NCBI RefSeq assembly: GCF_029714285.1
Contig: NZ_CP121664.1
Span: 186,001-250,000 of the forward strand
Reading direction: 5' to 3'
DNA length: 64,000 nt
Source: Rhizobium sp. CB3090
GTDB lineage: Bacteria; Pseudomonadota; Alphaproteobacteria; Rhizobiales; Rhizobiaceae
Part shown: piece after piece, positions 1 through 64,000 of the stretch
How positions within the stretch are numbered: position 1 is the stretch's first letter
Layout of the letters: each line of letters starts with the position of its first letter
The notes under the pieces: model-generated
The model's input: only the letters and a program-made list of their open reading frames with translations
Database searches by the model: none
What the model was told of the DNA's origin: nothing
Program-made: the position numbers and the translations under genes

Positions 1-440
1 CGGAAATTGACACAGAAACCGGATATGGGCGTCCGGACGCTCTCAGTTCGACGGAATCCATCGTTTGGATTCCCATGCTGATCCGGTTCACGCCCTGGTT
101 CTTCAAAAAATCTAGCAGTTCCCCGGACAGAGTGTCGGGAGAGCCTTCCACGCACAGCTCGGTTGAACGGTCGATATTTGGGAAGCCATTTCGAATGGAG
201 GAGAAAATTTGGGCAAGCTGATCCATGGGCAGGAGAGTCGGGGTTCCGCCGCCGATATAGAGCGATGCCACAGGTCTGTGCCCCGCAAATGTTGCATAAA
301 GGCGTATCTGCCAGCAGATCTTTTGGACATAACGTCGAATAAGACCCTCCGTGTGCCGCGTGGTCAAAAAGAGCGTACAATAGGTGCACCTATATCGGCA
401 AAATGGCACATGTATATATAACGATACCGGCGCCTGGTCG
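1..440 (-). pseudogene. HemN-like radical SAM protein, C-terminal part (interrupted by IS66; runs off left edge)
   Basis: Read on the minus strand, this gives the core of a radical SAM protein of the coproporphyrinogen-oxidase-like (HemN/HemW) family. The segment VSLYIHVPFCRYRCTYC has the C-x3-C-x2-C cluster that binds the 4Fe-4S/SAM centre, and YIGGGTPTLL is the glycine-rich SAM motif, followed by a SMGIQTMDS strand. The frame enters from the IS66 insertion at 440/449 and joins exactly to the N-terminal piece at 3043-3176 if the IS and one target copy are removed. The 3' end lies outside the window. The substrate cannot be told; a second, orthodox hemN lies at 15072-16424. Insertion presumably inactivates the gene. 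Confidence 0.85.
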
Positions 441-448
441 TTTGAATC
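441..448. repeat. IS66 target-site duplication, left copy
   Basis: TTTGAATC directly precedes the left tip of the IS and recurs directly after its right tip (3043-3050). Eight bases is the usual target duplication of IS66-family elements. Removing the element and one copy restores an open frame through the HemN-like gene. Confidence 0.93.
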
Positions 449-534
449 GTATGCGTACGAGCTGAGCCGCCTGCCGTAAGGCTGTCCGATATGGCAGGCA
501 CTGTCTTTATTGACGTCAATAAGGACAGAGCGGA

Positions 535-906
535 ATGGAACGACTTGAGATCGTCGATATTGGGCGGCGACGGCGCTTCAGCAGAGAGATGAAGCTGCAG
601 ATTGTCGCGGAAAGCTACTCTGAGCCCGGTCAGTGTGCGACAACAGCGCGACGTCATGGAATATCGCGATCGCAGTTATATGAGTGGCGTCGCCTGGCGC
701 GGGCGTGGCAACTCGATATTGCTGCTCCTTTCAGCGGCTTCGTCCCGGCCGTTGTAGCTCCTGAGCCAGGTGCGGCGGCAAGCTCAACACCAGGAGCTGG
801 CCGGATCGAAGTTGTCGCGGCGAACGGCCGTCGTTTGATCGTGGACGGCAGCGTCGATGTTGAGGTCCTGGTTCAGATCGTGCGAGGCCTGGAGACGCTG
901 CGATGA
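535..906 (+). CDS. tnpA: IS66-family accessory protein TnpA (Orf1)
   Basis: The 123-residue product has an N-terminal helix-turn-helix of the IS66 Orf1/IS3-like type: RRRRFSREMKLQIVAESY followed by ARRHGISRSQLYEWRR, about residues 10-60. It is thought to bind DNA and help transposition. A purine-rich ribosome site (AAGGACAG) lies just before the ATG. Its stop overlaps the tnpB start, the normal coupling in this family. The frame is intact. Confidence 0.92.
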   Translation: MERLEIVDIGRRRRFSREMKLQIVAESYSEPGQCATTARRHGISRSQLYEWRRLARAWQLDIAAPFSGFVPAVVAPEPGAAASSTPGAGRIEVVAANGRRLIVDGSVDVEVLVQIVRGLETLR

Positions 907-1256
907 TCACGTTGCCCTCCGGTCAGAATGTGCGGGTCTGGATAGCGACGGGCCATACGGATATGCGGTGCGGGTTCGCCGCTTTGGCGTTGCGGGTGCA
1001 GGAAGTGTTGAAGCTGAGGCCGCTGGACGGCAATCTTTTTGTGTTTCGCGGTCGCAGCGGATCACTGATAAAGGTAATCTGGAGTGACGGCCAGGGAAGC
1101 TGCCTTTTTACAAAAAGGCTCGACCGTGGGAGGTTCATCTGGCCGACTACGGAAGGCGGCGCGGTTGCGATCTCACCTGCGCAGCTCAGTTATCTTCTGT
1201 CTGGAATTGACTGGCGCAACCCGCAGGAAACCTTTCGTCCGACGCGGGTCGGATAG
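903..1256 (+). CDS. tnpB: IS66-family accessory protein TnpB (Orf2)
   Basis: The 117-residue protein is a textbook IS66 Orf2. Hallmarks in order are GHTDMRCGFAALAL, LFVFRGRSGSLIKVIW, DGQGSCLFTKRLDRGRFIWP and ISPAQLSYLLSGIDWR. It is intact, of normal length, and overlaps tnpA by 4 nt. Its biochemical role is unknown, but it is required for transposition of complete IS66 elements. Confidence 0.95.
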   Translation: MITLPSGQNVRVWIATGHTDMRCGFAALALRVQEVLKLRPLDGNLFVFRGRSGSLIKVIWSDGQGSCLFTKRLDRGRFIWPTTEGGAVAISPAQLSYLLSGIDWRNPQETFRPTRVG

Positions 1257-1301
1257 CATTAATTCATTGAATAAATTGAATGAATCTGATTGAATAGCTT
1301 C

Positions 1302-2969
1302 ATGATGTCGAAGCCATCATGATCTTCCTGCGGACCTTGCGAGCGCCTATCTGGCGCTGCTTTCGCAGCACGATACGGTCGTCGCCGAACGGGACATCGC
1401 GGTGGCGCACGCTGCCAATGCGCAGGCCATGCTGTCAGATAGCGAGGCGCTGATCGCCAGACTGGAACTGGCGATCGAAAAGCTGAAGCGCGAACTCAAG
1501 GGCCAGAGATCGGAGCGCACGGCGCGTCTGATCGACCAGATGGAGTTGCAGCTCGAGGAAGTCGTGATGGCAGCGACGGAGGACGAGGTGGCGGCCCAGG
1601 CGGCTGCCGCCAGAACGTCGAGCGTGCGGTCGTTCACCCGCAAGCGACGGTCAAGCAAACCCTGGCCGGAGGATGTCGTGCGTGAGCGCGTGGTCATCGA
1701 CCCTCCGACCGTCTGTGCATTCTGCGGCGGGCCGCGTCTGTCGAAGCTGGGCGAGGATGTTAACGAGACGCTCGAGGAGATACCGCGCCGCTTCAAGGTG
1801 ATCGAGACGGTTCGCGAGAAATTTACCTGCCGCGATTGCGAGGCGATCAGCCAGGCTCCGGCACCATTCCATGCCACGCCGCGCGGCTTCATTGGCCCGC
1901 ATCTGCTGGCGACGATCGTCTTCGACAAGTTCGGGATGCACAGCCCGCTGAACGGCAGAGCACACGATTCAAATGCGAAGGGATAGACCTGTCGACCTCG
2001 ACGCTGGCCGATCAGGTCGGCTTTGGGACGGCGGCCCTCATGCCGGTCTACGACCTAATCGAGAAGCATGTCTTCGCGGCCGAACGTCTTCACGGTGACG
2101 ACACCACCATTCCGATCCAGGCCAAGGGCAAATGCGTGACCGGGCGAATATGGAGCTACGTCCGGGACGACCAGCCATTCGGGGGTACGGATGCGCCGGC
2201 GGCGATCTATTATGCGTCGAGTGACCGGCGTGGTGAACATCCGCAGAAGCACCTGGCCGAGTATGGCGGCATTCTGCAGACGGATTGCTACAACGGGTTC
2301 GAGCCGGACATCGTTGCCAGGACGAAGAAGGTGCCGATCACCTTTGCATTCTGCCATGCCCATTCGCGTCGGAAATTCTTCGTACTGGCCGATATCGAGA
2401 AGAATGCCAGGGATCAGAAGCGCAATGGCAAGCCGATCTCGCCGATCGCTCTGGAGGCCGTCAGGCGTTATGACGAACTGTTCGAGATCGAGCGGCAGAT
2501 CAACGGACTGAGCGCCGAAGAACGGCGGGCGGTGCGCCAGGAAAGGAGCAAGCCGCTGTTCGACGACATGCACGCGTGGCTGATAAAGGAACGCGCCACG
2601 CTCAGCAAATCGTCCGACGTCATCGAACCGATCGACTACATGCTCAAGCGCTGGGAGGGATTTGCCCTGTTCCTCGAAGACGGAAGGGTTTGTCTCACCA
2701 ACAACGCCGCGGAGCGCTCGCTCAGAGGCCTTGCATTGGGCAGACGAAACTGGACCTTCGCCGGTTCCCAGCGCGGCGCCGACCGCGCTGCCGTCATACT
2801 CACCGCCATCACCACATGCCGCCTCAGCGAGGTCGATCCAAAAGCCTGGCTTGCCGACGTGTTCGCCCGCATCGCCGATCTTCCCGTCTCCCGCTTGCAC
2901 GAGCTGCTCCCCTGGGAATGGAAGAGGCTGCGGGAGGCCGAGAAGGCCCCGGTTCAGCCCAACGCCTGA
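1302..2969 (+). pseudogene. tnpC: IS66-family transposase TnpC, frameshifted
   Basis: Corrected for two single-base lesions this would be a transposase of about 555 residues. The ATG at 1302 opens MMSKPS and then meets TGA, while the expected continuation DLPADLASAYLALL is in another frame from 1321, so an extra base near 1320 is likely. Near 1952 the frame changes again: HSPLN must continue as RQSTRFKCEGIDLSTSTLAD, which implies one lost base. The zinc-knuckle segment CAFCGGP...CRDC, the DDE domain (LHGDDTTIPI, LQTDCYNGFEP) and the C-terminal NNAAERSLRGLALGRRNWTF are all readable. Active transposase is unlikely from this copy. Confidence 0.85.
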
Positions 2970-3042
2970 ACATCAGCCCCATCATACGTCAGCAACCGTT
3001 CACGCGCGCGAGGAAATTCCGCGGTCCACGGCGTATGGATAC

Positions 3043-3050
3043 TTTGAATC
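3043..3050. repeat. IS66 target-site duplication, right copy
   Basis: The second copy of TTTGAATC lies immediately outside the right IS tip; see the left copy at 441-448. Confidence 0.93.
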
Positions 3051-3176
3051 CCACACATTGCTCAAACTAACGTTTTCAAGCTCTTTATATGTCCGTTTTG
3101 GGGGGTAGCTATAGACATACGCCTTAAGGTCGCCTTGCCCGATTGCTTCCCGCAGGGAATTTGCAAATGATTGCAT
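3043..3176 (-). pseudogene. HemN-like radical SAM protein, N-terminal part
   Basis: The minus strand from an ATG at 3174-3176, preceded by the ribosome site AGGAGAAAGGAG, encodes MQSFANSLREAIGQGDLKAY and continues VYSYPPKRTYKEL... to the IS66 junction. Across the junction the codons for W-D-S run straight into N-D-Q-A-P-V-S-L-Y-I-H of the 1-440 piece. It begins 24 nt after the pseudoazurin stop codon, so the two were probably one operon. The start is chosen for the ribosome site and the typical N-terminus of this subfamily. Confidence 0.85.
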
Positions 3177-3199
3177 GCTCCTTTCTCCTGCGGCCGGCA

Positions 3200-3643
3200 T
3201 TATTCGGCAATCTGCGCGAGGTCAGCGTCAAGGCGCTTGCGCACGAGGTTTGGAACGGTTGCAGTCTTAATGGCATCGAGATTGGTCGGGTGGTCGCCAA
3301 CCTGAACGAGCGCCACCATGCCCATGCCGGCATGTGGCGTGCATTTCACCACATAGGCGCCGGGTATATCGAATTTTGCCCGATATTCTTCGTTTGCTTT
3401 GGATTTGAACTCCGGTGCGCCTTTTGGGATCAAACCCTTGAACGTTTCGACATTGTGTCCCTTATCAACCGGAATAAACGTGACCGTGTCGCCTGGTGCT
3501 ATTTTCGTGAAACCTGGCTCGAAGACCATTGCGCCGTCCGTGCCCTTGTTCACCATCCGAATCTGGTAGTCCGCGGCCAACGGTGGCGTCGCTGATGTGG
3601 CCAGCGCCGCCGTTGCGACGATCGTATAGATTTTCAAACGCAT
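3200..3643 (-). CDS. Pseudoazurin (periplasmic type I copper protein)
   Basis: The 147-residue product has a signal peptide ([20 protein letters not shown], predicted cleavage after PLAA) and a cupredoxin fold. Copper ligands are visible as the His in GHNVETF and the Cys, His and Met of CTPHAGMGM. Pseudoazurins carry electrons in the periplasm, typically to copper nitrite reductase, nitrous oxide reductase or an oxidase. No denitrification gene is in the window, so a role beside the cbb3 oxidase encoded divergently is an inference. Start chosen at 3643, with GGAG just upstream. A FixK-type box lies about 70 nt upstream. Confidence 0.92.
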
Positions 3644-3711
3644 TTCTGATCTCCTTCGCGATAGCCCGATTAACCGGCCCGAAGTTTTAGGCGCGGACCG
3701 GCCGACATTCC

Positions 3712-3725
3712 TTGAGATCGAGCAA
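3712..3725 (-). promoter_or_regulatory. Putative FixK/FNR box for pseudoazurin
   Basis: TTGAGATCGAGCAA is TTGA-N6-GCAA, one mismatch from the FNR/FixK palindrome TTGA-N6-TCAA. It lies 69 nt upstream of the pseudoazurin ATG, a normal distance for an activator site. Inference from sequence only. Confidence 0.55.
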
Positions 3726-3913
3726 TCTTTGATCAAATTCTGCGAAATCATGCGTGGCTGGTGTCCATCCGCGCGCGGAGAGGTCGCTGCGGCAACCACG
3801 CGTTCCGGCTCACGTTCTCAATGAGAACACTCCCAACGCGCCTCATCCTCGGGTGATTCAAAGCGCAATGGGATGCAATCAGGTGGGTCATCAAACAAAA
3901 ATCGCAGCGATCG

Positions 3914-3927
3914 TTGAGAGAGATCAA
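3914..3927 (+). promoter_or_regulatory. FixK/FNR box of fixNOQP
   Basis: TTGAGAGAGATCAA has perfect half-sites (TTGA-N6-TCAA) and lies 92 nt upstream of the fixN start codon, as in other rhizobial fixN promoters controlled by FixK or FnrN. Confidence 0.85.
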
Positions 3928-4019
3928 GGACTGAGTGCCCCTCACGTGCGAATAGTTCCCCAACTGGCGAGAAAGACGGCCGCCTGTGGCGCGGTCGTCT
4001 GCGCTTCGGGAACCATGAC

Positions 4020-5636
4020 ATGAATTACACCGCTGAAACCGTGCTGGTTGCGGTCGGGGCTTTCTTGGCACTGGTCGGCGCGGGGGCCTCTCATGATCAG
4101 CTTTTTGCAACCCAGATGGGGATCCTGTTTTTCTGTCTGCTTGCGGGCACCGTGCTGCTTTTGCGGCGGATTGATTTTTCCCCCGAGACAGTGAGCGCCA
4201 AATCCAAAAACGGAGCCTATTTTGACGAGGTCATCCGCTATGGATTGATTGCGACCGTCTTTTGGGGGGTGATTGGCTTCCTGATCGGTGTCGTGATCGC
4301 CCTCCAGCTTGCCTATCCGGATCTGAACATCGCGCCGTATTTCAACTTTGGCCGGCTCCGCCCACTTCATACCTCCGCGGTCATCTTCGCCTTCGGCGGC
4401 AACGGGTTGATAATGACCTCCTTCTACGTCGTCCAGCGCACCTGCCGAGCCCGGCTCTTCGGCGGCAATCTCGGTTGGTTCGTGTTCTGGGGATATCAAC
4501 TCTTTATCGTCATGGCCGCGACCGGCTATGTTCTCGGGATCACACAGGCCCGCGAATATGCCGAGCCCGAATGGTATGTCGACATCTGGCTCACCATTGT
4601 CTGGGTCGCTTATCTTGCCACCTATCTGGGAACGATCCTGAAGCGCAAGGAGCCGCACATCTATGTGGCGAACTGGTTCTATCTGAGCTTTATCGTCACC
4701 ATCGCCATGCTGCACGTCGTCAACAATCTGTCTGTGCCGGTGTCTTTCCTCGGCTCGAAGAGCTATTCGCTATTTTCGGGCGTGCAGGGTGCCCTGACAC
4801 AATGGTGGTACGGCCACAACGCCGTCGGCTTTTTCCTGACGGCAGGCTTCCTTGGCATGATGTACTATTTCGTGCCGAAGCAGGCGAACCGCCCAGTCTA
4901 TTCCTACCGCCTGTCGATCATCCATTTCTGGGCCCTGATCTTCATGTACATTTGGGCTGGTCCACATCACCTGCATTACACGGCATTGCCCGACTGGGCG
5001 CAGACGCTGGGCATGGTCTTCTCGGTGATGCTGTGGATGCCTTCCTGGGGCGGCATGATCAACGGCCTGATGACGCTTTCGGGCGCCTGGGACAAGATCC
5101 GCACCGACCCGATCATCCGCATGATGATCGTCGCGATCGCCTTCTATGGCATGTCGACCTTCGAAGGCCCGATGATGTCGGTCAAGACGGTCAACTCGCT
5201 CAGTCACTATACCGAATGGACCATCGGTCACGTTCATTCCGGCGCGCTCGGCTGGGTCGGCATGATCACGTTCGGCGCCATCTACTACCTGACGCCAAAG
5301 CTCTGGGGACGTGAGCGGCTTTACAGCCTCCGCATGGTCAACTGGCATTTCTGGCTCGCCACGCTGGGCATCGTTATCTACGCGGCGGTGCTGTGGGTCG
5401 CCGGCATTCAACAAGGCCTGATGTGGCGCGAATACAATAGCCAGGGCTTCCTCGTCTATTCCTTCGCAGAGACCGTGGCTGCGATGTTTCCCTACTACCT
5501 CCTGCGCGCCGTCGGCGGTGCTCTCTATCTGGCGGGGGGAGTGATCATGGCCTGGAACGTCGCAATGACCATCCGGGGGCGCCAGCGCGACGAAGCCGCG
5601 ATCCCAAGCGCTTTCATCGCCAAGGCCGCCGAGTGA
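4020..5636 (+). CDS. fixN: cbb3-type cytochrome c oxidase subunit I
   Basis: The 538-residue polytopic membrane protein is the catalytic heme b/b3-CuB subunit of the high-affinity terminal oxidase used by bacteroids at nanomolar oxygen. Characteristic segments are [20 protein letters not shown], the histidine-bearing [45 protein letters not shown], and [17 protein letters not shown]. Length is normal for FixN/CcoN. It is the first gene of fixNOQP, 7 nt ahead of fixO, behind a perfect FixK box. Confidence 0.97.
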
Positions 5637-5643
5637 GATAAAC

Positions 5644-6375
5644 ATGTCAATACTCGCCAAACACCAGATCCTCGAGAAAAATGCCACCCTGCTGCTCGTC
5701 GGATCGCTATTGGTGGTCAGCATTGGCGGCATCGTCGAAATCGCGCCGCTGTTCTATCTCCAGAACACGATCGAGAAGGTGGAAGGCATGCGCCCATATA
5801 CGCCTCTCGAGCTGGCAGGGCGCAATATCTACATCCGCGAAGGCTGCTACCTCTGCCATAGCCAGATGATCCGCCCGTTCCGAGACGAAGTGGAGCGTTA
5901 CGGCCATTATTCGCTCGCCGCCGAGTCCATGTATGACCATCCGTTCCAGTGGGGCTCGAAGCGCACGGGACCGGATCTGGCGCGTGTCGGCGGTCGCTAT
6001 TCCAACGAATGGCACGTCCAGCATCTGTCCAACCCGCGCGAGGTCGTGCCGGAGTCGATCATGCCCACTTATGCCTTCCTCAAAGAGAGGGACGTCACGG
6101 TTAAGGATATCGGCATGGATCTCAAGGCTAACGAGGATGTCGGCGTGCCCTATAGCAAAGACATGCTGGCGAATGCGGAAGCCGACATGCGGGCGCAAGC
6201 CGATCCGAACGCAAATACGACCGATCTGCTGGCGCGATATCCGAAAGCGAAGGTTGGCGATTTCGACGGCGACCCCACCAGGCTGACTGAGATGGACGCG
6301 CTCGTCGCGTATCTGCAGATGCTCGGAACACTGGTCGATTTCTCGACCTATGACGATGCCACCGGTTATCGCTGA
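5644..6375 (+). CDS. fixO: cbb3-type cytochrome c oxidase subunit II (monoheme cytochrome c)
   Basis: The 243-residue protein has one N-terminal membrane anchor (about residues 15-40) and one heme c site in the segment [16 protein letters not shown], followed by [10 protein letters not shown]. FixO passes electrons from FixP to FixN at the periplasmic face of the membrane. Normal length, and seven bases after fixN in the same operon. Confidence 0.97.
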
Positions 6376-6384
6376 GGTGCCACC

Positions 6385-6537
6385 ATGGAAACATATACTG
6401 CAATGCGTCACTTCGCCGACAGTTGGGGGCTTCTCGCAATGGCCTTGTTTTTCGTAGGGGCTATCGCCTTCACGCTCCGGCCAGGTAGCCAAAAGATCGC
6501 CAACGAAGCCGCTGACATACCTCTGAAGGATGATTGA
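6385..6537 (+). CDS. fixQ: cbb3-type oxidase small subunit FixQ
   Basis: This 50-codon gene starts METYTAMRHFADSWGLLAMA and ends PLKDD. It has one transmembrane helix followed by a polar tail, the standard form of FixQ/CcoQ, which helps keep FixP in the complex. It starts 9 nt after fixO and its stop directly precedes the fixP start at 6539. Confidence 0.93.
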   Translation: METYTAMRHFADSWGLLAMALFFVGAIAFTLRPGSQKIANEAADIPLKDD

Positions 6538-6538
6538 G

Positions 6539-7402
6539 ATGTCGGACAAACATATAGACGAACTCAGCGGCGTCGAAACAACGGGCCATGAATGGGACGG
6601 CATCCGTGAACTCAACAATCCCATGCCGCGATGGTGGGTGTGGACATTCTATGCCACGATCCTCTGGGCCATCGGCTATGCCATCGCCTATCCCTCCATA
6701 CCCCTGATCAGGGATACCACCAAAGGACTGCTCGGCTTTTCGAGCCGCGCGGAACTGCAGCAGCAAGTGGAAGAGGCCAAGGTCGCACAAACTCGGTTTC
6801 ACGATCTCATCGCCGCGAAAACCGTCAGAGAAATCGATGCCGATCCGACGCTGCGCGAGTTTGCCATCGCTGGCGGCGCCTCTGCCTTCAAGGTCAACTG
6901 CGCGCCGTGTCATGGCTCCGGTGCCACCGGCGCTCCGGGGTTTCCCAATCTGAACGACGACGATTGGTTATGGGGCGGCAGTCTTCCCGCCATTCAACAA
7001 ACCATCGCTCACGGCATCCGCTTCGAGGCAGATCCCGAGACGCACGTCTCTGAGATGCCTGCCTTCGGTGATGTGCTCGAACGCGCGCAGATACGCCAGG
7101 TAGCCGCTTACGTTTGGGGCTTGACCGACACAGCTTTCGATCCGACGGCGGCCGACGCCGGCAAGCAGGTTTTCCTCGATAATTGTGCTGCCTGCCATGG
7201 TGAAGACGACAGGGGCAAACAGGAGATTGGAGCCCCAAATCTCGCTGACGCGATCTGGCTCAAGGGGAAAGGGGAGCAGGCGATTATCCGCCAGGTGACC
7301 CTGCCGAAACACGGCGTTATGCCGGCTTGGTCGGCCCGGCTGGGCGAAACCACCGTGAAGGAGCTGACCGTATTTGTTCATTCCCTGGGCGGCGGAAAAT
7401 AG
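6539..7402 (+). CDS. fixP: cbb3-type cytochrome c oxidase subunit III (diheme cytochrome c)
   Basis: The 287-residue protein has the usual FixP N-terminus MSDKHIDELSGVETTGHEWD, one membrane helix (about 35-55) and two heme c sites, CAPCHG (about residue 120) and CAACHG (about residue 215). FixP is the electron entry subunit of the cbb3 oxidase. The ATG at 6539 fits FixP homologues better than the in-frame ATG at 6530. Last gene of fixNOQP. Confidence 0.97.
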   Translation: MSDKHIDELSGVETTGHEWDGIRELNNPMPRWWVWTFYATILWAIGYAIAYPSIPLIRDTTKGLLGFSSRAELQQQVEEAKVAQTRFHDLIAAKTVREIDADPTLREFAIAGGASAFKVNCAPCHGSGATGAPGFPNLNDDDWLWGGSLPAIQQTIAHGIRFEADPETHVSEMPAFGDVLERAQIRQVAAYVWGLTDTAFDPTAADAGKQVFLDNCAACHGEDDRGKQEIGAPNLADAIWLKGKGEQAIIRQVTLPKHGVMPAWSARLGETTVKELTVFVHSLGGGK

Positions 7403-7557
7403 AAAAGAAAAATCACGAACTCACGTGCATCACAATCCTCATGGCCGGACGGACGACACGGTCAGCAGTCGATCACAATCTTGTCCATTTAAGCAAGGCG
7501 GTTGCGTTCGGGGCAGCCAGAAAACTTGCGCGTCGAACTGAAAAAGTTGGCAGGATT

Positions 7558-7571
7558 TTGATTTCACTCAA
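7558..7571 (+). promoter_or_regulatory. FixK/FNR box upstream of fixG
   Basis: TTGATTTCACTCAA is a perfect TTGA-N6-TCAA box. A -10-like TATTCT (7594-7599) lies where a class II FNR-type promoter would have it, giving a predicted start near 7606. That leaves a leader of about 170 nt before fixG, containing the hairpins at 7630-7680. Confidence 0.75.
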
Positions 7572-7629
7572 CGATTGCAAGCGAGCAAGCTGCTATTCTC
7601 CGGCACTGGAGGACGTCCCTTCGTGCTTC

Positions 7630-7680
7630 GGCTCGTAGTTCCTCCGAGCCACACCCCTCGCGGAGTGTGGCTCTCCTTTT
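7630..7680 (+). terminator. Terminator-like hairpin with a competing stem in the fixG leader
   Basis: GAGCCACAC (7646-7654) pairs with GTGTGGCTC (7665-7673) and is followed by TCCTTTTG, resembling an intrinsic terminator. GGCTCG at 7630-7635 can instead pair with CGAGCC at 7645-7650, which would block the terminator stem. It sits between the FixK box and fixG, so it could attenuate fixG or end a short RNA. Structure inferred by eye. Confidence 0.5.
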
Positions 7681-7777
7681 GATTGAGCCGATGGGCTCAC
7701 TTTTCTCTCCCAGACTTGTGTCAAGAACGCTTGGCTCGTCAAATGCGGGATGAGGATCATCAACAGGATGGCATGCG

Positions 7778-9379
7778 ATGAGCCTCAACATAGCTCCAAC
7801 GAGAGTTGACGATCGCATCGAACGCTCAGACGTCGACGACGTTGGTGTCCTGCGCAACCGTCAGCCACTCTATGCTGCACGAAAGAAGGTGTTTCCAAAG
7901 CGGGCGCAGGGTCGGTTCCGGCGATTCAAATGGATCGTGATGCTGATCACGCTCGGCATCTACTATCTTTCTCCCTGGATTCGCTGGGACCGAGGTCCAT
8001 ATGCGCCCGATCAGGCGATTCTCATCGACTTGGCCTCTCGTCGCTTCTTCTTCTTTTTCATCGAGATATGGCCCCAGGAGTTCTTCTATGTGGCCGGTCT
8101 GCTTGTCATGGCCGGCTTTGGCCTGTTTCTGGTAACCTCGGCGGTGGGACGGGCATGGTGTGGTTATGCCTGTCCACAGACGGTCTGGGTCGATCTCTTC
8201 CTTGTCGTGGAACGCGCGATCGAAGGTGATCGCAACGCGCGCATGAAACTCGATGCTGGTCCCTGGACGCCGGACAAGGTTGCAAAGCGGGTCGCCAAAC
8301 ACAGCATATGGGTCCTCATCGGCGTCCTCACCGGTGGCGTATGGATATTCTATTTCGCGGATGCGCCATCCCTGGCCGTTGCCTTAATCAAGGGCCAAGC
8401 GCCGGCGGTCGCCTATGCCACGGTCGCCATTCTCACCTCGACCACTTACGTTCTTGGTGGGCTGATGAGGGAACAGGTCTGCACCTACATGTGTCCGTGG
8501 CCCCGCATCCAGGGCGCTATGCTGGACGAAAATTCCCTGGTCGTCACCTATAATGACTGGCGCGGTGAGCCTCGCTCCCGCCATGCCAAAAAAGCTCAGG
8601 CAGCGGGCCAGCCGGTCGGCGATTGCGTCGATTGCAATGCCTGTGTGGCGGTCTGTCCGATGGGCATAGACATCCGCGATGGTCAGCAGATGGAGTGCAT
8701 CACCTGCGCCCTATGTATCGACGCCTGCGACGGCGTGATGGACAAGCTCGATAAGCCGCGCGGCCTGATCTCCTATGCGACGCTGAGCGAGTACGCCGCC
8801 AACATGAGCCTGGCGACCAACGGCGGCACGGTCGCCGTGCAGCCGAACCTCGTGCGAAACCCTGACGGCAGCTTCATCGAGGGCATTCGGCACTTCAATT
8901 GGCGGGTGATCTTCAGGCCGCGCGTTCTTTTTTATGCCGCTGTATGGGCAGCGGTCGGGGTGGCGATGCTCGTGCATCTGGCGCTCAGGGAGCGGCTGGA
9001 GCTGAACGTGCTCCACGATCGCAATCCGCAATATGTGCTGGAATCGGATGGATCGATCCGCAACGGTTATACGCTTCGCGTTCTCAACATGGTCCCGGCG
9101 CCGAGGAAAATCGATATCCGACTGGAGGGCGCAGTAGGAGCGACGATGAAGATCCCCGAACTCTCGAAGGAGGAAGGCCGGCACTTCACTGTCGCTGCCG
9201 ATCCGGACGCGGCCACCTCGCTCAAAGTGTTCGTAACGCAACAGGCCAAGGCGGAGACGATCAAGGAATTCCTGTTCGTCATAGAGGACGAAAATCACGC
9301 GGATCGGGCGACGTACCGGGCCGCCTTCAACACACCTCGGGGATATAAATGCATCGATACGGCGGAGTTTGGCCAATGA
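7778..9379 (+). CDS. fixG: cbb3 oxidase assembly iron-sulfur protein FixG (CcoG)
   Basis: The 533-residue membrane protein has several transmembrane helices and cysteine motifs typical of FixG/CcoG: CGYACPQTVW, CTYMCPWPR, and a double 4Fe-4S ferredoxin-like region GDCVDCNACVAVCPMGIDI and CITCALCIDAC (about residues 285-320). CcoG has been reported to reduce copper for the cbb3 CuB site. The C-terminal domain is Ig-like. Normal length. Its stop overlaps the fixI start by 4 nt, leaving no room for fixH. Confidence 0.96.
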   Translation: MSLNIAPTRVDDRIERSDVDDVGVLRNRQPLYAARKKVFPKRAQGRFRRFKWIVMLITLGIYYLSPWIRWDRGPYAPDQAILIDLASRRFFFFFIEIWPQEFFYVAGLLVMAGFGLFLVTSAVGRAWCGYACPQTVWVDLFLVVERAIEGDRNARMKLDAGPWTPDKVAKRVAKHSIWVLIGVLTGGVWIFYFADAPSLAVALIKGQAPAVAYATVAILTSTTYVLGGLMREQVCTYMCPWPRIQGAMLDENSLVVTYNDWRGEPRSRHAKKAQAAGQPVGDCVDCNACVAVCPMGIDIRDGQQMECITCALCIDACDGVMDKLDKPRGLISYATLSEYAANMSLATNGGTVAVQPNLVRNPDGSFIEGIRHFNWRVIFRPRVLFYAAVWAAVGVAMLVHLALRERLELNVLHDRNPQYVLESDGSIRNGYTLRVLNMVPAPRKIDIRLEGAVGATMKIPELSKEEGRHFTVAADPDAATSLKVFVTQQAKAETIKEFLFVIEDENHADRATYRAAFNTPRGYKCIDTAEFGQ

Positions 9380-11670
9380 CTTGCTGCACCATGGACGCCG
9401 AAAGCACATTGGCACTATCGAGCAGCCGTTCTTTCAGTGCTGAAGAGATCACTCTTGCGAGCCATCCGTTGGGGAACGGTTTGCGTCAACTGGACCTGAG
9501 CGTCCCCGATATGCACTGTGGCGCTTGCATCTCGACCATTGAGGGAGCTTTGCTGAAACTTCCCTATGTAACGCGCGCCCGGGTCAATCTGACCGCCCGG
9601 CGAGTCAGTTGCATCTATGTCGAGCGACTGGAGGACACGCCGGTCGATCCGACCGGTATTTTGTCGGCGATTATGGGCACAGGCTATCGCGTCCACGTCT
9701 TCTCGCCCAACTCGCTATCGGAACAGACGGATAGCCTGCGCAATCAATTGCTCCTGGCCGTTGGTGTCTGCGGCTTTGCCGCAGCGAATATCATGCTGCT
9801 CTCGGTATCGGTCTGGTCCGGCGCAGATGCGGCAACCCGCGACCTGTTCCATTGGATCTCCGCGATGATCGCCGCGCCGGCCCTTATCTACGGCGGCCGT
9901 TTCTTTTTTCGCTCGGCGTGGAATGCCTTGAAGCACGGGCGGACCAACATGGATGTGCCCATTTCTCTCGCTGTCACGCTCTCCTATGCCGTATCATTAT
10001 GGGAGACGATCCATCACGGAGAGCACGCCTGGTTCGATGCCTCCGTTTCGCTGCTATTCTTCCTGCTGATCGGTCGCGCGCTCGACCATATCATGCGCGA
10101 GAAAGCGCGAGCCGCGGTCAATGGTCTTGCGAGGCTCGCACCCCGCGGTGCCTTGTTGATAACGGCCGACGGCAGCAGGCGATATGTTTCGGTAGAGGAC
10201 ATAGGCATTGGCGACCATATCTTTATCGCCGCCGGCGAGCGCGTCCCCGCCGATGGCGTCGTGATCGCCGGCACGAGCGAACTCGATCTCTCCATCGTCA
10301 CAGGCGAGAGCGTGCCGGTCGCAGTCGGGAATGGCACGGAGGTTCGGTCGGGTTCGATGAACCTCATGGCCTCGTTGACCATTCGCGTCACGAAGACCGC
10401 GGAGAACTCTCTGCTCGCCGAGATTATCAGCCTCATGGAAGCTGCCGAAGGGGGCAGGGCGCGCTATCGCAGGATCGCGGACCGAGCTGCAAGCCTTTAC
10501 TCACCGGCAGTCCACCTGCTTGCGCTGGTTTCGTTTCTTGCCTGGGGTTTCATCGGTGGGGATTGGAAGCATGCGATGCTGGTGGCGGTTGCCGTGCTCA
10601 TCATCACCTGCCCGTGCGCGCTTGGTCTTGCCGTACCGGTCGTCCAGGTCGTCGCCGCCGGGAAACTGTTTCGCAGCGGCATCATGATCAAGGATGGTTC
10701 TGCTCTGGAACGTCTCGCCGAGGTCGATGCCGTCGTGTTCGATAAGACCGGCACTTTGACGATGGGCCAGCCATGTCTCATCGAGATGGTGGGCGCGGGG
10801 CCGGAGGAAAGGGCGATTGCGGCCGGTCTTGCCGCGCATTCCCGGCATCCACTCTCCCAGGCGTTGCTGCGGAGTGCCGGCGGCAACGGGCAACGGTTCG
10901 ACAGCGTTGTCGAGATTCCGGGCGCGGGCCTGGAAGTCCAAACGAGCGACGGCCTATATCGTCTCGGCAATATGCAGTTCGCTTGTTCGAGCCCGCCCCG
11001 CGAAGAAAAAGAAGCGGGTGACTCGCTCTCCGAGGTCGTTCTGTCGAGGAACGGTATCGCACTTGCCCGATTCTATTTCGAAGACACGCTTCGTCCCGGA
11101 GTAGCCGTAGCCATTCGTCAGCTCAGTCTTGCGGGGCTGCATACAATGATCCTGTCCGGCGATCGGCGAGCAGTCGTCGAGGCGACGGCACGGGCATTGC
11201 ATGTGGATCGCTGGATTGCGGAATTGGATCCGAAGCAGAAAGTCGAAGAGTGCGCACGCTTAGCCGCAGTAGGCAACAAGGTCATGATGGTTGGTGACGG
11301 TATCAACGACGCGCCGGCGCTTACGGCAGCGCATGTGTCGATGGCTCCCGCGACCGCCTCCGATATTGGCCGACAGGCGGCCGACCTCGTCTTCCTGAAT
11401 GACCGCCTCGACGCGGTTCCGGAGGCCATCGGCGTCGCGCGTCGCGCGGCAGCTTTGATCCGCCAGAACTTCGCCCTTGCCATCGGTTACAATGTGCTGG
11501 CTGTTCCGATCGCCATCGCGGGCTATGCGACACCGCTTATCGCCGCTGTCGCCATGTCCACGTCTTCGCTGATCGTCGTGACGAATGCATTGCGGCTCGG
11601 GTGGAATCGACGGGAGCAACTTAGGCATGCGGGCAAATATGCAGCCTCAGTAGGGAGTTCTACCTCATGA
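9376..11670 (+). CDS. fixI: Copper-transporting P-type ATPase FixI (CcoI)
   Basis: The 764-residue P1B ATPase exports copper for cbb3 oxidase maturation. Visible motifs are the metal-binding PDMHCGACISTIE (about residues 50-62), TGES phosphatase loop IVTGESVP, the CPC membrane site ITCPCALGLAVP, the phosphorylation site VVFDKTGTLTMGQ, and the hinge MVGDGINDAPAL. Start at 9376 forms an ATGA overlap with fixG; fixS overlaps its end likewise. The N-terminus MTCCTMDAESTL is like other FixI proteins. Confidence 0.96.
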   Translation: MTCCTMDAESTLALSSSRSFSAEEITLASHPLGNGLRQLDLSVPDMHCGACISTIEGALLKLPYVTRARVNLTARRVSCIYVERLEDTPVDPTGILSAIMGTGYRVHVFSPNSLSEQTDSLRNQLLLAVGVCGFAAANIMLLSVSVWSGADAATRDLFHWISAMIAAPALIYGGRFFFRSAWNALKHGRTNMDVPISLAVTLSYAVSLWETIHHGEHAWFDASVSLLFFLLIGRALDHIMREKARAAVNGLARLAPRGALLITADGSRRYVSVEDIGIGDHIFIAAGERVPADGVVIAGTSELDLSIVTGESVPVAVGNGTEVRSGSMNLMASLTIRVTKTAENSLLAEIISLMEAAEGGRARYRRIADRAASLYSPAVHLLALVSFLAWGFIGGDWKHAMLVAVAVLIITCPCALGLAVPVVQVVAAGKLFRSGIMIKDGSALERLAEVDAVVFDKTGTLTMGQPCLIEMVGAGPEERAIAAGLAAHSRHPLSQALLRSAGGNGQRFDSVVEIPGAGLEVQTSDGLYRLGNMQFACSSPPREEKEAGDSLSEVVLSRNGIALARFYFEDTLRPGVAVAIRQLSLAGLHTMILSGDRRAVVEATARALHVDRWIAELDPKQKVEECARLAAVGNKVMMVGDGINDAPALTAAHVSMAPATASDIGRQAADLVFLNDRLDAVPEAIGVARRAAALIRQNFALAIGYNVLAVPIAIAGYATPLIAAVAMSTSSLIVVTNALRLGWNRREQLRHAGKYAASVGSSTS

Positions 11671-11945
11671 ATATGCTGATCTACCTGATCCCGCTGGCAT
11701 TGTTCATGGGTACGCTCGGCCTGGGAGGCTTTCTGTGGTCGCTAAAGAGCGGACAGTATGATGATTTGGAAGGAGCTTCGTGGCGCATCTTAGTGAATGA
11801 GGATAATGCGCCCGACGGGGAGCAACAAACGACAGGCGCCGGCGCAGATGACCCGACGAAACTGCTAAATTCCCAAGTGCCTGGAAGCCACAGACGGTCT
11901 AACACGAAGAGCCTTTTCCGAAATGACGATTCGAAAGCATGTTGA
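11667..11945 (+). CDS. fixS: cbb3 oxidase maturation protein FixS (CcoS), with long tail
   Basis: The N-terminus MNMLIYLIPLALFMGTLGLG is a single membrane helix followed by GGFLWSLKSGQYDDLEGAS, the conserved core of FixS/CcoS, needed for cofactor insertion in the cbb3 oxidase. It overlaps fixI by ATGA. At 92 residues it is longer than most FixS proteins (about 50-70); the extra hydrophilic tail is of no recognised type and may be read-through into former spacer. Confidence 0.92.
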   Translation: MNMLIYLIPLALFMGTLGLGGFLWSLKSGQYDDLEGASWRILVNEDNAPDGEQQTTGAGADDPTKLLNSQVPGSHRRSNTKSLFRNDDSKAC

Positions 11946-12142
11946 ATTGCGCAAGGCTTCCTGTCCAGGTAGTCGTAAGGGCCAAACGCGAATGATCCAA
12001 AGCTGCAGCAAAGGCCTTTTCCAATGATGCCGTTGTTATTCCATTTCGCTTTTGCGGCAAGCGTCATTCAAGTGCCCGAACGTTGCGAAATTGCCACACA
12101 AGGCTAGGGTTTGTCTGCGACAGGCAGTGCAATTTTCTTTAG

Positions 12143-12156
12143 TTGAGCCGCCTCAA
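12143..12156 (+). promoter_or_regulatory. FixK/FNR box upstream of the OmpW-like gene
   Basis: TTGAGCCGCCTCAA is a perfect TTGA-N6-TCAA palindrome 65 nt upstream of the ATG at 12222. It suggests that the porin is induced at low oxygen with the fix genes. Confidence 0.75.
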
Positions 12157-12221
12157 ATCCTGACGTGCCAGCCGATGTTATTGCTCCTCGATTGACGAAT
12201 ATCAGATCGAAGGAGACAAGG

Positions 12222-12902
12222 ATGACTTCCAACGACATCGTACGGGTCATTATCGCTAGTGCAATATTGGGTACCGTGAGCACCGCGGAGGCTGCCGATC
12301 TGACGACACCACCAAGTAGGGCTCCCATTCCCGCGGCAGCGAACAGAAACCCATGGCAGATACGGCTGCGGGCGCTTGGCGTGATCACCACTGACTCTGG
12401 GCGCGTCGACGGATTGTCGGGTTCGGATCTTTCCTTCTCGGACACGGTCGTGCCGGAATTCGATATCTCGTATTTCTTCACCGAGAATATAGCCGCCGAA
12501 CTCATCCTGGCCACAACCTACGCCAAGGTCCATGGCGGAGGCTCGATTTCAGCGCTCGGCGAGGTCGGCAAGACTTGGCTGCTGCCGCCAACGCTCACCC
12601 TACAATACCATTTCACCGACTTTGGCGCTTTTCGGCCTTATGTCGGCGCCGGCATCAACTATACGCTGTTCTACAACCAGTCAGGAAAAAGTGCTCGTAG
12701 CCTTGATGTCAAAAACACCTTCGGTGTCGCGCTCCAGGCGGGCTTTGACTATATGATCGACGACCACTGGGGTGTGAACTTCGATGCAAAAAAGATCTTC
12801 GTGAGGCCTGATTTCGATGCCAACGTCGGCGGCGCCGCTGTCAGCGGCAAGGCCAGGCTCGATCCGTGGCTGCTTGGCGCGGGCGTAACCTATCGTTTCT
12901 AG
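12222..12902 (+). CDS. OmpW-family outer membrane protein
   Basis: The 226-residue product has a signal peptide (first about 25 residues, ending TAEAA) and an eight-stranded OmpW barrel: WQIRLRALGVI, FTENIAAELILATTYAKV, LTLQYHFTDFGAFRPYVGAG, GVNFDAKKIFVRPDF, and a final aromatic YRF typical of barrel proteins. OmpW proteins form narrow hydrophobic channels. Start chosen after GAAGGAG. The perfect FixK box upstream places it in the microaerobic regulon; its substrate is unknown. Confidence 0.9.
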   Translation: MTSNDIVRVIIASAILGTVSTAEAADLTTPPSRAPIPAAANRNPWQIRLRALGVITTDSGRVDGLSGSDLSFSDTVVPEFDISYFFTENIAAELILATTYAKVHGGGSISALGEVGKTWLLPPTLTLQYHFTDFGAFRPYVGAGINYTLFYNQSGKSARSLDVKNTFGVALQAGFDYMIDDHWGVNFDAKKIFVRPDFDANVGGAAVSGKARLDPWLLGAGVTYRF

Positions 12903-13199
12903 GCCGTAGACTCATCAAAATTCCTTGGTGTTTTAGCGAGTTGTGTCATTCAAGGCTCGAGAAGCGTTTGGATGACATTGGCAGCCAGTGATGCCGGGTA
13001 CGAGCGTGCCAACTTGGTCGTCAAACTAATGAGAAGATCAAAGTCGGACTCGAAGTGGACTAGCTTGAGAAATGGAACAAAGCCGCGACAAGTCACAGCA
13101 TAGTTGAGTTCGCAAAGAGTTCACTTGACCCATCGTATCCGGGTGCGGCGCGATATTCTGGTCGTACGAATATCGCACGACATTGACGCCGATGCCTAA
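12903..13199. other. Intergenic stretch without a supported gene
   Basis: About 300 bases between the OmpW gene and the thiamine gene remnants. No coding frame, RNA or regulatory motif is convincing on either strand. A thiC body or a THI-box riboswitch was looked for and not seen. Confidence 0.5.
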
Positions 13200-13271
13200 A
13201 CGGAGGGCCTGGATGCGATGGCGGCGAAATGCCGTAAGGGCGGCGATCTCTATATGCCTATGGGAGCATGA
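13200..13271 (+). pseudogene. Possible 3' remnant of thiC
   Basis: In frame after a TAA at 13197, the codons read TEGLDAMAAKCRKGGDLYMP and end MGA-stop, with the stop overlapping the thiO start codon (ATGA). The pattern resembles the C-terminal end of ThiC, and thiC precedes thiO in rhizobial thiamine operons. Only about 24 codons remain, so the identity is an inference. Confidence 0.4.
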
Positions 13272-14247
13272 CATTGCGAATTCTCGTTAAGGGCGCCGGT
13301 ATTGCCGGCCTAACAGCAGCACGTGAACTTTGCGCGCGGGGGGCTCAGGTCACAGTCTTCGACCCGCATCCAGGATTCGGGCGCGCTGCGTCCTGGCTCG
13401 CCGGCGGCATGCTGGCGCCGTGGTGCGAACGGGAAAACGCCGACGAGAGAGTGATGACATTGGGGAAAATGGCCGTGGAATGGTGGGATGCGGTCGTGCC
13501 TGGCCAAGTCGTCCGCAAAGGGACACTGGTCGTCGCACCTCAAAGGGATTCGGGCGAACTCGCCCGCTTTGCGGCCCGTACGTCTGGGTATGAATGGTTG
13601 GACGAAAACGGTGTAGCCGAGCTTGATCCCGCCCTTGCGCGGCGTTTTCGCAAGGGCCTGTTCTTTCAGCGTGAAGCTCATCTGAACCCTCGTCAGGCGC
13701 TGCGCGCGTTGAAAGAGCTGCTGTCAGCAGAGGTCGCCTTTACCGACGAAGATGTGAGCGAAGACGATTTCTCCGATATCGTTGATTGCACAGGTGCTGC
13801 CCGCATTGGGCAAAGTCGCGATCTGCGGGGCGTACGTGGCGAAATGCTCTATCTTCATACGAAGGAGGTTACGCTCGCCAGACCCATCCGCCTGCTGCAT
13901 CCGCGCTTTCCCGTCTATATCGTCCCTCGCGGCGAGGGCCTGTTTATGGTCGGCGCGACGATGATCGAGACCGAATTCGACGGCCCGATCACCGCGCGCT
14001 CAATGATGGAGCTGCTGAACGCAGCCTATACACTGCATCCGGCCTTTGCGGACGCCACCGTCGTCGAAACCGGGGAGGCATCCGCCCGGCCTTCGCCGAC
14101 AATTTTCCGCGCGTGATGCGGGACGGCAAAGTCATCCACGTCAACGGTCTTTATCGCCACGGTTTTTTGCTGGCGCCGACAATGGCGGCCGAAGCCGCCG
14201 ATCTCGTCTTTTCCGAACGGACGCAAAGGAGTTTCCAATGCACCTGA
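13268..14247 (+). pseudogene. thiO: Glycine oxidase ThiO, frameshifted near the C-terminus
   Basis: The frame from 13268 encodes an FAD protein with the Rossmann start ILVKGAGIAGLTAARELCAR and the ThiO segment PGFGRAASWLAGGMLAPWCE. ThiO makes the imine used for the thiamine thiazole. Near 14080 the frame breaks: the true C-terminus GIRPAFADNFPRVMRDGKVI and HVNGLYRHGFLLAP lies in the next frame and ends at 14247. One lost base explains this; the corrected length, about 326 residues, is right for ThiO. The frameshift removes the conserved C-terminal FAD-contacting segment, so the product is probably dead. Confidence 0.85.
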
Positions 14248-14399
14248 TCATTAATGGCGAAGCGCAGTCGATCGCCGCTACGACGCTTTCGTAGCTTTTG
14301 GCCGCCCTCGACTACGAAGGCGACTGGCTGGCAACCGCCGTCAACGGCGAACTCGTTCATCGCGAGGATCGAGAGGGGCGGACAGTGCTGCAGTGGTGA
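14238..14399 (+). pseudogene. thiS: Thiamine sulfur carrier ThiS, nonsense mutation and truncated
   Basis: The ATG at 14238, behind AAAGGAG and overlapping the end of thiO, gives MHLIINGEAQSIAATTLS, then TAG at 14292, then LLAALDYEGDWLATAVNGEL in the same frame. This is ThiS up to about residue 40, but the C-terminal half, including the Gly-Gly tail needed for thiocarboxylation, is missing. thiG and thiE, which should follow, are absent. Confidence 0.8.
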
Positions 14400-14691
14400 C
14401 GAATATTGTCTTGAATGCGGATGCTGAAAACCAAGGCAATGGATCGCAGCAACGAGGCCTGCCCTGAACACCATCGAGCATTTGGAGCTGAAGCGCCGCG
14501 ACACTGCACCCATGCCTAAAACCAAAAAATGTTGAACCAGCAAACAAAAATGGACGCTGCGGCAAAATTCGGGATGCCTGGCTAACGACACGCCGCGGTT
14601 AATATTTTAGAAAATAAGCATAGTCGCAGTGCAGTTAAGACAGAAATGCAGGACAAAATCTACAACTAGTCAACCTTCAGAGGGACGTCTC

Positions 14692-14916
14692 ATGGAACCT
14701 AACCGACCCACAACAATACAGATCGGCGCCCCTCAACATGACGCGAATAATCCATATCGCGTCATCGAGGGCGAGGAGGTGCTTTCCGTGGCATTCCGCG
14801 AATTCGTGCTGACGGCCGTCGCTGCCGGTTGGAAGGAGCCGGAGGTCGCTTTGACCTTGGCCGATATCGCAGATGACTACGTTATGGCGCTCGCTCGAAG
14901 AGCTGCGGCAAATTAG
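14692..14916 (+). CDS. Conserved small protein of unknown function
   Basis: The 74-residue product starts MEPNRPTTIQIGAPQHDANN after GAGGGAC and is largely helical in its second half (REFVLTAVAAGWKEPEVALT). It is acidic, with no signal peptide or membrane segment. I recognise no family. It lies alone between the thi remnants and convergent hemN. A long upstream region (14400-14691) holds nothing I can name. Confidence 0.6.
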   Translation: MEPNRPTTIQIGAPQHDANNPYRVIEGEEVLSVAFREFVLTAVAAGWKEPEVALTLADIADDYVMALARRAAAN

Positions 14917-14984
14917 CATTGAGTTCCATCTGCGTTCGTCTGTGGCATGCGCAAGATGGCTGTTAACAACTCTTCATCCAGCCG

Positions 14985-15020
14985 GCCGGCAAGTCGCTTA
15001 AGGCGAGATGGCTTGCCGGC
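14985..15020. terminator. Hairpin between convergent genes
   Basis: GCCGGCAAG (14985-14993) and CTTGCCGGC (15012-15020) form a perfect 9-bp stem in the gap between the small gene at 14692 and hemN. It lacks a clear T-tract, so it may be a bidirectional terminator or an RNA-end stabiliser. Confidence 0.5.
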
Positions 15021-15071
15021 GGTATACCGACGTGCCGCAGGGCTCCCGTTGCTTTGTTGCAAAGAGAAACC

Positions 15072-16424
15072 TCAGGCCGTCTTGCTATAACGGCGCGCAG
15101 GACCCCTCACATAGGCATCGAAAGCGGCTGCAACGGCGCGGATCAAAAAGCGCCCTTCTTCTAGCAAACGAATGATGCCGCCCGCGTTTTCGATTATTCC
15201 GTCGCTCTCGAGCACCGCGAGCCTGGTGTTGCCGTCGAGAAGCGCGCGTGGCTCAAAACCGTATGTGACGGCCAACGCCGGGACGTCGACCTGAAAGTCG
15301 CACATCAGGCGCTCGATGATGCTTGCCCGCAGGCGATCCTCGGCCGACAAGCGCCAGCCTTTCGTTGTGGCCAAACGTCCGGATGCGATCCGCTTGGCGT
15401 AACGATTGGGAAGCACCTCGTTTTGAACATAGCCGCCTGGCGTGCGGCCAATCGCTGACGAACCCAAGCCGATAAGCGTCTCACAGGCATCGGTCGTGTA
15501 GCCCTGAAAGTTGCGATGCAATTGCCCGTTTGTCTGCGCGGCTGCCAAGCTGTCGTGCGGCCTCGCAAAATGATCGATCCCGATGCGGCGGTAGCCGGCC
15601 GCAACAAGGTGTTCCGAAATTGCCTTTGCCTGGGAAATACGGCTTTGCGCATTGGCGAGAGCGGCTTCGTCGATCAGCTGTTGATGCTTCTTGAAGGACG
15701 GTACATGCGCATAACCGAAGACTGCGAAACGGTCAGGCTCCATCTCGATCGCTGCCTTGGTCGTCTCGATGCAGGATTGAACCGTCTGGTTTGGCAGGCC
15801 ATACATAAGATCGAAATTGATGCTGGCGATGCGCGCCCGGCGCAGCTGAAAAACCGCCTTCATTGTCTGTTCTTTGCTTTGGATGCGGTTGATCGCCCTC
15901 TGGACCGTCGCATCAAAGGTCTGTACCCCGATACTAGCGCGGTGCACCCCTGCTTCCCCGAGAACCATCGCCATCTCTTGATCTAGCGTCCTCGGATCGA
16001 TCTCCAACGCGATTTGGGTCGAACCTGTGAACTCGAAGTGCTTGTGCAGAAGCTCAACAAGCTCAAACATTTTCTTCGGCCCCATGATCGTTGGCGTTCC
16101 TCCACCAAAATGCAGATGGTCGATCCTGACCGGTGCCCCGGTCTTTGCGGACACAAGGCGTACTTCCTCGCGCAGCATTCTGAGATAGTCGACGATCGGG
16201 CGGCTGCCGCGCGCGTTCGTGGTGTGACATCCGCAATACCAGCATATCGATGGACAAAACGGTATGTGCACGTAAAGCGATGCCGCTTTCTCCAGCGCGC
16301 CAGCGGTAAGCCAATTCTCATAAGTGTTATCGTCGACGTTGGTGGAGAAACACGGCGAGGTCGGATAGCTGGTGTAGCGGGGCAGGCGCTCATCGCCGTA
16401 TTTTTCAACAAGTGCCGATCGCAT
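15072..16424 (-). CDS. hemN: Oxygen-independent coproporphyrinogen III dehydrogenase
   Basis: The 450-residue radical SAM enzyme decarboxylates coproporphyrinogen III without oxygen, supporting heme supply for the cbb3 oxidase. Features are RLPRYTSYPTSPCF near the N-terminus, the SAM cluster IPFCPSICWYCGC (about residue 60), GGGTPT, and IGVQTFDATVQRAINRIQS. The length equals classical HemN. Start at 16424 is preceded by AGAAGGA. Upstream lie a 10-bp perfect palindrome and a one-mismatch FixK box, so low-oxygen induction is likely. Divergent from fixL. Confidence 0.95.
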   Translation of the reverse strand: MRSALVEKYGDERLPRYTSYPTSPCFSTNVDDNTYENWLTAGALEKAASLYVHIPFCPSICWYCGCHTTNARGSRPIVDYLRMLREEVRLVSAKTGAPVRIDHLHFGGGTPTIMGPKKMFELVELLHKHFEFTGSTQIALEIDPRTLDQEMAMVLGEAGVHRASIGVQTFDATVQRAINRIQSKEQTMKAVFQLRRARIASINFDLMYGLPNQTVQSCIETTKAAIEMEPDRFAVFGYAHVPSFKKHQQLIDEAALANAQSRISQAKAISEHLVAAGYRRIGIDHFARPHDSLAAAQTNGQLHRNFQGYTTDACETLIGLGSSAIGRTPGGYVQNEVLPNRYAKRIASGRLATTKGWRLSAEDRLRASIIERLMCDFQVDVPALAVTYGFEPRALLDGNTRLAVLESDGIIENAGGIIRLLEEGRFLIRAVAAAFDAYVRGPARRYSKTA

Positions 16425-16448
16425 GCGAAATCCTTCTACGGAGTGCGG

Positions 16449-16470
16449 CCTAGAATGCGGGCATTCTAGG
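16449..16470 (-). promoter_or_regulatory. Perfect palindrome in the hemN leader
   Basis: CCTAGAATGC-GG-GCATTCTAGG is a 10-bp perfect inverted repeat with a 2-bp spacer, centred 35 nt upstream of the hemN ATG. A similar element lies in the nifA leader (55446-55463). It could be an operator or form an RNA hairpin. Confidence 0.5.
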
Positions 16471-16490
16471 CACACGCTTTGCATAGCTCT

Positions 16491-16504
16491 TTGATCGACA
16501 ACAA
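16491..16504 (-). promoter_or_regulatory. Imperfect FixK/FNR box of hemN
   Basis: TTGATCGACAACAA has one mismatch from TTGA-N6-TCAA and lies 67 nt upstream of the hemN ATG. A class II start would fall near 16456, inside the palindrome. It is also about 120 nt upstream of divergent fixL. Confidence 0.55.
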
Positions 16505-16623
16505 AGAGCGCGTCGGATTTCTTTGAATTATTTTCAAAATCGTGGCGTCGACGCAAAAGGAGGCGCAGCATAGTCGATGACGAGAATGCAGCTTATTTTT
16601 GATCTGCCAGCGAGGGGTGCGGC

Positions 16624-18165
16624 ATGATGACAATACCTTATCCCCTGGTAGACCACGAAATGCATTCACGAGGCGCTGGCGGGCTCGCTTGGATGTTCGT
16701 CCGGTGGCGGGGCAGACCGATCGTCGCCTATAGTATCGTTGCCGCTGCTCCATTAGGCGTTCTCGCACTGAGACTGGCCCTGTCGCAGTTCACTAGCGAC
16801 GATCTTAACCTATTGCCGTTCATCCCTGCTATTCTCATAGTTGCAATCGTCGGCGGCGTAAAGCCGATTGCCCTCGCGGCCGGCATGTCGCTTGGTGCTG
16901 ATGTCCTTGTTCAGCGGCTGCACGATGGGGCTGATCCGACGGTCTTTGAACTGGTTTCCTTTGGCGTCGCAGTGCTTCTGATTGCTTGTCTCGGAGAGGC
17001 GTTGCAGGCGACAAGACACGCCATCATCGAGAGGGAGATTGCCCCCACAGCCTGCACTGCGCATCTGACATCGATATTGGACAAAATGCCAGATGCGACG
17101 GTGATCACTACCCGCGATGGTGCAATTGTTTTCTTCAACACAGCCGTCTTGCGGCAGTTCGGGTATGCCGCACAAGAACTCGTTGGCGCGAACCTGCGAC
17201 TGCTGATTTCTGACCCTTATCGTGCCGACCACGGTAACCATCTGCAATGGCAACTTGGAACCGGCGAAAAGTGCGTTTTCGAAGATCAAGTGGTTGTCGG
17301 ACGCAGGAAGAACGGATCGACGTTTTCCCTCAAATTTACCGTGAGCCGGCTGGAATCGGGTGGTGACTTATTTTTCATCGCCTTCCTAAGAGACCTTACG
17401 GAGCGGGAAGAAGCTGCTGCTCACCAGCAGCGAATCGAGGCGGAATTGGCAAGATTGGCCCGCCTGAGCGAGATGGGCGAAATGGCATCCGCCCTTGCGC
17501 ATGAGCTGAACGAACCGCTGTCGGCGATCGCAAATTATGCTTGCGGGTGTACGAAGCTCTTGAGCGACATGAACAACAGTGTCCCAACGGGCATGAGAAA
17601 CGCTTTGGAGGAGATTGAAAGTCAGTCCCTTAGAGCGGCAAAAATTATCAGACATCTCAGAGAGTTCGTAACGACAGGTGAAACGGAAAAGGCCCTCGAA
17701 AACATTCGCACGCTGGTGGAGGAGGCAGGCGTTCTTGCGCTTGTCGGTTCCCGAGAAAACGGCATCAGGACTGTATTCGAATATGTGCCCGGCGCTGAGA
17801 TGGTGATGGTCGATCGTGTTCAGGTCGAACAGGTCATCATCAATTTGATGCGAAACGCCATAGAAGCTATGCGCCACGTCGAGCATCGTGAGCTTACAAT
17901 CCGCACGATGCCCACGCAGGAGGGTGAAGTCGCCGTTATTGTGGAAGACACCGGCGATGGCATTCCGGAGGAAATTGCCGCGGAGCTCTTCGAGCCATTC
18001 GTCACGACAAAACCAACTGGAATGGGTGTAGGCCTTGCGATCTCGAAACGTATTGTCGAGGCCCATGGAGGTGAAATGACAGTCTCGAAAAACGCGGCTG
18101 GCGGAGCTACTTTCCAGTTCACGCTTCCCGCCTATGCGGAAGGACAAACGTATGAAAACAACTGA
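16624..18165 (+). CDS. fixL: Oxygen-sensor histidine kinase FixL
   Basis: The 513-residue protein has about four N-terminal membrane segments (residues 35-125), a PAS domain (about 140-265; VPDAT-like [29 protein letters not shown]), a kinase H-box ([16 protein letters not shown]), N-box ([10 protein letters not shown]) and G-box ([23 protein letters not shown]). The heme-ligating histidine is kept in YRADHGNHL. The FG-loop arginine of known FixL (GIDRVVSG in S. meliloti) is replaced by Gln in EDQVVVG, which also lacks one residue. It would phosphorylate FixJ, encoded with a 14-nt overlap. Confidence 0.93.
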
Positions 18166-18772
18166 CTATACGATCCATATTGTCGATGACGAAGAGCCGG
18201 TGCGCAAATCGTTTGCCTTCATGCTGGCCACGAACGGCTATGCCGTCAAGGTGCATCAATCGGGCGCCTTATTTCTTTCCTTTGCCCCGAGCATCCACAA
18301 CGGAATTCTTGTTACGGATCTCAGAATGCCTGAGATGTCGGGTATCGATCTCATCCGTCAGCTTAGTGTGAAAAAGATCTCGATTCCGTCAATCGTAATC
18401 AGCGGACATGGCAATGTGCCCATGGCAGTTGAGGCGATGAAAGCCGGTGCAGTCGACTTCATAGAGAAACCCTGCCAGGATGCCGTTATCATCGAGGCGA
18501 TCGAACGAGCGTCGGACCATTTACATGTTTTTGACACTAACGCCGACGAGATCCTCGCCATTCAAGCGCGCGTCCAAACCTTGAGCGAGAGGGAGCGCCA
18601 AGTGCTTCTTGCCGTCGTGGCCGGCCTTCCGAACAAGTCGATCGCACATGATCTGAATATTAGCCGCCGCACGGTGGAGGTTCATCGCGCCCGCGTCATG
18701 GCGAAAATGAGAGCGAAAAGCCTCCCGCATCTCGTCCGTATGGCTGTTGCGGTAGCGGATGGACCCTTCTAG
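18152..18772 (+). CDS. fixJ: Two-component response regulator FixJ
   Basis: The 206-residue regulator has a receiver domain ([12 protein letters not shown]; phospho-acceptor Asp in [16 protein letters not shown]; conserved Lys in FIEKPCQD) and a LuxR-type helix-turn-helix ([20 protein letters not shown], then [17 protein letters not shown]). In rhizobia phospho-FixJ activates fixK and sometimes nifA. Start at 18152 follows GGAAGGAC and overlaps the fixL end. Length normal. Confidence 0.94.
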
Positions 18773-19278
18773 TTTCGTGGCGTTGATCTCGCCGTATTCG
18801 GCGTCCTGCCGGAATCCTCCGAACGGAAAAGGTCGCGTCATGGCATCCGTTTTTCCAGAAACTCTGTATTTGGTCGTCATCGCCGAGTTCCTTAGCCTTC
18901 GCGGGTTGAAGGATATGCGCCCAAGTTCCGCAATGTCTTGGGCTGAAACCAAAAAACGCTCTCTACCAGCGAAGACGGAACCACAAAAGCGGTAACTTCG
19001 GTAGCGTTTCCGCGGACTTCGCAGGGAGCGCCCTCCTGCGCGTCGAATCGAAATCTTTACCGAATAACTGGCCGTATGGTCCTTCTGACCCGGCGATACG
19101 ATTCTTATGAGGACGACGAGCCGCTGCCTCTTGTGATGAATACCCGTCGAAAGGGATCGGAATAAAGCGCCGGCGAACCGTACGAGATGCCGTTTAAGTG
19201 TTTACCCTTAGTGATGAAACCGAATTTATCGCTCCCATAAGAACCGGCAATCTTGCCCTGGAACATGGGGAATACGAG
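18773..19278 (+). other. fixJ-fixK intergenic region
   Basis: About 500 bases with no supported gene. The last 85 bases hold the candidate FixJ site. A GTG at 19198 is in frame with fixK but overlaps that site and has no ribosome site, so I do not take it as the start. Confidence 0.5.
19194..19211 (+). promoter_or_regulatory. Candidate FixJ-binding site upstream of fixK
   Basis: TTAAGTGTTTACCCTTAG matches 13 of 18 positions of the FixJ site I recall from the S. meliloti fixK promoter (GTAAGTAATTTCCCTTAC). It ends 67 nt before the fixK ATG, a plausible activator position. The comparison is from memory. Confidence 0.4.
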
Positions 19279-19935
19279 ATGCATCCCAAATTAATGCCTG
19301 CAGCACAGACTTCGATCACGCCGGCGAAAATTGTGGGGCCGCAAATTCCGGGAGCGCACCTCGTCGTGACATATGAGCGCGGCCAAGAGATATACGCCCA
19401 GGGCGGGAACGTCGAAAAGTGCTATCAGGTTTCTGCCGGAGCTGTTCGGATATGTCGTATCCTTCCCAACGGGGGGAGGCAGGTCGTTTCCTTCCATGTC
19501 GCGGGGGAAATGTTCGGCTTGGAAGCCGGCGCTCAGCATCGCTATTTTGCCGAAGCGCTCGCCCTGACAAGGATAGTCGCGTTTGAACAGGGCCCTGCCC
19601 AGCATCATTTGCCGGAACTCCTTGCGTTTGCTCTTGAAGCTATGGAACGCGCTCAGGAACACCTTCTGCTTATCGGACGGCAGTCTGCGATTGAACGGGT
19701 CGCAGTATTTTTGCTGGATCTCTGCGAGCGCCTGGGAGGCACACGACAGTTTAGATTGGCCATGTCGCGGCAGGACATTGCAGACTATCTCGCCTTGACC
19801 ATCGAGACGGTATCGCGTGCCATGAGCGAGTTGAAGGAGCAAAGCATAATCAGCCTGCGACATGCGCGAATGGTCGACATTAGGAAGCCCGAGGCACTTC
19901 GTTCGCTCTCGGGCCATGTTGCCCGACTATCTTAG
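19279..19935 (+). CDS. fixK: CRP/FNR-family transcriptional activator FixK
   Basis: The 218-residue protein has a cyclic-nucleotide-like sensor domain (ERGQEIYAQGGNVEKCYQVS, GRQVVSFHVAGEMFGLEAG) and a C-terminal helix-turn-helix (MSRQDIADYLALTIETVSRA). The recognition helix has E-T-V-S-R, which in FNR/FixK proteins reads TTGA half-sites. The N-terminal cysteine cluster of FNR/FnrN is absent, so this is FixK type, not directly oxygen sensing through an N-terminal cluster. It probably activates the TTGA-N6-TCAA promoters in this window. Start chosen after GGGGAATA. Confidence 0.92.
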   Translation: MHPKLMPAAQTSITPAKIVGPQIPGAHLVVTYERGQEIYAQGGNVEKCYQVSAGAVRICRILPNGGRQVVSFHVAGEMFGLEAGAQHRYFAEALALTRIVAFEQGPAQHHLPELLAFALEAMERAQEHLLLIGRQSAIERVAVFLLDLCERLGGTRQFRLAMSRQDIADYLALTIETVSRAMSELKEQSIISLRHARMVDIRKPEALRSLSGHVARLS

Positions 19936-21155
19936 TTTGACGCGACCTGTGCAATGCAGGACGTTGCAGCCTTCGGGCTGAAAAATCGCCATTGCGCTCG
20001 CGCATCTCATTTGTGGGACATGGTGTGGCGGGCCCACGTCAGCTTGTTTCCGGTCCTTGCCTGGAACTTATGGCGCGACCGTAGGACGACGGCCACCTTC
20101 CGTGCTGTCAGCAGGAGTTTTGCGGATATCAATGCCGATGCTGTCGGCAACGATGTCGAACATTCGGGCATTCGCCTGAGGCGGCACGACCGTCCCGCAT
20201 CATCATCAGGAAATCCTCCGCCACCGTGCCCGGAGCGAAGAGCCAGGTGCTGCCGCCAGCCGGAATGGAGATCAGATCGTAGCGGCTGTCGTCCACGGCG
20301 AGATCCACGTCGAGAATGGCCTTCTTCCTATTGCCTGACGGCGCCAACACGACGGCGCCGATAGTAGCCGCTGAGCGTCTCGGCATAGTCAACGCCGTGG
20401 CGCGGGGATGCCGGTCCGGCGCTCGATTGAGCCGGGTCCTAGGCCGAGCCCGATTCAATCCCGGCATTTTCCGGCACGGCATGGCCGATACCAACCAGAG
20501 AAGACGAGCGCCTCCCCCATAGCCGCCCAGCCCCAAGAAAGCCCTCAGTAAGCCTTTCGCTTTGACGCTCTGCGAGCTTTTACGATGCGCTGGCCGACCG
20601 GTTTCGTCCTTTGAAGACACGCGCTGTCCCGTCCGCTTCGCGCGAGCAAGCCGGCCATCAGAAATGGCTTGGTTTCACGCAACAACCGGAGAGGGATAAT
20701 CGATAAGGCTCTCTGGGGAAAACCATCACCACGGTACCATCCTGCTTTTCCTCATAACCAAATGGGATATAAGCGGACGCGAAGATGCGTCGACCGTTGG
20801 CTCGGCCGTTCACATCGGAACCAATGACGATTGCCGCTGGTTCCATTGAGGAGCTTCAGGGTGTATTCGCGAATTTTGGCTGCATTTCAAGGTGATCGTG
20901 ATGGCTTGAAGATTGTCGCAGCGAGTAATCGTTTGTCGCTGATTTGATCTGACCGCCGATCTCACAGCCGTGATTTGACTTCAGCGTGCATCGGATTATT
21001 GAAGCAAATTGGCTAAACTCTTTAAAGTTGTTATAACCTGATATCTCCTTTCGGAAGGGACAGAAGACGACCGCAAAGTGGCAAAGGCAAGCAGTTCAAG
21101 TCCGTTCAAGGTGATCCACCCTGACCGGCGATTGTTGAAAAAATAGGGACAGGCG
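19936..21155. other. Degenerate region without an intact gene
   Basis: About 1.2 kb. On the minus strand between 20129 and 20620 several short coding-like pieces occur in different frames (for example LDVDLAVDDSRYDLISIPAG and ARMFDIVADSIGIDIRK), suggesting a decayed gene I cannot identify. A 62-codon minus-strand frame at 20658-20846 (ends CCVKPSHF) is unassigned. The last 150 bases are AT-rich and contain the promoter region of the XRE gene, with AGTTGTTATAACCTGA at 21026-21041. Confidence 0.4.
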
Positions 21156-21623
21156 GTGACGCAAGATCTAGAAAGTTACAAAAGTTCGAGAGGCCTGGTG
21201 GATACCACCGATCCGGAAGTCGACAAGCCGATCTACCGCAAGCCCGGTTTTGACGGGAACGTTGCGACATTAGGGAATATGGAAGAACTGATCAGCGCAT
21301 TTTTAAAAAAAACGCGCGAGGCCGAAGGCCTCTCTCGCGCGGATCTTGCGCCAATGCTCGGCCTGTCGACACCCGTTTACGGACGTTACGAGCGGGCGTT
21401 TTCAAAAATGACGGTCACCCGAATGATCCATCTCTGTGAGATTCTCGGTTTCATGCCCATAGACATGCTCTATGAAGCGGCACCTCATCTTTGGGGGCGC
21501 ACGCCTGAGGAAGCCGAGGATCGTCTCACTCTGGATCGAATTATCAGAACCCTTCCGAGCGACGCAACGCGCGATCTCGTTCGGCTGTTGAAGCGTATTA
21601 TGCCCCAAGATAGCGGGAGCTGA
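21156..21623 (+). CDS. XRE-family helix-turn-helix protein
   Basis: The 155-residue product has a central XRE helix-turn-helix (FLKKTREAEGLSRADLAPML, GLSTPVYGRYERAFSKMTVT). It starts with GTG behind AGGGACAGG. The N-terminus has DKPIYRKPGFDG, which recurs as DKPVYRKPFDG in the paralogue at 25315; the rest is similar throughout (LIHLCE-IL, AAPHLWG). It is probably a DNA-binding regulator of plasmid functions; target unknown, but a shared promoter motif suggests both proteins recognise related operators. Confidence 0.8.
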   Translation: MTQDLESYKSSRGLVDTTDPEVDKPIYRKPGFDGNVATLGNMEELISAFLKKTREAEGLSRADLAPMLGLSTPVYGRYERAFSKMTVTRMIHLCEILGFMPIDMLYEAAPHLWGRTPEEAEDRLTLDRIIRTLPSDATRDLVRLLKRIMPQDSGS

Positions 21624-21631
21624 TGAGACAT

Positions 21632-21779
21632 TAATCGCGGGTATGTTCGACTTGTTTAATGGGCACCCCGCCAACGGCCAGCGTCGGTCTTCACCGACGA
21701 TCTCGCCGCAGATGTAGTTTCCATGATCATCTTTCTGAGGGAACCAGGCGACGTAAACATAGAAGCGTGGATCCTTCAC
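21632..21779 (-). CDS. Small hypothetical fragment
   Basis: From a GTG at 21779 the minus strand reads KDPRFYVYVAWFPQKDDHGN and then YICGEIVGEDRRWPLAG before the frame runs under the convergent XRE gene. The FYVY...YICGEIVG...RRW pattern faintly recalls the start of GIY-YIG domains, but the match is too short to name it. Probably a fragment. Confidence 0.2.
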
Positions 21780-21892
21780 TTACTCGTTTTCCGGTTGGAC
21801 GCCGCATGCGCCGATATCGTCGATCGCTTTGATCGTGGCGCATGAACAGTGTCGACTAGAACGCTGCACCTCTTAAAAGCGTGACCCACCAG

Positions 21893-23188
21893 TTAAGTTT
21901 GCCCGGCGATTCGAGTGCTTTCCTCAAGGTCGCGGCGAGCCGCCAGACCGAAGACCGAGCGGGTAAGATGTAATCGGCCCGCGGCTGCGCGCTCGGCCAT
22001 TGCGCGCAGATATCCCCCAGGCGAACTGACCTCCCTCCGATTTGCTTTTTCAAGAGTAACTGCCACCGCCACTGCTGCTTGTCTTTCGCCCATTGTCGCG
22101 ACGGCGCCGCGACGGGCATCCTCTGAGATCCCGGCGAAACGGCACAACATCGGAGTCAGACGAACAAGCTCCTGGAAGTTTTTTGGGGTGCATCCAAGCT
22201 CCCCGAGCGCCGGTGTCGCCCGCAAGATATCCTTAAGCGCAAGTAGAGCCTGCCGCTGAGGCTCCCGCTCACTGACTGAGCCTGGTCGACGCGTCGCGGT
22301 ATGTGCAAAAGCCGATCTGCTGGCGGCGTCGGCTTTTGGAAAACTGTGTTGTCCGACATGAGCCCAACCCTCTCGAACATTACTACGTTCTGATTGATAG
22401 GGAAGTGTAGTCTGTTTCTGCATGTCGTTTTCGACACGTAAGCATGTCGTTTTAACTGCCCCCAGTTGGTCTTGAGGTCGCGGGTCAAGGTGCATCAGTC
22501 GGTCCATAGACCATTCAAGAAGGAAAGTCGCACGACGCAGCATCCGGTTGGACGCTTTGGCCGCAATTCCGATATAATTACTGATGCGCTCGACGCGGTC
22601 GGCGACGCGTTGGCGCACCGTCGCACTTACATCACCGGCAACGGCGAGGGCATAACGGATATTGCGCAACGCGCCGCGATATCGTCGCAACGCGGCTTCG
22701 GTCGCCTTCTTCTCCGCTCGGATATCTTTTACGAGGCGATTAAGGTCGCCATATCGCAGGATCAGTATTCGAAGGTCGACCCCGCATCCGTCTGTTATGT
22801 CGCCATCACTGTTTCTGATAGGATATCGCTTATAGTTTCCACTGTCCTGCATCGTGATCAAACCCAGATCGAAAAGCCTGGAGAGCATTCGACTGACCCG
22901 ACCGACTGAACGCCCGACCTCAAACGCCAATTGTCGGTTCGATTTGAACACTATTGGCCGCCCCGACTTTTCGAAAGCATCGGCGGGGGCGGTGTTGATC
23001 AATATCAGCAACAGATGGCTTTCCGTTCCATTTATCAGGCCTGTGCAGGTCAGGTTTTGAGCAAGCACCGCCAATTGGGCACGTGTCACCATTCCGATTT
23101 CTGCCGATTTTGCCAAGCGGCGGAATTCGGCCCTTTGAGGCGTGATCTTACGGCCGACCGGCCGCTGGCAGGTGGTTATATCTTCCAT
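21893..23188 (-). CDS. repC: Replication initiator RepC (orphan, no repAB)
   Basis: The 431-residue protein is a RepC of alphaproteobacterial repABC plasmids: RAQLAVLAQNLTCTGLINGT, LTCTGL..LLLILINTAPADAF, FKSNRQLAFEVGRSVGRVSR and a C-terminal half ending GRLHLTRSVFGLAARR. RepC binds the origin inside its own gene. No repA or repB lies upstream; instead the upstream 150 bases hold a probable antisense RNA gene. The start follows GGAGACGAGG. It may be a second replicon or a leftover from cointegration. Length is normal. Confidence 0.88.
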   Translation of the reverse strand: MEDITTCQRPVGRKITPQRAEFRRLAKSAEIGMVTRAQLAVLAQNLTCTGLINGTESHLLLILINTAPADAFEKSGRPIVFKSNRQLAFEVGRSVGRVSRMLSRLFDLGLITMQDSGNYKRYPIRNSDGDITDGCGVDLRILILRYGDLNRLVKDIRAEKKATEAALRRYRGALRNIRYALAVAGDVSATVRQRVADRVERISNYIGIAAKASNRMLRRATFLLEWSMDRLMHLDPRPQDQLGAVKTTCLRVENDMQKQTTLPYQSERSNVREGWAHVGQHSFPKADAASRSAFAHTATRRPGSVSEREPQRQALLALKDILRATPALGELGCTPKNFQELVRLTPMLCRFAGISEDARRGAVATMGERQAAVAVAVTLEKANRREVSSPGGYLRAMAERAAAGRLHLTRSVFGLAARRDLEESTRIAGQT

Positions 23189-23283
23189 GTCCTCGTCTCC
23201 ATTCGGGACCAGGCAAAGCTCCGCCGTTCACCAAATTGGTGTTTTTTGTTGACAAGGAAGGAAGGGTCTGCGAGAAAGGTTTT

Positions 23284-23342
23284 GGCTAATTTATTCTCTT
23301 ACAGACCCGCTTCCGGATTTCTTCGGGAGCGGTTTTCTTTTT
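23284..23342 (+). ncRNA. Putative counter-transcribed RNA (ctRNA/IncA) antisense to the repC leader
   Basis: On the strand opposite repC, TTGACA (23249-23254) and GAGAAA 17 bases later form a candidate promoter, with a start near 23284. A terminator follows: CCGCTTCC (23307-23314) and GGGAGCGG (23325-23332), loop GATTTCTTC-like, then TTTTCTTTTT. Size (about 59 nt), position and terminator-stem form match the antisense RNAs that control repC in repABC and repC-only plasmids. The -10 is weak. Confidence 0.65.
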
Positions 23343-24047
23343 CTGGCCGGTTTTGTCTCTCCATTTCAAACCCGACCCACTCGTCGGGATGTTTGCGGTC
23401 AATACGAGAAAAAGCATATCTCAACAAATCAATTTGGCGCAAGATATGTACGAATTTGAGCTGCTACTTGAGGTCGCAGCCGGACAATCTGTAAATTAAG
23501 TATTTGATATCGATAGATATAATAAAATCAGAGCGCAATTTCGATGCAGTTTCGGCCGATCCTATTTGGTTCGCCTTGTGGACAAGAGTTCGAAAATTTG
23601 CCGGGTGCTCAGACATTGAGCCAAGACGCGTGACCGAAAACGCAATGCTGCTGCGGCACTTGCCGTTGAGGATCAGAGTGCGAAATGTGGATGGTTGGAT
23701 GAATAGCGATGGCCCGCTTTCCCGACTGGTCATTATCGACCCCGGGGGCTATCAGAAGAGGCGGGACGATTGTGCCGTCCGCGGTCGACGTAAACTCCAT
23801 CCCCCGTTGGGTTTTGAGATCTAATCTCCTGGAGCGATGATTACCTGAGGTGCGTGGGGTCGCGATCTCAGACCTGCGAACGGTGTGCGCGTTTTGCGGA
23901 GCCCCCTGAGATCTCTCAGCATGTTGAGCTGAAGCGCCACCGCAGCAGGTTCATCAAGGGATTGCCGCTTTGTGAGTCAGTTGAAACCGAGTACTTAAGC
24001 CTTTGCCGCCACGCCCGCGCGAACGTTCGTGAGCGTGGCGGTCGGAT
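23343..24047. other. Gene-poor stretch
   Basis: About 700 bases, AT-rich in the first 200. Short open frames occur on both strands (for example 23504-23824 plus) but none has a ribosome site, a conserved pattern or a recognisable family. I see no supported feature. Confidence 0.4.
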
Positions 24048-24521
24048 TTATTGTATCAAGCCGCGGTTTTCGCAAGTTGCGCTCTCTTCGAGCATAGGAG
24101 AGCGACGATCAATGCGGACTTGCAAGCTTGCCAGTGCCCCGGCAAGTATAAGGCCCTTTGGCGTCATATCGTCAGCCGTGACAAAGACTGGATCGAGCAC
24201 CGGCCGGCAACATTGGAAACGTGCGGCCGCATCTGCAATCGTGATCAATGGGGAACGATAAGGCTGTCCGCCGTCGCCTCCCACAAGGACAATTTTCCCC
24301 GCCAGAGGCTTTGGATAGCCGTCAAAGATCGTAAAGGCGGTTAGCCCATCACGCAACGCTTCTTCGTCTAAGAACAGCGAGTGCATATCGTCAAAGCGGA
24401 TCATCTCGATCAGCCTGCTACCAATCAAGTCATAGATCGGAGCAATGCTGCATCCGTCCTGAAGCTCAACCGCCCGAAAAAGGGCGGTGTCCGACTCTAA
24501 CACGTACGCGATATTTTTCAT
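24048..24521 (-). CDS. DUF3846-like protein
   Basis: The 157-residue product begins MKNIAYVLESDTALFRAVEL and shows the DUF3846 pattern: IYDLIGSRLIEMIRFDD, then SLFLDEEALRDGL and LAGKIVLVGGDGG. Proteins of this type are small, acidic and common on plasmids and phages; the function is unknown. The ATG at 24521 is taken as start; the upstream ribosome site is weak. It stands alone in a gene-poor region. Confidence 0.65.
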   Translation of the reverse strand: MKNIAYVLESDTALFRAVELQDGCSIAPIYDLIGSRLIEMIRFDDMHSLFLDEEALRDGLTAFTIFDGYPKPLAGKIVLVGGDGGQPYRSPLITIADAAARFQCCRPVLDPVFVTADDMTPKGLILAGALASLQVRIDRRSPMLEESATCENRGLIQ

Positions 24522-25314
24522 TTGTTTGGCCTTCTATTTGAAGCGATCTCGTGCCCACAGAGATGAGCGAGAAGAGAGGGTCATTGACACCAACCCTAGA
24601 TAGCGGCGACGCGGCGCAATATGCTGATTTCAAAAGGCGCTGTAAATGCCGTCTGCGCCAATTTGGCACGCGTTTCGTAATCTGGATAGCTTTCCAGGGC
24701 GGTGAGATTCGAAAGAGTTGCGGTGAAATCAGATGGCTAAGGCTGGTATTTCACAGGATTTCTGGCGCGAGAAAGCCTGAAGGCGCGCCAAATATATTTT
24801 GCGTTTTTTTAGCGAAAAGTTGAAAAGCAGTATGTTAGTCGGCGCATGCTTAAATTGAATATGCAATTTTCAGTAGTCCTGCTGGGTGGGTAGTGCTGTG
24901 TGAACTGGATCGCTTGTGCAGACTTGTGACCGGGGCGTCGCTTTCCCGTATGTCGACCATCAGACCCAAGCGGCAGAGAGCCGTTTTGGCCACGCTACAG
25001 AGTCTAGAAAATGGCATTTGGTGCGTTTCTCACGAAATTGGATCCGTCGGAAACGCCATGCAAGTCGGTCCCTTTCGGGTTATGATGATAACCCAATTTG
25101 GCGCGATGTTTGCACGCTCTGGCACCAAGAGAGGCTGGTGTCGCTTTCTTTATGGATTGAAAAATAAGGATAATATCAAGAATCAACACACGTGGCACGA
25201 ACTCGCTTGATAGAAAGCTGCGCCAAAAAAGATCAAAAATGCAACGTTATAGGTTTTAACCTGAACATTTTTCCGTATAAAAGAGGTCTTGTGCGATAAC
25301 CTTCAGTCTCAGCA
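24522..25314. other. Gene-poor, AT-rich stretch with an XRE promoter at its right end
   Basis: No convincing gene. A frame from GTG 24893 (105 codons) has no recognisable domain. The last 70 bases are AT-rich and hold the palindrome AGGTTTTAACCT (25251-25262) before the XRE gene. Confidence 0.4.
25251..25262 (+). promoter_or_regulatory. Palindrome upstream of the second XRE gene
   Basis: AGGTTTTAACCT is a perfect 5-2-5 palindrome within CGTTATAGGTTTTAACCTGA. A related AGTTGTTATAACCTGA lies at 21026-21041 before the first XRE gene. Such sites near the start of XRE genes are often autoregulatory operators; inference. Confidence 0.4.
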
Positions 25315-25860
25315 ATGACAGGTCCATCTTTGAAGCAATGGATTAAAGAACTCGGTTTACAGCAGGTCGTTGACCCACGCATAGACAAACCAGTCTATCG
25401 GAAGCCCTTTGACGGGCGAATTGCGCTTAGCGCGGAACTGGAAGAACAGATCTGCACCAGTCTTCGCGGCGCCCGCGACAGACGAAAACTGCCTCGCTCG
25501 AAACTGGCGCCCTTGCTTGGTCTCAGCGAACAGGTTTACGGTCGCTACGAAAATAAAGTCTCCCGTCTGACGGTGTGCCGGCTGATTCATCTCTGTGAGG
25601 TTCTGGACGCCACTCCGGAGGAAATTATCGCGCCAGCAGCACCCCATCTGTGGGGTGGGACCGAAGCCAAAGCGGTTCTGCTATTGGCATCAATCGAAAA
25701 ATTGAGGACTTTCGACGAAGAGACTTTGCGGGATGTGTTCAGCTTGTTAGGTCGCATAGGCGAGACCTGCGGCGAAAATGATGGCCAGGCGGCGGACGAC
25801 CCTGAATGCCGCAATGCTGTCGAAATCGCAATCGGAAACCAAATTAACGGCAGCAAATGA
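25315..25860 (+). CDS. XRE-family helix-turn-helix protein (paralogue)
   Basis: The 181-residue protein shares with the 21156 gene the motif DKPVYRKPFDG, the helix-turn-helix (SKLAPLLGLSEQVYGRYENK, VSRLTVCRLIHLCEVLD) and APHLWGG. Its N-terminus has an additional MTGPSLKQWIKELGLQQVVD. Likely a DNA-binding regulator; target unknown. The divergence is too great for a recent duplication. The 3' end overlaps the end of the convergent DUF982 frame. Confidence 0.8.
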   Translation: MTGPSLKQWIKELGLQQVVDPRIDKPVYRKPFDGRIALSAELEEQICTSLRGARDRRKLPRSKLAPLLGLSEQVYGRYENKVSRLTVCRLIHLCEVLDATPEEIIAPAAPHLWGGTEAKAVLLLASIEKLRTFDEETLRDVFSLLGRIGETCGENDGQAADDPECRNAVEIAIGNQINGSK

Positions 25861-26308
25861 CGGAAAGACGTCGCGCCGATTGGAGTAGATCCATCATGAC
25901 GGTTCTTCTGGGCTTTGCGATGTTGCGCAGGAAACGGAAGGCGCCATGCGGTGAAACCGGCCGATTCAGGAGCGTTCCTACTCTCGCCGCCTTCCAAAAA
26001 AACGCGGCAGGGAAACCGCCATACTTACGCGCGTTTTCAGCCGCGTCAGCATTGATTAAAGAACGGTATCCAGCTTCTTCGGCTTCAGCCAAGAATGCTC
26101 GCCGCGCTTCGTCGGCAGAGATTTTGCCATCATGCGCATCAATGAGTGCTTGTTTGGCTTGGTCAAAGAACTTACCGGCTTGGTTTCCCGGCCACTCTTC
26201 CAACATGTATTCTGCTGCCTTGTCCGCACTGTTTATGATAAGATATTGGCCAACCCGGGGCGGTTCGATCGTCACTGGCAGCGTCCACCATTGTAGTGTC
26301 ATCTTCAT
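25844..26308 (-). CDS. DUF982 domain protein
   Basis: The minus strand from 26308 encodes MKMTLQWWTLPVTIEPPRVG, then the DUF982 pattern: ADKAAEYMLEEWPGNQAGKF followed by A-K-Q-A-L-I-D-A-H and ADEARRAFLAEAEEAGY. DUF982 proteins are small (about 90 residues), unknown in function and frequent on rhizobial symbiotic plasmids. The 154-residue length here is larger than usual; the last 50 residues look like extension over the convergent gene's end. Confidence 0.65.
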   Translation of the reverse strand: MKMTLQWWTLPVTIEPPRVGQYLIINSADKAAEYMLEEWPGNQAGKFFDQAKQALIDAHDGKISADEARRAFLAEAEEAGYRSLINADAAENARKYGGFPAAFFWKAARVGTLLNRPVSPHGAFRFLRNIAKPRRTVMMDLLQSARRLSVICCR

Positions 26309-26418
26309 TTCCTCCCACTACCGAACCGCGATCGCTAAACTGGGTTCCGACGCAGCGCAGGGAGCGCTTCAATGCTGGTGGCAACTTCCCAGGGACACCG
26401 AGCTCAGGGAGAAAGTAA

Positions 26419-26631
26419 ATGATATTCACTCAAGCCGACCTTGATATCGTGGATCGCCATATCGCAGAAAGTGAAGAACAGGTTTCACGGCAGGAGCGAA
26501 AGGTGACTGTCCTTCGTATGCAACATTTGGACACGGAATTGGCGGAAAACATTCTGACAGTTTTTTACGAAACGCTGCTGATACAGAACGTCAATCGCGA
26601 TATGATTGCTGCTCACTTGAGACAGAAATGA
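26419..26631 (+). CDS. Small coiled-coil-like protein of unknown function
   Basis: The 70-residue product MIFTQADLDIVDRHIAESEE continues with heptad-like helices and ends DMIAAHLRQK. GAGAAAG precedes the ATG. It has no membrane segment. It resembles the short helical hypothetical proteins common on rhizobial plasmids, but I cannot name a family. The 250 bases after it hold nothing I can support. Confidence 0.5.
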   Translation: MIFTQADLDIVDRHIAESEEQVSRQERKVTVLRMQHLDTELAENILTVFYETLLIQNVNRDMIAAHLRQK

Positions 26632-26881
26632 TCGCAATGCCCTCTCCAGTATGCCGAAGGATCCAACGGGCATCGGCATAATTTTCGACGACGTCCGTAT
26701 ACCAATTGACGGTTTTCGCATAGCTGGCAACGGAGGTGTGGGGCGCCGCACCAGAAGTGTCGCTAGGCCGTATCGGTACTTCTCAATAGGCGCGTATTCC
26801 ACGCTTATTGCACCATCCAAAGCGCATATCAGCGCTAACCAGTGCTCCGCTTCAGATGGGCTCCAGCAGGCATATCCGCGC

Positions 26882-27808
26882 TCAATGCTCTTCGGACGGT
26901 AAGGCAAGGCGCGATGCTTCCTGCAATAAGATCCCGCGCATCCACAGGCTTGCCGGATCACTGTTTTGAAGCGCAGGCCATTGAACGGCCTCTATGAATG
27001 GGGGAAGTGGCAGTGGAAGGTCCATGATGCGAAGAGGCAGAATTCTGGCGAAATGTTGCGCCAGTCGCAACGGCACGGTCGCTATGCGATTGGTATTGGA
27101 CAGAACGGGCAGGATCATGCTGAAGCCCTGCACGACGACCTCGATACGTCGCTTGAAACCGTGTTCGAGCAAATACCATTCTTCGATTGAGGGCCTTCGT
27201 GAATTCCCGAATTTGGCCGCGACATGCCCCATGGACATGTATCTATCGAATGTAAGCGGCTGTGATAGCTCTTGGTTAGTGCGACAGCCCACGCAAACGA
27301 GTGTCTCATCGAACAGTTTCGCTCGAGGATGCCCAGTTGGCATGAACACTTCCGGGAGAATGACAAAATCGACTTCGCCACGGCGCAGAAGCTCGTCATA
27401 GTCATCGGCGAGGGGCAGAAATTCGAAGCTCACGCCTGGGGCTTCCCGCGCAGCACGCTTCACGACCTTTTCCATAAACACGAGTGTGAGGAAATCGGAA
27501 AGGCTGACCTTGAAACGGCGATCCGATTGAAAAGGGTCAAACGGCTCCCAGGAAATGATGGAGAGCTGAATATACAGCAAAGCTTCACGGACGGCCGAAA
27601 CGAGCCCTTCCGCACGCGGTGTCAGGACAAGTTCACGACCATTCATCGTAAACAGTTCATCCTCGAAATAGACACGTAATCGGGCAACAGCGGCACTCAT
27701 CGCCGGCTGGCTGAGGTGGATGCTGCGTGCCGCGGCCGTAAGATTACGCTCCGTCATCAATGCGTCCAGCGCAACAAGAAGATTTAAGTCCAGTCCTTTA
27801 AAACGCAT
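26882..27808 (-). CDS. nodD: LysR-family nodulation regulator NodD
   Basis: The 308-residue activator begins [20 protein letters not shown], with the LysR helix-turn-helix ([20 protein letters not shown]) and the NodD-typical [15 protein letters not shown], then an inducer-binding domain ([20 protein letters not shown]). It binds nod boxes and activates with plant flavonoids. It is divergent from nodA, and the nod box begins 10 nt upstream of its start, the classical arrangement. Length normal; start chosen by homology. Confidence 0.96.
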
Positions 27809-27817
27809 TTTTCCGTC

Positions 27818-27865
27818 ATCCAAGATGTGGATGGTTGCCATCCAAACAATCAATTTTACCGATTC
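27818..27865 (+). promoter_or_regulatory. nod box of the nodABCSUIJ operon
   Basis: The 48 bases contain ATCCAAGATGTGGATGG, then CCATCCAAACAATCAATTTT and ACCGATTC. This matches the nod-box consensus, including the near-invariant AAACAATC-ATTTTACC block, oriented toward nodA. NodD binds it; transcription begins downstream, giving a nodA leader of about 250 nt. Confidence 0.95.
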
Positions 27866-28137
27866 GGCGTGATAGTGCATGAGAAAAATGTCGATAACCT
27901 GACAAGTATGTCGATTAGCAGACGAGTACATCGGCGCAAGCTTACGAACGACTGAGGAAGGTCGGAAGTATTGGGAGAGTTGATCATCTCAGACGCGAGT
28001 GGAAGAGAAAGGCTCTACTATCACGATTGTTTGTCGCTGCGGTCGTCAATGGCGCGTATGACGTGCGGAAGACGAAGCCATTGCTGCAATCACACGGTGT
28101 TTCCCTCAGAACTACAGCAAGAAAAGGAGGTCTTTGC

Positions 28138-28728
28138 ATGCGCTCAAAGGTGCGGTGGAGACTGTGCTGGGAAAACGAGTTGGAACTCGTCGAGCATGTC
28201 GAGCTCGCCGACTTCTTTCGGATGACCTATGGGCCAACCGGGGCCTTTAATGCAAAACCATTCGAGGGCAGTCGAAGCTGGGCGGGAGCAAGGCCCGAAC
28301 TTCGCCTCATCGGCTATGATGCTAATGGTGTCGCGGCTCATATGGGCTTGCTACGCCGATTTATAAAAGTTGGCACAACCGATCAGTTAGTGGGGGAGCT
28401 CGGACTATATGGCGTACGTCGGGATCTCGAGGGGTTAGGGCTCGGGCATTCTATCCACGCCATGCTTCCGGTATTGCAGGAGCTCGCCGTCCCGTTTGCA
28501 TTCGGCACGGTTCGGCCCGCCTTGCAAAAACATGTTGAGAGGTTCGGCCGACACGGTCCGCTGACGATTTTGTCGGGCATTCGCGTGCGGTCAACTCTCC
28601 CAGAGGCGCGCCTCGACAAGCCGCCCACGCGCATCGAAGACGCGCTTGTTATCGTGCTGCCGATTGGTCGGTCCATGTCCGATTGGCCTACTGGCACGAC
28701 GATTGATCGGAACGGGCCAGAGCTATGA
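28138..28728 (+). CDS. nodA: Nod-factor N-acyltransferase NodA
   Basis: The 196-residue protein starts [20 protein letters not shown], follows a near-perfect ribosome site (AAGGAGGT), and has conserved NodA segments [19 protein letters not shown] and [20 protein letters not shown]. NodA attaches the fatty acid to the deacetylated chitin oligomer. Its stop overlaps the nodB start (ATGA). Length exactly typical. Confidence 0.97.
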
Positions 28729-29384
28729 CGCACCTCGATTGCTTATACGAAATGCCCGATGCGTGCGCTGAAGCTATCGATCAGCCGAGCATCTATCTGA
28801 CGTTTGACGACGGACCTCATCCCTTCTGTACGCCGGAGGTCCTCGATGTGCTGGCGCAACATCAGGTGCCCGCAACCTTCTTCGTTATCGGAACTTACGC
28901 GGCCGAGCGGCCGAAACTCATCCAACGAATGATCGCAGAAGGGCACAAGGTCGCCAATCACACGATGACCCACCCGGACCTGTCCAATTGCAGCGCCAGC
29001 GAAATAGAACATGAGATATCCGAGGCGAGCAGGGCTATCAGGACTGCATGTCCGCAGGCGTCGGTGCAATACATGCGCGCTCCCTATGGGAGCTGGACCC
29101 AAGACGTTCTTTCCGTGTCGGCGAGCGCAGGGTTGGCGGCCGTCCACTGGTCGGTGGACCCCCTAGACTGGTCTCGTCCTGGCGTCGATGCGATTGTCGA
29201 TGCAGTGCTCGCCTCTATTCGTCCCGGGGCAATCGTGCTCTTGCACGATGGATGCCCTCCAAGCGAGGCAGAGCCGAGCACAGATAGCAGTCTGCGCCAT
29301 CATACCATCATGGCACTCTCTCGCATCATCCCAGTCGTGCGCGACCGCGGATTTGTAATCCGCTCGCTTCCTCAACATCACTGA
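28725..29384 (+). CDS. nodB: Chitooligosaccharide deacetylase NodB
   Basis: The 219-residue polysaccharide deacetylase removes the N-acetyl group at the non-reducing end. Motifs are [18 protein letters not shown] (catalytic and metal aspartates), HTMTHPDL (metal histidines), RAPYGSW and LLHDG. It overlaps nodA by 4 nt and is 12 nt ahead of nodC. Confidence 0.97.
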
Positions 29385-29395
29385 AAGCGATATCC

Positions 29396-30757
29396 ATGAA
29401 TCTGCTCGACACAACCAGCACTGCCGCTATCTCGCTTTATGCGCTGCTCTCGACGGCTTATAAAAGCATGCAGGTCGTTTATGCTCGGCCGACCGATGAA
29501 CCATCGACGTCGGCAGAGCCGATCGGCTCGGCGCATTGGCCGAGCGTCGATGTCATTATACCCTCTTTCAACGAGGATCCGGGCACTCTTTGGGATTGCC
29601 TTGAGTCCATCGCGCAGCAAGAATACGCCGGGGATCTGAATGTCTATGTGGTTGATGACGGTTCCAGCAATCGCGACGCCATCACGCCCGTTCACACGGC
29701 ATTTGCACGCGATCCAAGATTCACATTCATTCTGCTCAAGGAGAATGTTGGAAAGCGCAAGGCGCAGATAGCGGCGATACGCCGTTCCTCTGGAGATTTG
29801 GTCCTCAACGTCGACTCCGACACCATTCTCGCCTCAGACGTCGTCATGAAACTTGCACTCAAGATGCAAGATCCGGCGATTGGCGCGGCTATGGGCCAGC
29901 TGGCTGCGAACAACCGCCACGAGACCTGGTTGACCCGTTTGATCGATATGGAATACTGGCTGGCCTGTAATGAGGAGCGGGCGGCACAGGCCCGTTTCGG
30001 TGCTGTCATGTGCTGCTGTGGTCCATGCGCCATGTACCGCCGGACTGCGCTCACGATGCTACTTGACCAGTACGAAACGCAAATGTTCCGGGGAAAGCGA
30101 AGCGACTTCGGCGAGGATCGTCATCTTACAATCCTCATGCTGAAAGCTGGATTTCGAACCGAATATGTTCCAACCGCCATCGCGGCAACTGTTGTTCCAA
30201 ACAAGCTGCGCCCTTATCTGCGTCAGCAACTTCGCTGGGCACGCAGCACTTTCCGCGACACGTTGCTTGCAATGAACCTTCTGCCTGGTCTTGACCGTTT
30301 TCTCACTTTGGACGTGATTGGTCAGAACCTTGGACCGCTCTTGCTCGCCCTGTCGGTGCTAACCGGACTAGCGCAGTTCGCACTCACCGGCACCGTGCCC
30401 TGGTGGACATGCCTGATGATCGCATCGATGACCATGATCCGCTGCAGCGTCGCAGCGGTCCGTGCCCGCCAATTACGATTTATCGGATTCTCGCTGCATA
30501 CCTTCCTCAACATCTTTTTCCTGCTGCCCTTGAAGGCCTACGCGCTCTGTACGTTGAGCAATAGCGATTGGTTGTCGCGCGGCTCTGCTGCCAAAGCACC
30601 AGACAAGAATGAAAAGCTCGATGCCATCCAAGACCCGATTGCCGGATCAAGCCCACGAGAATTACAGGAAAATGAAGCTCCGCTTCGCCGGCACAATCTT
30701 GCGAGAGATGCGACCAGATCGATGGCATATGACGGCATTTGCACCGACCAGCAATGA
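29396..30757 (+). CDS. nodC: N-acetylglucosaminyltransferase NodC (chitin oligomer synthase)
   Basis: The 453-residue family 2 glycosyltransferase builds the chitin oligomer backbone at the inner membrane. It has an N-terminal membrane segment, catalytic VDVIIPSFNEDP, NVDSD, GEDRHLTILML, the QQLRWARS motif, and C-terminal membrane helices (about residues 305-385). The hydrophilic tail after residue 400 is long and ends at the intergenic gap before nodS. Third gene of the operon. Confidence 0.97.
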   Translation: MNLLDTTSTAAISLYALLSTAYKSMQVVYARPTDEPSTSAEPIGSAHWPSVDVIIPSFNEDPGTLWDCLESIAQQEYAGDLNVYVVDDGSSNRDAITPVHTAFARDPRFTFILLKENVGKRKAQIAAIRRSSGDLVLNVDSDTILASDVVMKLALKMQDPAIGAAMGQLAANNRHETWLTRLIDMEYWLACNEERAAQARFGAVMCCCGPCAMYRRTALTMLLDQYETQMFRGKRSDFGEDRHLTILMLKAGFRTEYVPTAIAATVVPNKLRPYLRQQLRWARSTFRDTLLAMNLLPGLDRFLTLDVIGQNLGPLLLALSVLTGLAQFALTGTVPWWTCLMIASMTMIRCSVAAVRARQLRFIGFSLHTFLNIFFLLPLKAYALCTLSNSDWLSRGSAAKAPDKNEKLDAIQDPIAGSSPRELQENEAPLRRHNLARDATRSMAYDGICTDQQ

Positions 30758-30786
30758 TTGCTTTATCAAGGTAGACGGGCTTGAAA

Positions 30787-31389
30787 ATGCACGACAATTA
30801 TCAACTTTTAAATCGCGAACTGGCTGAAGACGATCCGTGGCGCCTCGACGGTAATCCGTTCGAACGCAAGCGTCACGAGCAAATGATCCTGCTGTCGCTT
30901 GCCGAAGGCCCCATCGCAAATGCACTCGAAGTCGGGTGTGCGGCCGGCGCCTTCACGGAAAAACTGGCGCCACACTGCCGGCGCCTCACAGTTGTCGACG
31001 TCGTGCCAGAAGCGATTGATCGAACGCGCCGACGGATGAACATGCCGGCACATATCAGCTGGGTTGTCTCAGACGTTAAACAGTTTTCCTCTGAAGAGCT
31101 TTTCGATCTGATCGTGGTTGCAGAAGTTCTTTATTACCTCGGAGACATTGCCGAGATGCGAATGGCAGTTGGCAACCTGCTTCGCATGCTTGCGCCTGGC
31201 GGGCATCTGGTTTTCGGCTCGGCACGCGATGCGAATTGCCGGCGCTGGGGTCATGCTGCCGGCGCTGAGACGGTCATCGCCATTCTCACCGAAATGTTGG
31301 TCGAGGTAGAGCGTCTGGAGCTACAGGGGGATCCGGACAATGAAGACTGCTTGCTCGTCCGCTTCCGCAATCCCGTTTCCTGTTCCTGA
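30787..31389 (+). CDS. nodS: Nod-factor N-methyltransferase NodS
   Basis: The 200-residue SAM-dependent methyltransferase N-methylates the deacetylated end sugar before NodA acylation. The SAM motif is ALEVGCAAGAFTEKLAP (about residues 45-61), with LFDLIVVAEVLYYL and the motif LRMLAPGGHLVFG downstream. The ATG at 30787 is chosen over an in-frame TTG at 30781. NodS with NodU and NodH predicts a methylated, carbamoylated and sulfated Nod factor. Confidence 0.95.
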   Translation: MHDNYQLLNRELAEDDPWRLDGNPFERKRHEQMILLSLAEGPIANALEVGCAAGAFTEKLAPHCRRLTVVDVVPEAIDRTRRRMNMPAHISWVVSDVKQFSSEELFDLIVVAEVLYYLGDIAEMRMAVGNLLRMLAPGGHLVFGSARDANCRRWGHAAGAETVIAILTEMLVEVERLELQGDPDNEDCLLVRFRNPVSCS

Positions 31390-31425
31390 TCAATCGAAGT
31401 TTCGACCCTTAGACATGGAGACACT

Positions 31426-33135
31426 ATGCGCATCTGTGGTATAAAGCTCACCCATGACGGGGCGATCGCCCTTATCGAGGACGGACGGCTAGTCTTCTGC
31501 ATTGAGCAGGAGAAGCGGGACAACAATCGCCGATATCAAACCATCGACAATCTCGACGCAATTGTTACCGCTTTGGCGGAACACGGTCTCAATCCACGCG
31601 ATGTCGATCAGTTCGTCATCGACGGATGGGACGGTGAGATCGAGTCGCGTTTCCAGGTCCTCAGTGGCGCAGCTCCCGTCACTCTCACGGGGGCGCCGTA
31701 CGTTGAACGGCACAGCGACGGTCTTCTCGATTCGCTCGATGGCACAGGCCTCATTCTCAACGACCGGGTTTTTTCTTATAAGAGCTATCCGCATGTGACC
31801 GGCCATGTGGCCTCCGCATACTGCACCAGTCCGTTCGCCAAGGCTGGCGAACCCGCGTTTTGCCTCGTGTGGGATGGCTGTATCTTCCCGCGTCTCTATT
31901 ACGTCGATGGCCAAGGGGCCCGGTTCCTGGAATCCTTATTCCCGATGATAGGGCAAGCATACGCGGCCGCGGGCCATTACTTCGGGCCGTATAAGCAGCC
32001 AAGCCGCGCGGGCTGGGACCTCGGTGTCGCCGGCAAGCTGATGGCCTATATCGCGCTTGGGTCGATTGATGAAGACATCGTCGCGGTGTTCGAAGAGCTC
32101 TACGAGGAGCACTTTTCAGGCGATACCGAGCGAGCCTGCCGCTACCGCGCAAACATCAACGACGCTGAATCATCCCTTGTGGCCGTGCATGATTTCTTCG
32201 ATGCCAGCGTGGTCCGACTGGAGGATAAGGCGCCCGAAAATGTGCTTGCATCATTCCATGCTTTCCTCGAGCTTCTCTTGGTCGGTGAAATGGCGCTTGC
32301 CATGCAGCGCCACTCTTTGCCCGGGCCGCGAAATTTATGCATAGCCGGCGGCTGTGGTCTCAACATCAAATGGAACAGTGCACTGCGTGCGACCGGCCTG
32401 TTCGATGCCGTCTGGGTTCCGCCATTTCCGAACGACAGTGGTTCTGCAATTGGTGCCGCCTGCAGCGCCATGGCGGCGCATGAAGGCTTTGTGCCGCTGG
32501 AGTGGTCGGTCTACAGCGGCCCGGCTTTGAAAAATGGCGATGCGCCGCAAGGATGGGAGGCTGCCCCGTGCAGCATATCAGAACTCGCCACGATCCTCGC
32601 CAGCAATAAGCCCGTTGTCTTTCTTGCTGGGCGCGCCGAGCTCGGACCTAGGGCGCTCGGAGGCAGAAGCATTCTCGCAGCCGCGACGTCGCCGCAAATG
32701 AAAGACTATCTCAACGAAGTCAAATTTCGCGAACACTTCCGGCCGGTGGCGCCAATATGCCTGGAGGACCGGGCGCCGGATATATTCAGTCCCGGAACGC
32801 CCGATCCTTACATGCTGTTCGACCACCAGACGCGCCCGGAGTGGAAGGACAAAATTCCAGCTGTCGTCCATCTCGACGGATCTGCACGTTTGCAAACCAT
32901 TTCCAGGAGCTCTGAACACGGAGTTACCGAACTCCTCATCGAGTATGAAAAACTCACAGGCATCCCGCTGCTTTGCAATACGAGTGCAAACCTCCATGGA
33001 CGTGGCTTCTTCCCGGATGCTGCCGCAGCCTGCGAATGGGGACGCATCGAACATGTATGGTGCAACGGCGTGCTCTTCACCAAGGAGCGGGTATCTGAAT
33101 TGGCGCCCGTTGGCGTCGCAGCCAACATGAGATGA
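31426..33135 (+). CDS. nodU: Nod-factor carbamoyltransferase NodU
   Basis: The 569-residue protein of the NodU/CmcH family adds a carbamoyl group at the non-reducing end sugar. Recognisable are [20 protein letters not shown] (ASKHA-type nucleotide-binding fold), [31 protein letters not shown], and the C-terminal [17 protein letters not shown] and [12 protein letters not shown]. Length normal. It lies between nodS and nodI, as in other nodABCSUIJ operons. Confidence 0.96.
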
Positions 33136-33139
33136 GCAC

Positions 33140-34054
33140 ATGTCCGCGGTAGCAATCGAACTTGCCGGCGTCACGAAGTCATACGGCGGAAGGACCGTTG
33201 TCGACGAGCTGTCGTTTTCCGTCGCAGCGGGAGAGTGCTTCGGCCTGCTCGGGCCGAACGGCGCAGGAAAAAGCACAATTGCGCGCATGGTGCTCGGGAT
33301 GACCCTTCCTGACGCCGGCAAGATCAGCGTCCTTGGTGTGCCGGTGCCGGCGCGCGCGCGCTTGGCGCGCCGGCGCATCGGCGTCGTCCCTCAGTTCGAC
33401 AACCTCGACGCCGAGTTCACCGTGCGCGAAAATCTTCTGGTGTTCGGACGCTATTTCGGCATGAGCACACGCGAGGTCGAAAAGGTCATTCCGTCACTGC
33501 TCGAGTTTGCGCGCCTCGAGAGCAAGGCGCATGCACGCGTTCCCGAGCTGTCCGGCGGCATGAAGCGGCGCCTGACACTGGCACGTGCGCTGATCAACGA
33601 CCCGCAGCTGCTCGTCATGGACGAGCCGACGACGGGCCTTGATCCGCATGCGCGCCACCTGATCTGGGAGCGCCTGCGTGCGCTTTTGGCGCGCGGCAAG
33701 ACGATCATCTTGACCACCCACTTCATGGAAGAGGCTGAGCGTTTGTGCGACCGCCTGTGCGTCATCGAGAAAGGACGCATCATCGCGGAGGGCCGCCCGC
33801 ACGCGCTTGTCGACGAGCAGATCGGCTGCCAGGTGATCGAAATATACGGCGGCAATCCGCATGAACTGCATTCAGCGATCCGGCCTTATGCGCAACGGTT
33901 CGAGGTGAGCGGCGAGACGCTCTTTTGTTATGCGTCCGATCCGGAACCGGTGTTGGCGCAGCTGCGCGGGCGAACGGGCCTGCGTCTTTTGCAGCGTCCG
34001 CCGAATCTGGAGGACGTTTTTTTGCGGCTGACCGGGCGCGAGATGGAGAAATGA
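33140..34054 (+). CDS. nodI: Nod-factor export ABC transporter, ATPase NodI
   Basis: The 304-residue ATPase has Walker [15 protein letters not shown], signature [15 protein letters not shown], Walker [17 protein letters not shown] and the switch histidine [13 protein letters not shown]. With NodJ it exports lipochitooligosaccharides. It starts 4 nt after nodU and ends 3 nt before nodJ. Confidence 0.96.
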
Positions 34055-34057
34055 ACG

Positions 34058-34843
34058 ATGGGTGAAGGTTACGCGACAACGCTGCCGGCTAACGCCTGGA
34101 ACTGGATTGCGGTGTGGCGCCGCAACTTTCTGGCATGGAAGAAGGTCGCGCTTGCGTCAATACTCGGCAATCTCGCCGATCCGATGATCTATCTGTTCGG
34201 TCTCGGCTTCGGCCTCGGAATAATGGTCGGTCGCGTGGACGGGGCTCCCTATATCGCGTTTCTGACGGGCGGCATGGTTGCGGCAAGTTCCATGACCTCC
34301 GCGACGTTCGAGACGATTTATGCGGCTTTCGCTCGGATGCAATCTCACCGCTGGGAAGCAATCCTATACACACAAATGACGCTCGGCGATGTCGTCCTCG
34401 GTGAATTGGCATGGGCCGCAACCAAAGCGTTTCTGGCCGGGACGGGAATTTTGATCGTCGCCACCATGCTCGGCTATGCGGCGTGGACTTCGATCCCCTG
34501 CGTGCTACCGGTTATTGCACTGACCGGGTTTGCGTTCGCGAGCGTGGCGATGGTCGTGGTGGCACTTGCACCCAGTTACGACTATTTCATTTTCTACCAG
34601 ACGCTCGTCCTCACACCCATGTTGTTTCTGTGCGGCGCGGTCTTTCCGGTCGCACAACTGCCGGGTGGATTTCAGGAAATGGCGCACTTCCTGCCGCTCG
34701 CACATGCGATCGATCTCATTCGCCCGGCAATGCTTGGCCGGCCGGCTGAAAGCGTCGGCCTGCATGTCGGTGCGCTTTGCCTCTATGCGGCCTTGCCGTT
34801 CTTCCTTTCGGCAACGCTTCTGCGGCGTCGTCTGATGCCCTGA
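34058..34843 (+). CDS. nodJ: Nod-factor export ABC transporter, permease NodJ
   Basis: The 261-residue ABC-2 type membrane protein has about six transmembrane helices and family segments [36 protein letters not shown] and [18 protein letters not shown]. It is the membrane partner of NodI. Start at 34058 directly follows nodI. The next gene begins 32 nt on, so transcription can continue into it. Confidence 0.95.
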
Positions 34844-34875
34844 AGCCACTACCGCTTACGAAAAGGAGCTATGAA

Positions 34876-35928
34876 ATGCAGTATCGCGAACTCGGCCGCA
34901 GCGGCCTCAAGGTAAGCGCGCTCGGCTTAGGTACGATGAGCTGGGGAGAGCAGAACACGGAAGCCGAGGCGCACGCGCAACTCGATGCGGCTCTCGATGC
35001 AGGCGTAAACTTTGTCGACACGGCGGAGATGTATCCCGTGCCACCCCGCGTCGGGACATACGGTCTTTCGGAGTCCTTTATCGGCAGTTGGCTGCGCAAA
35101 ACCGGCCGCAGGCAGGATGTGGTGCTCTCGACCAAAGCGGTTGGTCCCGTTCGACCAGGCAAGGCGAACCTGCCCTATGTCCGCGACGGCCGCGTCAGCT
35201 ATACGCGAGCAAATCTTTTCGAGGCGGTTGACGCCAGCCTCCAAAGGCTGCAGACGGATCATATCGATCTCTTTCAGCTGCACTGGCCGGACCGCAGCAC
35301 AAACGTCTTTCAATTGCTCGACTATCAATATGAGCTCGACCACGACACGATCTCTATCCTGGAGACGCTGGAGGCCTTGGATGCGCTCGTCAAAAGCGGC
35401 CGGATTCGCCACATCGGGCTCTCCAATGAAACGCCGTGGGGGCTTGCCAGCTTTCTGCATCTTGCCGAAATGCACGGCCTGGCTCGCGTGACAAGTATTC
35501 AGAACCCCTACAACCTTATCAACCTCGATTTCGAGAACGGCCTCGCAGAAATGGCTGTGCGCGAAGGGGTAGGGCTCCTCGTATACTCGCCCCTTGCGAT
35601 GGGTACCCTCACTGGTAAGTACCTGGGTGGTCAGCGGCCAAGCGGTTCGCGGCTGAACTTGTTCGGACGGTTCTTTCGCTACAGCAACGAAAGAGCGCAG
35701 CATGCAGCTCTCGCATATACAACGCTCTTTCGAGAACATGGCATCGATCCGGTGCATGGCGCCTTGTCATTCGTCATGAGCCGGCCTTTCGTTGCAAGCA
35801 CGCTCGTGGGCGCGACTTCCCTGACGCAATTGACGCACAACTTCGCCGCCGCCGAAGTCACTTTATCACGCGAGATTCTGGATGGGATCCAGTCGATCTA
35901 CCAGCGTTACGGATCGCCGGCACCATGA
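34876..35928 (+). CDS. Tas-type NADP(H)-dependent aldo/keto reductase
   Basis: The 350-residue protein MQYRELGRSGLKVSALGLGT is close to E. coli Tas: TMSWGEQNTEAEAHAQLD, then FVDTAEMYPVPPR (catalytic Asp/Tyr), LQTDHIDLFQLHWPDR (catalytic His), GLSNETPWGLASFLHLAE and the cofactor end ASTLVGATSLTQLTHN. AAAGGAGC precedes the ATG. Its place inside the nod operon, between nodJ and nodH on the same strand, suggests nod-box transcription. The substrate is unknown and no role in Nod-factor synthesis is established to my knowledge. Confidence 0.9.
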   Translation: MQYRELGRSGLKVSALGLGTMSWGEQNTEAEAHAQLDAALDAGVNFVDTAEMYPVPPRVGTYGLSESFIGSWLRKTGRRQDVVLSTKAVGPVRPGKANLPYVRDGRVSYTRANLFEAVDASLQRLQTDHIDLFQLHWPDRSTNVFQLLDYQYELDHDTISILETLEALDALVKSGRIRHIGLSNETPWGLASFLHLAEMHGLARVTSIQNPYNLINLDFENGLAEMAVREGVGLLVYSPLAMGTLTGKYLGGQRPSGSRLNLFGRFFRYSNERAQHAALAYTTLFREHGIDPVHGALSFVMSRPFVASTLVGATSLTQLTHNFAAAEVTLSREILDGIQSIYQRYGSPAP

Positions 35929-35995
35929 TGGGCTTCATCGGTTTTTTATCCGATCGCGCGGTCTTCGGCCCTCGGGTTTGATTTTGGAGAAGGCA

Positions 35996-36088
35996 ATGCA
36001 CTTGCGCTCGTCAGCGCGACCGAGGAGTTCTTGTGCAGGCGCCATCCACACCTTTGTGATCAATATCAGTTGGGAACATGCGCAATGA
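35996..36088 (+). CDS. Short upstream reading frame coupled to nodH
   Basis: A 30-codon frame (MHLRSSARPRSSCAGAIHTF...) follows a good ribosome site (TTGGAGAAGG). Its TGA overlaps the nodH ATG (CAATGA). It could couple nodH translation to upstream ribosomes or be chance; the peptide resembles nothing known to me. Confidence 0.3.
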   Translation: MHLRSSARPRSSCAGAIHTFVINISWEHAQ

Positions 36089-36834
36089 TCCATTCCGTAC
36101 CGTCGCCTCAGCCATTTGTCATCCTTGCGATGCCGCGAACCGGGACGCACTATCTCGAAGCGTTGCTGAACGACCATGCAAATGTGTTGAGCAACGGTGA
36201 GTTGCTCAACAGCTATGATGAAAATTGGCCCGATAAGGATCGCCTCCGGCGCAGCGATCGCGAGCTTCTCGAGCTCGCCTATCTGCGCTATCCGCCAACC
36301 AAGAAGAAGGTGACGCACGTCGGTTGCAAAATCAACGAGCCTCAATTTTTTGACCGTCCGGGCTTTTTCGACGAATTGGCTCGTTGGCAAGGCCTCAGGG
36401 TCATTCTGCTTACTCGCAACACATTGGAATCCCTGCGATCGCTGGTGCAGGCAAGGCAAACGGGTCAGTGGCTGAAATTTAGCGCGGACCATAATGAGCC
36501 CCCAAGTGTCTCGCTGTCAGTGAACGAATGCGAAGCCTATTTCAAAGCTGCCGACGATTTCCATGCACGGGTCAAGAGCGCGTTCGATCCGAGCAAACTG
36601 CTGATGATCGAATACCAGGATCTTCTTCTTAAACCGAGCGCATGCCTGGCAGCCGTTTTGGCGTTCCTCGGAGCTCCCGCGCATAAGTCTTCCAATCGCG
36701 CCACCATTCAACGGCAGGAAACACGCTCGCTCGCCCAGTCGCTACAGAATTTTGAAGAGCTACGGCGGCACTTTGCAGGCGGGCCCTACGCGAAGTTCTT
36801 CGAGCTCGACGACGCATCGGCTCTGCAAGGATAA
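36085..36834 (+). CDS. nodH: Nod-factor sulfotransferase NodH
   Basis: The 249-residue protein [20 protein letters not shown] carries the PAPS-binding motif [13 protein letters not shown] at its N-terminus, [20 protein letters not shown], and a second PAPS-contact region [16 protein letters not shown]. It transfers sulfate from PAPS to the reducing-end sugar. NodPQ, which make PAPS, follow within 5 nt. Start chosen by homology at the ATG overlapping the upstream small frame. Confidence 0.95.
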
Positions 36835-36839
36835 ATGAG

Positions 36840-37739
36840 ATGTCTTTCGACAATCTGCGATACCTTGAAGCCGAAGCCATCCATATCATTCGGGAAGTCG
36901 CTGCGACCTTTTCAAATCCGGTTGTGCTCTATTCCATCGGAAAGGACTCCTCCGTTTTATTGCATCTCGCGATGAAGGCGTTCTTTCCGGGAAAACCACC
37001 CTTTCCCTTTCTTCATGTGGACACCCTGTGGAAGTTTCAGGAGATGATCGCCTTCCGCGACCGGATGATGCGGGAACTGGACCTGAAATTGATTGTCCAC
37101 GTCAATCAGGATGGCATCGATCAGGGCATCAGCCCCTTTCGAGACGGCTCCAACGTGCACACGCACGTGATGAAGACTCTGGCGCTGCGCCAGGCGTTGG
37201 ACAAATACCGTTTTGACGCTGCGCTCGCAGGCGCGCGCCGCGACGAGGAGAAATCGCGAGCCAAAGAGCGGATATTTTCCATTCGCAACGCCCAGCATGC
37301 TTGGGATCCGAAACGCCAGCGTCCGGAGATGTGGAAAACCTACAACACGCGTGTGAGCGCAGGCGAAACGATGCGCGTCTTTCCGCTTTCCAACTGGACC
37401 GAGCTCGACGTCTGGCAGTACATCCAAAAGGAAAATATTCCCGTCGTGCCACTCTATTTCGCGGCGCCGCGGCCCGTCGTGCGCCGCGGTGCGACGATGA
37501 TCATGGTCGATGACGAGCGCATGCCGCTTGAACCCGATGAAACGGTCACGCAACGGATGGTCCGTTTCCGCACGCTCGGCTGCTATCCTTTGACGGGCGC
37601 GATCGAATCCGGTGCGGCGACGGTGCCAGAAATTCTGCGCGAGATCGTGGAGGCACGCACCTCCGAGAGACAGAGCCGGCTGATCGATCTCGATGAGGCC
37701 GGCGCAATGGAGAAGAAGAAGCGCGAAGGGTACTTCTGA
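36840..37739 (+). CDS. nodP: Sulfate adenylyltransferase subunit 2 NodP
   Basis: The 299-residue PP-loop ATPase (CysD type) forms APS from sulfate and ATP together with the NodQ GTPase. The PP-loop is [18 protein letters not shown]; other family segments are [33 protein letters not shown] and [15 protein letters not shown]. Its stop overlaps the nodQ start by one base. Length typical. Confidence 0.96.
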
Positions 37740-39637
37740 TGTCATATCCTTTTTCCATCTTGCCGCATGACATGAAAGAGCATCTGGTCCAAGAGGACAA
37801 AGCACCGGTTCTTCGATTCATCACCTGCGGCTCGGTCGATGACGGAAAATCGACCTTAATCGGTCGACTGCTCTGCGATGCGGAATTGGTCTTCGAAGAT
37901 CAATTGGCGGACCTTCGCCGCGTCGGCATCGGCGGCGGCAATGGCGATGAAATCGATTTCTCTCTGCTGCTCGACGGCCTTGAGGCGGAGCGCGAGCAGG
38001 GCATCACCATTGATGTCGCATATCGCTATTTCTCCACGTCGAAGCGCAAGTTCATTGTTGCCGATACGCCCGGCCACCACGAATATACGCGCAATATGGC
38101 AACCGGCGCATCGACAGCCGATCTTGCCGTTATCCTCGTCGACAGCCGCCAAGGCATACTCCAGCAAACACGCAGGCATTCCTATCTCGCCTCGCTTCTC
38201 GGCATTCGCCATGTCGTGCTGGCGGTGAACAAGATCGATCTCGTCGATTTCAGCGAGCCGATATTTGATGCCATCGTGGCCGAATACGAAAGCTTCTCGG
38301 CAAAGCTGGGTTTTGCCAGTGTAACGGCTATTCCGATGTCTGCCCGCTTCGGAGACAATGTTGTTTCGAAATCCGGGCAATTACCCTGGTATCAAGGTCC
38401 GACGCTTCTTGAATATCTGGAAGCGGTTGAACTCGACCCAGCTGACAAGCAAAGACCCTTTCGTTTTCCCGTTCAGCTCGTCGTGCGGCCAAATTCGGAT
38501 TTTCGCGGCTATGCGGGCTGGATCGCATCCGGAAAAATTGCCGTCGGCGATCCTGTGATCGTTGCAAAATCAGGGCTGCGCTCCTCGGTCAGGGCGATCA
38601 TTGCCCCTGACGGCAACCAGATATCTGCCGCAGAAGGGGAACCGGTAACTTTGGTTCTAGCCGACGAGGTAGATGTCTCCAGGGGCGACATGCTGGTTGA
38701 CCCCGCCTCAAGGCCTTTTGTCTCGGACCAATTCCAGGCGCATCTTATTTGGTTCGGTGCCAATCCGATGCTCCCGGGACGAAGCTATCTCTTGCGGACG
38801 GAGACGGACAGTGTCAGCGCCACGGTGACTGCGCTCAAGCACCAACTGAATGTCGACAACTTCGTTCGCGAACCAGCCAAACTGCTTCAGATGAACGAGG
38901 TCGGCGTCTGCAACATCATGACGCAAAGACCGATCGTGTTTGACGCCTACGAGGAAAACAGGTCAACCGGCAATTTCATCATCGTCGATAGGGTAAGCAG
39001 CGCGACCGTCGGTGCCGGCATGATTGATTTCCCGCTTCGTCGTGCTGACAACGTTCATTGGCAAGCGCTCGACGTCGACAAGGCCGCGCGATCCGCGCTC
39101 AAGAACCAAGAGCCCGCCGTCCTTTGGCTCACCGGTCTGTCGGGTTCGGGCAAGTCGACGATCGCCAATGCGCTCGAAGCGCTTCTGCATACTTACGGCA
39201 AGCATACCTATCTCTTGGACGGAGATAACGTGCGCCACGGGCTTAATCGTGACCTTGGCTTTACCGCGGCCGATCGGGTCGAGAACATACGTCGCGTCGC
39301 TGAGGTCGCCAGATTGATGGCCGACGCAGGACTGATCGTGATTTGTTCCTTCATATCGCCCTTTCGGGATGAGCGGCGTATGGCGCGCGAGCTTATGGAT
39401 GAAGGCGAGTTCATCGAAATCTTTGTCGATACGCCCTTGGAGGAATGCGCGCGCCGCGATCCGAAAGGGCTCTATAAAAAGGCCTTTGCCGGCAACATCG
39501 CGAACTTCACCGGCGTCTCGTCTCCATATGAGGCGCCGGACAATCCGGAACTTCATCTCAAGACCGGCGGCCAGGAGCCGGCAACGTTAGCACTTCAGAT
39601 AGAAGAGTTCCTTCGAAGCCGAATGGAGGAGAAATAG
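37739..39637 (+). CDS. nodQ: Bifunctional sulfate adenylyltransferase GTPase subunit / APS kinase NodQ
   Basis: The 632-residue fusion has an N-terminal CysN-type GTPase (P-loop [43 protein letters not shown]) and a C-terminal APS kinase from about residue 455 (P-loop [52 protein letters not shown]). Together with NodP it converts sulfate to PAPS for NodH. It ends the nod operon. Confidence 0.97.
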
Positions 39638-39769
39638 CGCCTGGCCTAACGCTCGCTTTTGGCATGTGCTGGGCGTCAGCGGTCCGAGCGGCGGTTTGGT
39701 GTTACCCGCGGCTCAAGCTTTAGTTCGGTAAACTTGCGAAATTATCGGTCCTCGTTCGGCAGACAATTG

Positions 39770-39901
39770 ATGTCGATGCATGAAAAGCTCGTTTCGGCTT
39801 ATTCCAGCAAGGAGAATGATCAGATTATCTTCGATCTAGCCGCTCTGCTTCGGGCGCTCACCCGCGAGGCAGCGCGCCGGGCGAACACCCCTGTGATATG
39901 A
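39770..39901 (+). CDS. Short hypothetical protein downstream of nodQ
   Basis: A 43-residue frame MSMHEKLVSAYSSKENDQII, then FDLAALLRALTREAARRANT, is helical and slightly basic. No ribosome site is clear and I recognise no family. It may be a real small gene or a remnant. The rest of 39638-40151 holds nothing I can name. Confidence 0.35.
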   Translation: MSMHEKLVSAYSSKENDQIIFDLAALLRALTREAARRANTPVI

Positions 39902-40151
39902 GGCGCTGCGGGATGCTTTCCCTGTTTTGCGACAAATCACCTTAAGCGGGCCGTCCCGGCGGCGCTAGAACGCAAAGACGCTGTCCAACCGTGTTATCTG
40001 TTGCTGGCCGTGCCTGGGCCTGCTTCTTCACGGCGCTCTATCGAAAACACAGAAGCACAATGCAGCAATCGATCAACATCACCGGGATAACGTCGCCTTC
40101 AATAACCCTGCGCGATCTGAAGCTTTGTGATCCAATAGCAATGGCCCGATC

Positions 40152-41993
40152 CTATTCAAAAGTGGCCAGACGCTCGCGGACAATTTCTCGCATGTGCGCC
40201 GCCCGTTCAGCGCCGACTGAGCCATCTGCCAGCGGCGGTGGCAACGTAAGGGCGTCCAGGCCGTGAGCAAGCGCCGCGGCCAGCTCATCCATGGCCATAT
40301 CCGCCGCCGACGCCGGAATACCTGCGGTGGCGGCAAAGCGCCTGAAGTCCGCTCTCTTGAGCCGTTCGTCCTTGCCGCTGATCTTGAGCGCCATACGGTC
40401 GCTCTGCAGGGTCGGAAATACCCGCGTTGTGACCGCATCGTAGAGCGGCGCCATTCGGACGGAGCTAAAATCTCTCCTCCGTGGCTCCGCGATTTTCAGC
40501 ATGGCCATGTTCTTCAGATGCATATCGCCGTCCGCGATTAGCCAGGCGAACAGTGCCCGCCGCAAGATCAACAGCAGGTCCGCATCCGGATCAGTAGACA
40601 GCGGGCGCAGAGCGGATGCGATCCGCTCCATGGTACCCATGTATTTATCTTCCGCGGGCACGCCCAGAACCGACGCCATATCCTCGAGCACCAGACGGCG
40701 CATGTCGTCAAGGCTGGTGCGGATATCGAACCGCTCAACCACAAGGGCATGTGGCATGCCATCCGGCATGGCAACGAGCGCAATGGCGGGCACAATGAAT
40801 CCGACCGCCCGACCGAGTTCCATGGACTGCCATTCTATCGCGGGCAGCGCTTCGAATCCCGACGTGCCGGCGGGCTTGAGAATATGCGTGAACGGCTTGT
40901 TCGTGCTGGGCATAAGGGTGCCGTCGGCATCGAGAAACATCGGCGCCTTGATTTGTACGCCTGACAGGCGCGGTGTCGCGCCTGTCGCGAAGATTTTTGC
41001 CAGGTTCTGTTCGAACGTATCATGGATATCGCCGCGGCCGGGACCGGCATAGATCCCTGTAAACAGGTGATTTGCCGTGAAGGTGTTCAGCCGCGTCAGT
41101 AGAATATCGGCCGGAAGCGCCGTCAGCTCGCTTGCCCGCTCTACAATTGTGATGTTCGACATGTACCGCTTACCGGTGCGCAGTTCCGCCCGCTCGTCCG
41201 GGCTGTTTAGCACCCGGTTCAGCCACCCTTCCGGGAGTAGTGATTCAATGAAGGGAGGCAATCTGCCCGGCGTAGTCTGGCGCACAAGCGGCGGGCCGTC
41301 AGGATCGGACGCCTTCCACCGCCATTCGAAGCCATCATGCGCAAGGTTGCCGATCGGCGCACCGTGCCATGCCACGGTTAGGTCGAGCGCGGCCTGGTTG
41401 GTGAGAGTTACGGCGGCCGCCGGCTTCCGTTTGAGGAAACGCTCGGCGGCGCTGCCTTCAGCAAGCCAGTCATTGTCGCGGGCAAGTTTAAACACCGCAT
41501 CGGCGGCGCTCTCTGGATTCCCATATTCTTCAATCAGCCGTGCGGCGATTGCCTCTTTCATGTCTTCGTTGAACGAGGCCGCATGTTCACTACGGATGCG
41601 GAAGGCTTCCAGAAAACGCTGGCGCAGCGAAGACACGGCCACGCGGAACTCGCCCATGTTGTCGCCGACCGCCGCCTGCGCGACGGACGGGTTGTCCGGC
41701 GCTTTGTTCTGAATGATTTCGAGCGTCCTAATGCGCTGCCGCTGCACGCGGCGGCCGGTTAGAAACAGGCGGCCATCGCGCAACGGGCCGAGCAGAACGG
41801 CACTGGCGGCCGACAGGTAGGCGTTCGGGTAGAGATATTTAGCGATGCGTACAGCGTGGGTCCGCACCGTCTGATCTATGTCATCGTCGGCATCAACATA
41901 GATACCGCGCATAAGCTGGACCAGCTTGCCGGCTTCCGCCTGACGGTGGCCACGCGTTTTGTCAATGTTTTCGCCGACGAGATGAAGAGGCAT
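40152..41993 (-). CDS. AbiEi-like antitoxin domain fused to a HipA-family kinase
   Basis: The 613-residue protein has two parts. Residues about 1-190 look like a type IV AbiEi-type regulator: LVQLMRGIYVDADDD, then AKYLYPNAYLSAASAVLLG. From about 203 it is HipA: LTVAWHGAPIGNLAHDG (HipA N-terminal domain), ATP-loop-like SGVQIK (344-349), catalytic loop DGDMHLKN (488-495, with Asp490, Lys494 and Asn495 intact) and MAPLYDAV. HipA kinases phosphorylate aminoacyl-tRNA synthetases and are normally silenced by HipB; no hipB is adjacent. Start at 41993 lies 4 nt from a 35-bp palindrome; a second copy is further upstream. Confidence 0.85.
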   Translation of the reverse strand: MPLHLVGENIDKTRGHRQAEAGKLVQLMRGIYVDADDDIDQTVRTHAVRIAKYLYPNAYLSAASAVLLGPLRDGRLFLTGRRVQRQRIRTLEIIQNKAPDNPSVAQAAVGDNMGEFRVAVSSLRQRFLEAFRIRSEHAASFNEDMKEAIAARLIEEYGNPESAADAVFKLARDNDWLAEGSAAERFLKRKPAAAVTLTNQAALDLTVAWHGAPIGNLAHDGFEWRWKASDPDGPPLVRQTTPGRLPPFIESLLPEGWLNRVLNSPDERAELRTGKRYMSNITIVERASELTALPADILLTRLNTFTANHLFTGIYAGPGRGDIHDTFEQNLAKIFATGATPRLSGVQIKAPMFLDADGTLMPSTNKPFTHILKPAGTSGFEALPAIEWQSMELGRAVGFIVPAIALVAMPDGMPHALVVERFDIRTSLDDMRRLVLEDMASVLGVPAEDKYMGTMERIASALRPLSTDPDADLLLILRRALFAWLIADGDMHLKNMAMLKIAEPRRRDFSSVRMAPLYDAVTTRVFPTLQSDRMALKISGKDERLKRADFRRFAATAGIPASAADMAMDELAAALAHGLDALTLPPPLADGSVGAERAAHMREIVRERLATFE

Positions 41994-41997
41994 ATAT

Positions 41998-42032
41998 GTA
42001 ACTTTCGCGTATTTCAGATACGAGAAGGTTAC
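41998..42032 (-). promoter_or_regulatory. Palindromic operator A of the AbiEi/HipA fusion gene
   Basis: A 35-bp imperfect palindrome: it begins GTAACTTTCGCGTATTTC and ends AGATACGAGAAGGTTAC. It lies directly in front of the fusion gene ATG and would cover its ribosome site. Nearly the same sequence occurs at 42061-42095 and 45704-45738. Confidence 0.75.
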
Positions 42033-42060
42033 AACATTCGTTTTCGGGCTGCAAGGAATT

Positions 42061-42095
42061 GTAACTATCACGTATTTCAGATACGCGATAGTTAC
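42061..42095 (-). promoter_or_regulatory. Palindromic operator B of the AbiEi/HipA fusion gene
   Basis: GTAACTATCACGTATTTC and AGATACGCGATAGTTAC form an almost perfect 35-bp palindrome. It starts 63 bases (six helical turns) from copy A, a spacing that allows side-by-side protein binding. Probably an autoregulatory operator. Confidence 0.75.
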
Positions 42096-42179
42096 AATTT
42101 TTCGATGCTGCTGAGACGATCAAAGATATAATAACGCATTGAGTTATAAGAAAAATACTTATTTCAAAATTAGTATTGT

Positions 42180-42475
42180 CATACTGCTATCGAATATCCA
42201 AAAGCCACTTCGACGCCGTGCAGGCCATGCTCAGAGCAAAGAACCTGAAGGGTAACGCCGCCGCGTATCGTTATCGGTCCAATCCTTCTGACGGGTATCC
42301 CCACCTGCGGCACATGCGCGCTGAAAGGCAAGGGGAGGCCTGCAAAGGGCGCTCAATCCCGATGGCCAGGCTCGACAGGCTGGTGAAGGAGCATATCGTT
42401 GATCAGCTTCTCACGGCCGAACGCGTCAGGCGCCTGCAGCTTTGCGTTGGGTCACGGGCGATGAGTGGGACATGA
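42180..42475 (+). pseudogene. Remnant of a serine recombinase, C-terminal zinc-ribbon region
   Basis: The plus strand reads CKGRSIPMARLDRLVKEHIV and DQLLTAERVRRL, which is the segment just after the zinc ribbon in large serine recombinases (resolvase/Recombinase family). Upstream, codons for C-G-T-C occur in another frame, as expected of a frameshifted zinc ribbon. Only about 100 codons survive. It suggests the toxin-antitoxin island arrived with, or was invaded by, an integrative element. Confidence 0.6.
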
Positions 42476-42649
42476 TCGATACAATAGGCAACGGGGCTAC
42501 CCCGCGGCGCAGTCCCGCTCTTACTTCGCGGGACTGGCGATCGAGCGCTGCGTTTTCAGCAGGAGCTTCGCGCGCACCCGCATCTCCTCCGCGGAGGGCT
42601 TATCGAACATGTAATTTTTCCGTATTTTCCAGAAATTTTGCGCTTTTAT

Positions 42650-42686
42650 TGTACTTTGATTGCTTTCTGGCCTTTTTAATAGTACA
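42650..42686 (+). promoter_or_regulatory. Inverted repeats upstream of abiEi
   Basis: TGTACT (42650-42655) and AGTACA (42681-42686) flank an AT-rich segment 54-90 nt before the abiEi ATG. AbiEi antitoxins are known to repress their own promoter through inverted repeats; this pair is a candidate. A perfect -10-like TATAAT (42729-42734) ends 5 nt before the ATG, which would imply a very short or absent leader. Confidence 0.4.
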
Positions 42687-42739
42687 CTTTATATGGAGAA
42701 ATTCCTCATATTACTGAAAGATTGCGCATATAATATACT

Positions 42740-43525
42740 ATGAAAAAACCCAAACTAACTACCGTCCTTCGAGCCGCCGGCGATGTCATTCAAATCGACG
42801 ATGCTGCGCGCGCACTCGCCATCTCGCGCGTCCAAGCCGCCAAGACTCTGTCGGCATGGGCGGCGCAAGGATGGCTACAGCGCGTCGGCACGGGTGTTTA
42901 CGCGCCTGTTTCTCTGGATATGCGGGGTAGCGACCAGACGATAGCTGACGCGTGGCTGTTGGTCCCCGCGCTTTTCGGTCCCGCTTATATCGGTGGCCGA
43001 ACAGCTGCAGAATATTGGGATCTTACCGAACAACTGTTTCGCGACATCGTCGTCTTTACGGCCCGACCTATCCGAAACCGCATCAAGGAAAGCGGTGGAG
43101 CGCAATTTACGTTGCGTCAGATCCCGGAGTCGCGCATCTTCGGCATCAAATCAGTCTGGCGCGAACACACGAAAGTCAGCGTCTCCGACATCGACCGGAC
43201 TATGCTCGACATACTGGACGATCCGCCGATCGGCGGCGGCATCCAACATGTGACCGACTGCCTCGACCGCTACCTGCATAAAAATGACAGCAAGCCGGAC
43301 CGGCTGATCGCCTATGCCGATCAACTCGACAACGGAGCGGTGTTCAAACGCCTTGGTTTCCTGGCAGAACGTCATCCGCTCGGAGCAGCACTCGTCACCG
43401 CGTGCAAAGCGCGGCTAACGAAAGGCTACGCCAAACTCGATCCCACACTTATGTGCGATCGCGTCGTGACACGTTGGAAACTGAAAGTCCCGGCCAGCTG
43501 GATCGCAGTATCAAGCCATGATTAG
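42740..43525 (+). CDS. Type IV toxin-antitoxin system AbiEi family antitoxin
   Basis: The 261-residue protein starts MKKPKLTTVLRAAGDVIQID with a winged helix-turn-helix (ALAISRVQAAKTLSAWAAQG, WLQRVGTGVYAP), followed by the AbiEi C-terminal domain (PAYIGGRTAAEYWDLTEQLF, VSDIDRTMLDILDDP). AbiEi represses the operon and opposes the AbiEii nucleotidyltransferase. It overlaps the toxin gene by 8 nt. AbiE systems give phage abortive infection and stabilise plasmids. The promoter region is markedly AT-rich compared with neighbours, a sign of transfer. Confidence 0.88.
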   Translation: MKKPKLTTVLRAAGDVIQIDDAARALAISRVQAAKTLSAWAAQGWLQRVGTGVYAPVSLDMRGSDQTIADAWLLVPALFGPAYIGGRTAAEYWDLTEQLFRDIVVFTARPIRNRIKESGGAQFTLRQIPESRIFGIKSVWREHTKVSVSDIDRTMLDILDDPPIGGGIQHVTDCLDRYLHKNDSKPDRLIAYADQLDNGAVFKRLGFLAERHPLGAALVTACKARLTKGYAKLDPTLMCDRVVTRWKLKVPASWIAVSSHD

Positions 43526-44942
43526 TAAGGCCGAGATCCTGGAAACAGCGGGGAAGGTTGGCCTTCGCCCCGACGTGGTCGAGAAGGATTACGCTCTGGG
43601 CTGGACGCTCGCCGGGATTTCCGCGCATGAGGATTTGCGCGAGACGTGGATCTTCAAGGGCGGAACGTGTTTGAAGAAATGCTACTTCGAGACCTACCGG
43701 TTTTCGGAGGATCTCGACTTCACTCTAATGGACGAAGCCCATCTCAATCAGGAATTCCTCAAGCGTGTCTTTGGCGAGATCGCCGATTGGATTTATGAGC
43801 GCTCAGGCCTTGAGATACCTGCTGAAGGACAGAGCTTCGACCTCTTCAATAACCCACGTGGCAATATCTCTTGCCAAGGCAAGCTGAGCTACAAAGGGCC
43901 TGTTTCGCCCAATGTCGCTCTCATTCGCCTGCCGCGCATCAAACTCGATCTCACCGCCGATGAGCGCATCGTCCTGCCGGCGGTAAGGACACCGGTTTTC
44001 CATTCTTATAGCGATGCGCAGGAGGCCAGCTTCGAAGTCCTATCCTACAGCTATGTAGAGACCTTCGGCGAAAAAGTGCGGGCGCTTGCGGAACGCACAA
44101 GACCGCGAGATCTCTACGATGTCGTCAATCTGTTTCGGAATGCCGAAGCGCGCCCGCGTGCTGCTGAGCTCCTTGATGTTCTTCGGCAGAAGTGCGATTT
44201 CAAAGGCATTGCAGTGCCGAAGCTAGAGGACCTTGCGAGCCACCGCGACGCGCTTGAAGGAAGTTGGGCGGCCATGCTGGCGCACCAGCTTCCGGCCCTG
44301 CCACCTGTAGATGATTTCTGGAGTGTGCTGCCCGAGTTCTTCGCTTGGCTTACCGGCGGTGAAATGCCTGTCGAATTGCCTGTCTTCGCGCTAGCGGCGG
44401 GTGAAACCGTTATTCACGGCCGCACGTTCAGCTTGGATATCCCGAATACGTCGCAGACGTATCTCGAAATCATCCGCTTCGCGGGTGGAAACCGGCTGTG
44501 TGTTGATCTTGATTATCAGGGCACAACAAGGCGCATCGAGCCCTACTCGCTGCGTCGCACGAGTGAAGGCAATATCGTCCTTCACGCCTTTAATCTCAAC
44601 AAGAACGAACACCGCAGCTACCGGGTCGACCGCATCACCGGCGCGCGCGCGACCACCCAGACATTTGGGCCACGCTATGCTGTTGAGCTTACACCCTCGG
44701 GACCAATTACCATTCCGCATTCACGGAATGGCGGCTCATTCGGCGATATGGCGTTGAATCGCCCCCGTCTCGCGCCCGCACGATCCCGTGCATTCGGTCA
44801 TCCAACCTATGTCTATCAGTGCCCGGTTTGTCAGAAAAAGTTCCGCAGGCAAACAAACGACAGCTCACTGAAACCGCACAAAACACCGCAGGGGTATCCG
44901 TGCCCGGGCCGCACAGGCTATCTCGCAGATACGCAATATTGA
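43518..44942 (+). CDS. AbiEii/AbiGii-family nucleotidyltransferase toxin with WYL-like domain and zinc knuckle
   Basis: The 474-residue protein has the AbiEii nucleotidyltransferase at its N-terminus: VEKDYALGW (21-29), FKGGTCLKKC (47-56), RFSEDLDFTL (61-70), IKLDLT and FGEKVRALAERTRPRDLYDV. Residues about 300-385 resemble a WYL domain (LCVDLDYQGTTRRIEPYSLR, EHRSYRVDRITGA). The last 42 residues form a C2HC-like knuckle: CPVC (435-438), His454, Cys462. AbiEii toxins are usually about 300 residues, so the two C-terminal modules are additions. The toxin presumably transfers nucleotides to tRNA or another acceptor. Confidence 0.85.
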   Translation: MISKAEILETAGKVGLRPDVVEKDYALGWTLAGISAHEDLRETWIFKGGTCLKKCYFETYRFSEDLDFTLMDEAHLNQEFLKRVFGEIADWIYERSGLEIPAEGQSFDLFNNPRGNISCQGKLSYKGPVSPNVALIRLPRIKLDLTADERIVLPAVRTPVFHSYSDAQEASFEVLSYSYVETFGEKVRALAERTRPRDLYDVVNLFRNAEARPRAAELLDVLRQKCDFKGIAVPKLEDLASHRDALEGSWAAMLAHQLPALPPVDDFWSVLPEFFAWLTGGEMPVELPVFALAAGETVIHGRTFSLDIPNTSQTYLEIIRFAGGNRLCVDLDYQGTTRRIEPYSLRRTSEGNIVLHAFNLNKNEHRSYRVDRITGARATTQTFGPRYAVELTPSGPITIPHSRNGGSFGDMALNRPRLAPARSRAFGHPTYVYQCPVCQKKFRRQTNDSSLKPHKTPQGYPCPGRTGYLADTQY

Positions 44943-44950
44943 GGGGCGAC

Positions 44951-45151
44951 ATGAGCAAACCGGAGTTAAAGCAGGCCGATAAGGGCAACGCCCTTCCGCA
45001 CGGGTTCGGCGACCCGGCAATCCCGCGCGCGGCTACGGACCAGATGCACAAACAGCGAGCATCAAATGTGGCCACTATACGGGAAAAGTTGAAAGCTGCA
45101 GTCGTGCCTCTGCCATTTGCTTGGAGAAATTGCGCGCGTCAGTGGCTTTGA
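44951..45151 (+). CDS. Small third gene of the AbiE operon
   Basis: A 66-residue frame MSKPELKQADKGNALPHGFG starts 8 nt after the toxin gene behind GAGGGGCG. It is basic and polar, with no recognised domain. Near its end the neighbouring frame continues coding-like sequence (GEIARVSGFDIDEIMTSHPG), so it may be a frameshifted remnant of a longer third gene. Confidence 0.4.
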   Translation: MSKPELKQADKGNALPHGFGDPAIPRAATDQMHKQRASNVATIREKLKAAVVPLPFAWRNCARQWL

Positions 45152-45602
45152 CATCGACGAGATAATGACGAGCCATCCCGGCTCGTAAGATCTGGAAGCG
45201 CTATAGCTCACTGTTAGCGCTCGCGTGTTTGATCGTGCGTTGGTGGACCTGCTCGCCGCTGTTGCCCGCTTTGAGGAGGCTGGCGGCCAGAATATTTTCG
45301 ACAGGGTGAATGAAGCCAGACTTGAGGATATTAAGGGGCAACGTTCAGAAGGAATTGTTCGCGGCAACGAGCGCGGCACGCTCGCTCGTAGTTCATTCCA
45401 GGCGTCTCCAGAAAGAGGCTAAGTCTGATTTCCGAACGCGAAGGCTGAAGCTAATTTACCAAATTTCACAGAACGTCGATTTTAGAATCGCTTTTCATGA
45501 AAAGTTACTATTTTTCACATTTTTTCCAAATTTCTGCCGACTGAAAAGGATCGAGGAGAGAGTCGAATATTACGACGCGAGCGAGCCACCAAGCTGCTCC
45601 TG
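45152..45602. other. Gene-poor, increasingly AT-rich stretch
   Basis: About 450 bases after the AbiE operon. One plus-strand frame (FDRALVDLLAAVARFEEAGG) looks weakly coding, but has no start signal or family. No other feature is supported. Confidence 0.35.
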
Positions 45603-45704
45603 CGATTGATACCGCACATCAGCTGGACCGGTTTGTCGACCTCTGCGTGGCCGCGGCCGAGCATTTTTTGTGATGTTTTCGTCGACGAGATAAGGGACCT
45701 GATG
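45603..45704 (-). pseudogene. Truncated second copy of the AbiEi/HipA fusion 5' end
   Basis: On the minus strand, directly behind a third copy of the operator palindrome, codons read GHAEVDKPVQLMCGIN, matching GHRQAEAGKLVQLMRGIY of the fusion protein near its N-terminus. The DNA itself is also recognisably related (TGTTTTCG-CGACGAGAT blocks in both). The copy has no proper start codon and stops after about 35 codons. Confidence 0.6.
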
Positions 45705-45738
45705 GAACTTTCGCGTATCTCAAATATGCGAAAGTTAC
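45704..45738 (-). promoter_or_regulatory. Palindromic operator C (third copy)
   Basis: It begins GGAACTTTCGCGTATCTC and ends AAATATGCGAAAGTTAC. It differs from copies A and B mainly by paired changes that keep the palindrome arms complementary, so it may still be bound by the same regulator although the gene behind it is a fragment. Confidence 0.65.
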
Positions 45739-45870
45739 ATCGCCCGACATCGGGGGATACGCGTAAGGGGAGTTTACTTACTGAGTATAATCGAGGTTTG
45801 AATATGCTTTAATTTACAAAGTTTCGCTTTGTAAAATCGACTGATTTCAAACCGTCAGTTTGAGAGGAAG

Positions 45871-47237
45871 GATGATGTCCCAGGGAGTGGTGTAGCAGGG
45901 TAGCGGTGGCCATCAGTGTTTTTCCGGTAGGGTCGGTTTGTCGAAGACCAACCTGATGGAAAGACCACCGATGACCGACGAGATGATGAACCTGCGCTCG
46001 CTTGTTGAGAAGAGCGCCGACGCCGATTTGCTTCGCGAGATGATCGGGTTTGCCGCCGAGAAGCTTATGGAGCTGGAGGTCGGTGCGAAGACCGGCGCGA
46101 GCTACGGCGAGAAGAACGCCTTTCGGCTTACCCAGCGCAACGGCTACCGCGAGCGCGACTGGGAGACACGGGCCGGGACCGTGGAGCTGCGTATCCCGAA
46201 GCTTCGTACCGGCACCTATTTCCCGAGCTTTCTCGAGCCGCGTCGCATGGCCGAGAAGGCTCTGACCGCCGTAATTCAAGAGGCTTACATCCAAGGCGTT
46301 TCGACCCGCTCCGTCGACGATCTGGTCAAGGCGATGGGCATGAGCGGCATCTCCAAAAGCCAGGTTTCCCGCCTGTGTGAGGAGATCGACGACAAGGTAA
46401 AGGCCTTCCTTGAAAGGCCCATCGAGGGCGACTGGCCCTATCTGTGGATCGACGCCACGTATCTGAAGGTCCGCCGCGGTGGCCGCATCGTCTCGGTCGC
46501 CGTCATTATCGCCGTCGGCGTCAACACCGATGGGCGGCGCGAGGTCCTGGGTATGGAGATCGGCACCTCCGAGGCCGAGCCGATCTGGACGGAGTTCCTG
46601 CGCAAGCTGACACGGCGGGGTTTGCGCGGCGTCAAGCTGGTCGTCTCCGATGCGCATGAGGGCATCAAGGCCGCCGTTTCGAAGGTTCTCTCCGCGACCT
46701 GGCAGCGATGCCGGGTCCACTTCATGCGCAATGCGCTCGCCCATGCCGGAAAGAGCGGTCGACGGGTGGTCTCCGCCTTCATCGCCACGGCCTTTGCCCA
46801 GGACACACCAGAGGCCGCCAGCCAGCAATGGCGCAATGTCGCCGATCAGATCAGGCCGAAAGTACCGAAGCTTGCCACCCTCATGGACAGTGCCGAAGAA
46901 GACGTGCTGGCCTACATGACCTTTCCCCGTCAGCACTGGACGAAGCTGCACAGCACCAACCCTATCGAGCGACTGAACGGCGAGATCAAGCGCCGAACCG
47001 AGGTTGTCGGCATATTCCCAAACGAGGACGCCATCGTCAGGCTCGTCGGCGCGTTGCTCCTCGAACAGAATGACGAATGGGCCGTACAGCGCTCCCGATA
47101 CATGACCCTTGAGACCATCGCCACAATGAGCGATGATCCAATCATCAGCCTGCCTGCTGCGGCAAGCTGATCCAGTCCCGGCTCTGCCCGGAAGGCACGG
47201 CGAACGCCGAAGCTACACCACTCCCTGGGACATCATC
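45871..47237 (+). mobile_element. IS256-family insertion sequence, 1367 bp
   Basis: Perfect 26-bp inverted repeats bound the element: the left begins GATGATGTCCCAGGGAGTGG and the right ends CCACTCCCTGGGACATCATC. AGAGGAAG is duplicated on both sides (45863-45870 and 47238-47245), an 8-bp target duplication as usual for IS256. It contains one intact transposase gene, so the copy may be active. Confidence 0.95.
45971..47170 (+). CDS. IS256-family transposase
   Basis: The 399-residue protein is a complete mutator-type DDE transposase: [20 protein letters not shown], first Asp in [20 protein letters not shown], second in [17 protein letters not shown], and the Glu in [20 protein letters not shown]. 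Start taken at [12 protein letters not shown]; an ATG at 45956 is also possible. No frameshift is seen. Confidence 0.95.
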
Positions 47238-47451
47238 AGAGGAAGCGCACCTCGGCCGGGGTTGCTGCCTTCCGGTCAAAGGCCGCTTGAGGTTGCTGGA
47301 CATTCGCTACACACTCGCCACAGACAGAAACAGACTGGATCAGAAAATGGCGGGTTCCTGCGGGTTTCAGAGGATCGCGAATTTGTGGCAAATTTCTCGC
47401 TTTTTTCTGATTATTTCTAAATCGTTACCTTCAAACCATTGATTGCATTAC

Positions 47452-47480
47452 TGGAGCGCCGGACGAGATTCGAACTTGCC
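47452..47480 (-). other. tRNA-3'-end-like fragment (possible attachment-site scar)
   Basis: The minus strand reads GCAAGTTCGAATCTCGTCC followed by GGCGCTCCA, resembling a T-arm (TTCGAAT loop) and an acceptor end with CCA. The T-stem pairs poorly and nothing upstream folds as the rest of a tRNA. Integrating elements often leave such scars. The rest of 47246-47840 shows no supported gene. Confidence 0.3.
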
Positions 47481-47847
47481 GTCTCTTTCGAACGCAACCA
47501 CATGTCCGCTTTCCTGGCCTCGCTCTCGCGAAGCGGACAGTCGGTCTTCGTGAAGAGTTTCGGGCGCCGGCAGGCGTACGAAAGTCCCCGAGGAAGGAAC
47601 CCGCGGGCCACAGTTGAAGGCTATGGAGATTTCAATCTGCGGCTCATATCCGCGATCGCACGATCGCAGCCAGTGAGCGGGATTATGGACACTGACAGGC
47701 CGCTTCGTTGTACGTGTGCGTGGTTTTTCTGGCCTGTCACTACTTTCGTCACGACCCTGTCGGCGGCGATGATCACCACGGACGCATGTGGGTCGGGTGC
47801 CGGAGGCGTGATGCCTGCGGCTGAAGTCTTGACCATGCCATGCCGGG

Positions 47848-49040
47848 TCATGAAGCCGTCTCCCGGTTCGTCGCCGGCGCATCCGGCGGCCCGCGCGGCT
47901 GCCTCCAGCGTTCAAACACCTCGATAACGATCATTCGTCCGCCGCAGCAGGGGCATGGCGGGCGGAAGTCATCCGGTTCGCCTGGTGTGCCGTCATCGAC
48001 CGGTGCGGCGACGTGCAGGAGTTCGCGCGCGAGCGCGAGGCTGGCCTTGCGGGCTGAGCCGGTGAGCAGGCCGTAATGCCCGGATGCGGTGGAAGCCGCG
48101 CGGCAAGACATGGAGCAGGAAGCGGCGGATGAACTCATCGACCGCGAGCGTCATGATCTGCTGCCGGTCGCAGCCGTCGCGGCGGTAGTCCTTATAGCGG
48201 AAGGTGACGCCAGTTTCGTCGAAGGTGATCAGGCGGCGGTTCGAGATTGCGACCCGGTGAGTATAGCGCGACAGATAGGCAAGAACGGCCTCAGGACCCG
48301 CGAACGGCGCCTTCGCATAGACCACCCAGCGTTTCTTTCGGACCGGCGATAGATGCCGCAAGAATGCCTGCCGCTCGGCGAGATGAGCAAGTGTGCCAAA
48401 GAAGCTGAGCCGCCCGGCGTCGTGCAGAGCGACCAGCCGGGTGAGGAACAGTCGTCGGAACAGTTTGCCGAGTACGCGTACGGGAAGCAGGAAGGCCGGG
48501 CGACGAGATCCAACGGCTCCCGTCCGGCGCGATGCCGCCGCCCGGAACGATCATGTGAACATGCGGATGGTGCGTCATCGCCGATCCCCAGGTGTGGAGC
48601 ACGGCGGTGATGCCGATGCGCGCGCCGAGATGCTTGCGATCGGCCGCGATGGTGACCATCGTCTCCGACGCCGCCTTGAACAGCAGGTCGTAGACGAGCG
48701 CCTTGTTCTGGAACGCTATGTCGGCGACCTCGGCCGGTAGGGTGAATACGACGTGGAAGTAGCCGACCGGAAGCAGATCGGCCTCGCGTTCGGCAAGCCA
48801 TGTCCGTGCCGCCGCGCCCTGGCACTTTGGGCAGTGCCGATTGCGGCAGGAGTTGTAGGCGATCCGCCACTGGCCGCAGTCCTCGCAGGCCTCGACGTGA
48901 CCGCCGAGGGCCGCAGTGCGGCAGTTCTCGATCGCCGACATCACCTTCAGTTGCGGCAGGCTCATATGTTCTGCATGCGCGCGCCGGTACGCCGCACCGG
49001 CAGCACGGAAGATGTCGGCGACCTCGATCGAGGCACGCAA
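47848..49040 (-). pseudogene. IS91-family transposase, frameshifted
   Basis: The minus strand starts MRASIEVADIFRAAGAAYRR, with the IS91 zinc-ribbon (CEDCGQWRIAYNSCRNRHCP) and the HUH motif THHPHVHMIVPGGG. Near 48508 the frame shifts (SRWIS, then LLPVRVLGKLFRRLFLTRLV) and near 48078 again (FHRIR, then HYGLLTGSARKASLALAREL), each needing a single-base correction. The rest, to CPCCGGRMIVIEVFERW, is complete. The tyrosine recombinase gene directly upstream is intact and belongs to the same element. Confidence 0.85.
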
Positions 49041-49043
49041 GGC

Positions 49044-49952
49044 TCAGCCGTCGGGGAAGGCTTCTTCCGGCTTGAACAGGCCGAGTTTGTCGAGCGGACT
49101 CGTAACTGTGCGGACCGTCCTAGTCGCCACCTTGGCGTAGAGGGCGGTGTTGTTGAGTTTTGCGTGCCCGAGCAGGACCTGGATGATCCGAATGTCCGTG
49201 CCGTCCTCCAGCAGGTGGGTGGCGAAGCTGTGGCGCAGCGTATGCGGCCCGACCCGCTTGGCGATGTCGGCGGCCTGGGCCGCCTCAACGACGATCCGAT
49301 AGAGCTGCCGCGTGCTGATCGGCTTCATTGCGTGTTGGCCAGGGAATAACCAGCCGTCGCGATGCATCACACCCTGCTGCCGCCCCACCTTCCACCACTG
49401 GCGCAGCAGGGTGAGCAGGTCCTCCGAAAGCATGGCATTGCGATAGCGCCCGCCCTTGCCACGCTCGACGCGCAGCAGCATCCGCTCGCTGTCGACGTCG
49501 GCGACCTTCAGCATCGACACCTCCGCAACACGTAGGCCGGCGCCATAGGCGACCGACAATGCTGCCTGGTGCTTGAGGCAGGTGGTGGCATTGAGCAACC
49601 GGGCAACCTCGTCGCGGCTCAGCACCACAGGCAGGTTACGCGGATGCGCCAGCCGGACGAGCCTGCGCGCCAGGTCCGGGCGGTCGAGGGTCTGGGTGAA
49701 GAAGAAGCGTAGCGCCGACACGATGCTGTTCATCGTCGGAACGGGAACGCCATCCTCCTGCTGCTGGATCTGGAACCGGCGCAGGTCGTCGGCGGTCGCC
49801 GTGTCTGGTGAACGCCCGAGGAAGGTCGCCAGGCGTCCGATGTCGCGGAGATAGTTGCGCTGCGTTTCGCGTGAGAAACGCCGCATGTTCATGTCGTCGA
49901 TCAACCGCTGGCGTAGCGGGCTGACGCGCGTGTCGAGATGGGGGTGCTGCAT
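49044..49952 (-). CDS. Tyrosine recombinase associated with the IS91-family element
   Basis: The 302-residue XerC/D-like integrase has an N-terminal SAM-like domain (RFSRETQRNYLRDIGRLATF) and the catalytic set: Arg in GAGLRVAEVSML, HTLRHSFATHLLE (His-x-x-Arg), and His and Tyr in LLGHAKLNNTALYAKV. It is intact and 3 nt ahead of the broken transposase. Several IS91-like elements carry such a recombinase as a first gene; its role in their movement is not settled. Confidence 0.9.
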   Translation of the reverse strand: MQHPHLDTRVSPLRQRLIDDMNMRRFSRETQRNYLRDIGRLATFLGRSPDTATADDLRRFQIQQQEDGVPVPTMNSIVSALRFFFTQTLDRPDLARRLVRLAHPRNLPVVLSRDEVARLLNATTCLKHQAALSVAYGAGLRVAEVSMLKVADVDSERMLLRVERGKGGRYRNAMLSEDLLTLLRQWWKVGRQQGVMHRDGWLFPGQHAMKPISTRQLYRIVVEAAQAADIAKRVGPHTLRHSFATHLLEDGTDIRIIQVLLGHAKLNNTALYAKVATRTVRTVTSPLDKLGLFKPEEAFPDG

Positions 49953-50200
49953 GGTCAGGCTCCTTTTTGAAGAAGCTCGTCATGCTCCGCCCTTGCCGGA
50001 CGACGTTCAATCCAGGCGCAACCTCCAGCCTGTGCCCTCTACCTCAACCGCAGACGCCCTCCCGCGCAGCGGGTTCGTTCTCCGGGCGCAAAGCAGACCT
50101 TGGCTATTGGTGCTTTTGCTGCCGAATTCCACGTAACGTCAACAAGACTTTATGATCGTCGGTCGACATGCGATTTGCGGAGCCTGGCTCGCGCCTGCAG

Positions 50201-51082
50201 CTATGCCGGATCGACAAGACCGGCCGCAACTTCGTCAATCGGCAGGTCAATCAGGGTGATGGCGCATTCCGTGCAGAAGCGGCGTTCATTCTTGGTCATG
50301 GTTTCGGCATCCATCACAGCGAAGTGTGGGCCGTTGGAGCGCTTCATGATCTGGCGGGCGAAGATGCGTAACATCTGATCGTTGAAGCGGCAGCCCAGAA
50401 AGAAAAAACCGCGGTTGGTCCGCCGTTCCTTGACGATTTCGGGGATCGGCGTCTGGATATCGATCTCGGTCAAAACTTCGACATAGTCGGCATCTGACAC
50501 GAGAAAATTAGCGGCGGGGCGAACGCTTCCGTGAGGCGTATAAAGAACCGTTATTGCCGTGGGGCCGGCGTCGAGTTCTTTCCCAGACAAATCGTAGGTT
50601 TTCGTCCAAATGTCCCGGTTCTCATTTGCCCGCGTGACGCCTTGCATCTCGACCACGTCTGTTCGGCCGTTCGCCACGAGAGCCGCGCGCATCGTCCCGT
50701 CGTACCAGCTATCGATGATAAGCGAGAGTGGTAGCGTTGAAAGCCAGGCGTGGAGGACAGTCGGCGGCTGGGAGGGGGCGAATATCTCCGCCATCCAGGC
50801 TTGAAGCGTCCGACGATGTCGGCGCTGCTCGATAAACTGTGCGACCGACCACATGTTGCTGCGTATCTTGGAAGGTGCTGTCGCCCGTGCGTTAAGAGCT
50901 GCTGCAACGGCTTCAGGTCCGTCCGGTACAGTCGGCGGCGCCGAACTTTGCCGGAGAAGCCCGGGACCGAGATACGGGATTATGCCGTCTGCGGCGAGCG
51001 CTTCCTTCAGCAAATGAAGCTGCTTTTTGGCGTGATTGCCCTGGCAGACCAAAAGATCATCAGATTCAAGAAGCGCGGTCAT
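50201..51082 (-). CDS. SIR2-like domain protein at the end of the nifB operon
   Basis: The 293-residue protein shows the SIR2-type NAD-binding pattern: DGIIPYLGPGLLR (glycine loop), LPLSLIIDSWYD (TTNYD position), the catalytic-type histidine in VLYTPHGSVRPAA, and FFFLGCRFND. It follows nifT by 34 nt on the same strand. SIR2-type domains hydrolyse NAD or deacylate proteins, and many serve in defence; its function in a nif operon is unknown. The C-terminus ends with two cysteine-containing strands. Confidence 0.75.
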   Translation of the reverse strand: MTALLESDDLLVCQGNHAKKQLHLLKEALAADGIIPYLGPGLLRQSSAPPTVPDGPEAVAAALNARATAPSKIRSNMWSVAQFIEQRRHRRTLQAWMAEIFAPSQPPTVLHAWLSTLPLSLIIDSWYDGTMRAALVANGRTDVVEMQGVTRANENRDIWTKTYDLSGKELDAGPTAITVLYTPHGSVRPAANFLVSDADYVEVLTEIDIQTPIPEIVKERRTNRGFFFLGCRFNDQMLRIFARQIMKRSNGPHFAVMDAETMTKNERRFCTECAITLIDLPIDEVAAGLVDPA

Positions 51083-51116
51083 GCCGCTCTCGCCTTTTGT
51101 CGTTCGTTACCAGCGT

Positions 51117-51329
51117 CTAGTCCTCCTCAGATATCTTTTTTGCCTCGACCGTAATCGGCAGGCGCGTGTCCTTCGGCAGATCGGGCAGGGCAAGCCGCCA
51201 CCCATTCCTAAGCAGCACGCACCCGCCCCATAGATTTTCATTCTCCATGGCAATGATCGGCTCTTCGAGATCCTTCTTGGAAACATATGCCGACAAGCCG
51301 GTTCCGGTTCTGCGGATTATCACTTTCAC
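51117..51329 (-). CDS. nifT: Nitrogen fixation protein NifT/FixU
   Basis: The 70-residue product MKVIIRRTGTGLSAYVSKKD, then LEEPIIAMENENLWGGCVLL and LANGW-like RNGWRLALPDLP, is a standard NifT/FixU. Its function is unknown; it is usually cotranscribed with nifB and nifZ. Start overlaps the nifZ stop by 4 nt. Confidence 0.93.
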   Translation of the reverse strand: MKVIIRRTGTGLSAYVSKKDLEEPIIAMENENLWGGCVLLRNGWRLALPDLPKDTRLPITVEAKKISEED

Positions 51330-51649
51330 GGGGCTATTCCTTCTTTGGCGCTGGTAGCCGTTTCGGCAATGCTTGCCGCGGCTTTGTCGAGGCTCGTCAG
51401 TTCACGCGCGCGCATACCGACGATGGTGCCGCGATCCACCCATTCGACCGCATAGATATAGAACTGCTGGAGAAAGGTGCCGATGTCGCGCACATAACCC
51501 TCATCGCCCTTCCGTACCAGGTTTTCGCTAACGTCTTTGCCGGGATAGGTGCCGTCATTCTTTATGTGACGCGTGGCACGAACCCGCTCGCCCGGTAGAA
51601 ATCGCGGTGGAGAGCCGATTTCCACCTCTTGTTCGCGTCCTGGGCCCAC
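51326..51649 (-). CDS. nifZ: Nitrogen fixation protein NifZ
   Basis: The 107-residue protein has the NifZ core PPRFLPGERVRATRHIKNDG, then TYPGKDVSENLVRKGDEGYV and RDIGTFLQQFYIYAVEWV. NifZ helps mature the P-cluster of the MoFe protein. The frame opens at GTG 51649; the first 15 residues are not conserved, so the start is uncertain. Confidence 0.9.
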   Translation of the reverse strand: MGPGREQEVEIGSPPRFLPGERVRATRHIKNDGTYPGKDVSENLVRKGDEGYVRDIGTFLQQFYIYAVEWVDRGTIVGMRARELTSLDKAAASIAETATSAKEGIAP

Positions 51650-51746
51650 GGTGGTGCCTCACTTTCTTGAAACTGGTCTGCTTAGCCGCGGGTTTCAAAA
51701 TGTCCTTTGGAGGAGATATTGCCTTCGGCGACCAGCGAGCAGGCGA

Positions 51747-51941
51747 TCAAGCTGGGACGCAGGTCTTCGGTACCGGACATACCGATGCGCATTGCTGCGT
51801 CTCGAAAGCTCCCTCGCATTCTGTGCACTTTTCCGCATCGATCACGTAGTTATCGCCCTTCAGTTCTATCGCACCTGATGGACATTCGAATTCGCAGGCT
51901 CCGCACTGGGTGCATTGGGATGCGATGATCTTGAAGGCCAT
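51747..51941 (-). CDS. fdxN: 2[4Fe-4S] ferredoxin FdxN
   Basis: The 64-residue ferredoxin [20 protein letters not shown] has two cluster motifs, [12 protein letters not shown] and [18 protein letters not shown], the latter with the long loop typical of nif-linked FdxN. It donates electrons for nitrogenase or NifB. Start at 51941, after AGGAGT; an upstream in-frame ATG at 51947 is less likely. 33 nt after nifB. Confidence 0.94.
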
Positions 51942-51974
51942 TATCAACTCCTGAGGCGGTTTAAAATGAACAGT

Positions 51975-53456
51975 TCAGGCCGTCCCTGTCAGCGGGTCAA
52001 CGCCAAACTGGGCGGCATAAACCATGCTGATGGCGGTTTCGATGTACTCATACGTATAAGAGTCCATCGCTCGAATGCCGGCGTCCGCCAGTCGCTTTTT
52101 AGGGCAATCTCCGATCTTGGCGCAGAGCACGATGTCGATCCCTTCGAGCGCAACGATCACACCCTCGAGTGTAGCGTCGTCACCCCAACCGCCGCGGCAA
52201 TATTGCTCGACCTTGCGATGGCCCACGAAGGTGATTCCTGCCGGAGAGACTTCATAAATCTGGAACTCTTTCGCATGGCCGAAATGTTCGTTTATACGGC
52301 CGCCGCCCTTGGTCGCTACCGCGACGTGAAGCGACCCGTCAGGGCCTACTGCTTTGACCATTTCGATCGCCTCGCTCTTGGCTGCTGCGTGGTTGCCTCT
52401 CTCCCGCGCGACTACTTCGCGGTATGCCGCGCGATTGCGGTCGTCGTAGGAGACTGCGTCGGGTATGTGGTCGAGCATGAATTCCTGGCCCCGATCCTCG
52501 CCCAGAAGGCCGACGGCATCGGCCCGGCACTGCCGACAATGGCGCATCAGCTTGGCGCCGTTTTCGAGACGACCTTGAAGCGCCTTCAATTCGATTGCCC
52601 GCGGAGCGCGTTGCCCGGTCAGACCATAGTAAGTGCCGTGCGCCGGGTCCGAAATCAGGGGCATCACGTTATGCAAGAAAGCGCCGCGCTCCTTCACCCA
52701 TCTGTTCACTTCGATCAAGTGCTCGTCATTGACGCCGGGTATCATGACCGAATTGACCTTGATGAGGATGCCGCGCGCCGCCAGCATCTCCAGACCCAAC
52801 ATCTGGCGCTTGTGCAGGATTTCGGCCGCTTCGATGCCGGTGTATCGCCGGTGGTCGTAAAAAACCCAAGGATATATCTTTGCGCCGATTTGCGGGTCGA
52901 CCATGTTGATTGTGATGGTCACGTGATCGACATTCATGCTTGCAAGCTCGTCGACATGATCTGGCAATGCTAGACCGTTAGTAGAGATGCACAGCTTGAT
53001 GTCGGGAATTTCCGCGGCAATTTTTTCGAACGTCGCCTTGGTTCTCTTCCAGTCATAACACGCATCGCCCGGGCCGGCGATGCCCACGACCGAAAGCTGC
53101 GGCACTTCGTTGGCGACCGAAATGACTTTGCATAGCGCCTGCTCTGGCGTCAGCTTTTCCGAGACGACCCCGGGCCGGCTTTCGTTTGCGCAGTCATATT
53201 TGCGATTGCAGTAGTTGCACTGGATATTGCAAGCCGGTGCGACGGCGACGTGCATGCGCGCGAAATAATGGTGTGCTTCTTCTGAATAGCAGGGATGATC
53301 CTTTATCTTCTTCCAGATCGCTGCATCCATGTCATCCGGTTTTGCAGGCGAGCCGCAGGATGAGGATTTGCAGCTCTCGGACTTCGCGGTAGCCAGCCTA
53401 CGGTCCGAAGTTTTGGCGCTGGCCGAGCTATCAAGCGAAATCAACGATGCGGTCAT
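51975..53456 (-). CDS. nifB: FeMo-cofactor biosynthesis radical SAM protein NifB
   Basis: The 493-residue protein makes the NifB-co precursor. The SAM cluster is ACNIQCNYCNRKYDCANES (C-x3-C-x2-C), followed by the NifB-typical RPGVVSEKLTPEQAL and VVGIAGPGDACYDW. A C-terminal NifX-like cofactor-binding domain is present (GGGRINEHFGHAKEFQIYEV). An apparent sigma-54 promoter lies 39-54 nt upstream, separate from the nifA gene. First gene of nifB-fdxN-nifZ-nifT-SIR2. Confidence 0.96.
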   Translation of the reverse strand: MTASLISLDSSASAKTSDRRLATAKSESCKSSSCGSPAKPDDMDAAIWKKIKDHPCYSEEAHHYFARMHVAVAPACNIQCNYCNRKYDCANESRPGVVSEKLTPEQALCKVISVANEVPQLSVVGIAGPGDACYDWKRTKATFEKIAAEIPDIKLCISTNGLALPDHVDELASMNVDHVTITINMVDPQIGAKIYPWVFYDHRRYTGIEAAEILHKRQMLGLEMLAARGILIKVNSVMIPGVNDEHLIEVNRWVKERGAFLHNVMPLISDPAHGTYYGLTGQRAPRAIELKALQGRLENGAKLMRHCRQCRADAVGLLGEDRGQEFMLDHIPDAVSYDDRNRAAYREVVARERGNHAAAKSEAIEMVKAVGPDGSLHVAVATKGGGRINEHFGHAKEFQIYEVSPAGITFVGHRKVEQYCRGGWGDDATLEGVIVALEGIDIVLCAKIGDCPKKRLADAGIRAMDSYTYEYIETAISMVYAAQFGVDPLTGTA

Positions 53457-53494
53457 CTAGCAATTCCGTGGCTGGTGAAAATTGCAGTTCAAAC

Positions 53495-53510
53495 TGCAAG
53501 ACCTATGCCA
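53495..53510 (-). promoter_or_regulatory. Sigma-54 promoter of nifB
   Basis: On the minus strand, TGGCATAGGTCTTGCA has GG and GC exactly 10 bases apart and good -24/-12 context, 39 nt before the nifB start. No TGT-N10-ACA site was found within the nifA-nifB gap, so NifA may act from a distant site or nifB may depend on read-through. Confidence 0.75.
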
Positions 53511-53679
53511 GTGCTAGAAATTGTTTCATGTCAGGCGTTTTAGCCTTTCACGTCCGATTGAATACACTTGCTACGCACGGTTTCGTTCGTTCCTGACAAT
53601 CGGCACATGGACCACGTCGCGAATTCGACGCGGCTTGTCACGCGGACGGAGGGCATCTTCGACCTGACAAACGACAGGC

Positions 53680-55425
53680 TTAGAACTTTTTCACCTCGAT
53701 ATTGTGCCGGCGCAGAGCATAGCCGACCTGACGGGGCGTGAGGCCGAGCATACGAGCCGCTTTGGCCTGAACCCATCCGACCTTCTCCATTGCCTCGATC
53801 AGCCGGTCCCGCTCTGTAAGGCGCGGTGATAGGGCTTGGCACGCCGGACCATTGGGATCGCAGGCCTTGAGGGGCGCTACCTCCGAATGCGAGACGCTGC
53901 CTGGTTGGGTAGAGAGCGGCGATACCGCCGGCATCGTTCCTCTCCGAGTGAGCTCATCGATAGCCTCACCGTCACGGCTGCCGCCATCTCCTTTCCAAAG
54001 ACGCGCCGAAAGGCATTGGCTGTTCTGGCACGCAAAATCCGAGGGAACGATCGTCTTTGAGCGCGCCAAAGTCGCCGTCCGTCGCACGCAATTTTCGAGC
54101 TCGCGGACGTTTCCAGGGAAATAGCATTGCGAAATCAGGTCTAGTGCCGGCGGCGTGAAGGCGAGTTCGCGATTGTTTTCCCGGTTGAAGCGGTCGAGAA
54201 AGACTTTTGAAAGACGCGGAATGTCCCCGGGCCGGTCTCTGAGCGGTGGCAAGACGATCGGCACGACATTGATGCGATAGTAAAGGTCGGCTCTGAACTC
54301 GCCATTCGCGACAGCCGCCTCGAGGTCCTTGTTGGTTGCGCATATGAGCCTGATGTCGACTTTGAGGGTCTTGGTTCCGCCGACCCGCTCCAGCTCCCCT
54401 TCCTGCAACACGCGCAAAAGCTTGGCTTGAAAGGCAGGCGAAATTTCGCCGATTTCATCAAGGAGCAGCGTTCCGCCATTTGCCAATTCGAAACGCCCTG
54501 CGCGCTGAGAGACCGCGCCGGTGAAAGCGCCCTTTTCATGTCCGAAGAGTTCCGATTCCAGGACACCTTCAGGCAGCGCGGCGCAGTTTAGTTTGACAAA
54601 AGACTTCTTCCTGCGAGGGGAAAGCTCATGAATGGCCTGTGCGAAAAATTCCTTGCCAGTGCCGCTTTCACCCCGCAAAAGCACTGTAGTATTCGTCATC
54701 GCCACGGCAGAGACGATTTCCAACACCTGCCTGACTGCGGGGCTTTCTCCGACGATCCAGTCGACTTTGGCTCGCGAACTTTGGCTCGCATCATTCCGCC
54801 CCCCTTCGGCGGATTTCCGGTGCAGCTGGATGATCTGCGGACCCGACGTGCTCAGGGCTCGGTGGAACGAGATCGTCTGACCGATAAGATCGGCGACCAT
54901 GGTGAGGAAGCGAATATCTTCGTTATGACGCAGCTCGGTGGCGCTGTCCCTGAAGCGGTCGATCCATAACGTCCCGACCAGTTTGTGCGCAGCCCTTAAA
55001 GGAACCCCGATGAATGTAATGGGGATCGTGTCACTGCTCAAAGACGGTTGAGGAGCCTGAAACAGTTCGGACTTACTTGTTTCCCTTATCACCAGCGGCT
55101 GTCCGGTCATCAAGATCTGATCCATCGCAGCCTGCGGGATGATGTGGCGAACGCCGGATTGACGAGGATCGGTCACTCCGGCCGACGCGGTAATTTCCGG
55201 CTCCCCTTCGCTCGCCAGTACAACGATTGCTCCATGACGCATCCGCAAAAAGGTGGGGAGGATATTCGCGACCTTGACAAGCGTAATCTCCAGCGGGGCA
55301 GCGGCCGTCAGGAGCTTCGATATTTCGTAGATCCCGGTGCAGGAGATTCCGACTTCAGGCGTTTTGCTGGATTGTCCACGCAAAGGTCCAACTTCATCGA
55401 CGCAATCGCGTAGGATGCGGGTCAT
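53680..55425 (-). CDS. nifA: Sigma-54-dependent nif transcriptional activator NifA
   Basis: The 581-residue regulator has a GAF domain (about residues 20-170), an AAA+ domain (GESGTGKEFFAQAIH, GAFTGAVSQRAGRFE, LFLDEIGE-like LLLDEIGEISP) and a C-terminal helix-turn-helix (QAKAARMLGLTPRQVGYALR). The spacing C-x11-C-x19-C-x4-C at the end of the AAA+ domain and linker is the signature of oxygen-sensitive rhizobial NifA. Start at 55425 follows AGAGGTG. A palindrome lies in its leader. It follows fixX and can also be read through from the fixABCX promoter. Confidence 0.96.
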   Translation of the reverse strand: MTRILRDCVDEVGPLRGQSSKTPEVGISCTGIYEISKLLTAAAPLEITLVKVANILPTFLRMRHGAIVVLASEGEPEITASAGVTDPRQSGVRHIIPQAAMDQILMTGQPLVIRETSKSELFQAPQPSLSSDTIPITFIGVPLRAAHKLVGTLWIDRFRDSATELRHNEDIRFLTMVADLIGQTISFHRALSTSGPQIIQLHRKSAEGGRNDASQSSRAKVDWIVGESPAVRQVLEIVSAVAMTNTTVLLRGESGTGKEFFAQAIHELSPRRKKSFVKLNCAALPEGVLESELFGHEKGAFTGAVSQRAGRFELANGGTLLLDEIGEISPAFQAKLLRVLQEGELERVGGTKTLKVDIRLICATNKDLEAAVANGEFRADLYYRINVVPIVLPPLRDRPGDIPRLSKVFLDRFNRENNRELAFTPPALDLISQCYFPGNVRELENCVRRTATLARSKTIVPSDFACQNSQCLSARLWKGDGGSRDGEAIDELTRRGTMPAVSPLSTQPGSVSHSEVAPLKACDPNGPACQALSPRLTERDRLIEAMEKVGWVQAKAARMLGLTPRQVGYALRRHNIEVKKF

Positions 55426-55445
55426 TTTCAACACCTCTAGCTGTG

Positions 55446-55463
55446 TAGAATGCCAGCATTCCA
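55446..55463 (-). promoter_or_regulatory. Palindrome in the nifA leader, similar to that of hemN
   Basis: TAGAATGC-CA-GCATTCCA is a 6-bp perfect, 8-bp near-perfect inverted repeat centred 29 nt upstream of the nifA ATG. It matches the core GAATGC-N2-GCATTC of the hemN palindrome at 16449-16470, in the same position relative to its gene. Confidence 0.45.
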
Positions 55464-55602
55464 ACCACAGTTTGTGCTTATTTGTATAAGTAGAAACTCT
55501 AATGTTAGTTTCTGAAATTGCAAGCTGGTTCCAGGCAAAATTGATGCAGCGCCTGGCTGTGACAAAATAACGTGTTTTTGAGATGTTTAATAATAAAGTC
55601 GT

Positions 55603-55902
55603 TCACCCGAACTTGAAGAGAACACCAAAGCCGCCTCGGGGATAGTTCCAAATAACCTCGCCGCTTGCCTCACATAGCACCCTGCATGTGCCGCACTCCA
55701 TGCAGCCGTCGGCGGTAATCTCCACCTGGCCTTTGTCATTCAGCTCATAGCATTTTGCCGGGCAGATGCGTGTCAGCGCTAAAAGGTTCGCACTCGGATG
55801 CTCGTGCGGCCGCACCTTGATGTGAGGGCGTCCCGGATCAACCAGATAGCGATTCTGGAAAAGCTTGTCCTCCACACGCAACTTCGTCACTGCAACCGTC
55901 AT
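55603..55902 (-). CDS. fixX: Ferredoxin-like protein FixX
   Basis: The 99-residue protein has a short N-terminal domain and a C-terminal ferredoxin motif ([20 protein letters not shown], then [19 protein letters not shown]). FixX takes electrons from FixABC, the electron-bifurcating flavoprotein complex that feeds nitrogenase. It lies 12 nt after fixC. The 177-nt gap to nifA holds the nifA leader. Confidence 0.96.
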
Positions 55903-55914
55903 CCTATTTCTCCC

Positions 55915-57219
55915 TTAGCGCCAAGCCATTGCGAGGCGCACCGCGTCGCTGACCAGTCCCCAGCGCGAGCGCGCCTTTATGAAAGCGGCCGTCGTCGCCC
56001 TTTCATTTTCGATCTTCGGCGTACCATCGACACGCATGAAATTTTTCGAAGCCTCAGACATCAACTTCGGGTATGTCATGAAGAAATTGCGGGAATTGGT
56101 ATGAAGCAGGGCGGGCATGTCCTTGTATTTCTTGAGATCTTTAATGACGAAGGAATCGTCCAGCATTGTCTTGTAAAGTGCGAGGTTCCTTTTGGTCATT
56201 CGACCTCCGCGGCTCTTGACCTCGAAAATCGCCTCCCCGGCGATGCGACCTGACGTCATGGCGAGATTGGAACCCTCGCGGTGAACGGCATTGTTGAGCT
56301 GGGCCGCGTCGCCGACAACGACCCAGCCATCGCCGAAGAGCGCGGGAATTGCCTTGTACCCACCTTCGGGAATGAGATGAGCTGCATATTCCTTGACTTC
56401 CGAATCCGCGATCAGATGTTTGATCGAGGGATGGTTCTTGAACGCTTCGAGCAATTCGTAAGGGCTTTCGCACGTTGCAGCAAAGTCGGAGACGAGGCAG
56501 CCGATGCCAAGAGAGATCGACTCCTTATTGGTATAAAGGAAGGCGAGCCCGGCCATGCCGCGGGAGATGGTGCCGGCTGCCTCAATCACGCAGCCTTCGT
56601 TGCCATGAAGTCCGAACCTCTGATCGATCACGTCTTCCGGCAGAAAATGTATTTCCTTGACGGCGAGTGCCACGTTCTCCGATGTGGGCGTTCGACGCAA
56701 ACCGGCCCGTGCGCCGAGCAGCCCATTGGCGCCTTCCGCGAGAACGACCGTGTCCGCAAGAATGACATCGCCGCTACGGTCGGTGCGCACACCGATCACC
56801 TTGCCGCCTTCCTGGGCAAGTTCCGTCGCAGTCGTCTCGCACAGGACTGTCGCTCCCGCCTCGCGCACCTTGCGCGAAAACCAACGGTCGAACTGGGCGC
56901 GAATGATTGTGTAGCGCTCGGGCGTCGACTCGTTGAAGTCATCCGATCGATATTGGATGCCGACATGGGACGTGTCATCCATCATCCAGAAGCGCTGCTC
57001 GACGAGATGCCGCTCAAGAGGCGCATCATCTCGAAAATTCGGGATGATTTTCTCCAGCATGTTCGCATACATGATGGCGCCCTGGACGTTCTTGGAGCCC
57101 GGATACTCGCCACGTTCCAACTGCAGGACTTTCAGGCCACGGCTTGCCATGGTGTAAGTAGCCGCATTGCCGGCCATGCCAGCGCCAATGACGATAGCGT
57201 CAAACTTTTCCCCGCTCAT
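55915..57219 (-). CDS. fixC: Electron-transfer flavoprotein-quinone oxidoreductase FixC
   Basis: The 434-residue FAD protein begins [20 protein letters not shown] with the GxGxxG fold, and has [18 protein letters not shown] and [20 protein letters not shown]. It is the quinone-reducing, FixX-contacting subunit of FixABCX. Start at 57219 by homology; 10 nt after fixB. Confidence 0.95.
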
Positions 57220-57229
57220 AGCCGTCCCC

Positions 57230-58342
57230 CTAATTCGCAAGCTTATCGCGACTGTGCGGCGACAGCCGATGGGTGAAAACATCAGTGAGGGCCGGCAAGA
57301 AGCGGATCGCATCCGTCACGACGCCAAGGTGGGCGAAGTCGAAAATCGGCGCGTTCGGGTCAGTGTTGATCGCGACAATGAGATCAGCCCCCCCGACGCC
57401 AACCCGGTGCTGAATGGCGCCGGAAATCCCGGCCGCTATATAGAGCTTCGGCCGGATAGTCTTGCCGGTTTGCCCGATCTGCCGATCAGCCGGCATCCAG
57501 CCTTTCTGGACCAGCGGCCGTGAGCAGCCGTATTCGGCTCCAATTACCCGCGCGAGGTTCTTTACAAGCTTCAGGTTCTCCGATGTTCCGAGACCAAGGC
57601 CCCCGCCCACCACCACATCGGCATAGGCGAGATTGGAATTTGTCGATTGCACGTCGGAAAGAAACCCGAGGACTTTGGTGACGATCTCCTCCTCGAGCAT
57701 CGGGACCCCATGCTGAATGACGCAGCCAATCGGCTTGTTCATGCGCTGCGGCATCGCCATGACGCGCGGCCGCACTGTCGCCATCTGCGGTCGGCAGTTG
57801 AGCGTGTAGATTGTGCATAATAGAGAGCCGCCGAAAGTCGGCCGCGTTGCGGCAAGCGAACCGTCCGCATCCACATCGAGTTCGGTGCAGTCCGCAGTGA
57901 GCCCCGTCAACAGGGTCGTCGCCACGGAACCGGCAAGGTCGCGACCAAGCGTCGTCGCACCCAGAAGCAGGATCTCGGGTTTGTAAGTGGCAACCAGATT
58001 TGTCAGAGCTTTGGTGAAGGGCTCGTTCCTATAGTCTGCGAGCAGGGGGTGCTCCACGAGATAGGCAACGTCGGCGCCATAGGCAAACGCCTCTGCAATG
58101 GCCTGCTGCGTGGCATCCCCCGGAGGTCCGAGCACGACACCTGCGAGCTTGACGCCAAGCTTGTCCGCTAGCTTGCGGCCTTCTCCCAGCAGTTCGAAGG
58201 AGACGGGGTGGATATTTTCGCGCTCCACTTCGATGAAGACCCAAACGTGCCGGTAGTCCTTGAATTGCTCGGGCAGCTCTTTCTTCATACCCGCGCGGCC
58301 GACGGCAGGGGGCGGCGTTTCTTGATTTGCGGTCAACGTCAT
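57230..58342 (-). CDS. fixB: Electron-transfer flavoprotein alpha subunit FixB
   Basis: The 370-residue protein is an ETF-alpha: [52 protein letters not shown], and the FAD loop [20 protein letters not shown]. It pairs with FixA. 12 nt after fixA and 10 nt before fixC. Confidence 0.96.
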
Positions 58343-58354
58343 GGCTCCTTGCCG

Positions 58355-59206
58355 TTATGCGCTGGCGTCGAAGGCGAGTTCGTGTTCGAGCGCCGGCTGA
58401 CGAGAGAAGATTTCGACAATCAACTCATCGGCAACATCGCTCAGCGCCTTATCGGTGGTGGTGATTTGCTCCGCCTTTTCCACCCTTGCTGTCGGGGCAA
58501 AGACGCGTTTGACGACCGTCGGCGAACCACGCAGTCCACATTTGCTGAGGTCCTCGATGCCGGCGTCGGCCGCGCTCCATTTTACGATCTGACTGCGTGC
58601 AGCGCGTAGCGCGTCATCAAGCGAGCCGCGCCGGATTTCGTTGGTGCCTTCCAGCATGGTGATGAGGCAGGGAAGCCTGCTCTGCAGCATTTGCGTCCCC
58701 CCTTCCGAACGGCGATCGACCTTAATTTCACGCGCATCGAGATCGAGGGAGCAAATCTTTGAAACGTAAGTGAGTTGCAGGAGGTCGAGGCGCTTGGCGA
58801 TGCCCGGCCCGACCTGGGCAGTGTCGCCGTCGATCGTCTGCTTGCCCGTGAAGACGATGTCCGGGGCGCCGAAGGTCTCGCCGATTTTTGCGATCGCCTG
58901 CGACAAAGCAAAGGAAGTCGCCAGGGTATCGGATCCGGCAAAATAGCGGTCGGTCAACAATACCGCCCGATCCGCACCGTAAGTAAGCGCCTTGCGCAAC
59001 GAATCCTCTGCCATCGGCGGGCCCATCGTGACCGCAGTGACCTCGCCGCCATGGACGTCACGCAACCGCAGTGCTTCTTCAAGGGCGAATAGATCATAAG
59101 GATTTATGATGGTCGGCACGCCCTGGCGCATGATCGTGTTCGTTACCGGATGGACGCGAATCTGTGCTGAGTCCGGCACCTGCTTGATACAGACTACGAC
59201 GTGCAT
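58355..59206 (-). CDS. fixA: Electron-transfer flavoprotein beta subunit FixA
   Basis: The 283-residue ETF-beta starts MHVVVCIKQVPDSAQIRVHP, with INPYDLFALEEALRL, FTGKQTIDGDTAQVGPGIA and PCLITMLEGTNEIRRGSL. It binds the bifurcating FAD site with FixB and accepts NADH electrons. GGAGA precedes the ATG. It is the first gene behind a sigma-54 promoter with a NifA site. Confidence 0.96.
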   Translation of the reverse strand: MHVVVCIKQVPDSAQIRVHPVTNTIMRQGVPTIINPYDLFALEEALRLRDVHGGEVTAVTMGPPMAEDSLRKALTYGADRAVLLTDRYFAGSDTLATSFALSQAIAKIGETFGAPDIVFTGKQTIDGDTAQVGPGIAKRLDLLQLTYVSKICSLDLDAREIKVDRRSEGGTQMLQSRLPCLITMLEGTNEIRRGSLDDALRAARSQIVKWSAADAGIEDLSKCGLRGSPTVVKRVFAPTARVEKAEQITTTDKALSDVADELIVEIFSRQPALEHELAFDASA

Positions 59207-59259
59207 GTGGTCTCCTAGCTGCTGTTCGAATGGCGGGTTTCGCGCTTCATGTCCATCAA

Positions 59260-59275
59260 AGCACTATCTGTGCCA
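59260..59275 (-). promoter_or_regulatory. Sigma-54 promoter of fixABCX
   Basis: The minus strand reads TGGCACAGATAGTGCT, with GG and GC 10 bases apart and a TGGCAC -24 element; the transcript would start about 40 nt before fixA. Confidence 0.85.
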
Positions 59276-59346
59276 ACGCTTTTGAATTTCACATCCATTT
59301 GAAATTCCGCCTTTTTCTTCTGACCTGCGGGCGCTGGAGCCGCTAT

Positions 59347-59362
59347 TGTCGGCTTCTCGACA
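59347..59362 (-). promoter_or_regulatory. NifA upstream activator sequence of fixABCX
   Basis: TGTCGGCTTCTCGACA is an exact TGT-N10-ACA site about 80 nt upstream of the -24 element of fixA. Confidence 0.85.
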
Positions 59363-59388
59363 TCGTTCAAGCCACAACCATGTCGCAT

Positions 59389-59772
59389 TCATTCCTTGTC
59401 GAAATGCTTCAGGATGGAATCGAATGAAACGAAGGTGTGACCCGGTCGGGCGGGCGTGGCCGGACTGTGGTCTTTGAGTACCTTGAAGACACGGTGCGCA
59501 AGTGGCGAGGACGTCGCAAAATCCTCGTAGGCGCGTTCAAGGATGGCGCGTGCCCTGGCCGCAATCACCTGTTCCGGAAGATCGGAGAAATCCTCTTCGG
59601 CGAGGTATTGCCCCATTCGCTTCAGGATGTGAAGCCGCGAGACGTCAAGCACCTTGGGATCATAGGCGACGTCAAGCAGCGCGAAAAATTCCTCCGCCGC
59701 CGACAGATTTTTCAATCGCGCGAGGATTTGGGCCGTATCGCTGCTTGGGCTGACGTTGCAATAACTGTTCAT
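59389..59772 (-). CDS. nifW: Nitrogenase-stabilising/protective protein NifW
   Basis: The 127-residue protein has the NifW pattern: LKNLSAAEEFFALLDVAYDP, KVLDVSRLHILKRMGQYLA and FKVLKDHSPA. NifW protects or helps assemble the MoFe protein. GGGGAGA precedes the ATG. It lies 197 nt after nifS and just upstream of the fixA promoter region, whose NifA site begins 27 nt after its stop. Confidence 0.93.
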   Translation of the reverse strand: MNSYCNVSPSSDTAQILARLKNLSAAEEFFALLDVAYDPKVLDVSRLHILKRMGQYLAEEDFSDLPEQVIAARARAILERAYEDFATSSPLAHRVFKVLKDHSPATPARPGHTFVSFDSILKHFDKE

Positions 59773-59969
59773 AACATTCTCCCCGTTGGAACGATGCGCT
59801 GCGGTGCGTCCGATGCGATGAATCCGCCGTCGCGAAAACCTCGCAGGAAAAGTCCTCGCGCTTATGGCCTCAAGCGGTTTGGCAAGTCCGAACTATTCTG
59901 CGTCGCGTAAGCGACGAACATCGCCTACTGCCGCCAAGCCAAATCGTGTCGTCAGAAATACGAACCGCT

Positions 59970-61196
59970 TCATGAGGGGTTTCCGTCCGTCTCCGGCGGC
60001 TTCAGAAAAGCCAAAGGTCTTCGGCGCTTTGGCGGCGTCGGCCCAAACGAGGAACCATCTCGCAAAGTGCCGACGATTCCGGGTAAAACATCGAGTACAC
60101 GGTCGATATCCTCCTCGCAATTGTCACGCGACAGGGAGAACCGGATGACCCCGTGGCTCGAGATATCGGGAATGTTCATCGCCGTCAGGACATGGCTCGG
60201 CTGCGGCGACTCAGAAGTGCAAGCCGAGCCGGAAGAACAGGCAATGCCATAGCGGTCAAGAAGAAGCAGCAAGCCATCACCGTCGACTTGGTCGAAGGCG
60301 ATGTTGGAGGTGTTCGGCAACCGCTTTTGCTTATCGCCGGTGACGAACGCATCTGGGATGCGCTGCAGAAGCCCTTTTTCCAGGCGATCTCGCAGCGATC
60401 TTACTCGTCCGTTCTCTTTGTTCATGAAGCGCAAGGCAAGTTCAGCGGCTTTGCCGAGCCCGACGATGCCGGCGGTATTTTCCGTGCCAGCGCGCCGATC
60501 GCGCTCCTGATGTCCCCCCTTGATCATCGGATCGAAGCGTACGCCGCGCTTTACCCAAAGCGCGCCAATCCCTTTGGGTCCATGCAGCTTGTGACTTGAG
60601 AGCGACAGCATGTCGATCGCACTCGATTTCAGGTTCATCGGAAGCTTGCCGACCACCTGCACAGCGTCTGTATGGAAAAAAGCGCCGACTTCCTTGGCCA
60701 GCTTAGCGAGGTCGGCGACCGGAAAAATCGTGCCCGTTTCATTGTTCGCCCACATGATCGAGACGAGTGCAACATGTGGGGTGAGGGCTGCCCGGTATGT
60801 GCGCAGGTCGAGGCGACCATGCCGATCGACTGGAATCCTGTGCACCTTTATGCCACGCGTCTTCTCAAGGTGCGCGCAGAGCGTCAGCACGGCCGGATGC
60901 TCGACTGCGGACGTCACGATCTGCGTGCGATCGGGCATGATCTCGAGCGCCGACAGGATCGCTGCATTGTCGCTTTCCGTCCCGCCGGACGTAAAGACGA
61001 TCTCATGCTCGAACTCCGCACCGATCAAAGCTTGCAATTGTTTGCGCGCGGTCATTATCGCCGCACTTGCCGAGGCGCCGAAACTGTGACTGGACGAAGG
61101 ATTGGCAAATTGATCCGTAAAGAACGGCAACATCGCTTGTACGACTTCAGGATCGACTCGCGTGGTTGCATTGTTGTCGAGATAGACAGATCTCAT
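59970..61196 (-). CDS. nifS: Cysteine desulfurase NifS
   Basis: The 408-residue PLP enzyme releases sulfur from cysteine for nitrogenase clusters. It begins MRSVYLDNNATTRVDPEVVQ; the PLP lysine lies in SLSSHKLHGPKGIGALWV and the catalytic cysteine in ACSSGSACTSESPQPSHVL. The C-terminal 30 residues are basic and not conserved. It is complete, while the neighbouring nifU is decayed. Confidence 0.96.
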   Translation of the reverse strand: MRSVYLDNNATTRVDPEVVQAMLPFFTDQFANPSSSHSFGASASAAIMTARKQLQALIGAEFEHEIVFTSGGTESDNAAILSALEIMPDRTQIVTSAVEHPAVLTLCAHLEKTRGIKVHRIPVDRHGRLDLRTYRAALTPHVALVSIMWANNETGTIFPVADLAKLAKEVGAFFHTDAVQVVGKLPMNLKSSAIDMLSLSSHKLHGPKGIGALWVKRGVRFDPMIKGGHQERDRRAGTENTAGIVGLGKAAELALRFMNKENGRVRSLRDRLEKGLLQRIPDAFVTGDKQKRLPNTSNIAFDQVDGDGLLLLLDRYGIACSSGSACTSESPQPSHVLTAMNIPDISSHGVIRFSLSRDNCEEDIDRVLDVLPGIVGTLRDGSSFGPTPPKRRRPLAFLKPPETDGNPS

Positions 61197-61591
61197 GGAA
61201 GCGATCCTCAGTTGGCGGAGTACCTCGATAGTCTCCGTCGTTCAGCGCTGGAGCGAGAACAATCGCGGCAGCGCTCGATTGGTCGAATTCGCTGTAGCGA
61301 CGTCATTTGGCAGTCTCAGATTATGGTGGGCATGTTTCAGGCGAGCCCCATGCGTCCTCGATCCTTGGCGACATCCCATCGAAAATGACCATCGGTTACA
61401 AAGATGTTTCTGTGACCTCGAGCGCGCTGCCTTCCTTTGTGCCCGCCGACAAAATCGTCTCTGACCTGATGAGGCCTTTAACGAACAACGCCGCAGGGAC
61501 CGCAACAGTCGCTTCCTCGACACCTTTGACGCTTGTGACGGGATCCGGCTACGACTTTGCGCCAGATACGACGCAAGCGGTGATCGTGAGC
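61197..61591 (-). other. Decayed spacer between nifS and the nifU remnant
   Basis: About 400 bases where the rest of nifU would be expected. One minus-strand frame (61403-61556) reads coding-like sequence (VKGVEEATVAVPAALFVKGL) up to a stop, but it is not a NifU segment I recognise and has no start. Otherwise nothing supported. Confidence 0.35.
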
Positions 61592-61898
61592 GTCCGGACG
61601 GCGGCCGATCGACGCCATCCGCTAAGTCGCGATTGATAATTCGAAGGGCTTCATGGGCGGCTTTGCCGACGATATAATCGATCAACGCGGCCGGGCAGGT
61701 GATCGCGAAACGGCTGCGGAGCGTCTGCAATGTTGCCACACTGATTGCGTCCATCGGCCGGGCGAAGCCCATCGTCAATTCAACCAGATCCCCACGTGAG
61801 ACCGCGCCGACCTCGCGTTCAGTATTGGCTGTTTGCAGACCGCGGGCGCCCTTGTGATTGCAGGACGATTTCTTGAGCTTGTCGCGATACTTCCGCAT
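61592..61898 (-). pseudogene. nifU: NifU N-terminal domain, decayed
   Basis: The minus strand from 61898 reads MRKYRDKLKKSSCNHKGARG, then EVGAVSRGDLVELTM and YIVGKAAHEALRIINRDLAD, which follows the IscU-type N-terminal scaffold domain of NifU. The strongly conserved FQTFGCGSAIAS region is corrupted to LQTLRSRFAIT, losing an essential cysteine, and the match ends after about 100 codons. It lies between iscA and nifS where nifU is expected. Confidence 0.75.
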
Positions 61899-61923
61899 GA
61901 CTTTTCACACCAATTCGGGATGA

Positions 61924-62244
61924 TCAGGCGAAGGACTTGCCGCAAGCGCACATCTCTGCTGCGTTGGGATTGTCGAAGACAAAGCCTGAGGACTCCAGCC
62001 GTGTAACGAAGTCCACCGTCATGCCGTTGACGTGTGGCTGAGAGCTCGCGTCCACGAACAGCGTGATCCCATCTGTTTCGATGACAGCGTCGCCCTCGCG
62101 TGAGCTGCTCTCAAGCCCCATCCTGTATTTGAGCCCGGCGCAGCCACCGGTCTCGACCGCGATGCGCAGGCCCTCGGCCGGCTCGTCCGCTCGGCTGAGT
62201 GCAATCCTCATGGCGGCGACGGCGTTGTCTGTGAGCGTGATCAT
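61924..62244 (-). CDS. IscA/HesB-family iron-sulfur assembly protein of the nif cluster
   Basis: The 106-residue A-type carrier MITLTDNAVAAMRIALSRAD has the three conserved cysteines: one in TGGCAGLKYRMGL and two in the C-terminal CACGKSFA. It passes iron-sulfur clusters to apoproteins. Start chosen at 62244; a sigma-54 promoter lies about 45 nt upstream. First gene of the iscA-nifU-nifS unit. Confidence 0.93.
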   Translation of the reverse strand: MITLTDNAVAAMRIALSRADEPAEGLRIAVETGGCAGLKYRMGLESSSREGDAVIETDGITLFVDASSQPHVNGMTVDFVTRLESSGFVFDNPNAAEMCACGKSFA

Positions 62245-62288
62245 AAATGTCGTTCTCGTTGGTCGTCGGCAAAATTCGCAAATGACCT

Positions 62289-62304
62289 TGCATGTGCCAT
62301 GCCA
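62289..62304 (-). promoter_or_regulatory. Sigma-54 promoter of iscA-nifUS
   Basis: Minus-strand TGGCATGGCACATGCA has GG and GC 10 bases apart with a good -24 element; the predicted start is about 35 nt before the iscA ATG. Confidence 0.7.
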
Positions 62305-62528
62305 AACAGAAAAACACTTGAGGAACCTTCGGATCTTCCAGTGGCAATATGCGCATCTCCGACATCGTTGAACGTCAAACATCAAAAAAGGGCAGTCACC
62401 GGTGAATGCGAGAATCCCACCAAAGGATCACCGCGCCATTCCACGCCGCGGCCGTTATCGCAGGTGGGAGAACGTTCCTAGCAGGCGCACCGGGGAAAGG
62501 GCTGAGTACCAACGATGACTGTCGGGTT

Positions 62529-62544
62529 TGTCGATGAGCCGACA
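62529..62544. promoter_or_regulatory. NifA upstream activator sequence between iscA and nifQ
   Basis: TGTCGATGAGCCGACA is an exact TGT-N10-ACA palindrome. It lies about 90 bases from the nifQ -24 element and about 225 from that of iscA, so it may serve both divergent promoters. Confidence 0.75.
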
Positions 62545-62634
62545 TTTGGCGTTGGCCGCTCTGCATTTGCACGCTCATCACATCGCTCAAATAACCCCGA
62601 AAGGCCCGTGCCTACGCTGTTTGTCCGACCACGC

Positions 62635-62650
62635 TGGCATGGTTTTTGGA
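62635..62650 (+). promoter_or_regulatory. Imperfect sigma-54 promoter of nifQ
   Basis: TGGCATGGTTTTTGGA has the -24 GG and correct spacing, but GG instead of GC at -12. It lies 70 nt upstream of the proposed nifQ start and 90 nt downstream of a perfect NifA site. Confidence 0.5.
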
Positions 62651-62719
62651 GGTTTCTCGTCATGGCCGTCAATGCTGCAGGCGACCTTGATCGATGAAAA
62701 ACGAAGGAGCAAAAGCGCC

Positions 62720-63376
62720 GTGTCAGATCTGCATCAGTTCCAGGTTTTGAGGGGCAAGGGCATCAGTCGCGGAGCACGAATGTCTGATCGGTGGCAACAC
62801 TTGCAGTCATCCAAGGCCGGGCAGTGGCTGCGAATGGACTTGGAGATGGATTTTGACGAATATGCGCTTGCCTGCGTCTTTTCGCGAGCGCTGGAGGAGA
62901 TCGAAGCTGGCCAGGCGTCGGCGACAGAGGCGACCGGCCTTTCTCGCGCCGAGCTGCGGGACATCCTTACAAGGAATTTTCCTGCCAAGCTCATCGACGC
63001 TTTCTTTCCGGAAAAGGCGAGCGATCCAGAACTCGGTACGGAGGAGGGGCTCCTGCGTGACTTGCTACTTTCGCATGCCCGTCCAAACGATCCAGTCAGT
63101 GCTCGCTTTGCTAAAATCATCGCGCGACGTGCCCTGCGCGACGACCATCTTTGGCAGGACCTTGGACTCCTCGAGCCGGCCGAGCTCGGGCGGTTGTTTG
63201 CTATGCATTTCCCGACGCTGGCGGCTGGCAATACCGACAATATGAGGTGGAAGAAGTACCTTTACCGCAAGCTCTGCGAGGCCGAAGGTTTTTCGCTGTG
63301 CGCCGCTCCGAGCTGTCAGGAATGCGGTGATTACGAAACATGCTTCGGCCCCGAAACGGATGAAGGCCGTCGCTAA
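62720..63376 (+). CDS. nifQ: Molybdenum-donor protein NifQ
   Basis: The protein ends with the NifQ signature: FPTLAAGNTDNMRWKKYLYR, KLCEAEGFSLCAAPSCQECG and DYETCFGPE, the cysteines of which bind an iron-molybdenum-sulfur cluster that supplies molybdenum to FeMo-co synthesis. I place the start at GTG 62720 behind GAAGGAGC, giving 218 residues; ATG 62780 (MSDRWQHL) is the alternative. It is convergent with rpoN. Confidence 0.93.
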   Translation: MSDLHQFQVLRGKGISRGARMSDRWQHLQSSKAGQWLRMDLEMDFDEYALACVFSRALEEIEAGQASATEATGLSRAELRDILTRNFPAKLIDAFFPEKASDPELGTEEGLLRDLLLSHARPNDPVSARFAKIIARRALRDDHLWQDLGLLEPAELGRLFAMHFPTLAAGNTDNMRWKKYLYRKLCEAEGFSLCAAPSCQECGDYETCFGPETDEGRR

Positions 63377-63422
63377 GTCGCTTCTGCGAGCTGTGCGAGA
63401 TGGTCAGCGCTTTGGTCGGCGT

Positions 63423-64000
63423 CTATACAAATCCCGCCCGCATCTCGCGGCGGCGTTGAACGGAAGAGGGGATATTCATTCCTTCCCTGTATTTTGCGAC
63501 CGTGCGGCGCGCTATATCGATGCCGCTTTCCCGAAGTTGGGCGACCATGTTGTCGTCGGAAAGCACGCTGTCCTCCGTTTCCGCGGCGATCATTGCCCTG
63601 ATGCGATGGCGGATAGCTTCGGCCGAGTGCGCCTCGCCGCCTTCGCAGGAGGAAATCGCGACCGTAAAAAAATACTTCAGTTCGAACACCCCGCGGGGGG
63701 TGAGCATGTATTTATTCGACGTCACACGGCTCACCGTCGACTCATGCATCTCGATCGCGTCAGCGACAGTCTTAAGATTGAGAGGCCGAAGATAGGCAGT
63801 GCCGCGTTCCAGAAAGACATCCTGCTGGCGGACGATTTCGGTCGCTACCTTAAGGATCGTCTTGGCGCGCTGATCGAGACTGCGAACCAACCAGTTCGCG
63901 TTTTGGAAGCATTCGTTGAGGAATGCCTGATCTTTGGAATCATGCGCGGTCAGACGGGAGACTTCGGCAAAATAGGTTTGGTTGATGAGCACCTTGGGTA
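63423..64000 (-). CDS. rpoN: RNA polymerase sigma-54 factor, C-terminal part (runs off right edge)
   Basis: The minus strand, open to the window end, encodes the sigma-54 core-binding end and DNA-binding region: LNLKTVADAIEMHESTVSRV (helix-turn-helix), KYMLTPRGVFELKYFFTVAI, and the RpoN box ARRTVAKYREG near the C-terminus. A plasmid-borne rpoN next to nif genes is known in Rhizobium etli as a symbiosis-specific copy; this may be its counterpart. It would transcribe the -24/-12 promoters seen here. The 5' part is outside. Confidence 0.94.
   Translation of the reverse strand, partial: PKVLINQTYFAEVSRLTAHDSKDQAFLNECFQNANWLVRSLDQRAKTILKVATEIVRQQDVFLERGTAYLRPLNLKTVADAIEMHESTVSRVTSNKYMLTPRGVFELKYFFTVAISSCEGGEAHSAEAIRHRIRAMIAAETEDSVLSDDNMVAQLRESGIDIARRTVAKYREGMNIPSSVQRRREMRAGFV

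Follow-up and report, generated by a model that had tools for sequence, protein, structure and literature searches.

In HipA of Escherichia coli, control of the kinase depends on a serine in the P-loop, and N-subdomain 1 of the protein belongs to the active toxin. In HipBST systems, the HipS residues Glu63-Gly-Trp65 block the kinase HipT, a W65A variant of HipS no longer neutralises HipT, and Trp65 is kept in some HipS proteins, not in all (PMC10627512). For HipH (YjjJ), a Hip kinase with an HTH extension of ~100 amino acids, Gerdes et al. propose a cis-acting antitoxin, and AbiEi is not mentioned in their main text (PMC8262856). AbiEi of type IV systems is described as having a winged helix with three helices; in S. 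agalactiae it represses its own expression by binding inverted repeats, namely two 23-bp repeats 3 bp apart (PMC7319586). Fused toxin-antitoxin genes of the relE-yiaG type are known as well (PMC11980606).

Here, a 64,000-nucleotide stretch of DNA from Rhizobium sp. CB3090 (the window) was analysed, in which one gene joins an AbiEi-like module to a Hip kinase. The reading favoured by this analysis, with a probability of about 0.52, is a one-protein Hip kinase system that would combine autorepression by its N-terminal module with a HipS-like brake acting in cis, in the order B-S-T.

Gene structure and predicted domains

The fused gene (40152..41993, minus strand) was confirmed as the single open reading frame of 613 amino acids that had been predicted originally, with an ATG start. 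Its relatives were sampled as the best 80 of 186 found in a genome scan (61-93% identical over the whole protein), of which 69 loci, together with the window, made up a protein alignment of 70 sequences (A1). Translation from an upstream GTG at 42071, through the operators, was ruled out by in-frame stops; among the relatives, such stops occurred at most 41 nt upstream of the start in 51 of 79 loci and at most 105 nt upstream in 71 of 79. Fold prediction showed the domain order to be AbiEi-type module, HipS-like subdomain and kinase. All three predicted parts lie on the minus strand: an AbiEi-fold module in residues 1-190 (41424..41993), composed of a trimmed winged helix and an NTase-like, antitoxin-type domain (PADLOC, predicted fold); a HipS-like subdomain, or HipA N-subdomain 1, in residues 203-290 (41124..41387); and a fused HipA/HipT-type kinase core in residues 300-613 (40155..41096), assigned by HipA_C, fold match and sequence alignment. 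Linker residues 191-200 were weakly ordered in the predicted structure.

Structure prediction and profile searches of the N-terminus recovered the AbiEi fold together with a weak AbiEi-like PADLOC match; the originally proposed resemblance to AbiEi was thus clear by predicted fold and weak by sequence. The best predicted-fold match was the AbiEi antitoxin 6y8q, and the NTase-like fold of the AbiEi C-terminus was also present in the predicted module. The best PADLOC AbiEi match covered residues 8-68 (E 7e-4), and the AbiEi family in Pfam gave no match to the 613-amino-acid protein at E ≤ 1. In the structure model, one helix (residues 12-20; 41934..41960, minus strand) preceded the wing strands, and this trimmed winged helix may bind DNA in a mode different from that of AbiEi. 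A profile search with the N-terminus yielded 493 matches. The best 120 of these (59-87% identity) resembled gene fragments, several being labelled HipA or partial, and were therefore uninformative on a free-standing module beside a hip kinase.

AbiEi-like modules also occurred with other partners. A 492-amino-acid protein (L097, 529-2007) carried an AbiEi-like N-terminus and a Fic domain (E 7e-14); its N-terminus matched positions 18-84 of the A2 profile (E 8e-5) and no PADLOC AbiEi profile at 0.01. Its relatives were found on plasmids of Proteobacteria and Bacteroidetes, and 19 of the 21 matching plasmid records covered at least 80% of the protein. On Xanthomonas plasmids (L099, 3977-5619), a gene for a free-standing 217-amino-acid relative of the N-terminal module was followed, after 2 bases, by one for a 328-amino-acid protein that matched nothing in Pfam or PADLOC, no kinase domain being found in Pfam.

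Paired operators and putative promoter

The two palindromes that had been predicted 63 bp apart directly before the start codon were both verified on the minus strand, at 41997..42034 (proximal; 31-bp core 42000-42030) and 42060..42097 (distal; 31-bp core 42063-42093). Both were recovered by motif scan and as a direct-repeat pair, 87% alike at a spacing of 63. The distal palindrome was additionally detected as an inverted repeat (42057-42099) with arms of 19 nt; its proximal counterpart, which is less perfect, was not listed as such. Inverted repeats are present in the gene's own putative promoter, as for AbiEi. A terminator scan found no terminators at the palindromes.

The operator motif was defined as AACTTTCSCGTAT-N5-ATACGSGAAAGTT, with a match requiring at least 18 of 26 positions at most 300 bp from the start. 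With consensus and threshold chosen after viewing the same loci, 78 of the 79 usable loci, which include the window, had at least one operator and 71 had two. Two loci (L038, L053) had been left out, their upstream sequence being too short; L069 fell below the 18/26 threshold, and 8 of 79 loci were without a second site at that threshold. Further looks at the operator were taken in the flanks of these loci, in the window's own genome and in the later-found loci L085, L086 and L094-L096, where the sites were diverged, as judged by eye. The flanks contained five matches, one of them the relic described below (~1.0 Mb with promoter regions, roughly 0.9 Mb without). At ≤3 mismatches, three sites were found in the window, against 0.00 expected from 100 shuffles; the whole genome (6.49 Mb) likewise held three, two at this gene and one at its relic, and the reversed control pattern gave 0.

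For 73 pairs, measured at positions fixed near the start with a match of at least 17/26, operator spacing was 62-65 bp in 65 and 61-68 bp in 71, the other two being 52 and 55 bp. A spacing of 63 bp corresponds to about six helical turns, which places both operators on one DNA face and suggests cooperative binding. A putative promoter (42026..42054, minus strand) would have its -35 box, TTGCAG (42049-42054), between the operators and, after 17 nt, a -10-like element, TAACCT (42026-42031), within the proximal operator. Among sequences from 72 loci, 79-85% had the trinucleotide TTG 24 bases ahead of the proximal operator, in a comparison that required a site score of at least 17 and left out L021-L026, near-copies of L019. 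As a strict sigma-70 consensus scan of the window found no promoter, we infer the -35 and -10 assignment from these features.

Covariation of operators and N-terminal residues

Operator distances were compared with protein distances for 69 of the 70 aligned sequences. The correlation was stronger for residues 1-38 (r 0.583) than for the kinase (r 0.340; 69 loci). The partial correlation for residues 1-38 given the kinase was 0.509, a value reached by 0 of 499 permutations, and that for the kinase given residues 1-38 was 0.087 (30/499). The other 14 of 15 consecutive 38-residue segments gave partial correlations of at most 0.214. At synonymous sites, codons 1-38 gave 0.130 and no segment exceeded 0.185, so that the signal of residues 1-38 is hardly accounted for by promoter linkage alone. 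K12 and A19, both in predicted helix 12-20, ranked first in association with operator divergence.

After dereplication to 46 rows, the value was 0.465, with random residue sets reaching up to 0.352. In the 63 rows with K12 (6 non-K12 rows dropped) it was 0.195 (9/499), with random sets up to 0.302; this weak signal among K12 rows indicated that a few lineages carry the covariation. Ala12 is found in L069 and L080, whose operators have outer arms of the type ATTA/ATAAT, and the later-found L086 also combines Ala12 with an operator of this altered type. Operator divergence thus tracked residues 1-38 better than the kinase, though a few lineages carried most of the signal.

The original prediction had the fused N-terminus both bind the palindromes and restrain the kinase in cis. 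Its first part was supported: from the conserved operators and the covariation of residues 1-38, we strongly infer autorepression by the N-terminal module. Restraint in cis is plausible, by analogy with HipS, via W257 in the following subdomain.

HipS-like subdomain and kinase core

The intact catalytic loop of the original prediction, DGDMHLKN (D488-G-D490-M-H-L-K-N495; 40509..40532, minus strand), was confirmed at residues 488-495. It lies in a HipA_C match spanning residues 343-575 (E 6e-40; 137.6 bits against a curated cut-off of 30.5). The catalytic Asp and Asn (D490, N495) and the Mg-binding Asp (D519) were invariant in 70 of 70 sequences and aligned with those of HipA/HipT. By sequence, the solved structure nearest to the kinase core was Legionella HipT (E 1.8e-27); E. 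coli HipT (E 7.5e-9) matched more weakly than E. coli HipA (E 2.5e-15). In the P-loop RLSGVQIK (residues 342-349; 40947..40970, minus strand), the position of the autophosphorylated serine of other Hip kinases (HipA S150, HipT S57) was occupied by Arg in 69 and by His in 1 of the 70 sequences; the serine was present in all 12 other Hip kinases compared (four by eye).

Residues 203-290 matched HipS/HipA subdomain 1 in predicted fold (7czo, 7ab3). E255 and W257 (E255-G256-W257 codons 41223..41231, minus strand) aligned with E63 and W65 of 7ab3_B in a weak sequence match (E 0.08) that ranked below an unrelated pollen allergen (0.026), and the predicted HipS assignment leans on the fold matches. 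E-G-W was invariant in the family (70/70), in the context PEGW in 69 of 70. This context is present in HipS and occurred in 0 of the 12 other Hip kinases compared; E. coli HipA has PDSP and HipH PQGF at the position. A Trp there is not confined to HipS, as PDAW occurs in L001, a HipA of ordinary length encoded in the same genome as the window, and PDxW in Hip-like kinases close to family members at L035, L050 and L063.

These motifs bear on a credible, though less probable, alternative, in which the protein is an autorepressed kinase without a brake in cis: the AbiEi-like module would do no more than repress transcription, the kinase would be harmless owing to low expression, and the active enzyme would include the HipS-like subdomain. 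The operators, the best-supported feature of the locus, fit this alternative, as do the presence of the same subdomain inside the active HipA toxin and the Trp of L001, L035, L050 and L063. It is opposed by the invariant E-G-W of the family and by a PEGW that is found in HipS and that all 12 other Hip kinases compared lack.

Genomic neighbourhood and distribution

As predicted, no hipB gene adjoins the fused gene in the window. HTH_3 was detected in 2 of 145 flanking same-strand ORFs of relatives, in a scan of 145 analyst-chosen ORFs out of 222 that left out near-copies L020-L026 and covered the first 25 of 32 families. The most recurrent neighbour family occurred in at most 9 of 81 loci, and recurring families were mostly synteny groups of close relatives. 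A conserved hipB-like partner nearby is absent. In contrast, an HTH or antitoxin gene was annotated directly upstream in 7 of 9 ordinary HipA plasmid loci examined; of the remaining two, L102 carries its HTH-protein gene immediately after the kinase, and at L109 there is just a small ORF without a name.

An ordinary HipA toxin with an N-terminal extension that is not an antitoxin, and with its antitoxin encoded elsewhere, is improbable in view of the lack of a conserved neighbour, the confinement of genomic operators (≤3 mismatches) to this gene and its relic, and the Arg that replaces the P-loop serine needed for HipA control. What speaks for it is that antitoxins can act in trans, that E. 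coli HipB rescues HipH toxicity (PMC9948734) and that another hipB-like HTH gene adjoins HipA in L002.

An AbiEi/AbiEii pair on the plus strand (42740-44942; AbiEi 42740-43525) starts 0.75 kb upstream of the fused gene. Its AbiEii, to which a WYL domain is added and whose C-terminus may be zinc-ribbon-like (a match below curated cut-offs), is paired with its own AbiEi on the opposite strand and is not in the operon of the fused gene. The neighbouring AbiEi was rejected as the origin of the N-terminus (hhalign probability 0.6%). That the N-terminal module, with its AbiEi plus NTase-like fold, is an antitoxin against an AbiEii nucleotidyltransferase, the kinase being a passenger or signalling output, is very unlikely, since relatives of the window's AbiEii stood beside the family in 0 of 80 loci and a Pfam scan of the 145 flanking ORFs showed no AbiEii among 25 of 32 families. 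Binding of the palindromes by the neighbouring AbiEi, which would co-regulate both genes, has the least to recommend it: the pair adjoins the fused gene here and in plasmid pCB3171_2, but the operators were kept across 80 loci, none with a related AbiEi/AbiEii within 4.5 kb (blastp E 1e-8), and no similarity in sequence was detected between the two AbiEi modules.

A relic at 45608..45736 (minus strand), identified by motif and tblastn, consists of a near-perfect operator (core 45706-45736; 1 mismatch) and a degenerate remnant of the 5' part of a second gene copy, whose tblastn match to residues 14-31 is weak alone (E 6). It stands just before a Mutator-family (Transposase_mut) transposase gene (45938-47170), and a site also occurs in pCB3171_2 (L098, 12829-12859). 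The relic operator might titrate the repressor.

The family is sparse, being present in 3 of 398 genomes of the phylum, its own included. Plasmid records at E ≤ 1e-40 numbered 78, of which 45 were from Pseudosulfitobacter; phage records gave no match at E ≤ 1e-10. In the database, 2307 proteins among 7998 candidates scored had E ≤ 0.001, a set that may include other Hip kinases; 120 database relatives among the matches listed were 67-93% identical and, where named, mostly called HipA or similar. Several plasmid matches (H70, H90, H110) were fragments of the fused gene without the rest, for example residues 1-136 in Pararhizobium (87.5%) and residues 3-35 in Rhizobium sp. NZLR1 (82%). Such isolated fragments suggest that the gene is rapidly gained and lost.

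The window has the look of a symbiotic plasmid: 12 kb of it are matched by pCB3171_2 (96.8% over 85%), and nodI and nif genes are nearby. Genes for a sulfotransferase, an ATP-sulfurylase-type enzyme and an APS kinase (36031-39637, plus strand), which we take to be nodHPQ, adjoin the kinase gene. R. tropici CIAT 899 and the other matches listed share the sulfation genes only, so that the block of kinase and AbiE genes has the appearance of an accessory insert. In nine loci, mostly of Betaproteobacteria (L050, L059, L060, L061, L067, L071, L072, L074, L078), a GTPase gene, its product presumably similar to peptide release factor 3, is found downstream of the kinase gene; this is perhaps a favoured site of insertion. 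A second Hip-like kinase gene of another branch lies at most 4.5 kb away in L035 (4785-6065), L050 (2263-3801) and L063 (4014-5303), and the encoded proteins show, by eye, PDxWGRR and GG-x-RPK motifs.

Proposed mechanism

In the favoured one-protein system with autorepression and a brake in cis, residues 1-190 would bind both palindromes, perhaps cooperatively as both lie on one DNA face, and shut off their own promoter, which appears to lie between and extend into them. W257 of the HipS-like residues 203-290, placed at the Gly-rich loop, would hold the kinase (residues 300-613) off in cis. We propose that some signal, such as infection by a phage or a cut in linker 191-200, would release this brake, and that the freed kinase would stop growth by phosphorylating its target, which is probably a translation factor. 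A tentative extension, which we hold possible rather than probable, is that a hipBST-type system collapsed, in the order of its operon, into one chain in which the AbiEi fold would replace HipB. AbiEi-like modules would be portable N-terminal controllers of unrelated toxins, namely kinases here and Fic enzymes in the family of L097, and the P-loop serine switch, changed to Arg, would be dispensable.

As a single chain cannot use unequal decay of antitoxin and toxin, the release of a Hip kinase becomes a directly testable question in such a system. If correct, the mechanism would also connect Hip systems with type IV (AbiE) systems, two groups normally considered separately.

Comparison with known systems

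A literature search on HipA with AbiEi, with most subscription papers and preprints outside its scope, found no description of this fusion. One-gene Hip kinases are already known from HipH. E. coli HipH is monocistronic, as the fused gene probably is, and likewise has a DNA-binding-like N-terminal domain ahead of a Hip kinase. However, HipH comprises 443 amino acids with an HTH extension of ~100, compared with 613 amino acids and an AbiEi-fold module of ~190 in the fused protein, which further differs in its PEGW (HipH PQGF), its P-loop Arg and its paired operators. The two share hardly any sequence similarity, and HipH sits on a very long branch of unsure placement.

The relE-yiaG fusions resemble the fused gene in uniting a toxin and an antitoxin or HTH protein in one gene, but their parts are unrelated and the toxin comes first. 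With AbiEi (6y8q, Rv2827c), the N-terminal module shares a predicted two-part fold and, probably, autorepression via upstream inverted repeats. In contrast to AbiEi, it has one helix instead of three before the wing, is fused to a kinase and has no AbiEii in its operon, and its 31-bp palindromes are 63 bp apart, whereas the repeats reported for S. agalactiae AbiEi are 23 bp long and 3 bp apart.

Relative to HipBA of E. coli, the fused gene is without hipB and without the P-loop serine, and has PEGW where HipA has PDSP. HipBST of E. coli O127:H6 and Legionella is alike in the part order B-S-T, in the HipS-like Glu-Gly-Trp and in a kinase nearest to Legionella HipT, but consists of three separate genes, with an unrelated HTH protein as HipB, and the fused system is one open frame. 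If the favoured reading is true, the locus would show how a two- or three-gene toxin-antitoxin operon can become one gene, whose single chain unites repressor, brake and kinase.
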